The translations under genes and the position numbers were made by a program. From NCBI GenBank assembly GCA_902774365.1, contig CACYHX010000022.1, forward strand, positions 1 to 34,383: a stretch of DNA of 34,383 nt, written 5' to 3'. The DNA comes from an uncultured Bacteroidia bacterium (GTDB lineage: Bacteria; Bacteroidota; Bacteroidia; Bacteroidales; F082). Below the pieces are notes generated by a model. It made no database searches, was not told the DNA's origin, and saw only the letters and a program-made list of their open reading frames with translations. Shown here one piece after another: positions 1-34,383 of the stretch; positions within the stretch are counted from its first letter, which is position 1; each line of letters opens with the position of its first letter.

Positions 1-422
1 GGAACATAGCCTCGGCATTTGCAGAAAAGGAAAGCGTTTGCAAATACTATTTCATCGACAATGGAATCCTTTCGTTGCAACTGATGGATGGCGAAACCGC
101 TTTGTTGGAGAATCTGGTGGCGTTGTCTCTATTCCGGAAATACGGACACGACCTTGACAATGATCGTATCTATTTTTATCATGCCAATGTCGAAGTTGAT
201 TTCTATGTGCCGGAGGACGAACTCGCCGTGCAAGTCGCCTATTCATTGGCCGATCCCGAAACAGCCGAACGAGAGGTCGGTGCCATTACCAAACTCACCC
301 ACCTTCATCCTTGTCGCCGACGTATCATCGTAACCTACGACGAGGAAGGCACTCTGACCGACCAATACGGCAATATTGAGGTGATTCCTTGTTGGAAGTG
401 GCTGCTGAAAGACAACAAGTAG
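1..422 (+). CDS. C-terminal part of a DUF4143-type AAA ATPase (partial)
   Basis: The reading frame is open from base 3 to a TAG at 420-422, so the 5' end lies outside the window. The visible 139 residues read YYFIDNGILSL near the start, then LLENLVALSLFRKYG, VEVDFYVPEDELAVQVAYSL, DPETAEREVGAI, RRIIVTYDEEG and IEVIPCWKWLL at the end. This order is the usual C-terminal domain (DUF4143) of the stand-alone ATP-binding proteins that are abundant in Bacteroidales genomes. The domain resembles a restriction-endonuclease fold, with E-V-D and Q-V positioned like its active-site residues. Cellular role is unknown for the family; some members have been proposed to be toxin- or mobile-element-linked. The P-loop ATPase half should lie just upstream of the window. 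Family call is fairly secure; no function is claimed. Confidence 0.8.
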   Translation, partial: NIASAFAEKESVCKYYFIDNGILSLQLMDGETALLENLVALSLFRKYGHDLDNDRIYFYHANVEVDFYVPEDELAVQVAYSLADPETAEREVGAITKLTHLHPCRRRIIVTYDEEGTLTDQYGNIEVIPCWKWLLKDNK

Positions 423-659
423 TCCCTCGGCATATTGTTTTTTTAAAGAAAGACGGCGAAATTGTTTTGATGCCGGCTTTTATGGGGATGTTTTTGTGAT
501 TTGGGTAGGATATAGTGAGAGAATTGGAACGAAAAGGTAAGAGAAAGGACACAACTAGGTCGCAATCTCTTGGCCGCAAATTCGTTTAAATATTCACTAA
601 TTTCTTTAGCTAAACAAAAAAATTATATTTTTGCCTTCATAACTTTAATTCAATCAAAA
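423..659. other. Intergenic region without a gene
   Basis: This 237-base gap between the ATPase and the lipoprotein shows no convincing reading frame. Its composition becomes strongly A+T-rich from about 570. Apart from the promoter box at 626-633 I see no terminator hairpin or repeat in it. Confidence 0.5.
626..633 (+). promoter_or_regulatory. Bacteroidota -7 promoter box (TATTTTTG)
   Basis: TATTTTTG matches the TAnnTTTG consensus of the primary sigma factor in this phylum. It lies 26 bases before the ATG at 660 and argues against the longer reading frame that would start at 570. Confidence 0.65.
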
Positions 660-1373
660 ATGAAAAATCTTGTTTTCTTGATTAGTGTTTTACTTGCTTT
701 TAGTGCATGTAATAATTCTCCTGCAAATAGTAAAGGATTTGCTGAAAATGAAACTGCTTCAATTGCACAAGCTTCATCGACTAATTCACCTATTGAAAAC
801 TCTGCTCAAAATGATGAATTAATAAAAGAAACGAATATAAAATCGTCACTGAAGGATAACAAATGTTTTGTTAAAGGTGTATCAAATTACAAATTGTACA
901 AACCTTCAAACGATGAAGATAACAATGGAGTCACTTTTAACTATAAAGGTCGCAACCTAAAGGTAAATATGTTTGATTATCAGGTTGGATTGTTTGCTCA
1001 ATTGATAGATGAGTATGGTGAAAAGATTAATCTTAATTATGATGACATATTGGCCGTAGTAGATGAAAATTATGATTTTGATGAATACTATAAGGATTGG
1101 GAATATGTAATCACTCAATATGATATTGATTCTGATGGAAAAGATGAAATAATAATTGCTTCTAGAATAAATGATGGTATGTCTACTCCTGTGGGTATAT
1201 TCATTTATAGGATAAAAGATGGGAAATCATGGAGTTTAAAAGCCCCCCAAACATGGGGAGATATGAAAATACAACTTGTAAACAATCATGTTAAAGTTGA
1301 GCCTAATCATTTTGGTTTTACTTATGATTGGGTTTTCGAAAATGACGCATTTGTTGATCGAGGTGAGTATTGA
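660..1373 (+). CDS. Orphan A+T-rich lipoprotein
   Basis: A 237-residue protein with a clear lipoprotein signal: MKNLVFLISVLLAFSAC, with the lipidated Cys at residue 17. A low-complexity Ser/Asn/Thr-rich linker follows. The ORF can be extended upstream to 570, but that would put the -7 promoter box inside the gene, so ATG 660 is chosen. The mature part contains a YDIDSDGKDEIIIASR stretch resembling the DxDxDGxDE calcium-binding loop of FG-GAP/VCBS repeats, near residues 157-172. I do not recognise the family and assign no function. The codon usage (many AAT, GAT, AAA, TTT) is far more A+T-rich than the DnaE gene directly downstream, which suggests recent acquisition. It is probably monocistronic, since 177 bases and a separate control region follow before the next gene. 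Confidence 0.7.
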   Translation: MKNLVFLISVLLAFSACNNSPANSKGFAENETASIAQASSTNSPIENSAQNDELIKETNIKSSLKDNKCFVKGVSNYKLYKPSNDEDNNGVTFNYKGRNLKVNMFDYQVGLFAQLIDEYGEKINLNYDDILAVVDENYDFDEYYKDWEYVITQYDIDSDGKDEIIIASRINDGMSTPVGIFIYRIKDGKSWSLKAPQTWGDMKIQLVNNHVKVEPNHFGFTYDWVFENDAFVDRGEY

Positions 1374-1499
1374 AGATGTCTCGTTTTGAATACAAAATGG
1401 ACATAAGTAATATACTCAAATATGATTCTTTATCATTGTGATAGTTTCCCGCAAGCCAAAGAGTTTTTTTGTCTTTGTTCTAAATACCATTCCAAAAAC

Positions 1500-1507
1500 T
1501 TTGATTA
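1500..1507 (+). repeat. TTTGATTA half-site, direct copy
   Basis: TTTGATTA occurs at 1500-1507 and again at 1524-1531, exactly 24 bases apart, and in inverted orientation at 1537-1544. Three copies of one octamer in 45 bases just before a polymerase gene suggest a multi-site operator. No regulator is identified. Confidence 0.4.
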
Positions 1508-1522
1508 AATTTACGGCGAAAA

Positions 1523-1545
1523 TTTTGATTAAAAACTAATCAAAA
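1523..1545 (+). promoter_or_regulatory. Perfect 9-bp palindrome before the DnaE start (candidate operator)
   Basis: TTTTGATTA (1523-1531) and TAATCAAAA (1537-1545) are perfect inverted arms around a five-base spacer. The structure ends five bases before the TTG start at 1551. It could be an operator for a dimeric repressor, or an RNA hairpin limiting ribosome access. No strong TAnnTTTG box is present; a near match TGTCTTTG lies at 1470-1477. Regulation by DNA damage is only a guess from the family of the downstream gene. Confidence 0.5.
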
Positions 1546-1550
1546 CAGTT

Positions 1551-4469
1551 TTGTTAATCGCCGTCCATTCATATAACAGCCTGTGCTACGGCACGATGCC
1601 GCTTGCGGACTTGGTCTCGAAGGCCGCCGCGATGGGCTATGCCGTCTTGCCTTTGACCGACATCAATACGACGATGGGCGCCGCCGATTTCGTGGTGGAG
1701 TGTCAGCGGAAGGGTGTGCGGCCCGTTGTGGGCGTAGAGGTGCGCAACGGTAACGAACTGCTCTATGTGGCCTTGGCCAAAAACAACGCAGGCTTCGCAG
1801 AGCTGAACCGCTTCTTGACCCATCATAACCTCACCAAACAGCCTTTCCCCGAAATCGCACCGGATTGGGAACAGGTTTTCGTGATTTATCCTTTCGGGAA
1901 ACGAAAGCAGAGCTTGTTGAAAAATAACGAGTACCTTGGCGTGCGTTTCTCTCAGCTGACCAAATTGTACAACTGCGAGTCCTTTGAGAAGTTGGTCGCC
2001 ATGCAGCCCGTGACCTTTGCAGAGGATGGTGATTTCCAACTTCACCAATGCATGCGTGCCATCGACGAAAATGTGTTGATTTCGCGCCTGGAGCCTGCCG
2101 CTTGTGCCGCTCCCGACGAGATTCTCTTGCCCGCCGAAAGACTGAAAACGACCTTTACGCTCTATCCACAACTGATTGAGAATGCGGAGCGTATCTTGGA
2201 TGAGTGCGAAATCAACTTGGATAATAGCGTGAAAAACAAGCGTACCTTCACGGGCAATGTCTACGACGACCGCGAACTGCTGCGCAAGCTGGCTTTCGAC
2301 GGCATGATGTACCGCTACGGCGCAGCCAACAAGCCCGCTTACCGCCGCATCGAGAAGGAACTGGACATCATCGAGCGGATGGGATTTTGCGCCTATTTCC
2401 TCATCGCCTGGGAGATTGTGAAATTCGCCATGTCGCAAGGTTTCTATCATGTCGGACGCGGTAGCGGTGCCAATAGTGTTGTGGCTTACTGCTTGAAAAT
2501 CACGGATGTGGACCCGATCGAGTTGGACCTCTACTTCGAGCGTTTCCTCAACCCCAAGCGGAGCAGTCCGCCCGACTTCGACCTCGATTTCTCGTGGAAG
2601 GATAGAGACACGGTCATCAAGCACATTTTCGATAAATATGGCCCTGAACATGTGGCCTTGCTTGGCGCGACGGTCACCTTCCAAAGCAATTCGCTTTGTC
2701 GCGAATTAGGCAAGGTGTTCGGCCTGCCAAAAGGCGAAATCGACCTGATGGAGCGCAACCCCGAGGCTTTCGCCCGTCAGAGTGAGTTGGGGCGCAACAT
2801 CCTCGCCCTCGCTGAGCGCCTCCGCGACTTCCCTCGGCAGCGTTCCATCCATGCTGGCGGTGTGCTGATTACGGAAGAACCCATCACCAACTTTGCCGCC
2901 CTCGACCTGCCGCCCAAGGGCTTCCCGACCACGCAATACGACATGTATTCCGCCGAGAAACTGGGTTTTGAGAAAATCGACATCCTCAGTCAGCGGGGCA
3001 TTGCCCACATCCGCGAGGCGGTGGAAATGGTGGAGCGTAGACAGGGCTCGCGCATTGACATTCATCAGATTAACGCGCTGAAGCAAGACGAACTGATTCG
3101 TCGCCAGTTGCTAAAGGCCGAGACTTGTGGCTGTTTCTATATCGAGAGTCCAGCGATGCGTGGACTGCTGAGAAAGTTACGTTGCAGCGACTACAAAACC
3201 TTGGTGGCAGCCAGTTCCATCATCCGACCAGGCGTGGCCAAGTCGGGCATGATGCGCGAATACATCAACCGTTTCCATCATCCTGAGACGGTGGACTATA
3301 AGCATCCGTTGCTGAAAGAACTTTTGTCCGAAACCTATGGCGTGATGATTTACCAAGAGGATGTGCTTAAGGTGGGGCATTATTTCGCGGGCTTGGACTT
3401 GGCCGAGGCCGATGTGCTGCGCCGAATGATGGGCCACAAGATGCGCGACAAGTCAGAATTTGTGGAAGTTACCAAGCGCTTTTTCGACAACTGCAAAGCC
3501 AAGGGCTATCCTGACGCTTTGGTGAGCGAACTTTGGCGGCAGATTGAGTCGTTTTCAGGCTATTCCTTCTCCAAGGCACACTCGGCCTCTTATGCGGTGG
3601 AGAGTTACCAGAGCCTCTATCTGAAAAGCCATTATCCGCTTGAGTTTCAAGTGGCTGTAATCAACAACTTCGGTGGCTTCTATCAGACGTGGTTCTACTT
3701 CAATGAGGCGCGGCGCATGGGAGCAAAAATCCATCTGCCTTGCGTCAATCGCAGCGATTACCTCACCACCTTGAACGGACGGACGATCTTCATGGGGTTT
3801 GTGCATCTGCAAGGCATTGAGCAGCAATTTGTTGAACGGTTTGTCGCCGAGCGCAAAGCACACGGGCCTTTCGCCAGTTTCGACGACTTTGTTTCGCGGG
3901 TGCCGTTTTCGTTGGAGCAATTGGTTCTATTGATTCGTGGCGGGGCTTTCAGCTTTACGAAAAAGACCAAGGCCGAGTTGCTGTGGCAGGCACATTTGAG
4001 CAAAAGCGATGGCAAGAAGGAACAGCCGGAAACATTGTTCCAACTTGAAAACCAACATTTTGAATTCCCGGATTTCAAGACTGACGCCTTGAAAAACGCA
4101 TATGATGAGATAGAACTTTACGGATTCCCCGTCTCTTTGACCTGGTTTGACCTGCTGAAGACCAATTTCCGCGGCGCGCTGATGGCCTCTCAGATGTTGC
4201 ATTTCGTGGGCAGCCATTATCGTATGTTAGGCAAGTTGGTCACGGTGAAGTATGTCCGCACCTGCAAAGGCGATACGATGGCCCTCGGCACCTTCGTGGA
4301 TGTCACGGGCGAGGCCTTCGACACGGTGCATTTCCCGCAGGTGTTGAAAGCATGGCCTTTCCAAGGCGACGGGGTGTATCTGCTTTTGGGCAAAGTGACG
4401 GAAGAATTCGGGCAGCCGTCGTTGGAAGTGGAGAAGATGAGCCGCTTGAGATATAAAATCTTGGAGTGA
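1551..4469 (+). CDS. dnaE: Short-form DNA polymerase III alpha subunit (DnaE2-like)
   Basis: A 972-residue DNA-template-directed polymerase, shorter than the roughly 1,200-residue replicative alpha subunit. The catalytic aspartates are visible: PDFDLDF at 341-347 (D344, D346) and EKIDIL with D477. A helix-hairpin-helix region follows around residues 755-800, and an OB-fold lies near 880-965. The N-terminal PHP domain is degenerate: it reads VHSYNSLCYG and LTDINTT where an active PHP has paired His and TDHG, so metal-dependent proofreading is unlikely. The C-terminal tau-binding domain is absent. TTG 1551 is the only reasonable start: an in-frame stop lies at 1530-1532, and the family normally begins one or two residues before this point. 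In other Bacteroidota this form is thought to act in error-prone synthesis, often near a DinB/ImuB-like gene. None is visible here. Confidence 0.9.
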   Translation: MLIAVHSYNSLCYGTMPLADLVSKAAAMGYAVLPLTDINTTMGAADFVVECQRKGVRPVVGVEVRNGNELLYVALAKNNAGFAELNRFLTHHNLTKQPFPEIAPDWEQVFVIYPFGKRKQSLLKNNEYLGVRFSQLTKLYNCESFEKLVAMQPVTFAEDGDFQLHQCMRAIDENVLISRLEPAACAAPDEILLPAERLKTTFTLYPQLIENAERILDECEINLDNSVKNKRTFTGNVYDDRELLRKLAFDGMMYRYGAANKPAYRRIEKELDIIERMGFCAYFLIAWEIVKFAMSQGFYHVGRGSGANSVVAYCLKITDVDPIELDLYFERFLNPKRSSPPDFDLDFSWKDRDTVIKHIFDKYGPEHVALLGATVTFQSNSLCRELGKVFGLPKGEIDLMERNPEAFARQSELGRNILALAERLRDFPRQRSIHAGGVLITEEPITNFAALDLPPKGFPTTQYDMYSAEKLGFEKIDILSQRGIAHIREAVEMVERRQGSRIDIHQINALKQDELIRRQLLKAETCGCFYIESPAMRGLLRKLRCSDYKTLVAASSIIRPGVAKSGMMREYINRFHHPETVDYKHPLLKELLSETYGVMIYQEDVLKVGHYFAGLDLAEADVLRRMMGHKMRDKSEFVEVTKRFFDNCKAKGYPDALVSELWRQIESFSGYSFSKAHSASYAVESYQSLYLKSHYPLEFQVAVINNFGGFYQTWFYFNEARRMGAKIHLPCVNRSDYLTTLNGRTIFMGFVHLQGIEQQFVERFVAERKAHGPFASFDDFVSRVPFSLEQLVLLIRGGAFSFTKKTKAELLWQAHLSKSDGKKEQPETLFQLENQHFEFPDFKTDALKNAYDEIELYGFPVSLTWFDLLKTNFRGALMASQMLHFVGSHYRMLGKLVTVKYVRTCKGDTMALGTFVDVTGEAFDTVHFPQVLKAWPFQGDGVYLLLGKVTEEFGQPSLEVEKMSRLRYKILE

Positions 4470-4505
4470 TGTGGGCATACCCCCCTTCGCATTAAACTTA
4501 TTTTG

Positions 4506-4513
4506 TATCTTTG
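4506..4513 (+). promoter_or_regulatory. -7 promoter box (TATCTTTG) for the receptor operon
   Basis: TATCTTTG is the best form of the phylum consensus. It lies 22 bases before the ATG at 4536 and only 36 bases after the DnaE stop, so the receptor operon has its own promoter. It also shows that the in-frame ATG-like codon at 4503 is not the start. Confidence 0.75.
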
Positions 4514-4535
4514 CCCAAATTTTATCACAACAACG

Positions 4536-6878
4536 ATGCATAGAAAAACCATTCTATCGATAATTTGCCTTTTTGTGCTGACATTCAGTGTGTTTGCCCA
4601 GCAGAAAGGACGGGTGTCGGGCACGGTGAGGGATGCCGAGAACAGCGAAACCCTGATTGGCGTCTCCATTTATGAGGAGAAAACGCAACTGGGTACCACC
4701 ACCGACGAGAAAGGCCATTATGACCTGGATTTGCCTTTGGGTGAACATACGCTGCGCATCTCCTACGTGGGCTACACCACCATCAACAAGAAAGTGAACG
4801 TGACCGCCAAACCGCAAACACTCAACATCAAGCTGCAGCCTGAGTCGGAAAGGTTGTCGGAGGTGGAGGTGACCAGCGAGCGCAAGGACCGCAACGTGAC
4901 CGCCATGGCGATGAGTGTGCAGACCCTCGACATGATTACCATCAAGAAGATTCCAGCGCTGATGGGCGAGGTGGACGTCATCAAGAGCATCACGCTGCTG
5001 CCGGGCGTGCAGTCGGCATCGGAAGGCTCGTCGGGATTCAGCGTGCGCGGAGGCTCTACCGACCAAAACCTTATCCTGTTGGATGGCGCTCCTATCTATA
5101 ACGCATCGCATTTCTTAGGATTCTTCTCGGTGTTTAACAACGACGTGGTGAAAGACGCCACACTTTATAAAGGTGACATCCCTGCTAATTTCGGCGGGCG
5201 TCTTTCCTCTGTCCTTGACGTGACAGTGAAAGACGAGATGCCCAAGCGCTTTGGGATACAAGGTGGTGTGGGCTTGGTGACCAGCCGACTGATGTTGGAG
5301 GCTCCTTTGTTCAATCACAAGACCTCGGTGATGGTCGCAGGAAGAACCACCTATGCGGGTTTGGTCTTGCCTTTCTTGGGCGAGAACCTGAACAAATCCA
5401 ACATTTATTTCTATGACTTGAACGCCAAGGTGTCGCAGTCCTTGGGCAAAAACGACCGTCTGTTCTTGTCGTTCTATCATGGCCACGATGAGTTCAACAT
5501 GCAGAAGATGATTGGTTTGGGCTATGGCAACACCAGCGGCACCCTGCGTTGGAGCCATATCTTCTCCGACCGCCTGACGTCTAACCTTGCCCTCATCGGG
5601 TCGAGGTATCGCTATAGCATTGACCTGAACTATGACCCTTACGACTTCACCATCAAGGCGGGCACCGATGCGCTTAGCCTCAACTATGACTTTGCCATGC
5701 ATTGGAACGAACAGCATGTGTCGAAGTTCGGCCTCACTACTGGCATTCAGTCGTACCTGCAAGGTGAGGTTGACGACCGTGGCGGCGCATTGTCGCAATA
5801 CCTGCAGATCGATCAGTCGAAGTCGGTGGCGCGCAAAGCCTTGGAACATGGCTTGTATTTCACGCATGACTACATGCCTACGGCGCGCCTCACTTTCCGT
5901 GCTGGTCTGCGGTTGTCATGTTTCCAAAACATCGGCGCCGAAGAGTTCTATGTCTTCGACCCCGACATTTATATCGTTACCGACACCATCCAATATGGCA
6001 GAGGCCAGATCTTCAATACTGAGTTCAACCCCGAGCCGCGTGTTGCGGCCATGTATCAGTTGGATGAGCACTCTTCGATAAAGGCATCGTATTCCCGCAC
6101 GGTGCAATATGCCCAGGTGGCTTCGTCGGCGACGGGCGGCTTGCCCTTCGATGTTTGGTACCCCGTCAGCCCCAACGTGAAGCCGCAGAAGTGCGACCAG
6201 TTTGCCATCGGTTACTTCCGTAACTTTCTCAACGATGGCCTTGAGACTTCGGTGGAGTTGTATTACAAGGACATGAAGAATGTCATCGACTTTAAGGACA
6301 ACGCCATCACTTATGGCTACCTGCTGCTCGATGGCGAGCTGCGCACAGGCAAGGGCTACTCTTATGGCGCCGAGTTTCTCATCAGGAAGACCATAGGCAA
6401 GTTTACGGGCTGGATTTCCTACACCTATTCGCGCTCGTTCCGTACCATTCCGGGCATCAGCCACGGCCAGAGATACTGCTCGCCTTACGACCGTCCGCAT
6501 AATTTCGTCATTGTGGCCAACTACGACATCACAAAGCGCATCACGGTGGCCGCCAACTGGATCTACAATACCGGCCAGCCCGTCACCTTCCCTTGTGGGC
6601 AATACACCATCAACGGCTTGACCTATGCCGTGTATAACCGCTACCGCAACCAAAGCCGTTACCCCGCCTACCACCGTCTCGACCTGTCGTTCTCCTGCAA
6701 GCTCGGCAAGTTGGATAGAAGATACCAGCACGAAATCAACGTGTCAGTGTATAATGCCTATGCCCGCCACAACACCTGGGCCATCACCTTCGACCAGGCC
6801 GACGACGGCTCCATGGTGACCAAGAACATGTACCTGTTCTCCGTAGTGCCTTCCATCACCTATAACTTCAAATACTGA
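4536..6878 (+). CDS. TonB-dependent outer-membrane receptor with carboxypeptidase-like N-terminal domain
   Basis: A 780-residue outer-membrane beta-barrel receptor. The signal peptide (MHRKTILSIICLFVLTFSVFAQQ) is followed by a CarbopepD_reg-type domain at about 25-105 (VSGTVRDAENSETLIGVSIY, then TDEKGHYDLDLPLGEHTLRI). Next comes a plug domain with SGFSVRGGSTDQNLILLDGA and NFGGRLSSVLDV near 160-235, and a barrel ending in the aromatic residues NFKY expected for outer-membrane insertion. It is much shorter than SusC (about 1,000 residues) and has no SusD next to it. Instead two DUF4249 lipoproteins follow, the first after five bases, a pairing common in Bacteroidota. Substrate is unknown; TonB-driven uptake of an iron complex, peptide or small ligand is possible. 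The start is fixed by the promoter box and signal peptide. Confidence 0.92.
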   Translation: MHRKTILSIICLFVLTFSVFAQQKGRVSGTVRDAENSETLIGVSIYEEKTQLGTTTDEKGHYDLDLPLGEHTLRISYVGYTTINKKVNVTAKPQTLNIKLQPESERLSEVEVTSERKDRNVTAMAMSVQTLDMITIKKIPALMGEVDVIKSITLLPGVQSASEGSSGFSVRGGSTDQNLILLDGAPIYNASHFLGFFSVFNNDVVKDATLYKGDIPANFGGRLSSVLDVTVKDEMPKRFGIQGGVGLVTSRLMLEAPLFNHKTSVMVAGRTTYAGLVLPFLGENLNKSNIYFYDLNAKVSQSLGKNDRLFLSFYHGHDEFNMQKMIGLGYGNTSGTLRWSHIFSDRLTSNLALIGSRYRYSIDLNYDPYDFTIKAGTDALSLNYDFAMHWNEQHVSKFGLTTGIQSYLQGEVDDRGGALSQYLQIDQSKSVARKALEHGLYFTHDYMPTARLTFRAGLRLSCFQNIGAEEFYVFDPDIYIVTDTIQYGRGQIFNTEFNPEPRVAAMYQLDEHSSIKASYSRTVQYAQVASSATGGLPFDVWYPVSPNVKPQKCDQFAIGYFRNFLNDGLETSVELYYKDMKNVIDFKDNAITYGYLLLDGELRTGKGYSYGAEFLIRKTIGKFTGWISYTYSRSFRTIPGISHGQRYCSPYDRPHNFVIVANYDITKRITVAANWIYNTGQPVTFPCGQYTINGLTYAVYNRYRNQSRYPAYHRLDLSFSCKLGKLDRRYQHEINVSVYNAYARHNTWAITFDQADDGSMVTKNMYLFSVVPSITYNFKY

Positions 6879-6883
6879 TCGCC

Positions 6884-7789
6884 ATGAAGAAAGTTAAAGA
6901 TATATTGATGGTTGGCCTCATGGCGTTGTTGCTTGCTTCGTGTACCGAAGACATCGTCATCGACGTGGAAGACGGCGACAGGATGATAGGTGTGGCGGCT
7001 ACGTTTACCGACGAAATGAAATGCCACGAGGCTATTCTGAGTTATACGGATGATTTCTATAACAACAACGAGGACATCCGTATGGTGACGGGTGCCACCG
7101 TTTATGTGACCGACAACGTCGACACGGTTTACTATATCGAAGACACTGCTCAACCCGGACATTATTTCACGGCTCCCGTGGCTGGCAAAAAGAATACATT
7201 GTATCGGCTGTGTATCACGGCTCCCGACATTAACGGTGATATGGTGGATCTTTTTGCTGAGAGTTATGTGCCTGATAACGTGGATTGTATCGATAGCTTG
7301 GTGCTGAAGCCTTACAATGGCCTTAACGATTCCGTTCCCACCGTGTTTTTTGGCGACACTGTCGAATTCCTCTATCCTTATTTCCAGAGCCTTATGGATT
7401 CCACCATCGTGTATATGCCCATGATTTCGAAAAACGACACGCTGCTGACCGACTCTTTGAGTGATATGAGGATGGTGATTCCAATGGCGGGCTATGCGGG
7501 TTATTATGTCAATGGACCAGAGATGCAGATGGCTAACAAGGAAATCCCCATTTATTATTTTAGGAAATCCCAACTTAGAATTGGCGATGCGGTTCGCGTC
7601 GACTTGTTCAGTATTGGGGCGGATTACATCTATTTCTATTATAGCTTGATGATGTCGACAGGCAGCAACCCTATGTTGGGCGCGCCTGCCAATGTATCGA
7701 CCAACATACAGCCTGAAGGCTTGGCGGTAGGTTGGTTCATGACCGCTTCTGTCGTCTCGGCTGAGACCATATTTGATGATAGATATTGA
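6884..7789 (+). CDS. DUF4249 family surface lipoprotein, copy 1
   Basis: A 301-residue lipoprotein. The signal peptide ends in LLLASC with the lipidated Cys at residue 20. The following TED is acidic, like the surface-export signal of Bacteroidota lipoproteins, so it probably faces outward. The body follows the DUF4249 pattern: an early beta-rich domain (GATVYVTDNVDTVYYIED), GHYFTAPVAGKKNTLYRLCI, and near the C-terminus AGYAGYYVNGPEM followed by TNIQPEGLAVGWF. It starts five bases after the receptor stop, so it is translated from the same mRNA. DUF4249 proteins are usually encoded directly beside a TonB-dependent receptor and may act as its surface partner; the ligand is unknown. Confidence 0.85.
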   Translation: MKKVKDILMVGLMALLLASCTEDIVIDVEDGDRMIGVAATFTDEMKCHEAILSYTDDFYNNNEDIRMVTGATVYVTDNVDTVYYIEDTAQPGHYFTAPVAGKKNTLYRLCITAPDINGDMVDLFAESYVPDNVDCIDSLVLKPYNGLNDSVPTVFFGDTVEFLYPYFQSLMDSTIVYMPMISKNDTLLTDSLSDMRMVIPMAGYAGYYVNGPEMQMANKEIPIYYFRKSQLRIGDAVRVDLFSIGADYIYFYYSLMMSTGSNPMLGAPANVSTNIQPEGLAVGWFMTASVVSAETIFDDRY

Positions 7790-7814
7790 ATTAGATTGGG
7801 TTAATGTATTGATA

Positions 7815-8732
7815 ATGAATCTGCTAAAAAACATATTGCGTTCGCTGCCTTTTTCGGCCCTTCTTTTGGCTTCCTCGTGTACGGACGACATCGTCATGGA
7901 GGTTCCCGAGGGACAGAAAAGACCAGTCGTGGAAGCTTATCTGACGGATGAAGTGAAACAACACGAGACGATTCTCAGCTATTCGTCGGAGTTTTATTCC
8001 AACGACCGTGAGATGATTACGGGTGCCGAAGTGTATGCGGTAGGTGCTGGCGATACCATTTACTATTACGAGCAACTCGACAATCCGGGTCACTATCTGA
8101 CCGATTCGGTGGCGGGACGGAAAAGCCATACCTATCACCTTGAAGTAACGGTTGAAGACAACACGCTTTATAGTTCGGCCCTCCGCATGAATTCCGATAC
8201 CTATATGCCCAACAACGCCCGATGCATCGATTCTGTTGGATTACTGCCTTTGCTGAATGATGAGGGCATTCCTTTTGTCGACGAGGAAGCTGCAGTATGT
8301 GTATGCCCCTATTTCCAGACCCTGTCGAACGCCGACATCGTTTATAATGTGGAACTTTATCTGAATGGAAAACGCTTCAAGAACAGGCCTTCGAAGCTGT
8401 TTCAGCTGTTCCAGATGCAAGGCTATGCTGGCTATTATTTCAATGGACCGGAGATGCTGAATAACAACATCCCGATTCCTGTGGGTATCATGAACAAGTC
8501 GTATCTTCACGAAGGTGATGTCGTCAAGGTGAAGCTGTATAGCATCTCGAAGGATTATTTGTACTTCCTTATCGGACAGAAGCTGGCCATCGGCGTCAAT
8601 CCGGCCATGGGCGCCTATCCTGCCATCACCACCAATATCTTTTCCAACTGCTTCGCCATAGGATGGTTTGCCACCACTTCGATGATTGAGGGCGAGGGCA
8701 TCTACCACGAATCAGTATTTGACGTTGAGTAA
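7815..8732 (+). CDS. DUF4249 family surface lipoprotein, copy 2
   Basis: A 305-residue paralogue of the preceding gene. The chosen ATG gives the signal peptide MNLLKNILRSLPFSALLLASSC with lipidated Cys22 and acidic TDD behind it. The longer frame from 7773 would place a hydrophilic segment ahead of the signal peptide and overlap the previous gene. Shared blocks with copy 1 include TDDIV/TEDIV after the Cys, DEVK(Q)HE/DEMKCHE, GHYLTDSVAGRKSHTY, GYAGYYFNGPEM and NIFSNCFAIGWFATTS, so this is a tandem duplication that has diverged. It is the last gene of the receptor operon and is followed at once by a strong terminator. Confidence 0.85.
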   Translation: MNLLKNILRSLPFSALLLASSCTDDIVMEVPEGQKRPVVEAYLTDEVKQHETILSYSSEFYSNDREMITGAEVYAVGAGDTIYYYEQLDNPGHYLTDSVAGRKSHTYHLEVTVEDNTLYSSALRMNSDTYMPNNARCIDSVGLLPLLNDEGIPFVDEEAAVCVCPYFQTLSNADIVYNVELYLNGKRFKNRPSKLFQLFQMQGYAGYYFNGPEMLNNNIPIPVGIMNKSYLHEGDVVKVKLYSISKDYLYFLIGQKLAIGVNPAMGAYPAITTNIFSNCFAIGWFATTSMIEGEGIYHESVFDVE

Positions 8733-8733
8733 C

Positions 8734-8767
8734 AAAAAAAGGAGGCCGCGAAGAGGCCTCCTTTTTT
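8734..8767 (+). terminator. Bidirectional intrinsic terminator
   Basis: GGAGGCC (8741-8747), a seven-base loop and GGCCTCC (8755-8761) form a perfect stem. It is flanked by seven A on the left and six T on the right. It sits between converging genes (stops at 8732 and 8785) and should terminate both transcripts. Confidence 0.9.
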
Positions 8768-8784
8768 GTTGTATTGGTGTCGTA

Positions 8785-11700
8785 TTATCTCACGACAACC
8801 TTTTCCATGTGTACTTGCGTGCCGTTGGTGAGGCGGATGAAGTAGACACCCTTGGTCAGGCTCTCCACGCTGATTTGCTCAGTGCCTTGGGCCTTACCAT
8901 TGGCCACCACTTGACCCAGGCCATTGTACATCACATAGGTGAATTCAGTGTCGCCGCCGTTGATGTAAAGGATGCTGTTAGCGGGGTTGGGATAGAGGGC
9001 GAACGTGCCATCGTTTTCGTCGAGGCTGGTGAGGTCGGCGGTGACGCACTCGGGCACCGACTGACCGCCTTCATACTCGGCGATGACGCAGTAGGTGTAG
9101 TTGATCAGCAGTGCGGTCTCATCGACATAGGTGGTGTCGGTGGTCTGGCCAATCTCGATGCCGTTGCGCATGACGATATAGTTGATGGCGCCTTCAGGGG
9201 CTTCCCAGGTCAGCGTGACGGTCGGGTCTTCGACGTTGGCTTCAAGGTTCTCAACAGGGGCGTAGTCCATGATGGGAGCCTGACCGCCAGTGCAGTTGCA
9301 GTCGAATTCGTTGATGACGCCCGAAGACGGGTTGCTGGCTTGACAAATGACCTCTCCTGATTCGTACTTGATGGAGAACGAACATTCGTAAGTGTAATTG
9401 CCTCTAATCCATGACACGGTGACGTGGACGCCATTGCCGATTTCGATGTTTTCCGTGGCCTCATTGCCATCGTCCAAGGTCAGTTCAATGGTGGGCGTGC
9501 CGTCGCTGAAAGCGAGACTCAGTTTGTTGCCGTTCCAGCCGTCGCCCCAGCTGTCGTTCATCTCAACGATGACGATGCAGGAGTTCTTCAAGACGAGAGA
9601 ACCTTCGGCAGTCAGTCCGCCGTCAGCTTGCAGCGTGAAGTTCAACGTGATTTGCTCGGTTTGCGGGCATGCCTCGTCGATGGCGATTTGGAAGGGGCAG
9701 TAAGCCAGACCTTCAGGGTCGATGGTGCCGATCAGGACGCTGTCGTTGAGGATGGTGACATACTCATTGTCGCAGGTGATGGTGGCGATGGCGTTGGTAG
9801 CCATGTAATGACCGATGTTTTGGAAGTTGGCGACGATGCTCTGCTCTTCGCCAGGAACGAAGTTGCCACTCCAGCTGGCGTCAACGTAATCAAGAATGGC
9901 TTGACCTGCGGTGACGTAGACCTTGCCTTCCCAAGTGTGCGAGTTGTCGGTCATGGTAACGTTGATTTGGAAACGCGTGCCGTCCATGGTGCCTTCGTTG
10001 ACGATAAAGCTGAAAGCGTCGGTCAGGGTTACGGTTTCGTTAGCGTTCAATACATCGAAGGTAGCCGTCTCGTTGAGGATCGTGATGCTGTGGCTCGGGC
10101 ACGACAGCGTCACCGTGGTGGTGCCATCGGTCGGGTCGACACCGACGTTCTTGAATCCGATGCTCAGGTTGGTTTCCACGTTGACGGGAGTGAAGGTAGG
10201 GGTGCTGTTGTCAACGGTAATGAAGGGTCCTTCAGCGGGAAGGATTTCGATGGACATGATTTCAGTCACCTTGTTGTAGCCCAACACGGTGAGGGTAGCG
10301 GTGCCCACTTCGTTCAGCGGGTTGAAATGCATTGTGCATTCGCCGTTGACGATGTTGCTGGAGCAAATCACTTCGCCATTCATCATCAGCGTGGCGATAC
10401 CGAAAGCAGTGTTCTGTGCGCTGATTTGCATCTCGCTCATGCCGAGCATTAAGGTGGAAGGCGAGCAGCTGACGTTCATGCTGACGGGGTTGTCGGTGCG
10501 TACCATCAAGCTCGGGTCGCCGAAGAGAATCCAGGTGTTATGGGTGTCGCCGTTGTCGGAAGGAGCGGCATCCAAAACGTACATGTTACCATTCAGGGAT
10601 GCACCACCGAAGGTGTGGCAGAACTTGTCGGTTGATCTCCATTCGGTGAGGATGTCAACCATCTCGTCTTGTCCGTACATAGGCGGTTGCCAAGGTTGTG
10701 AAATCCAGCTGAACATGCCTCCGATAGCACCGGTAGGAGTACCCGTGCTGTTGTTGGTGGCTCTCAGCCAAGCCTCGCCGAAGCAGGTGCCGTCGAATTG
10801 GCCGTTGTTGCAGGCCACCGACCAGATGTAAGGCCATTTGTCGTCGTTCACCAAGGTGTTGACGTGGCTGTTGCTGTAGTTGGCAACGGCCCAGCTCGTC
10901 TGTGATCCGTGGTTGCAGTAGTTGATGATGCTGGCACCAGCGTTGACGTCGTTGCTGATGGCAGCGGCACTTGTCCCACTACCCACGCCGCTATATTGCT
11001 GCGTCACGGCTTCGTAGGTGTAGTGCATCAGGGTGTCGCGGACAAAGTTAATGTGCACATAGTCGGCTTCGCCGAAGTGGCCGTTTCCGGCACCTTCGTT
11101 GGCGGAAACGCCAATACCCTTGTTGAGCCAGGTGAGGCCTTCGGGCATGTCACGCTCATAATACAGCACCTTGTTGACATGGGTGTTCACGTCGGTGACG
11201 TTCTGCACCGAGAAACGGCCAACAAGCACTTCGAGGTAGTAGTCGTTGCCTTCCAGCTGACCGAACCAGTTGTCGGAACGGCCACCATTCATTGAATGGG
11301 GGGTGATGTCGCTGTAGTCGCCGACGAAGAGGATGTAACCGAGGTTATGGTTGGCATCTTCGTAGTAGTTTTGGATGTACGACTTGAGGGCGTTGTTGTT
11401 ATTGCCTCCAGCTTCGCTAACGCTGACGATGGTGGTGGGACGTCCCGATTGGTTCTTCCATTCCACATAAGGCTGCATGGCATCCATATATTGGTCGGGG
11501 CAGATCACCAGTATCTCGCCATGGTCTTGAAGGAAGGTATACTTTGAAACACTCTCTTGATAGTTGATGAAGCGGTGGCTGTAGGCGGCATCCATCTCGG
11601 CCGACATCTTGACATTGGCTTTGCGGGCCACTTTTTGGTTTACGCCGTTGTCGCTCACCTTACGCATGGCGAGGGTTAGGCTATGGTAGACGCGAAGGGT

Positions 11701-12240
11701 CTTCGTCACGGGGTTGTAGGCGAAGGGACGTACCATAATGTTTTGTCCGCGGAAGTCACGGATGATGTAGGGCATTTCCAAATAGGCTTGCGTAGCAGGA
11801 TAGAAGGCATCCTTGCTGTACATGGCGCCATAGGTGTAGGCCACGGTCTCGGGGTCGATGGCGCGGCTGAAGTTACCTTTTGAAGGAGCGATTTCGACGT
11901 TTTGGTAGTCGGTGAATTCGCTCTTGAGAACACTCACTTCCATCTCAGCCCTGTCGCCAATGATGGCCGGGACAGGAAACTGGGGAAGGTCGGGGGCACC
12001 GGCTTCAAGCATCGAGGCCATCTTGGGGACGGAGACGATTTGCTGAGGGCCATTAGGGGTGCTCACTTCGGTCAGATTGAAGCCACCCAGCGAGAAGTCG
12101 ACAACGACTTGTTTCTCACTGCTCGAAATCAAAGTGACTTGTGGGGATGTCGGACTGCTCTTGCTGATGCCAGTCCACTGTTGGGCGAATGTCATTGCTG
12201 ATAAAGCCACAAACACGAGGGAAAACAGTACTTTTTTCAT
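8785..12240 (-). CDS. Arg-gingipain (RgpB)-like C25 cysteine protease secreted by T9SS
   Basis: A 1,151-residue secreted protease. Domains in order: signal peptide 1-20; C25 propeptide to about 230; catalytic domain about 240-580 with NHGSQTSW (His444) and SVACNNG (Cys477); an Ig-like domain to about 670; two CARDB-like beta-sandwiches; a SWGDGWNGNK domain from about 895; fibronectin-like domain about 993-1070; and a T9SS tail beginning LYPNP at 1082. The His-Cys spacing of 33 equals that recalled for RgpB (His211/Cys244). GEAD with Asp393 falls where RgpB has Asp163. Trp517, 40 residues after Cys477, matches Trp284. These residues form the Arg-binding S1 pocket, so cleavage after arginine is predicted. 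YGQDEM and TWILFGDPSLMVRT are further RgpB-like blocks. The protein should be exported, lose its propeptide and be anchored or released at the surface. Arg specificity is inference. Confidence 0.9.
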   Translation of the reverse strand: MKKVLFSLVFVALSAMTFAQQWTGISKSSPTSPQVTLISSSEKQVVVDFSLGGFNLTEVSTPNGPQQIVSVPKMASMLEAGAPDLPQFPVPAIIGDRAEMEVSVLKSEFTDYQNVEIAPSKGNFSRAIDPETVAYTYGAMYSKDAFYPATQAYLEMPYIIRDFRGQNIMVRPFAYNPVTKTLRVYHSLTLAMRKVSDNGVNQKVARKANVKMSAEMDAAYSHRFINYQESVSKYTFLQDHGEILVICPDQYMDAMQPYVEWKNQSGRPTTIVSVSEAGGNNNNALKSYIQNYYEDANHNLGYILFVGDYSDITPHSMNGGRSDNWFGQLEGNDYYLEVLVGRFSVQNVTDVNTHVNKVLYYERDMPEGLTWLNKGIGVSANEGAGNGHFGEADYVHINFVRDTLMHYTYEAVTQQYSGVGSGTSAAAISNDVNAGASIINYCNHGSQTSWAVANYSNSHVNTLVNDDKWPYIWSVACNNGQFDGTCFGEAWLRATNNSTGTPTGAIGGMFSWISQPWQPPMYGQDEMVDILTEWRSTDKFCHTFGGASLNGNMYVLDAAPSDNGDTHNTWILFGDPSLMVRTDNPVSMNVSCSPSTLMLGMSEMQISAQNTAFGIATLMMNGEVICSSNIVNGECTMHFNPLNEVGTATLTVLGYNKVTEIMSIEILPAEGPFITVDNSTPTFTPVNVETNLSIGFKNVGVDPTDGTTTVTLSCPSHSITILNETATFDVLNANETVTLTDAFSFIVNEGTMDGTRFQINVTMTDNSHTWEGKVYVTAGQAILDYVDASWSGNFVPGEEQSIVANFQNIGHYMATNAIATITCDNEYVTILNDSVLIGTIDPEGLAYCPFQIAIDEACPQTEQITLNFTLQADGGLTAEGSLVLKNSCIVIVEMNDSWGDGWNGNKLSLAFSDGTPTIELTLDDGNEATENIEIGNGVHVTVSWIRGNYTYECSFSIKYESGEVICQASNPSSGVINEFDCNCTGGQAPIMDYAPVENLEANVEDPTVTLTWEAPEGAINYIVMRNGIEIGQTTDTTYVDETALLINYTYCVIAEYEGGQSVPECVTADLTSLDENDGTFALYPNPANSILYINGGDTEFTYVMYNGLGQVVANGKAQGTEQISVESLTKGVYFIRLTNGTQVHMEKVVVR

Positions 12241-12281
12241 GTGTTATTAGATATAGATTAAAATAATACGCTTAAAAACTG

Positions 12282-12289
12282 CAAAAATA
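12282..12289 (-). promoter_or_regulatory. -7 promoter box for the RgpB-like gene
   Basis: Read on the minus strand this is TATTTTTG, 41 bases before the start codon at 12240. It is a plausible TAnnTTTG box with a short leader. Confidence 0.6.
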
Positions 12290-12357
12290 CGAATCTTTTT
12301 TCTAGTAGCGTGCCTTTCGTTTGAGTTTTATTTCAATTCAAAGTATTTATTTTTGTG

Positions 12358-12365
12358 TACCTTTG
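12358..12365 (+). promoter_or_regulatory. -7 promoter box (TACCTTTG) for the TerB-DnaJ gene
   Basis: TACCTTTG followed by CCGCC lies 25 bases before ATG 12391. The gene is divergent from the RgpB-like protease and has its own promoter in the shared 150-base gap. Confidence 0.7.
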
Positions 12366-12390
12366 CCGCCTGAATTAAAAATGAATTGTT

Positions 12391-13125
12391 ATGGGTTTTT
12401 TCTTGAAACTAATATTGACAGGCTTAGGCTGGGCTTTTGGAGGACCGTTGGGTGGCATCATCGGCTATGCCATCGGTTCGCTTTTTTCGGGTAACAGGCC
12501 GCGTGTGATCCGCTCCGAAGTGGAGGATACCTTTGGAAACACCGAGGAGAAACGTGATTTCAACGTGACGCTTTTGGTGCTCTCAGCCGCTGTGATGAAA
12601 GCCGACGGAAACGTGAAACGCTCCGAGTTGGATTACGTGAAACGCTTTTTCTTGCAGAATTTCGGTCAGCAGCGTGCCGAGAATTACATCAAGATGCTGC
12701 GCGAGATTCTGGATAAGGACTACAATCTTTATGAGGTCAGCCAGCAGGTGGGACGCTATATGGACTATTCCTCGCGTCTACAACTGCTTCATTACCTGTT
12801 TGGCATCGCCGATGCCGACGGCCGTATCTCGCAAGAGGAGTTGGGCGTCATCAACACCATTTCCGATTACATGGGCATCACCAACAGCGATTTTGCCTCG
12901 GTGAAGGCTATGTTTATCAAGGAAACCGACAGCGCTTACAAGATTCTCGGCATCGAGCCTTCCGCTACCGACGAGGAGGTGAAGAAAGCCTACCGCGAGA
13001 TGGCCAAGAAAAACCATCCCGACCTGGTCACCAACCTCGGAGAAGAGGTGCGGCAAGCCGCCGAAAAGAAGTTCCAGGAAATCAACGGAGCCTACGAATC
13101 CATCAAGAAACAACGAGGTATATAA
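12391..13125 (+). CDS. DjlA-like TerB and DnaJ domain co-chaperone
   Basis: A 244-residue protein. Residues 1-32 form a Gly-rich hydrophobic segment ([22 protein letters not shown]) that probably associates with the membrane. A TerB-like helical domain spans about 55-180, with two acidic loops, [11 protein letters not shown] and [12 protein letters not shown] DnaJ domain ends the protein: [20 protein letters not shown] and the HPD signature at 209-211, which activates an Hsp70 partner (DnaK). This order matches the DjlA class of membrane-linked J-proteins. It lies alone on the plus strand between two large secreted proteases, transcribed in the opposite direction. A link to their export is possible but unproven. 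Confidence 0.9.
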
Positions 13126-13161
13126 ATGAAAAAAGCCGCTCGAAAGCGGCTTTTTTCATTT
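13124..13161 (+). terminator. Bidirectional intrinsic terminator, perfect 17-bp arms
   Basis: AAATGAAAAAAGCCGCT (13124-13140), loop CGAA, and AGCGGCTTTTTTCATTT (13145-13161) are exact reverse complements. The A and T runs give U tracts in both directions, serving the converging genes that end at 13125 and 13176. It overlaps the TAA stop of the TerB-DnaJ gene. Confidence 0.92.
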
Positions 13162-13175
13162 GTGAAACTTAGTCT

Positions 13176-16100
13176 TTATTCCACGACGACCTTCTCCACG
13201 CGAATTTGCGTGCCAGAGGTGAGGCGGAGGAAGTAGACGCCCTTGGCCATGCCGTTGACATTGATCTGGGTGTTACCCGTGGCAGTGCCTTCAGCGACCT
13301 TCTGACCCATGCCGTTGAACATCATGTAGCTGTATTCGGCATCGCCTTCAACATACAAGGTGTTGTTGACGGGGTTGGGATAGATGGCAAATGCAACTTC
13401 GTTCTCGATGACGGCGTCGGTGAGTTCGACGACGACGCAAGCGGGAGAGGCAATACCATCGGCATATTCAGCAAACACGCAGTAGGTGTAGGAACCATCG
13501 TGGTCAATCGTGTTGTCGGTGTAGGTGGCTTGGGCCGTCTCGCCGATTTCGATACCGTTGCGCCAAATGATGAAGTTGGTTGCACCAGCGGGAGCCGTCC
13601 AGGTCAGCGTGACGTTAGCCACCGAAGGTTCGGCTTGGAGGTTCTCGACGGGAGCGAGGTCGTTACCACCGCCGCAATTAACGTCAAATTGGAAGGACCA
13701 TGATGAACTGGGGCTGCTGGCTTCGGTGATGACGGTGCCGTCATCATATTTTACGGTGAACGAGCACTCAGAGGCATAGTTGCCGTTGACCCAGCTGAGA
13801 GTCACATGGACGCCCATGCCGATTTCAAGGGTGTATTCAGCGGAGTTGCCGTTTTGAATGGTCAGTTCTTGAGTGGGCGTGCCGTCGTCGAAAGCCACGC
13901 GGAGCTTGTTGCCGTTCCAGCCGTCGCCCCATGAGTCGGCGAGCGAGAAGATGACGACACAAGCGTTCTTAAGGGTGGCGCTGCCTTCAGCGGTGAGGCC
14001 GCCGTCGGCAGTCAAGGTGAAGGTCAGAGGCAGTTGCTCCGTGCTGGGGCAGCTGGGGCTGACGATGACATTGAACACGCATGAAGCGGTGCCTTCAGGA
14101 TCGATGGTGCCCATCTGGATGGAGCTGCTCTCGAAACTGACATATTGGCTCGTCGAGACGATGGTGGCAACGGCGTTGGTAGCCATGTAGTGGCCCACGT
14201 TTTTGAAGTTAGCCACGACAGTGACGGTCTCGCCAGGAGTGAAGCCGCCAGCTTGTGCGTCGACAAATTCCAGAGTGGCTTCGCCAGCGGTGATGACGGC
14301 TCTGCCTTCCCAAGTGTCGCTACCGCAAACGGCGGTGATATTGATGGTGAAGCGCGTGCCATCGGCAACGCCAGAGGCGATATTATAGCTGAAACCATTC
14401 ACGGTGGTGGTGGCTTCGGGAGCGAGGCTGCCGAAGGAACCCGTGGGCTGGGTGAAGGTGAGAGCAGGATCGTCGCAGGTCAGCGTGACGTTGGTGGTGC
14501 CAGTGGTGGCAGCGGTACCGACGTTCTTGAAGGTGATGCCGAGTTGGGCTTCCTCGCCGACGTGAGCATAGGCGGGTGAGTAGCTGTCAATAGAGACAAA
14601 GGGACCTTCGAGGGCTGCGGCGGGAATGGTCTGGATGTAAGGAATACGCTGGGGAGCGGTCACGCAGATGGTGACGTCGCCGCCAGAGGTGATGGGATCG
14701 ACATTGACGTTGATGGTGCCTGTCTCGTCAACGAGACCCACGCCATAAAGCACGCCGTCCTTGCTGATGGCCACGTATGAGCCGGGATCGGCACTCACTT
14801 GGTATGTGCTGATGCCGATGGGGAAGATGGGCATGTGGCTCACAGTGTTAGCGATAGGCTGCACACGGAAAGGCATGATAGAGCCATCGCCCAAGGTGTG
14901 GTAGGCTTGCCAGTAGTAAAGGGTGGCGCTGTGCATTTGGTATCCAAGGGCTTGGGCAGCATTGCCAGCAAGGCATCCGATGAAAAGGTAAGAGTTGACG
15001 GTGTGATATGCATCGTCGCTCCAAATGGCGTCATACAGACCCATGGTGGTCTCTTCATAGGAAGGCATGGTGCCGTCGGCACGGTTGGTGGCACCAACAC
15101 CAAAGTAATAGTCGTTATACCAGGTGGTGTTCGGGCAAGAACCGATGTAGGCGTATGCGCCCTTGTTCTCGGCACGCACCATGGCTTCGCCGAAGCAGGT
15201 GCCATAACCCCAGTCGCCAGATTGGCAGCAGTTACCGATGGCGAGGAAATACTTGTGTTCGTTGGTCAGTTGGTTGACGTTGTTGACGTTGAATTCAGGG
15301 CCAGCCCAGCTGGTTTGGCTGCCGTGAGCCGTGTAGTTGGCAAAGCCGACGCCAGTGCTCAGATAGCTATAGCAATTGGTGTAAGTGCCATGGCTGAACT
15401 CATAGACGTTGTCGAAACCGTGTTCGGTGTTGTAGTAGTAGTTGGTGGCATACCAAATGGTAGGACGACCCACAGTGACTCCATAACCGCTGTCTTCACC
15501 AGCGATGAGGAGCACATTGTTCAGGTAGCTCGGGTCGGGCATGAGGTATTTCTCATATTCCAGGGCTTTGCTCAGCATGGCACTCATCTGTGCCTTGGTC
15601 GTGGCCGACAGACGGCTGTGGAACATATCGGGGAACTCGTCGCCGTCGGCACTCGAATAATAAAGGTCGGTCACACAAGAGGTCTGGCTGCCAGTGGCAG
15701 AGGCCGGCACTTGATCCTTGTCGCCCATGATGATGAGGAAGGTGGGGGCGTCTTGGGCATACTTGTTTTGGATGAAGGTCTTGATGGCGGCGGCAGTGCT
15801 GCCCACTTCATCGGTGAAGTTCAAGTCGATGTAGATACCTTTCATGGTCTTCCACTCCAGCCAATCTTGAATGACATCGTCAAACATACGGTTGGCGACG
15901 ATGAGCATCTTCACAGGAGCCTGCCACAGGTCTGGGTGCTGGTCGTACACGTCGTCACGCCAGTTGAACATCTGCTTGTAGACGCCAGCGAAGTAGGGGC
16001 TGAAGGTTCTTTCAAACTCGGAGTACGAAGCCGACTTGTCATATTGTCCGTAGCGGACTTCAACTTCGATGTCGTTGTATACGCGGATGCTGTTGGTGGC

Positions 16101-16649
16101 AGCGTCATATTGCACAGGGTTGATGGTCAGGGCACCGATTTGGATGCCACGCATCGTGCCTTGGATTTGCACGAGGGCGATAGGACGCTCGGCAAAGCCC
16201 TTGGCGGCATAAGCCTTGTCGCTGTAAGCAAACGGAACGTTTTCTTGATTCTTGTAAACCAGTTCCTGTTGGGGATAGATCGTCTTGATGCCATAGTCGG
16301 CAAGACGGTAGGTGCTGGTGCTGTAGTTCTTCACCTCGACGGTGATATCGTTGACACCGAAGGGGACGGCGATGAGCTGGTTGGCAGCGGGCAGCGAAGG
16401 CTCGCCGATATTACCGCTGGGGTAAGTCCCGTCCATGGTGATGTTGGAGAACACACCTTTTTCAGTGTTGACTTCAGTGGCGTTGATGCTGCTGAAGGAG
16501 AAGTTGGCGGTGAAACCGTCACTGGTCACATTGACACATTGTTGTGCCGAACTGGCTCTGCCTAAGTCGATGCGCTGTGCGCTGACGGTGGAGCCGATGA
16601 GCAATCCGATCAGAAGGAATGCTGCGGTTAAAATGTTGGCTTTTCTCAT
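13176..16649 (-). CDS. Lys-gingipain (Kgp)-like C25 cysteine protease secreted by T9SS
   Basis: A 1,157-residue secreted protease. Signal peptide 1-24; propeptide to about 225; catalytic domain about 245-600; then the same kinds of modules as the neighbour at 8785: two CARDB-like domains (about 680-890), SWGDGWNGNK domain from 905, fibronectin-like domain about 1000-1075 and a T9SS tail starting YPNP near 1090. The catalytic pair is His442 (NYTAHGSQTSW) and Cys475 (AIGNCC). The blocks KYFLAIGNCC, KGAYAYIGS, YYWQAYHTLGDGSIMPFR and GSYVAISKDGVLYG closely follow P. gingivalis Kgp as I recall it. Thr440 and Asp513 (YNDYY) correspond to Kgp Thr442 and Asp516, which bind the lysine side chain, so cleavage after lysine is predicted. 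Kgp's own catalytic residues are numbered 444 and 477, almost identical. Substrate preference is inferred, not shown. Confidence 0.92.
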   Translation of the reverse strand: MRKANILTAAFLLIGLLIGSTVSAQRIDLGRASSAQQCVNVTSDGFTANFSFSSINATEVNTEKGVFSNITMDGTYPSGNIGEPSLPAANQLIAVPFGVNDITVEVKNYSTSTYRLADYGIKTIYPQQELVYKNQENVPFAYSDKAYAAKGFAERPIALVQIQGTMRGIQIGALTINPVQYDAATNSIRVYNDIEVEVRYGQYDKSASYSEFERTFSPYFAGVYKQMFNWRDDVYDQHPDLWQAPVKMLIVANRMFDDVIQDWLEWKTMKGIYIDLNFTDEVGSTAAAIKTFIQNKYAQDAPTFLIIMGDKDQVPASATGSQTSCVTDLYYSSADGDEFPDMFHSRLSATTKAQMSAMLSKALEYEKYLMPDPSYLNNVLLIAGEDSGYGVTVGRPTIWYATNYYYNTEHGFDNVYEFSHGTYTNCYSYLSTGVGFANYTAHGSQTSWAGPEFNVNNVNQLTNEHKYFLAIGNCCQSGDWGYGTCFGEAMVRAENKGAYAYIGSCPNTTWYNDYYFGVGATNRADGTMPSYEETTMGLYDAIWSDDAYHTVNSYLFIGCLAGNAAQALGYQMHSATLYYWQAYHTLGDGSIMPFRVQPIANTVSHMPIFPIGISTYQVSADPGSYVAISKDGVLYGVGLVDETGTINVNVDPITSGGDVTICVTAPQRIPYIQTIPAAALEGPFVSIDSYSPAYAHVGEEAQLGITFKNVGTAATTGTTNVTLTCDDPALTFTQPTGSFGSLAPEATTTVNGFSYNIASGVADGTRFTINITAVCGSDTWEGRAVITAGEATLEFVDAQAGGFTPGETVTVVANFKNVGHYMATNAVATIVSTSQYVSFESSSIQMGTIDPEGTASCVFNVIVSPSCPSTEQLPLTFTLTADGGLTAEGSATLKNACVVIFSLADSWGDGWNGNKLRVAFDDGTPTQELTIQNGNSAEYTLEIGMGVHVTLSWVNGNYASECSFTVKYDDGTVITEASSPSSSWSFQFDVNCGGGNDLAPVENLQAEPSVANVTLTWTAPAGATNFIIWRNGIEIGETAQATYTDNTIDHDGSYTYCVFAEYADGIASPACVVVELTDAVIENEVAFAIYPNPVNNTLYVEGDAEYSYMMFNGMGQKVAEGTATGNTQINVNGMAKGVYFLRLTSGTQIRVEKVVVE

Positions 16650-16709
16650 TAGTTTGAATTATTAAATGATACTTTAGATTGTTGTCCTTTCTAGAGGGAT
16701 ATGAACCTG

Positions 16710-16717
16710 CAAAAATA
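16710..16717 (-). promoter_or_regulatory. -7 promoter box for the Kgp-like gene
   Basis: On the minus strand this reads TATTTTTG, the same octamer as at the RgpB-like gene, 60 bases before the start codon at 16649. The shared box is consistent with similar expression of the two proteases but does not prove it. Confidence 0.6.
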
Positions 16718-16792
16718 ATGTTTTTTCCGAATAAAGGCCGCGCCTTTCGGGAAAAATGTTGCCTTATGGGAAATAATTTGTGCCGAAAAGGC

Positions 16793-18385
16793 TTATCTGC
16801 CTTTCAAAATGTTGTTGTATTCCTTGCTGTTGCCGAGCACCTCCAAGGCTTTCTGAATCCCAGGGTCAGTGGAGGCCATCACCTGATAGTATTGCTGCGT
16901 CTCCCATACGTTGCGGGCGATGAGGGCCTTCATCTGCAAGAGGATGAACTTCTCGGAGTGCCTAAACTGCTCGTCGTTCCATTCAACCTTGGCGTCTTCG
17001 GCGGCTTTCTTCAGCCCGTTGATGAGGTCTTGGTCGACAACGAAGTCTTTGTTATAGTTTTCAAAATCACCGTATTGCGCCTTGATGGCGTCGCGGTGCT
17101 TGAGGGCGTAGTCGGTGGTGAAACGGTTCAAGGCACCCTTACGGACGAGGTTGGTGTAGAGTTTGCTGTTGTAGGCCGTGTCGACAGGGATGAAGATGTC
17201 GGGCATGATGCCACCACCGCCGTAAACGGTGCGCCCGCCGTCGGTCTTGTATTTCAGCGAGTCGGGGAAGTGGATGCTGTCGGCATGGTAGTATTCGCCG
17301 TTTTTGAGGCGTTTCTCCATCTCCTTGGCATAGTCCTCAACGCCGTTTTCGTAGGGACGTTGGATGCAACGACCCGAAGGCGTGTGGTAACGCGAGGTGG
17401 TGAGGCGGATGACGGCGCCGTCGGGCAGGTTGAAAGGTCTTTGTACCAGACCTTTGCCGAAGGAACGACGGCCGATGACGACGCCACGGTCGTGGTCCTG
17501 GATGGCACCCGAGAGAATCTCGCTGGCCGAGGCCGAGCCTTCGTCGATGAGGACGACGAGTTTGCCGGCGGTGTATAGTCCGTTTTTCTTGCTCCTCCAT
17601 TCCTGACGAGGCGAGTGTATGCCTTCGGTGAAGACGATGAGTTTGTTTTCGGTGAGGAACTGGTCGACGAGCTCAATGGCGGTGTTGAGGTAACCGCCCG
17701 TGTTGCCGCGCAGGTCGAAGATGAGCGACTCCATGCCTTGTGCCTGCAGCTTGTTGAAAGCCTCCATGAACTCTTGGTTAGACTCTTGTGCGAAGCGGTC
17801 AAGCTTGATGTAGCCGACATGGTTGTCAAGCATATAGGCTGCGTTGATGCTGTTCAACGGAATCTTGTCGCGGGTGATTTCAAAATCAATGAGTTCGGGG
17901 TCGCTACCGCGCTTCACGCTGACGGTGACCTTGGTGCCTTTCTTGCCGCGCAGGCGTTTCTGCACATAGTCGTTGTCGATCTTCTTGCCAAAGGCATCCT
18001 CGCCGTCGATTTTGATAATCTGGTCACCGGTCATGATGCCGACTTTCTCGGAGGGACCTCCTGCCGTGGGGCTGATGACGGTGATAGTGTCGCGGATGAG
18101 CTGGTAGGTCACGCCGATGCCCTCGAAGCTACCCACGAGGGGTTCGTTGGTCTTCTCCACATCTTTCTTCGAGATGTAGGCCGAGTGCGGGTCGAGTTCC
18201 TTCAGCGCGGCGATGATGGCGTCTTCCGTCACCTTGTCGAGGTTGGCGGTGTCAACGTAGAAGTTCTCTATCAGATAAAGCGTGGTGCCCAGTTTTTGGG
18301 CGTTCATCTGGGCTTTGGATTGGGCTGTGGCTGCCATGGCAAAGAGGCAAGCAATAGCCAAAAAAAACAATTTCAGTGATTTCAT
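16793..18385 (-). CDS. S41 carboxy-terminal processing protease (CtpA/Prc type)
   Basis: A 530-residue periplasmic serine protease. ATG 18385 is chosen: it gives the signal peptide MKSLKLFFLAIACLFAMAATAQ. The longer frame to 18469 would run through the -7 promoter box. A helical N-terminal part (about 25-80) precedes a PDZ domain (about 85-160, FEGIGVTYQL and GIMTGDQIIKIDG). The peptidase core has the catalytic Ser286 (DEGSASASEI), Lys311 (FGKGLVQ) and Gln315, with the 25-residue Ser-Lys spacing of Prc and CtpB. The C-terminal extension after about 400 is helical. Such enzymes trim or degrade envelope proteins from the C-terminal side. It lies directly downstream in position from the gingipain genes, on the same strand, but has its own promoter. 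Confidence 0.92.
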   Translation of the reverse strand: MKSLKLFFLAIACLFAMAATAQSKAQMNAQKLGTTLYLIENFYVDTANLDKVTEDAIIAALKELDPHSAYISKKDVEKTNEPLVGSFEGIGVTYQLIRDTITVISPTAGGPSEKVGIMTGDQIIKIDGEDAFGKKIDNDYVQKRLRGKKGTKVTVSVKRGSDPELIDFEITRDKIPLNSINAAYMLDNHVGYIKLDRFAQESNQEFMEAFNKLQAQGMESLIFDLRGNTGGYLNTAIELVDQFLTENKLIVFTEGIHSPRQEWRSKKNGLYTAGKLVVLIDEGSASASEILSGAIQDHDRGVVIGRRSFGKGLVQRPFNLPDGAVIRLTTSRYHTPSGRCIQRPYENGVEDYAKEMEKRLKNGEYYHADSIHFPDSLKYKTDGGRTVYGGGGIMPDIFIPVDTAYNSKLYTNLVRKGALNRFTTDYALKHRDAIKAQYGDFENYNKDFVVDQDLINGLKKAAEDAKVEWNDEQFRHSEKFILLQMKALIARNVWETQQYYQVMASTDPGIQKALEVLGNSKEYNNILKGR

Positions 18386-18411
18386 TGGGATAGAATAAGA
18401 TTTTAGGGGCG

Positions 18412-18419
18412 CAAAGATA
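18412..18419 (-). promoter_or_regulatory. -7 promoter box (TATCTTTG) for the S41 protease
   Basis: The plus strand reads CAAAGATA, which is TATCTTTG on the minus strand, 26 bases before the start codon at 18385. It supports the shorter gene start. Confidence 0.75.
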
Positions 18420-18541
18420 ATGCATTTTTCGGAAAAGAGGTGCTTTAGTACGCAAATCTGCATGTTCATTTCGTTCGAAATTCCGAAACGTTTGAGTATA
18501 CAAATGAAAGTGGTAGTAAATCAGTCTAAGTTCTCTTTTTT

Positions 18542-19720
18542 TTACTGGGTTACATCCAAAGCCAATTGCTTTTCGTATTCTCCGTCTTCAAAGATTTCAA
18601 AATCAACGGTGTAGATTTCTTTTCCAATAGCGTATTTGATTTGCCCCTTGCCTACGAATAGGTTGGCTGCGGTCACTTTGCTTCGATGGACCCCTAATCC
18701 TGTGGCGAAACAATAGGCCAACAACGCTCTTGCGCTTTTGTGCCCTTTAAGTGTGGCTTGGGTAAGGCAATCGATGGCTTGTTTGTTTTCTTGACTGGTG
18801 TCGCCGCCAAACAGCAGTTGGAAGCCTTTCTGATAGAGAGAATCCGTTTCGGTCTTGATGCTGTTTTTATCTAAAGGCACGATAGAAATAGGCGTTTTTG
18901 TTGAGGTAATTGGGGCTGACAATTGACTGATTAACTGGGTGTTTTCGACGATACTTCTTTGTTCGTTGGCCTGATCCTGCCAATAGGTGGCTAATTCTTG
19001 GTTTTGCTCAACGCCGAGGCCATAGAGGTAACATCTGCTTAATGTATATTGGGCGTCCATCAAACCCTGATCGGCCGCTTTTCTGAGCCATTGCATTGAA
19101 AGGTTGCGATCAACGGGCACCATGAAACCTTCCTCGTAAAACTTGGCTAAAAAGAATTGCCCGTTTGGGTTGCCTTGATAGGCGGCTCGTTGGATATGAA
19201 GGAAAGCCAGGGAATCGTTTTTCTCGACGAATTGACCGTGATAATATAGTTCGCCAATCATGAAGTCGGCTTGCAGTATTTTATGTTTGGCTGCTTGCTC
19301 AAACCATTGTATGGACTTTTGTGGGTCGAAGCATTCGAGATCCTTATTTAGATAGATGTAACCCAACCGAAGTGCAGCATTACCGCTACCTTTTTCATAG
19401 GATTTGGAAAAATTGGAAATGGATTCTTCAATGTCTGTTTCAGTACCCAAGCCGTTCAAATAGCAAATGCCAAGGTTGAAATATGCACTTTTAAAGTCCT
19501 GTTCGGCTGCTTTTTTGAACCACTTGAAGGCCTCATCATAGTTTTGGCTCCCTAGATAATAGCATCCTAAATCATTCTGAGCATTGACATCACCCGCCTT
19601 GGCCGCCTTTTTTAATAAGTCGAGAGGGGTGTCTTGATGCTGAAAACGAAGGTAGAGGTATGCCGAAATCAGCAATAAGAAACAGATGTTTGTTAATATG
19701 AGGCCTTTGGGCAATCTCAT
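18542..19720 (-). CDS. Membrane-anchored Sel1-repeat (TPR-like) protein
   Basis: A 392-residue protein. An N-terminal hydrophobic helix (LILTNICFLLLISAYLYL, about 7-24) probably anchors it in the membrane with the rest in the periplasm. At least six Sel1-like repeats follow from about residue 35 to 250, for example AAKAGDVNAQNDLGCYYLG, AAEQDFKSAYFNLGICYLNG and AADQGLMDAQYTLSRCYLYG. A linker precedes one more repeat (ATLKGHKSARALLAYCFATG) near 335. Sel1 repeats are protein-interaction scaffolds and do not predict a specific partner. The C-terminal 40 residues are not repeat-like. It is transcribed from its own promoter at 19747-19754. Confidence 0.85.
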   Translation of the reverse strand: MRLPKGLILTNICFLLLISAYLYLRFQHQDTPLDLLKKAAKAGDVNAQNDLGCYYLGSQNYDEAFKWFKKAAEQDFKSAYFNLGICYLNGLGTETDIEESISNFSKSYEKGSGNAALRLGYIYLNKDLECFDPQKSIQWFEQAAKHKILQADFMIGELYYHGQFVEKNDSLAFLHIQRAAYQGNPNGQFFLAKFYEEGFMVPVDRNLSMQWLRKAADQGLMDAQYTLSRCYLYGLGVEQNQELATYWQDQANEQRSIVENTQLISQLSAPITSTKTPISIVPLDKNSIKTETDSLYQKGFQLLFGGDTSQENKQAIDCLTQATLKGHKSARALLAYCFATGLGVHRSKVTAANLFVGKGQIKYAIGKEIYTVDFEIFEDGEYEKQLALDVTQ

Positions 19721-19746
19721 AGGGTGATAATGTCATTTTAAAAATG

Positions 19747-19754
19747 CAAAAATA
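19747..19754 (-). promoter_or_regulatory. -7 promoter box for the Sel1-repeat gene
   Basis: The minus strand reads TATTTTTG, 26 bases before the start codon at 19720. It lies 41 bases from the divergent plus-strand box at 19796-19803, so the two genes share a compact divergent promoter region. Confidence 0.65.
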
Positions 19755-19795
19755 GCGATTTTTCGAGAGAAAGCAGTTTGTTTGCGGAAAATGCT

Positions 19796-19803
19796 TAAAT
19801 TTG
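19796..19803 (+). promoter_or_regulatory. -7 promoter box (TAAATTTG) for the small membrane protein
   Basis: TAAATTTG fits TAnnTTTG. Transcription would begin near 19810, leaving only a few bases before the ATG at 19816. The TTG at 19801 lies inside the box and so cannot be the start codon. Confidence 0.55.
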
Positions 19804-19815
19804 CCCTATGAAATA

Positions 19816-20250
19816 ATGAAAAAAATGTTTTTTCAAAGAATGGTATATTGTGTTGGCAAGATACAGAACAACCGAAAATATCCGAAATGGCTTCGGTTTA
19901 GAAGTGAGGAATTTGCCGTTGGATCTGCTTTCGTGTTCTGGGGCATAATACTATTGACAGCAGGTTTTTTCTTGCCACAAGAATATCGCGAACCCCCATA
20001 TTCCAAATACATTTGTTATCCTATATTCGCCATCATGTTATTTGGCTTAATCTTGATTTTTGTTCTTGACTATAAAACTAGAAAAAATGGCCTTAAAAAG
20101 AAATCAGGATGGATTTCGAATAAGGCTATGCGAAGGATTACTTTTGTTTTTGTATTCGTCCCTTTTTATATCTGTTTGTTGATGATAATATCAGCATGGG
20201 TTTTTGTTATTGGTGGCATTATTACTGGGAAGATACCTAGCCGGTTTTAG
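19816..20250 (+). CDS. Small three-helix membrane protein of unknown function
   Basis: A 144-residue protein that I do not recognise. Three hydrophobic segments are visible: about 35-55 (FVFWGIILLTAGFFL), 66-83 (YPIFAIMLFGLILIFVL) and 105-138 (ITFVFVFVPFYICLL onward, long enough for one or two passes). A basic N-terminus (KIQNNRKYPKWLRFR) and a basic loop after helix 2 (KTRKNGLKKKSG) suggest that these face the cytoplasm. The gene is more A+T-rich than its neighbours. The ATG at 19816 is only about six bases from the predicted transcription start; ATG 19825 is an alternative. A two-codon frame (ATG AAA TAA at 19808-19816) ends on the A of ATG 19816. Confidence 0.6.
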   Translation: MKKMFFQRMVYCVGKIQNNRKYPKWLRFRSEEFAVGSAFVFWGIILLTAGFFLPQEYREPPYSKYICYPIFAIMLFGLILIFVLDYKTRKNGLKKKSGWISNKAMRRITFVFVFVPFYICLLMIISAWVFVIGGIITGKIPSRF

Positions 20251-20260
20251 CCCTAGTATA

Positions 20261-20275
20261 GATTGATTATCAATC
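20261..20275. other. Small palindrome between converging genes
   Basis: GATTGAT-T-ATCAATC is a perfect 7-bp palindrome between stops at 20250 and 20313. There is no T run directly after it, so it is only a weak terminator candidate. Confidence 0.3.
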
Positions 20276-20312
20276 ATCCATTTTAGGATGTAAGGAATGG
20301 TAAAATAATAGA

Positions 20313-21083
20313 TTACCGACGATAGTCTTGTGGCCCTGGTAATGTCAAGCGGAAATTGATGGGTATCATATACATGACCCTGACTTTTTCCCCCGAAGCC
20401 TCGCCTGGAATCCAGTTGGGCATCATTTTGACGACACGTACGGCTTCTTCATCACAGCCACCGCCGATGCCTTGGAGTACTTTGACGTTAGATACACTTC
20501 CGTCAGTCTCGACAACAAAACCGACAAATACTTTGCCAGATATGCCCTGTTTTTTTGCTTCTTCGGGATATCTTACATTTGTGCCTATGAAATCCAACAA
20601 TCCTTGCTCGCCGCCAGGGAAAGCGGGCATTTTTTCCACAAATACCCATTTTGCGGTATCTGCTTGTGCTTGAGGCTGTTCAATGATTTTGTAATTGATG
20701 GGCAGCATGGAACTGACGCGAACGGGCTCCCCATTACGCTTTCCTGGAATCCATGCAGGCATATCCTTTACAACGCGAACGGCTTCAGCATTGCATTCCT
20801 CGCCAATCCCCCTCTTGACTTCGACGTTTGAAATGCTTCCGTCTTTTTCGACCACGAAGCCAATGAAGACTTTGCCTTGGATGCCTTGGGCTTTCTCGGC
20901 TTGAGGATAGTGGACGTTGTGGGTGATGTATTCTACTAAAGCCGAATCACCGCCTTGAAATTGGGGCATTTCATCAACAATGGTATAAATGGTTGTGTCG
21001 TTGTTGGCAGGCTCTTGGGCTTGAGCGGAAACCATAGCAAACGCACAAGCCAAGGCTATCATCATTGTTTTTATATGTTTCAT
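20313..21083 (-). CDS. Secreted protein with two TonB_C domains
   Basis: A 256-residue protein with a cleavable signal peptide (MKHIKTMMIALACAFAMVSAQAQ) and two copies of the TonB C-terminal domain, at about 36-133 and 148-246. Paired blocks show the internal duplication: VHYPQAEKAQGIQGKVFIGF with VRYPEEAKKQGISGKVFVGF, and MPAWIPGKRNGEPVRVSSMLPIN with MPNWIPGEASGEKVRVMYMIPIN. A true TonB has an N-terminal anchor that meets ExbB/ExbD plus a Pro-rich linker; both are missing here, so it is probably a soluble periplasmic or surface protein rather than an energy transducer. It starts 17 bases after the tsaC stop on the same strand, so the two are likely cotranscribed. Function unknown. Confidence 0.85.
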   Translation of the reverse strand: MKHIKTMMIALACAFAMVSAQAQEPANNDTTIYTIVDEMPQFQGGDSALVEYITHNVHYPQAEKAQGIQGKVFIGFVVEKDGSISNVEVKRGIGEECNAEAVRVVKDMPAWIPGKRNGEPVRVSSMLPINYKIIEQPQAQADTAKWVFVEKMPAFPGGEQGLLDFIGTNVRYPEEAKKQGISGKVFVGFVVETDGSVSNVKVLQGIGGGCDEEAVRVVKMMPNWIPGEASGEKVRVMYMIPINFRLTLPGPQDYRR

Positions 21084-21100
21084 GGCATCGCTTTATTGGG

Positions 21101-21673
21101 TTACTGTCTCAAAATCTCAAAAGTATTGTCCGCATTCAGCTTGATGATGGTCGAACTTTTGGGCTTGCAGAAGCTGTCGTGGTAGAGCTGCACCACATAA
21201 TCCACCGAGTTTTTGATTTCATCGCAGATGTCGCTGAAAATCATCGATGAAGGTTGCCCGGTCAGGTTGGCTGAGGTGGAAGTGATGGGCTTGCCGAGGC
21301 GGCGGATGACTTCCTTGCAGAACTCGTTGTCAACCACGCGGATGCAGATGCTCTTGTCGTCGGAAACGGCCTTGGCCAAGTTCTTGCTTTCTGGATAGAT
21401 GATGCTCAGCGGACTTTTGGCGCCCTTGATGAGGTCGTAGGCGATGGCGGGCACGTTAACCACGTAATCCTGAAGCCTTTCCACTGAATCGACGAGGATG
21501 ATGAGGCTCTTGCTGAGCGGCCTCTGCTTGACGGCGTAGACCCGCAAGCAGGCCTTGTTGTTGGTGGCGTCGCAGCCCACACCCCAAATGGTGTCGGTGG
21601 GGTAGAGGATGGTCTTTCCGGCTTTCAGTGCCGCCACAGTGCGTTCCACTTCTTGTTCAAATGATTCTTCCAT
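21101..21673 (-). CDS. tsaC: Threonylcarbamoyl-AMP synthase (TsaC/Sua5/YrdC family)
   Basis: A 190-residue protein covering just the YrdC domain, without the extra Sua5 domain. It makes threonylcarbamoyl-AMP from threonine, bicarbonate and ATP in the cytoplasm, the first step of t6A37 modification of tRNAs that read ANN codons. Visible motifs: ILYPTDTIWGVGCDA (about 21-35), the basic KQRPLSKSLIILV and the nucleotide-binding STSANLTGQPSS. It follows the glycosyltransferase on the minus strand after a 96-base gap filled by a paired repeat. No TAnnTTTG box is visible in that gap, so it may be read from the glycosyltransferase promoter. Confidence 0.93.
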   Translation of the reverse strand: MEESFEQEVERTVAALKAGKTILYPTDTIWGVGCDATNNKACLRVYAVKQRPLSKSLIILVDSVERLQDYVVNVPAIAYDLIKGAKSPLSIIYPESKNLAKAVSDDKSICIRVVDNEFCKEVIRRLGKPITSTSANLTGQPSSMIFSDICDEIKNSVDYVVQLYHDSFCKPKSSTIIKLNADNTFEILRQ

Positions 21674-21688
21674 TTTCTTTTGGTTTTT

Positions 21689-21714
21689 GGGATTGTCCTG
21701 CGGACAAGAAATCG
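21689..21714 (+). repeat. Stem-loop repeat copy A
   Basis: GGGATT, then stem TTGTCC-TGC-GGACAA (21693-21707), then GAAATCG. The same frame GGGATT-stem-AGAAATC, with a different but self-complementary stem, occurs at four other places in the window. Copy A faces copy B across the tsaC-glycosyltransferase gap. Confidence 0.7.
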
Positions 21715-21770
21715 TTCAAAAATTCTTTCAAAATCTATCAAAAATTTATCTTATTGATTTTGAACGATTT
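21709..21770. repeat. Inverted repeat joining copies A and B (REPIN-like pair)
   Basis: AAATCGTTCAAAA (21709-21721) and TTTTGAACGATTT (21758-21770) are perfect 13-bp inverted arms. The A+T-rich middle is made of AAAATC-like units. With copies A and B at the ends, the element at 21689-21808 is one imperfect inverted repeat of 120 bases. Confidence 0.65.
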
Positions 21771-22570
21771 TATATTGATTTTTGATGGATTTCTTGCGAA
21801 GCAATCCCATTATTGTTTTCTTTGATTTTCTTTCTTAATAGGTTGTATTTATGTCTATTGGCCTGCATCATCACGCGGCAGATGCTGAAGCCCGTCTTGC
21901 CGTAGAGGAAGCCGCCTTTTATTATATAGGTGCGGATGAAATTGATGCTCGGGCTGAAAAGATAGGGCAGGAGGCCCGTCTTCTTGCCACGTTCGTAGTA
22001 CGACTGCGCGCCCAACTCGGCGAAGTGGAACTGCTGCTTGCGGAAGGCCTCGGGCGTGTCCCAGGAATAGTGCAGCAGGTCGCCGTGCAACAGGGTTTTC
22101 TTCGGCTCGCTCTTATAGTTCAGCCATTCGTGGATGATGCCTTCCCACTCGGCAAAGCCCCGTCTCCAGATACGGATCTTGGTCTCGGGATAGAGCCCGC
22201 AGCCTTTCACCCACTGACCGCAATAGTTGTTGAGACGGTTCATTGCGAAGACTTCGTTCTCGGCGATGTCTTTGTCTTTCAGCGATTTGATGGACTGTTT
22301 TAGTTCGTCCGAGAGGGCTTCGTCGGCATCGATGCTGAAGATGAGGTCGCATGTGGCGAGGTCGTCGGCAAGGTTTTTCTGGTCAGAGTAGCCGAGCCAG
22401 TCTTGGGTGAAGAACTTCGCACCGTAGCGGTCGCAGATGGCTTCGGTCGCATCGGTGGAATGCGAGTCAACGACGATGATTTCGTCGGCAATATCCTTAA
22501 CGGAGTCAAGGCATTGCGCGATTTTCTGCTCCTCGTTGAAGGTGATGATGACGACCGAAATGGTGTTCAT
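21770..22570 (-). CDS. Family 2 glycosyltransferase, WaaE-like
   Basis: A 266-residue cytoplasmic-face enzyme resembling the lipopolysaccharide-core glycosyltransferases of the WaaE type. The GT-A fold starts with ISVVIITFNEEQKIAQCLDS, continues with DEIIVVDSHSTDATEAIC, and has the metal/nucleotide-sugar motif FSIDADEALSDEL near residue 85. Downstream, IRIWRRGFAEWEGIIHEWL and LLHYSWDTPEAFRKQ fit this subfamily. The acceptor and sugar are unknown. ATG 22570 is chosen because it starts directly before the conserved core and lies 17 bases after a promoter box; the frame to 22648 runs through repeat copy C. The last 12 residues (NGIASQEIHQKSI region) and the stop codon are encoded by repeat copy B, so the natural C-terminus was probably near KKIKENN. 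Confidence 0.88.
   Translation of the reverse strand: MNTISVVIITFNEEQKIAQCLDSVKDIADEIIVVDSHSTDATEAICDRYGAKFFTQDWLGYSDQKNLADDLATCDLIFSIDADEALSDELKQSIKSLKDKDIAENEVFAMNRLNNYCGQWVKGCGLYPETKIRIWRRGFAEWEGIIHEWLNYKSEPKKTLLHGDLLHYSWDTPEAFRKQQFHFAELGAQSYYERGKKTGLLPYLFSPSINFIRTYIIKGGFLYGKTGFSICRVMMQANRHKYNLLRKKIKENNNGIASQEIHQKSI
21787..21808 (-). repeat. Stem-loop repeat copy B, inside the end of a gene
   Basis: On the minus strand: GGGATT, stem TTGC-TTC-GCAA, AGAAATCC. It is in the opposite orientation to copy A and lies within the coding end of the glycosyltransferase. Confidence 0.7.
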
Positions 22571-22586
22571 GGACGCAAATTTTCCG

Positions 22587-22594
22587 CAAAAGTA
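22587..22594 (-). promoter_or_regulatory. -7 promoter box (TACTTTTG) for the glycosyltransferase
   Basis: The minus strand reads TACTTTTG, 17 bases before the start codon at 22570. It makes the chosen start the first usable ATG on the transcript. Confidence 0.65.
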
Positions 22595-22611
22595 ATGTTT
22601 TCTTTGGTTAT

Positions 22612-22635
22612 GGGGATTTGCTTCGCAAAGAAATC
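22612..22635 (+). repeat. Stem-loop repeat copy C
   Basis: GGGGATT, stem TTTGC-TTC-GCAAA, GAAATC. It lies between the divergent promoters of the glycosyltransferase and the von Willebrand protein. No inward-facing partner is visible, so this is a single copy. Confidence 0.7.
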
Positions 22636-22659
22636 TGTAGAAAATCACAATAAAATTCC

Positions 22660-22667
22660 TATCTTTG
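22660..22667 (+). promoter_or_regulatory. -7 promoter box (TATCTTTG) for the VWA protein operon
   Basis: TATCTTTG followed by CGCCC sits 21 bases before GTG 22688. It excludes the long upstream extension of the frame, which is open back to 22403. Confidence 0.75.
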
Positions 22668-22687
22668 CGCCCTTATCTGAACAATCG

Positions 22688-24760
22688 GTGAATATCGGAA
22701 TTCCCATCTGGATGTTAGCCTTATCGCTGCTGGCAGGTCTGGCGGCGGCCACATTGTTGTATTTCCGAAACAAGAAACAACACTACGGCAAAGCATTGAC
22801 AATCATTTTGTTTGCACTACGGACATTGATAGTTGGCTTAGTGGTCTTGTTGCTTTTCAACCCGCTGATAAGGCAGAAATTCAGCTCGGTGGAGACGCCT
22901 ACGATTATCCTTGCTCACGACAATTCCTCGTCCGTCGTCCTTTGCAAGGATTCGGCGTTTTACAAAAAAGATTATCTGACTCAATTTGAGCAGTTTAGGA
23001 AAGACTTGAACGCTGATTTTCAAGTCGATGAATACCTTTTTGGCGAAGAAGTCCGTGATTTCGAGCGACTCGATTTCTCTGACCAGCTGACGGACTTGTC
23101 GTCGCTCATAAAGACCTTGGACAGAAGATATTACAAGCGCAATGTGGGTGCGGTGCTACTCTTCTCCGACGGCATCTACAACCGTGGCTTCGAGCCGGAA
23201 CTGGTGGCGGAGAACTTCCCGTTTCCCATCCATACCGTGGTTTTGGGCGACACGGTTTCCTATCCCGACCTTGCCATCCGCAATGTGCATTATAATAAGG
23301 TTGTGTCGCTCGGTGCGACCTTCCCCATCCGCATAACAGTGGCCGCCCGCGACTTGGCCGGCCGCAAAGCCCAACTGACCCTCAAGGAAAGCGGTCGCAT
23401 CATCGAGAAACGCGAAATTGAGATTCCGTCTAACCGCTTCTCCAAGGAAGTCGACTTCATGCTCGACGCCACCAAGAAAGGCGTGATGCCTATCGACATC
23501 GAAGTGAGTGGCATTGCCGAGGAGGAGCATCTGCTCAACAATGTGCGGCATATCTTCATTGAGGTACTTGACCAAAAGTACAAGCTGCTCTGTGTGGCGG
23601 CCTCGCCGCATCCCGACCTGGGAGCTTTGCGCAGTGTGCTCAACGACAACTACGAGGTGGATTTCTGCTTCGGCAAGGAAAACCTGCCCGAGTTCAGCAA
23701 CTACGACCTAGTCGTCCTGCATCAGGTGCCTTCGGCCAAGATGGATTTCAATGCCTTGAAGTCGCAGCTGGACAAGAATGTGAAGCTGCCAGTGCTCTTC
23801 GTCGTCGGCAATGAGACAGACAGGAGCCTCCTCGGCAAGTTGCAGAATGTCTATGAGTTGCATTCTGGCGCTACTAATACCTTGATGGATGTCAAGGCCC
23901 ATCTGAACACTTCGTTCTCGACCTTCACCTTTGATGACAAAGCGGAGCAACTCATCGCGAAATACCCGCCTTTGGCCTTGCCTCACATGGAAATCAACGC
24001 CTTGCAGAATCACGACGACCTGCTTTTGCAGGAGGTGATGGGGGTGAAGTCGGGACTGCCGCTGCTAAGCTTTGCCTCCGACAGACGCAAGATGGCTTTC
24101 CTGTTCGGCACCAACATCTGGCGCTGGCGTTTGTTTGAATACTACCAGTCGAAGAACCACGATGTGTTCGATGAACTCTTCTCTAAGACGTTGAAGTACT
24201 TGCTGCTGTCGGCAAACGACGGCTCGGCCATCTACGCCAAGGAGAACTATTACAGCAACGAGCCGGTCATCATTACCGCTGAGTTACGCAACCCCAACAA
24301 CGAGCTCATCACCGACCCTGACGTGACCATTCAGATTATCAACAAGTTGACAAACGAGGTCTACGACTACACCTTCTCGAAGCGCGACCACGACTATCAG
24401 TTGAACGCAGGTCTTTTGCCCGAGGGCTTGTACCAATATAAGCTGGAGGCGCAGATGGGCGACCGCAAAATCAACGTGAACGGCACCTTCAGCGTGGTGG
24501 CCATCGGCATTGAGGAACAACAGCTCACCGCCGACTTGGAGCGGATGCTTAACATAGCGCGTCTGACCAACGGAAACTGCTATACAGCACAACAGTTGCA
24601 ACAACTCGCAGAGGACTTACGCCACGACACGCGCATCACCTCCGTTGAACACCATGAGAGCCGCTTCGAGGACCTCATCCATTCCAAGTGGATTTTCTTC
24701 GTCCTCATCGGCCTGGCCGCGATAGAGTGGTTCCTGCGGAAGATGTTCGGCTCCTATTAA
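22688..24760 (+). CDS. Membrane protein with von Willebrand A-like domain
   Basis: A 690-residue inner-membrane protein. Starting at GTG 22688, two transmembrane helices come first (about 5-26 and 36-59). They are followed by a VWA-like region whose MIDAS motif is intact as D78-N-S-S-S with the supporting LLFSDGIYNRG loop. A long periplasmic part with beta-rich repeats follows, and a last helix (WIFFVLIGLAAIEWFL) lies near the C-terminus. ATG 22712 is an alternative start but would cut into helix 1. The layout resembles Bat-type and related VWA proteins of Bacteroidota, often linked to MoxR ATPases; none is present here. It probably binds a protein partner through a metal ion. It is cotranscribed with slyD, 43 bases downstream. 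Confidence 0.8.
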   Translation: MNIGIPIWMLALSLLAGLAAATLLYFRNKKQHYGKALTIILFALRTLIVGLVVLLLFNPLIRQKFSSVETPTIILAHDNSSSVVLCKDSAFYKKDYLTQFEQFRKDLNADFQVDEYLFGEEVRDFERLDFSDQLTDLSSLIKTLDRRYYKRNVGAVLLFSDGIYNRGFEPELVAENFPFPIHTVVLGDTVSYPDLAIRNVHYNKVVSLGATFPIRITVAARDLAGRKAQLTLKESGRIIEKREIEIPSNRFSKEVDFMLDATKKGVMPIDIEVSGIAEEEHLLNNVRHIFIEVLDQKYKLLCVAASPHPDLGALRSVLNDNYEVDFCFGKENLPEFSNYDLVVLHQVPSAKMDFNALKSQLDKNVKLPVLFVVGNETDRSLLGKLQNVYELHSGATNTLMDVKAHLNTSFSTFTFDDKAEQLIAKYPPLALPHMEINALQNHDDLLLQEVMGVKSGLPLLSFASDRRKMAFLFGTNIWRWRLFEYYQSKNHDVFDELFSKTLKYLLLSANDGSAIYAKENYYSNEPVIITAELRNPNNELITDPDVTIQIINKLTNEVYDYTFSKRDHDYQLNAGLLPEGLYQYKLEAQMGDRKINVNGTFSVVAIGIEEQQLTADLERMLNIARLTNGNCYTAQQLQQLAEDLRHDTRITSVEHHESRFEDLIHSKWIFFVLIGLAAIEWFLRKMFGSY

Positions 24761-24803
24761 ATCATTAAATTTTGAATCTTTAAATCTTTAATACTATCAC
24801 TTT
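24761..24803 (+). repeat. Degenerate 7-8 nt tandem repeat before slyD
   Basis: The gap is built from variants of TTAAATC/TTTAAATC (ATTAAAT, TTGAATC, TTTAAATC, TTTAATAC) and leads straight to the ATG of slyD. One of four such linkers in the window. Confidence 0.5.
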
Positions 24804-25331
24804 ATGAAAATTCAAGATCAAGCTGTCGTCACCATGACCTACGTCCTGCGTGAGAACGACGAAAACGGTCCTATCCTTCAGGAGACCACGAAAGAGAACC
24901 CCTTTGTGTGCATTTTCGGTATGCACCAGTTGTTGCCCAAGTTCGAGGAGAACTTGATGGGCAAGGAGCCCGGCGACCATTATGCTTTCCACCTGACCCC
25001 AGAAGAGGGCTACGGTGAGCGTGACGAGAACTACATTATGGACCTCGACAAGAACATGTTCATGCAGAACGGCGTTTTGAGTGAAATCGTGAAAGTCGGT
25101 GCTCAGTTGATGATGCAGACCTCCGACGGTCGCCCGATTGCCGGCATCGTCCGTGAGATTGGCGACAAACATGTGAAGATGGACTTCAACCACGACATGG
25201 CGGGCAAGCACCTCCATTTTTCGGGTGAGATCCTCGACGTGCGCGAGTCGACCGATGAAGACTTCGGCGCAGGTGGTTGTGCCGGTTGCGGCGGCGACTG
25301 CGGTGAAGGCGGTTGCGAAGGCTGCAACTAA
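24804..25331 (+). CDS. slyD: SlyD-like FKBP peptidyl-prolyl isomerase with metal-binding tail
   Basis: A 175-residue cytoplasmic protein. It catalyses cis-trans isomerisation of prolyl bonds and acts as a chaperone. The FKBP domain is split by an insert-in-flap domain as in SlyD: VVTMTYVLRENDENGPILQE and FGMHQLLPKFEENLMGKEPG belong to the FKBP part. GYGERDENYIMDLDKNMF leads into the flap insert (about 70-130), and FNHDMAGKHLHFSGEILDV returns to the FKBP fold. The C-terminus is Gly-rich with five Cys (CAGC, CGGDC, CEGC), a tail that can bind nickel or zinc. It is the last gene of the transcript from 22660 and is followed by a strong terminator. Confidence 0.92.
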   Translation: MKIQDQAVVTMTYVLRENDENGPILQETTKENPFVCIFGMHQLLPKFEENLMGKEPGDHYAFHLTPEEGYGERDENYIMDLDKNMFMQNGVLSEIVKVGAQLMMQTSDGRPIAGIVREIGDKHVKMDFNHDMAGKHLHFSGEILDVRESTDEDFGAGGCAGCGGDCGEGGCEGCN

Positions 25332-25333
25332 AC

Positions 25334-25366
25334 AAAAAATGCCGCGCATTTGCGCGGCATTTTTTT
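25334..25366 (+). terminator. Bidirectional intrinsic terminator
   Basis: ATGCCGCGC (25339-25347), a four-base loop and GCGCGGCAT (25352-25360) form the stem, with six A before and six T after. It separates slyD (stop 25331) from the converging valS (stop 25368). Confidence 0.92.
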
Positions 25367-25367
25367 A

Positions 25368-28046
<2,679 letters not shown>

Positions 28047-28064
28047 AGTCGTAAAAATGAAGCG

Positions 28065-28072
28065 CAAAAGTA
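28065..28072 (-). promoter_or_regulatory. -7 promoter box (TACTTTTG) for valS
   Basis: The minus strand reads TACTTTTG 18 bases before the chosen start. Any T-box-like leader is excluded, since only a dozen bases would remain between transcription start and ATG. Confidence 0.7.
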
Positions 28073-28109
28073 GGAAAAAATCGGCAATGCACGGACTTTT
28101 TTCACCATT

Positions 28110-28142
28110 TTTGCAATGGCATTGATTATTTTCATATTTTTG
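28110..28142 (+). promoter_or_regulatory. -33/-7 promoter for the first POT transporter
   Basis: TTTG (28110-28113) and TATTTTTG (28135-28142) are separated by 21 bases, the classic Bacteroidota spacing. The leader to ATG 28208 is about 60 bases. Confidence 0.65.
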
Positions 28143-28207
28143 TCCGTTAATTGGAAAACGAGAAATTTGAAAAACAACAAATCAATAATCATTAAAAACA
28201 AATCATT

Positions 28208-29887
28208 ATGGAATTTTTGAAAGAAAATTTGACAATCGTACTGTTGTGCGTGATTCTTGCCATCGTGATTCCCTTCCTGATCTTCTACTTGAGGACCGCG
28301 AAGCGTGATCACCCGAAAGGCTTGATTGCTGCTGCCTTGAGTAACATGGGCGAGCGTTTTGGCTACTACATCATGAATGCCATCCTGCTGCTGTTCCTCG
28401 TTTCGAAGTTCGGTCTGCCCGATGCTACTGCCGGCCTCATCTATTCTGTGTTCTACTTCGGCATCTATGTCCTTGCCTTGGTGGGCGGTATCATTGCCGA
28501 CCGTACCCAAAACTATCATGGCACCATCCAGTGGGGTCTGGTCATCATGGCCATCGGTTATGTGGCGCTTGCCATCCCGCTGTTCAGCCGTAACGCCGAT
28601 GGTATCATTGCTGACGGCAATGGCGCATGGTGGGGTATCTTGATCTTCACCTGCGTGGCTCTGCTTATGATCGCCTTCGGTAACGGTCTCTTCAAAGGCA
28701 ACCTGCAGGCTTTAGTGGGTCAGTTGTATGACAACTTTGAGGCCGAAGCTGCCAAGAAAGGCCCCGAGGCTTTGGCTGAAGCCAAGGATCGTCGCGACAG
28801 CGGTTTCCAGATTTTCTACGTGTTCATCAACATCGGTGGCGTGATCGCCCCCTTCGTGGCTCCTCTGCTGCGTACGTGGTGGCTTAAGGCTCACAACTTC
28901 ATTTACAATGCCGACATGCCTGCCCTCTGCCATCAGTTCCTGAAAGATGGCCAGGTGACTAGCAAGTTCACTGAGACCATGGGCAATTCCGTTATTGATG
29001 CCAGTGCTGCTACCGACCTGACTCAATTCTGCTCCGACTATATCGGTGTATATAACCAAGGTATCCACTTCGCTTTCATCGCTTCGATGATCGCCATGAT
29101 GATTTCCTTGGTTGTGTTCTTCACCCAAAAGAAGAAGTTCCCGCAACCCGCCAAGAAGCTGGCCGCTGAAGTTGCCGGTTACACTCCCGAGGAGAAAGCC
29201 GCTATGGCCAAGGAAATCAAGCAGCGTATCGCAGCTTTGTTCGCCGTGTTGGGTATCGCCGTGTTCTTCTGGCTCTCGTTCCACCAGAACGGCCAGTCGC
29301 TGATGGTGTTCGCCCGCGACTTCGTCAACTCCGAGTGGCTCGCTCCTGAGATCACCCAGGCCTTGAACCCGCTGTTCGTGATCATCCTGACGCCTATCGT
29401 CATGGGTATCTTCGCCTCGTTGGTCAGAAAGGGCAAGGGCGTGTCTACACCGCGTAAGATTGCTTTGGGTATGTTCATCGCAGGTATCGCTTACCTCTTC
29501 CTGATGGTCCTCTCGCTGGCTAACGGTTATCCGTCGGGCGATGAGTTCCGTGCCATGGATAGCAATGCTATGGCTGCCGCAGGTTTGCATAAGCAAGGAT
29601 ACTGGGTGATGTTTGTCGTTTACTTCTTCCTGACTGTGGCCGAGTTGTTCATCTCCCCGTTGGGTCTGTCGTTTGTGTCGAAAGTGGCACCTCGTCATAT
29701 GCTGGGTCTCTGCCAAGGTCTGTGGCTCGCTGCCACCGCCATCGGCAACCTGATGATCTGGATTGGCCCTGTCATGTACAATGCTTGGCCGATCTGGATT
29801 TGCTGGGCTGTGTTCTTGGCTATCTGCCTCATCTCCATGTCAGTTATGTTGGGTATGGTGAAGTGGCTTGAAAGAGTGACTGCTTAA
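28208..29887 (+). CDS. POT (PTR2) family peptide/proton symporter, first copy
   Basis: A 559-residue inner-membrane transporter of the major facilitator superfamily, predicted to import di- or tripeptides with protons. The family signature appears as NMGERFGYY at 46-54, so the first Glu of the usual ExxERFxYY is Asn. An additional N-terminal helix (TIVLLCVILAIVIPFLIFYL, about 9-28) precedes HPKGL, where the second copy begins. Conserved later blocks include GNGLFKGNLQALVGQLYD, FQIFYVFINIGGVIAPFVAP and AELFISPLGLSFVSKVAPRH. A Gly/Asn-containing insert after about 170 holds the cytoplasmic or periplasmic loop. It is followed by a UUCG-capped hairpin and then a paralogue in the same direction. 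Confidence 0.9.
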   Translation: MEFLKENLTIVLLCVILAIVIPFLIFYLRTAKRDHPKGLIAAALSNMGERFGYYIMNAILLLFLVSKFGLPDATAGLIYSVFYFGIYVLALVGGIIADRTQNYHGTIQWGLVIMAIGYVALAIPLFSRNADGIIADGNGAWWGILIFTCVALLMIAFGNGLFKGNLQALVGQLYDNFEAEAAKKGPEALAEAKDRRDSGFQIFYVFINIGGVIAPFVAPLLRTWWLKAHNFIYNADMPALCHQFLKDGQVTSKFTETMGNSVIDASAATDLTQFCSDYIGVYNQGIHFAFIASMIAMMISLVVFFTQKKKFPQPAKKLAAEVAGYTPEEKAAMAKEIKQRIAALFAVLGIAVFFWLSFHQNGQSLMVFARDFVNSEWLAPEITQALNPLFVIILTPIVMGIFASLVRKGKGVSTPRKIALGMFIAGIAYLFLMVLSLANGYPSGDEFRAMDSNAMAAAGLHKQGYWVMFVVYFFLTVAELFISPLGLSFVSKVAPRHMLGLCQGLWLAATAIGNLMIWIGPVMYNAWPIWICWAVFLAICLISMSVMLGMVKWLERVTA

Positions 29888-29906
29888 TCACTTTGCTATA
29901 AGGAAA

Positions 29907-29936
29907 GACAAAGGCTTGCTTCGGCAAGCCTTTGTC
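29907..29936 (+). terminator. Intercistronic hairpin with TTCG loop
   Basis: GACAAAGGCTTGC (29907-29919), TTCG, GCAAGCCTTTGTC (29924-29936): a perfect 13-bp stem capped by a stable tetraloop. No T run follows, so it may be a partial terminator or an mRNA stabiliser between the two transporter genes. Confidence 0.6.
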
Positions 29937-29947
29937 ATATAAGAGTA

Positions 29948-29971
29948 ATTATCAATTATCAATTCTCAATT
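29948..29971 (+). repeat. 7-nt tandem repeat directly before the second POT gene
   Basis: ATTATCA ATTATCA ATTCTCA ATT abuts the ATG at 29972. Related units precede queD. Confidence 0.6.
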
Positions 29972-31654
29972 ATGTTCAAGGGTCATCCTAAAGGGCTTTA
30001 CGCTCTCGCGTTAGCCAACACTGGCGAACGCTTTGGCTACTACACCATGTTGGCCATCTTTGTGCTTTTCTTGCAGGCTAAGTTCGGCTACAACGAGGCA
30101 CAGGCAGGCCACATCTATGGCCTCTTCCTCGGCTGCGTCTATTTCATGCCTCTCATCGGCGGTATGCTCGCCGACCGTTTCGGCTATGGCAAGATGGTGA
30201 AGTCGGGCATCGTGGTGATGTTCTTGGGTTACTTGCTGCTGGCGGTGCCTATGGCAACGACTACGGCAAAAGTCACCATGTTTTCCGCCTTGGCGCTCAT
30301 CGCCATCGGCACGGGACTGTTTAAGGGCAACCTACAGGTGATGGTGGGCAACTTATACGATGAGGCCAAATACAGTGCCTTCCGTGACAATGGCTTCAGC
30401 CTGTTCTATATGGCCATCAATATTGGCTCTATGTTCGCACCCATGGCCGCTACTAAGGTCACTGACTTGTTCCTCGGCAAGGCAGGCTTCAGCTATGTGC
30501 CGCAGATTCCTTCGCTGGCTCATCAGTATTTGGATGGAACGATTTCTGCCGATGCCTTGTCAACCTTTGAAGCCTTAGCAGTACAACAGGGCGGCAATGT
30601 CAACGACTTGGCGGGTTTCGCCAACAACTATATCGATGCGTTGTCAGGCGCCTACAACTACGGTTTCGGAGTGGCTTGCATTTCATTGATTCTCTCCATG
30701 GCTATCTATTTAAGCTGCCGTAACTGGTTCAAGCATGCCGATGTCAACACCAAGCAGGCCAAGGCGATGGAAAGCACCACCGTGAATGTGGCGGAACTCT
30801 CGAAGGAGCAGACCCGCGAACGCATCACCGCTTTGGTGATGGTCTTCGCCGTGGTCATCTTCTTCTGGATGTCGTTCCAACAAGCCGGTCTCTGCCTGAC
30901 CTACTTCGCCCGCGACTACACGCAAAGCACGGCAAGTGGTTTCACTCGTTTCGGCTTCAATATCTGGTCGCTGACTTTGATTGCCATCTCGATCTATACG
31001 ATGTTTGGGGCCGCTCAGGCCACCAAGCCCATGAACCGTGGCATCCTGTGTGGCGTTACGACATTCCTGTGGGTCATGGCAGTGATGCTGTATAAGACCA
31101 TGCCTGACACCATTAACATCCTGCCGCAGCAGTTCCAACAATTCAACCCGTTCTTCGTGGTCGCCCTGACGCCTGTATCGATGGCGGTCTTTGGCGCTTT
31201 GGCGAAGAAAGGCAAAGAGCCTTCCTCGCCTCGTAAGATCGGCATGGGTATGATTGTCGCTGCGTTGGGCTTCCTTATCTTGGTCGTATGTTCCTTCCCC
31301 TTGGCCAGTCCGGCCGAGCTGAAGGCTCAAGGTGGTGTGAGTAGTACCTTGGTCTCACCCAATTGGCTTATCAGCACCTATTTTGTGCTGACTTTCGCCG
31401 AGTTGCTGCTGAGCCCCATCGGCATCTCCTTCGTCACCAAGGTGGCGCCGCCCAAGTACAAGGGCATGATGATGGGTCTGTGGTTCTGCGTGACCGCCAT
31501 CGGCAACTACCTCACCAGCGTCATCGCCCGCATCTGGGGTACCGGTATGCCGCTTTGGATGGTCTGGGGCGTGCTTGTCGTGCTCTGCCTGCTCTCCGCC
31601 GTGTTCATCTTCTCGATTATGAAGCGACTGGAACGAGCCACGTCGGGGTGTTAA
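29972..31654 (+). CDS. POT (PTR2) family peptide/proton symporter, second copy
   Basis: A 560-residue paralogue of the preceding transporter. It starts directly at MFKGHPKGLYALAL without the extra helix of the first copy and carries ANTGERFGYY at 15-24, again Asn for the first Glu of ExxERFxYY. Further shared blocks are GTGLFKGNLQVMVGNLYD, FSLFYMAINIGSMFAPMAA, and, near the end, AELLLSPIGISFVTKVAPPKYKG. Divergence between the two is large, so they may differ in substrate. It probably shares the promoter at 28110 or has an undetected one, since no TAnnTTTG box is seen in the 84-base gap. Confidence 0.9.
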   Translation: MFKGHPKGLYALALANTGERFGYYTMLAIFVLFLQAKFGYNEAQAGHIYGLFLGCVYFMPLIGGMLADRFGYGKMVKSGIVVMFLGYLLLAVPMATTTAKVTMFSALALIAIGTGLFKGNLQVMVGNLYDEAKYSAFRDNGFSLFYMAINIGSMFAPMAATKVTDLFLGKAGFSYVPQIPSLAHQYLDGTISADALSTFEALAVQQGGNVNDLAGFANNYIDALSGAYNYGFGVACISLILSMAIYLSCRNWFKHADVNTKQAKAMESTTVNVAELSKEQTRERITALVMVFAVVIFFWMSFQQAGLCLTYFARDYTQSTASGFTRFGFNIWSLTLIAISIYTMFGAAQATKPMNRGILCGVTTFLWVMAVMLYKTMPDTINILPQQFQQFNPFFVVALTPVSMAVFGALAKKGKEPSSPRKIGMGMIVAALGFLILVVCSFPLASPAELKAQGGVSSTLVSPNWLISTYFVLTFAELLLSPIGISFVTKVAPPKYKGMMMGLWFCVTAIGNYLTSVIARIWGTGMPLWMVWGVLVVLCLLSAVFIFSIMKRLERATSGC

Positions 31655-31658
31655 TATA

Positions 31659-31680
31659 GGTATATCCTTCGGATAGAAAT
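31659..31680 (+). repeat. Stem-loop repeat copy E
   Basis: GGTA, stem TATCC-TTC-GGATA (31663-31675), GAAAT. It begins five bases after the transporter stop and faces copy D 122 bases away. Confidence 0.6.
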
Positions 31681-31733
31681 GCCCTGCATTCAACGCAGTT
31701 AAATCTGTCAAAAATCTAAAATAAAATCTTCTA

Positions 31734-31777
31734 AAATCCGTGTCTATACAGCAAATGATTGTCAGACACGGATTTTT
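31734..31777 (+). terminator. Terminator-like hairpin in the middle of repeat pair E/D
   Basis: AAATCCGTGTCT (31734-31745) pairs perfectly with AGACACGGATTT (31764-31775) around an 18-base loop, with TTTTTC following. It can end the transporter transcript and is also the centre of a larger imperfect inverted repeat. Confidence 0.65.
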
Positions 31778-31802
31778 CTTTTGATTTTTGAACGATTTTG
31801 AT

Positions 31803-31827
31803 GGATTTCTGCCCTTTAGGGCATTCC
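31803..31827 (-). repeat. Stem-loop repeat copy D
   Basis: On the minus strand: GGAAT, stem TGCCC-TAAA-GGGCA, GAAATCC. Its flank TTTTTGAACGATTTTGATGG matches the flank of copy B, which ties the two pairs to one family. Confidence 0.7.
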
Positions 31828-31843
31828 ATAAATCACAATTTGC

Positions 31844-31851
31844 TAATTTTG
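31844..31851 (+). promoter_or_regulatory. -7 promoter box (TAATTTTG) for the que operon
   Basis: TAATTTTG lies 16 bases before ATG 31868. The leader is too short for a preQ1 riboswitch, so control by that route is not supported. Confidence 0.6.
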
Positions 31852-31867
31852 CTGCAAATTTTGAATC

Positions 31868-32347
31868 ATGTCAAGAAACGAACAAGAGCTGAAAGGTGTC
31901 ACGCTGCTGGGCAACCAAAACACGCAGTACAACTATGACTATACCCCCGAGGTGTTGGAGACGTTTGAGAATAAACATCCTGAGAACGAATACCTTGTGA
32001 CCTTGGATTGTCCTGAGTTTACCTCGCTGTGCCCTAAGACAGGCCAGCCTGATTTTGGACACGTCATCATCAACTACATCCCGCGCACGCTGATGGTGGA
32101 GAGCAAGAGCCTGAAACTCTATCTCTTCAGCTTCCGCAACCACGGCGACTTCCACGAGGACTGCGTGAACATCATCATGAAGGACTTGGTCAAGCTGATG
32201 GATCCCAAGTATCTGGAGGTCATAGGCCTGTTCAATCCCCGTGGCGGCATCTCCATCAAGCCTTTCGCCAACTATGGCGACGCCGAACATCAGGATATGG
32301 TCAAGCAACGGCTTCTTGGTCATTGCGAGCGGAGCGTGGCAATCTAA
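31868..32347 (+). CDS. queF: NADPH-dependent 7-cyano-7-deazaguanine reductase
   Basis: A 159-residue cytoplasmic enzyme of the short, type I QueF class. It reduces preQ0 to preQ1 with NADPH, the last free-base step before insertion into tRNA. Catalytic Cys55 ([13 protein letters not shown]) and Asp62 fall at the same numbers as in Bacillus subtilis QueF. The family motif [21 protein letters not shown] starts at Glu78. The end [16 protein letters not shown] is normal, but the final residues [10 protein letters not shown] and the stop come from a GTCATTGCGAG-type repeat rather than the usual QueF C-terminus. First gene of queF-queC-queD-queE. Confidence 0.95.
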
Positions 32348-32400
32348 CAAAAAGCTTTTACTCTGGATCGCTTCGTTCCTCGCGATGACGCGAAGCGACC
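32318..32400. repeat. GTCATTGCGAG-type inverted repeat overlapping the end of queF
   Basis: The left arm (32318-32345) reads GTCATTGCGAGCGGAGCG and then GGCAATC. The right arm (32365-32389) is its approximate reverse complement, GGATCGCTTCG and then CGCGATGAC. This is the widespread dispersed element whose translations give HCERSEAI- and RNEAIQ-like peptides in many genomes. Confidence 0.85.
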
Positions 32401-32437
32401 ACTGAACAACTGAATAACTGAACAACTGACAACTGAA
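32401..32437 (+). repeat. 8-nt tandem repeat directly before queC
   Basis: About four and a half units of AACTGAAC (AACTGAAC, AACTGAAT, AACTGAAC, AACTGAC, AACTGAA) fill the space between the repeat element and the queC ATG. Confidence 0.7.
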
Positions 32438-33091
32438 ATGAAGGACGCAGTAATCATCATCTCCGGAGGCATGGACTCCACCACGATGTTGTATGAATAC
32501 AAGGACGAGATCGCCTTGGCCATCACCTTCGACTATGGCTCCACCCAAAATGGCCGCGAGCGCATTTGCGCCGTCACGCATTGTCAACGTCTGGGCATCA
32601 AACATATCATTGTCCCTCTTGAATTCATGCATCGCTATTTCAAGAGTGCCCTGCTGATGACCGCCGACGACATTCCCGAAGGCAACTACGATGACGAGAA
32701 CATGAAGTCGACGGTGGTGCCTTTCCGTAATGGCATCATGCTGGCCATCGCTGCGGGTATTGCTGAGAGCAATGGCCTGAAACGTGTGATGATTGCCAAC
32801 CATGCCGGCGACCACTCCATCTATCCCGACTGTCGCCCAGGTTTCGTCAACGCCATGTCGGAAGCCATGTCGGCGGGAACCTACGAGAATATTAAGGTCT
32901 TTGCTCCTTATACTTACCTTAGCAAAAAGGAAATCGCTGAGCACGGCAAGGCTTTAGGCTTGGATTACACTGAGACCTATTCCTGCTACAAAGGTGGCGA
33001 GAAACACTGCGGCAAATGCGGCACCTGCCGCGAACGCCGCCAGGCCCTGCTCGACGCCGGCATCGAAGACCACACCGAATACGAATCGTAA
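32438..33091 (+). CDS. queC: 7-cyano-7-deazaguanine synthase
   Basis: A 217-residue ATP-dependent enzyme of the PP-loop family. It converts 7-carboxy-7-deazaguanine and ammonia into preQ0, the substrate of QueF. The nucleotide-binding SGGMDST is at 9-15 (family consensus SGGxDS). The zinc site is visible as Cys183, 191, 194 and 197 in CYKGGEKHCGKCGTC. PFRNGIMLAIAAGIAE and DHSIYPDCRPGFVNAM are family blocks. The start ATG follows a tandem-repeat linker with no purine-rich ribosome site, which is usual in this phylum. Confidence 0.96.
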   Translation: MKDAVIIISGGMDSTTMLYEYKDEIALAITFDYGSTQNGRERICAVTHCQRLGIKHIIVPLEFMHRYFKSALLMTADDIPEGNYDDENMKSTVVPFRNGIMLAIAAGIAESNGLKRVMIANHAGDHSIYPDCRPGFVNAMSEAMSAGTYENIKVFAPYTYLSKKEIAEHGKALGLDYTETYSCYKGGEKHCGKCGTCRERRQALLDAGIEDHTEYES

Positions 33092-33093
33092 TT

Positions 33094-33121
33094 GTCAATT
33101 ATAAATTATCAATTATCAATT
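33094..33121 (+). repeat. 7-nt tandem repeat directly before queD
   Basis: TCAATTA TAAATTA TCAATTA TCAATT, a close relative of the linker before the second transporter gene, leads to the queD ATG at 33126. Confidence 0.6.
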
Positions 33122-33125
33122 GGAT

Positions 33126-33479
33126 ATGTATTACGTCAGAAAAACCTTAGAAATATCCGCCTGCCATCAGCTCTATCTCGACTACGAGAGCAAATGCGAG
33201 AACCTGCACGGCCACAACTGGAAGATCAACGTGTATTGCCGTTGCGAGAAGCTCGACAGCAACGGCATGGTGTGCGACTTCACCGAGATCAAGCGCTTGA
33301 TTCACGGCAAGATCGACCATACCAACATCAACGAGGTGCTGGACTTCAATCCAACAGCTGAGAACCTGGCCAAGTGGATTGTGGATACCGTCCCGAACTG
33401 CTACCGCGCCGATGTGTGGGAGTCGCGCGACAACAAGGCCTCATACATCAAGGACGACGCCCCACAGAATTTTGATTGA
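33126..33479 (+). CDS. queD: 6-carboxy-5,6,7,8-tetrahydropterin synthase
   Basis: A 117-residue enzyme of the PTPS/QueD family. It converts dihydroneopterin triphosphate into 6-carboxytetrahydropterin, the substrate of QueE. The zinc ligands His14, His28 and His30 and catalytic Cys24 are visible in ISACHQLY and CENLHGHNW. DFTEIK and PTAENLAKWIVD are conserved. ATG 33126 gives the standard length; the TTG at 33120 is a possible but less likely start. It is third in the que operon. Confidence 0.95.
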   Translation: MYYVRKTLEISACHQLYLDYESKCENLHGHNWKINVYCRCEKLDSNGMVCDFTEIKRLIHGKIDHTNINEVLDFNPTAENLAKWIVDTVPNCYRADVWESRDNKASYIKDDAPQNFD

Positions 33480-33529
33480 TTTTATGGTCACAAAACCAAC
33501 AAAACAGACAAAACCTTTTTTAGGTTGAG

Positions 33530-33580
33530 GGAAGCACGCCAACCGGCTGCTTCCTGGCGGCAAGCGGTTGCTAGCCGCCA
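33530..33580 (+). repeat. Two adjacent hairpins between queD and queE
   Basis: Hairpin 1: GGAAGCA (33530-33536) with TGCTTCC (33548-33554). Hairpin 2: TGGCGGC (33555-33561) with GCCGCCA (33574-33580) and an inner AGC/GCT pair. They touch with no gap. A preceding AAACC-TTTTTTA-GGTT motif lies at about 33512-33527. They look like another dispersed palindromic element or a control structure inside the operon. Confidence 0.6.
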
Positions 33581-33626
33581 CATATTTAATCATTGTTTTG
33601 TAAGTTTTGTGATAAAAAAGAAAGTG

Positions 33627-34217
33627 ATGTATCGGATAAATGAGATATTCTACTCTCTTCAAGGCGAGGGCTTCCACTCCGGAACGCCCGCCGTCTTCGT
33701 GCGCTTCAGTGGCTGCAACCTGCGTTGCGCTTTCTGTGATACGCAGCACCAAGCAGGGGAGATGCTGTCGTTGCAAGGGATTGTAGATGAAGTCAACAAG
33801 TACCTTGATGCGCCATTGCTTGTACTGACGGGCGGGGAACCTTCTTTGTTCATTGACGAGGCTTTTGTTGCGGAACTAAAACAAAAGACCCACAAGACCA
33901 TCGCCATCGAAACCAATGGCACCCAGCCTTTACCGAGCAATTTGGATTGGGTGACGTTTTCGCCAAAATCAGCCTATGAAGGTGGTGACTTAGAACCTTA
34001 TGTTTTAAAGACTTGCGATGAGTTGAAGGTGGTCTATCTTGGTCAGGATTTGGCGCAATATAAGGATATTGTGGCCAAACATCGTTTTTTGCAGCCGTGT
34101 TTTTGTGAAGACGAAACGGAACGCCTTGCCAACATGAAAGCCTGCGTCGAAGCCGTGATGCAGAACCCAGGCTGGCGGCTTTCGCTGCAGATCCATAGGG
34201 TACTGAATATTCAGTAG
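33627..34217 (+). CDS. queE: 7-carboxy-7-deazaguanine synthase (radical SAM)
   Basis: A 196-residue radical S-adenosylmethionine enzyme. It rearranges 6-carboxytetrahydropterin to 7-carboxy-7-deazaguanine, between QueD and QueC. The 4Fe-4S ligands are Cys30, 34 and 37 in GCNLRCAFCDT. The substrate/SAM blocks FYSLQGEGFHSGTPAVFVRF, LTGGEPSLF and IAIETNGTQP are clear. ATG 33627 is chosen; the open frame back to 33525 is translated hairpin sequence. Last gene of the queF-queC-queD-queE set. No folE (GTP cyclohydrolase) or tgt is within the window. Confidence 0.95.
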   Translation: MYRINEIFYSLQGEGFHSGTPAVFVRFSGCNLRCAFCDTQHQAGEMLSLQGIVDEVNKYLDAPLLVLTGGEPSLFIDEAFVAELKQKTHKTIAIETNGTQPLPSNLDWVTFSPKSAYEGGDLEPYVLKTCDELKVVYLGQDLAQYKDIVAKHRFLQPCFCEDETERLANMKACVEAVMQNPGWRLSLQIHRVLNIQ

Positions 34218-34218
34218 T

Positions 34219-34383
34219 TTACTTTCTCCTTTGGAAGTTTCTCCTCGGCTCGCTGTAAACCAAAAACACGGCGGGCTTTTTGTTTAAGTCGCCTTTAAAA
34301 GCTTTCCATTCTCCGATGCTTTGGCTGATGATGAGTTCGTCGTCGCAGGTGAGGTTGCAGGCCACACAGACGCGCGTGGCAGG
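34219..34383 (-). CDS. C-terminal fragment of an unidentified protein (partial)
   Basis: A minus-strand frame is open from the window edge to TAA (34219-34221) and gives 54 residues. These include RVCVACNLTCDDELIISQSI, GEWKAFKGDLNKKPAVFLVY and the basic end SEPRRNFQRRK. The composition looks like real coding sequence, and it converges on queE with one base between the stops. I do not recognise the family. The start and most of the gene are outside the window. Confidence 0.5.
   Translation of the reverse strand, partial: PATRVCVACNLTCDDELIISQSIGEWKAFKGDLNKKPAVFLVYSEPRRNFQRRK

What the first reader, a model, noticed from the sequence alone, without database searches (positions are those of the whole stretch)
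8785..16649. Side-by-side Arg- and Lys-gingipain-like proteases
Two T9SS-secreted C25 proteases lie within 8 kb. The first has His444, Cys477, Asp393 and Trp517 at the places of RgpB His211, Cys244, Asp163 and Trp284. The second has His442, Cys475, Thr440 and Asp513 at the places of Kgp His444, Cys477, Thr442 and Asp516. Together they would cleave after both basic residues, as the P. gingivalis gingipains do from separate loci. The rest of the window (queuosine genes, POT transporters, stand-alone DnaE) does not look like P. gingivalis, so this may be an uncharacterised commensal or rumen gingipain pair. Co-occurrence with two peptide transporters suggests a proteolytic lifestyle.
Basis: partly seen in the sequence, partly recalled or inferred. 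Interest (0 to 1): 0.78.

Follow-up and report, generated by a model that had tools for sequence, protein, structure and literature searches.

The report
Tandem Arg- and Lys-gingipain-like protease genes
Two neighbouring genes of an uncultured bacterium with ruminant-gut relatives encode enzymes that look built to be secreted and to cut proteins after arginine and after lysine, like the gum-disease gingipains, and the same pair recurs side by side in many distant relatives.

Summary
Both ORFs (8785-12240, 13176-16649, minus strand) are full-length C25 proteases with T9SS sorting domains. Best solved relatives: RgpB for the first (281 bits v 63 for Kgp), Kgp for the second (453 v 115). A second sign agrees: the propeptide inhibitory loop has Arg in the Rgp-like and Lys in the Kgp-like protein, where PorU and four other C25 paralogues have neither. 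Named relatives are Bacteroidales MAGs, several from ruminants. Of 393 genomes of the order 153 hold both types (135 at a stricter cut-off); of 65 loci outside the genus with enough flank, 40 have the two side by side, 37 with the Kgp-like gene upstream. New hypothesis: in this genus the Rgp-like propeptide ends in Lys and the Kgp-like in Arg, so each zymogen may need the other. That pattern holds in the genus; order-wide the Rgp-like junction is mixed. No activity is known, and predicted structures were too weak to test S1 geometry.

The parts
8785..12240 (-). Rgp-like C25 protease precursor (P0001, 1151 aa): signal peptide (inferred), propeptide, catalytic domain, Ig-like domain, ~415 aa tail, T9SS type A sorting domain
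   Evidence: Pfam/NCBIfam; best PDB match RgpB 281 bits; Foldseek top matches 4ief and 1cvr even with a weak model
13176..16649 (-). Kgp-like C25 protease precursor (P0002, 1157 aa), same domain order
   Evidence: Pfam/NCBIfam; best PDB match Kgp 453 bits
11542..12183 (-). Propeptide of the Rgp-like protein, residues 20-233 (start inferred from the Gln that follows the hydrophobic N-terminus; end inferred from the RgpB junction)
   Evidence: PF08126; match to the RgpB pro-domain 4ief_A, E 1.2e-32
11863..11865 (-). Arg126, inhibitory-loop residue of the Rgp-like propeptide
   Evidence: R in 64 of 65 genus rows (window protein counted twice; the exception, L035, has also lost the catalytic His and Cys) and in 124 of 124 order-wide rows; lies in the RgpB inhibitory loop Lys113-Glu128 (PMC3677877)
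11542..11544 (-). Lys233, inferred last propeptide residue of the Rgp-like protein (RgpB has Arg here)
   Evidence: K 53, R 5, K one residue earlier 7, of 65 genus rows
10489..11541 (-). Catalytic domain of the Rgp-like protein, residues 234-584; Asp393 at 11062-11064, His444 at 10909-10911, Cys477 at 10810-10812, Trp517 at 10690-10692
   Evidence: Residue map to RgpB; D393, H444, C477 and W517 each in 123 of 124 order-wide rows, the other row a fragment
15957..16577 (-). Propeptide of the Kgp-like protein, residues 25-231 (ends inferred); loop residue Lys133 at 16251-16253; junction Arg231 at 15957-15959
   Evidence: Match to Kgp pro-domain 5mun, E 3.3e-48; K133 in 51 of 51 and R231 in 50 of 51 genus rows after dropping paralogue L003 (window counted twice)
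14859..15956 (-). Catalytic domain of the Kgp-like protein, residues 232-597; Thr440 at 15330-15332, His442 at 15324-15326, Cys475 at 15225-15227, Asp513 at 15111-15113
   Evidence: Residue map to Kgp; H442, N473, C475, W510, D513 in 85 of 85 order-wide rows, T440 as T 78 / S 7
8998..10239 (-). C-terminal tail of the Rgp-like protein before the sorting domain
   Evidence: Tail including sorting domain 54.7% identical to that of the Kgp-like protein, against 28.3% in the catalytic domains
13386..14618 (-). C-terminal tail of the Kgp-like protein before the sorting domain
   Evidence: As above; weak CARDB match below cut-off
12391..13125 (+). DjlA-like (TerB-DnaJ) gene on the opposite strand between the two proteases
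   Evidence: NCBIfam DjlA match below its cut-off, 106.8 v 162 bits; homologue between the pair in 23 of 24 named-locus pairs

Best explanation
The window holds a gingipain-type protease pair. One enzyme (8785-12240) should cut after Arg, the other (13176-16649) after Lys. Both are made as zymogens, go through Sec and then the type IX system, and act outside the cell or on its surface, where together they would break proteins at basic residues. In each zymogen a propeptide loop places the enzyme's own preferred residue (Arg or Lys) in the S1 pocket. The Kgp-like/Rgp-like pair is an order-wide arrangement, most often with the Kgp-like gene upstream; the window has one of its versions, with a DjlA-like gene on the other strand between them. 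Shown here: sequence family, residue maps, conservation, gene order, co-occurrence. Inferred from the RgpB and Kgp literature: substrate specificity, latency mechanism and secretion. Speculative: that each enzyme removes the other's propeptide, and that the purpose is nutrition in the gut.
For: PDB sequence matches split cleanly by type, also for the pro-domains. The catalytic residues and the charged S1 anchors map. Loop residue and S1 Asp agree order-wide: R126 124/124 with D393 123/124 in Rgp-like, K133 83/83 (2 gaps) with D513 85/85 in Kgp-like. The genome's two PorU and four other C25 paralogues have W, Y, D or N at the loop column and no Asp at the D513 column; five of the six have none at the D393 column either. 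A tree of 235 catalytic domains separates all 138 Rgp-like from all 97 Kgp-like, with RgpB and Kgp on the expected sides. Both sorting domains are above cut-off, and the genome holds two PorU sortases far above cut-off. Both types in 153 of 393 genomes, Rgp-like only 15, Kgp-like only 38, neither 187; at E 1e-80: 135, 10, 48, 200. Side by side in 40 of 65 loci with at least 3 kb on both sides. R and K distances of 54 adjacent pairs correlate, r 0.635, 0 of 5000 permutations as high.
Against: No activity data. The S1 pocket is not identical to the references (T209->C442, G210->N443; Y512->T509), although C442 is common in the family (32 of 124). One control paralogue (L008) also has an Asp in the D393 column although its loop residue is Tyr, so that Asp alone does not mark the type. 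One genus orthologue (L035) has lost loop Arg, His and Cys. Predicted structures were weak (mean pLDDT 62.8 and 50.1; active-site region mostly under 50), so pocket geometry was not tested. T9SS components other than PorU and the sorting domain were not searched. Twenty-five of the 65 loci have no adjacent partner. Counts are not corrected for phylogeny.
Confidence: 0.85

Rival explanations
1. Cross-unlocking: in this genus each zymogen cuts its own inhibitory loop but needs its partner to cut the pro/mature junction, so activation is mutual; in P. gingivalis both RgpB and Kgp propeptides end in Arg, so an Arg-cutter suffices for both.
For: Within the genus the Rgp-like junction is Lys in 53 of 65 rows, Lys one residue earlier in 7, Arg in 5, in a variable linker; the Kgp-like junction is Arg in 50 of 51 rows. 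RgpB and Kgp propeptides end in FMNYEATR and AYKQLFNR, read from primers in PMC3677877.
Against: Order-wide the Rgp-like junction is K 57, R 51, other 16 of 124 and does not track adjacency as labelled (K v R: 26 v 19 adjacent, 9 v 14 not adjacent, Fisher p 0.20). Among 8 genomes with a propeptide-bearing Rgp-like but no detected Kgp-like gene the junction is K in 3 and R in 5. PorU is reported to take part in prodomain removal in P. gingivalis (PMC10202324 passage).
Confidence: 0.3
2. Functional divergence: the fold is gingipain-like but the S1 changes broaden or shift specificity, so the pair is not strictly Arg/Lys.
For: C442/N443 in the Rgp-like and T509/Y389/Q476 in the Kgp-like active site differ from RgpB and Kgp.
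Against: The charged anchor Asp, Trp lid, Met521, Asn473 and the specificity-matched loop residue are retained with few exceptions.
Confidence: 0.1
3. The two proteases act mainly on the cell's own surface proteins (maturing T9SS cargo, fimbriae) and not on food protein.
For: P. gingivalis gingipains process fimbrial subunits (PMC10202324 passages); the genome has 12 C25 matches.
Against: No specific surface substrate was found or sought; nearby POT genes fit a nutritive role but are not linked to the pair.
Confidence: 0.25
4. The adjacency is an accident of recent tandem duplication in this lineage.
For: Both share a homologous tail (54.7% identical).
Against: Catalytic domains are only 28% identical and belong to two clades that both run across the order; the same arrangement is seen in many other families.
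Confidence: 0.02

Closest known systems
RgpB / RgpA (Arg-gingipains, MEROPS C25), P. gingivalis
   Same: Propeptide, catalytic and Ig-like domains, S1 Asp163/Trp284/Met288, catalytic His/Cys, inhibitory-loop Arg126, T9SS sorting domain
   Different: 36.8% identity in the catalytic domain; Lys instead of Arg at the pro/mature junction; long tail without HA domains; gene beside a Kgp-like gene, whereas RgpA, RgpB and Kgp have far-apart locus tags PG2024, PG0506, PG1844 (PMC5445135 passage)
Kgp (Lys-gingipain), P. gingivalis
   Same: 52.2% identity in the catalytic domain; T442, N475, W513, D516 kept; inhibitory-loop Lys110 (propeptide numbering) matches Lys133; junction Arg
   Different: Y512->T509, W391->Y389; no haemagglutinin-adhesin domain match in Pfam; near an Rgp-like gene
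PorU, T9SS sortase (also C25)
   Same: C25 core
   Different: No Asp at either S1 column; Trp at the aligned loop column; the genome's own PorU genes are separate
Gingipain-like C25 peptidases of sediments
   Same: Exported C25 peptidases reported as over 40% of exported-peptidase genes at each depth in an estuary (PMC6752024, passages)
   Different: That work counts the family as a whole; the passages seen do not describe an Arg/Lys gene pair

Membership tests
Arg-gingipain (RgpB type) | C25 catalytic, Ig-like and propeptide domains in order | tested here: met
   PF01364, PF03785, PF08126 above cut-off
Arg-gingipain (RgpB type) | His/Cys dyad and S1 Asp163, Trp284, Met288 | tested here: met
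   H444, C477, D393, W517, M521; T209 and G210 are not kept
Arg-gingipain (RgpB type) | Arg in the propeptide inhibitory loop | tested here: met
   R126; 124 of 124 order-wide rows
Arg-gingipain (RgpB type) | Propeptide ends in Arg (self-cleavable junction) | tested here: not met
   Lys233 in the window; Arg in 5 of 65 genus rows and 51 of 124 order-wide rows. Variable within the type, so not treated as defining
Arg-gingipain (RgpB type) | Groups with RgpB, apart from Kgp, in a tree | tested here: met
   All 138 Rgp-like leaves, RgpB and window included, on one side
Arg-gingipain (RgpB type) | Cleaves after Arg | not testable with these tools
   Needs enzyme assay
Lys-gingipain (Kgp type) | S1 Thr442, Asn475, Trp513, Asp516 and His/Cys dyad | tested here: met
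   T440, N473, W510, D513, H442, C475; pocket roles from PMC6426963
Lys-gingipain (Kgp type) | Lys in the propeptide inhibitory loop; Arg at the junction | tested here: met
   K133 51 of 51 and R231 50 of 51 genus rows
Lys-gingipain (Kgp type) | Groups with Kgp, apart from Rgp, in a tree | tested here: met
   Window Kgp-like and Kgp in one clade of 41 leaves, support 0.996
Lys-gingipain (Kgp type) | Haemagglutinin-adhesin domains (PMC3677877, gives them for RgpA and Kgp) | tested here: not met
   No such Pfam match; RgpB lacks them too, so not treated as defining for the enzyme type
Lys-gingipain (Kgp type) | Cleaves after Lys | not testable with these tools
   Needs enzyme assay
T9SS cargo | C-terminal type A sorting domain in a genome with PorU | tested here: met
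   TIGR04183 51.9 and 47.1 bits, cut-off 23; two PorU, 1187.8 and 992.2 bits, cut-off 420. Other T9SS parts not searched

The most novel reading that the evidence does not exclude
The gingipain pair is an old Bacteroidales two-enzyme unit, of which the P. gingivalis gingipains are scattered members, and in this genus the unit works as a mutual lock: each zymogen opens its own inhibitory loop, but its propeptide can only be removed by the partner, so neither protease is fully active until both are outside the cell.
Probability: 0.28. Interest if true: 0.75.

Novelty: new member of a known kind. Interest (0 to 1): 0.55.

Why it matters
Gingipains are usually discussed as weapons of P. gingivalis; one comparative study finds gingipain genes within Porphyromonas only in P. 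gingivalis and P. gulae, and Kgp only in P. gingivalis (PMC4700951 passages). Here both types appear in 34-39% of the sampled genomes of the order (135 or 153 of 393, by cut-off) and often as adjacent genes. That suggests a widespread protein-digesting unit, offers homologues outside P. gingivalis for studying gingipain latency and inhibitor selectivity, and makes 'who activates whom' testable by comparing Lys- and Arg-junction zymogens that already exist in nature.

Tried and rejected
Junction Lys as an order-wide mark of dependence on a Kgp-like partner: rejected as a general rule. Junction K/R does not track adjacency (p 0.20), and Lys junctions also occur in 3 of 8 genomes with no Kgp-like gene found at E 1e-60. 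One search covered 15 such genomes; the other 7 gave six C25 proteins of 524-530 aa with no propeptide match and one without the catalytic residues.

First adjacency count: one search gave 56 adjacent of 80 judged (53 Kgp-like upstream, 3 downstream, 24 none; 35 undetermined). It was biased upward: loci with short flanks counted if adjacent but not if alone, for G120 and G214 I had taken a locus already seen beside a Kgp-like match instead of the top-scoring one, and G138 was in twice. One search mends this (top-scoring locus of each of 114 genomes, G120 and G214 refetched, at least 3 kb on both sides): 65 judged, 37 upstream, 3 downstream, 25 none. With upstream flank alone required: 49 of 95.

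Strong gene conversion between the two tails: not supported. In 25 genus pairs the Rgp-like tail is as close or closer to another species' Rgp-like tail than to its own Kgp-like tail (one tie at 67%, L082; one tail, L096, was only 60 aa), own-pair identity 29 to 67%.

Structure-based test of S1: two AlphaFold2 jobs with 16-row alignments gave pLDDT 62.8 and 50.1 and are unusable at the active site. A Foldseek search of the first ranked RgpB first; the second was not searched.

Recent tandem duplication: rejected for the catalytic parts (28% identity, two separate clades).

Phylum-wide spread: at E 1e-80 only 2 of 246 genomes other than G000 had each type, against 145 (Rgp-like) and 183 (Kgp-like) of 393 in the order at that cut-off, so in these samples it is mainly a trait of the order.

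Literature: searches were searched. No listing or passage I saw describes a tandem Arg/Lys gingipain pair outside P. gingivalis or swapped junction residues, but the subscription papers on gingipain zymogens that I asked for are not held, so 'not in print' is not established.
Full report
What is there. The window is contig C22 of a 2.82 Mb, 79-contig, 82.6% complete genome. On its minus strand lie two C25 protease precursors, 13176-16649 (1157 aa) and 8785-12240 (1151 aa), in that order of transcription. Both have Propeptide_C25, Peptidase_C25, the C25 Ig-like domain and a T9SS type A sorting domain, all above curated cut-offs. Between them, on the other strand, is a DjlA-like gene (12391-13125). 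Beside the Kgp-like gene lies a C-terminal processing peptidase (16793-18469). The 31 named loci related to P0001 come from MAGs titled (uncultured) Bacteroidales or Bacteroidia bacterium; 6 titles name red deer, goat or water buffalo, 14 bear RUG labels (recalled as rumen uncultured genomes), 11 only SRR numbers. The genus is unnamed in the tools and I do not name it; that the order is Bacteroidales rests on these titles.

Type of each enzyme. Against all PDB sequences P0001 scores 281 bits with RgpB and 63 with Kgp; P0002 scores 453 with Kgp and 115 with RgpB. The pro-domains match in the same way (115.7 v 39.7 bits for P0001; 167.7 v 21.9 for P0002). Pairwise alignment maps D163, H211, C244, W284 and M288 of RgpB to D393, H444, C477, W517 and M521, and T442, H444, N475, C477, W513 and D516 of Kgp to T440, H442, N473, C475, W510 and D513. 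The pocket roles come from PMC9559808 and PMC6426963. Not kept: RgpB T209 and G210 (C442, N443) and Kgp W391, I478 and Y512 (Y389, Q476, T509).

Independent sign of specificity. In RgpB the propeptide loop Lys113-Glu128 approaches the active site in a substrate-like manner (PMC3677877); in Kgp the propeptide Lys most susceptible to cleavage is Lys110. Both fall in one alignment column here: Arg126 in P0001 and Lys133 in P0002. Order-wide the column is R in 124 of 124 Rgp-like and K in 83 of 83 Kgp-like rows (2 gaps; 2 of the 85 Kgp-like rows, L138 and L139, belong to the window's genus), in step with the S1 Asp at two different places (D393 in 123 of 124; D513 in 85 of 85). As a control, the genome's two PorU proteins and four other C25 paralogues (L008-L011) have W, Y, D or N in that column and no Asp at the D513 column. 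Five of these six also lack Asp at the D393 column; L008 has one there with Tyr at the loop, so that Asp by itself is not decisive. The genome's Rgp-like paralogue (L004) and Kgp-like paralogues (L003, L007) follow the rule. One further C25 match of the genome (L012, a fragment) was not aligned, and the propeptide alignment of the distant paralogues is uncertain. One genus orthologue, L035 (1161 aa), has Gly for the loop Arg together with Lys for His444 and Asn for Cys477: a likely inactive copy in which loop and active site were lost together.

The genus. In some searches, 36 genomes of the genus were searched (own included). Reading the two tables by hand, a Kgp-like gene lies beside the best Rgp-like gene on the same contig and strand, upstream, in 31 of 36. 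In four (G014, G024, G028, G032) both genes sit at ends of different contigs; in G003 no partner was listed beside the Rgp-like gene. In 23 of 24 named-locus pairs a DjlA-like gene lies between them on the opposite strand; in L090 there is none and the gap is 45 bases.

Junction residues. Alignment of 65 Rgp-like rows (window twice; paralogues and some fragments included) shows the inferred last propeptide residue as Lys in 53, Arg in 5, and in the other 7 Lys one residue earlier, in a linker that is otherwise variable. In 51 Kgp-like rows (window twice, L003 dropped) the junction is Arg in 50. Primers in PMC3677877 show that RgpB and Kgp propeptides both end in Arg. So in P. gingivalis an Arg-cutter suffices for both junctions, while in this genus the Rgp-like junction asks for a Lys-cutter and the Kgp-like junction for an Arg-cutter. 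That is the basis of the mutual-unlocking hypothesis. Against it, order-wide the Rgp-like junction is K 57, R 51, other 16 of 124, unrelated to adjacency (p 0.20), and Lys also occurs where no Kgp-like gene was found (3 of 8 genomes). The order-wide Kgp-like junction could not be aligned well enough to count. I keep it as a hypothesis for this genus only.

The order. An even sample of 393 genomes of the order (5 of the genus among those with matches) gave Rgp-like matches (E 1e-40) in 168 genomes and 100 of 206 genera, Kgp-like (E 1e-60) in 191 genomes and 110 genera; both 153, Rgp only 15, Kgp only 38, neither 187, odds ratio 50. Weak Rgp-like hits may be other C25 types, so I repeated the count at E 1e-80, dropping by hand 23 Rgp-like and 8 Kgp-like genomes: both 135, Rgp only 10, Kgp only 48, neither 200, odds ratio 56. 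Neither count is corrected for phylogeny. For gene order I took the top-scoring Rgp-like locus of 114 of the 163 genomes outside the genus, those printed in the truncated list, hence the closer homologues. Sixty-five have at least 3 kb on both sides: 37 have a Kgp-like gene upstream within 2 kb on the same strand, 3 downstream only, 25 neither. An earlier, biased count (56 of 80) is explained under Tried and rejected. In 53 upstream cases the distance from the end of the Kgp-like frame to the opening of the Rgp-like frame runs from -109 to 410 bases, 44 of them at most 56, so many are probably operons (inference).

History. A FastTree of 235 catalytic domains (RgpB, Kgp and window included) puts all 138 Rgp-like and all 97 Kgp-like in separate groups with no mixing (support 1.0 for the Kgp group, 0.69 for the Rgp group under midpoint rooting); RgpB and Kgp fall inside the expected groups. 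The Kgp group has two parts: one with Kgp and the window's genus (41 leaves, 0.996), and one (56 leaves) that supplies 52 of the 54 adjacent partners usable. So most order-wide tandem partners are a sister group of Kgp, not Kgp in the strict sense, although their anchor and loop residues are the same. Distances between R and K members of the 54 pairs correlate (r 0.635; 0.487 for the 52), with 0 of 5000 permutations as high, as expected if pairs were inherited together. In 247 genomes sampled over the phylum only 2 besides the window's genome had each type at E 1e-80.

Tail. The two window tails (with sorting domain) are 54.7% identical, the catalytic domains 28.3%. In 25 genus pairs Kgp-like tails come in two lengths (480 in the window and 482-486 aa in 16 others; 521-523 aa in 8); the longer ones are 29-38% identical to their Rgp-like partner's tail. 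This looks like modular exchange of tails. P. gingivalis RgpA and Kgp carry haemagglutinin-adhesin domains (PMC3677877), a parallel in design, but no HA domain is found here.

Structure. Foldseek ranked RgpB first for the P0001 model (E 2.4e-29) with Kgp behind (2.8e-19).

Papers. Seen as passages: PMC3677877 (also two stretches of full text), PMC13366090, PMC9559808, PMC6426963, PMC10202324, PMC8861167, PMC6752024, PMC5445135, PMC4700951. PMC5837995, on Gln after signal peptides in Bacteroidetes, was seen only in a search listing; Gln20 and Gln25 of the two precursors fit it and are invariant in the 16-row alignments A1 and A2.

Verdict. A correct and well-read observation of two gingipain-type enzymes. 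The enzymes are new members of a known family; the order-wide tandem and the genus-wide swapped junctions were not met in my literature searches, which do not cover most subscription journals.

Noticed in passing
L001 and L002 (G000 contig C8, 45043-52594): Two full-length PorU-type T9SS sortases (1240 and 1134 aa; 1187.8 and 992.2 bits against NF033707) lie side by side in the window's genome.
   Followed up: partly
L035 294-3776 (G014): Full-length Rgp-like orthologue with Gly at the loop Arg, Lys at His444 and Asn at Cys477: probably an inactive protease.
   Followed up: no
L291-L296: C25 proteins of 524-530 aa in two other families keep Rgp-like Asp, His, Cys, Trp and Met but show no propeptide match.
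   Followed up: no
12391-13125: DjlA-like (TerB-DnaJ) gene on the opposite strand between the protease genes in 23 of 24 named-locus pairs of the genus, where many other loci have a tight tandem.
   Followed up: partly
L008-L011 (G000 contigs C2 and C54): Further C25 paralogues with Tyr, Asp or Asn at the propeptide loop column; if the loop mirrors S1 specificity these may have other P1 preferences. Alignment there is uncertain.
   Followed up: no
L238 and L218: In the C25 tree these order-wide Rgp-like proteins are the nearest neighbours of P. gingivalis RgpB (support 0.915 for the three).
   Followed up: no
1-2000: G+C is 0.398 at the left end of the window against 0.44-0.56 in the other 2 kb steps.
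   Followed up: no
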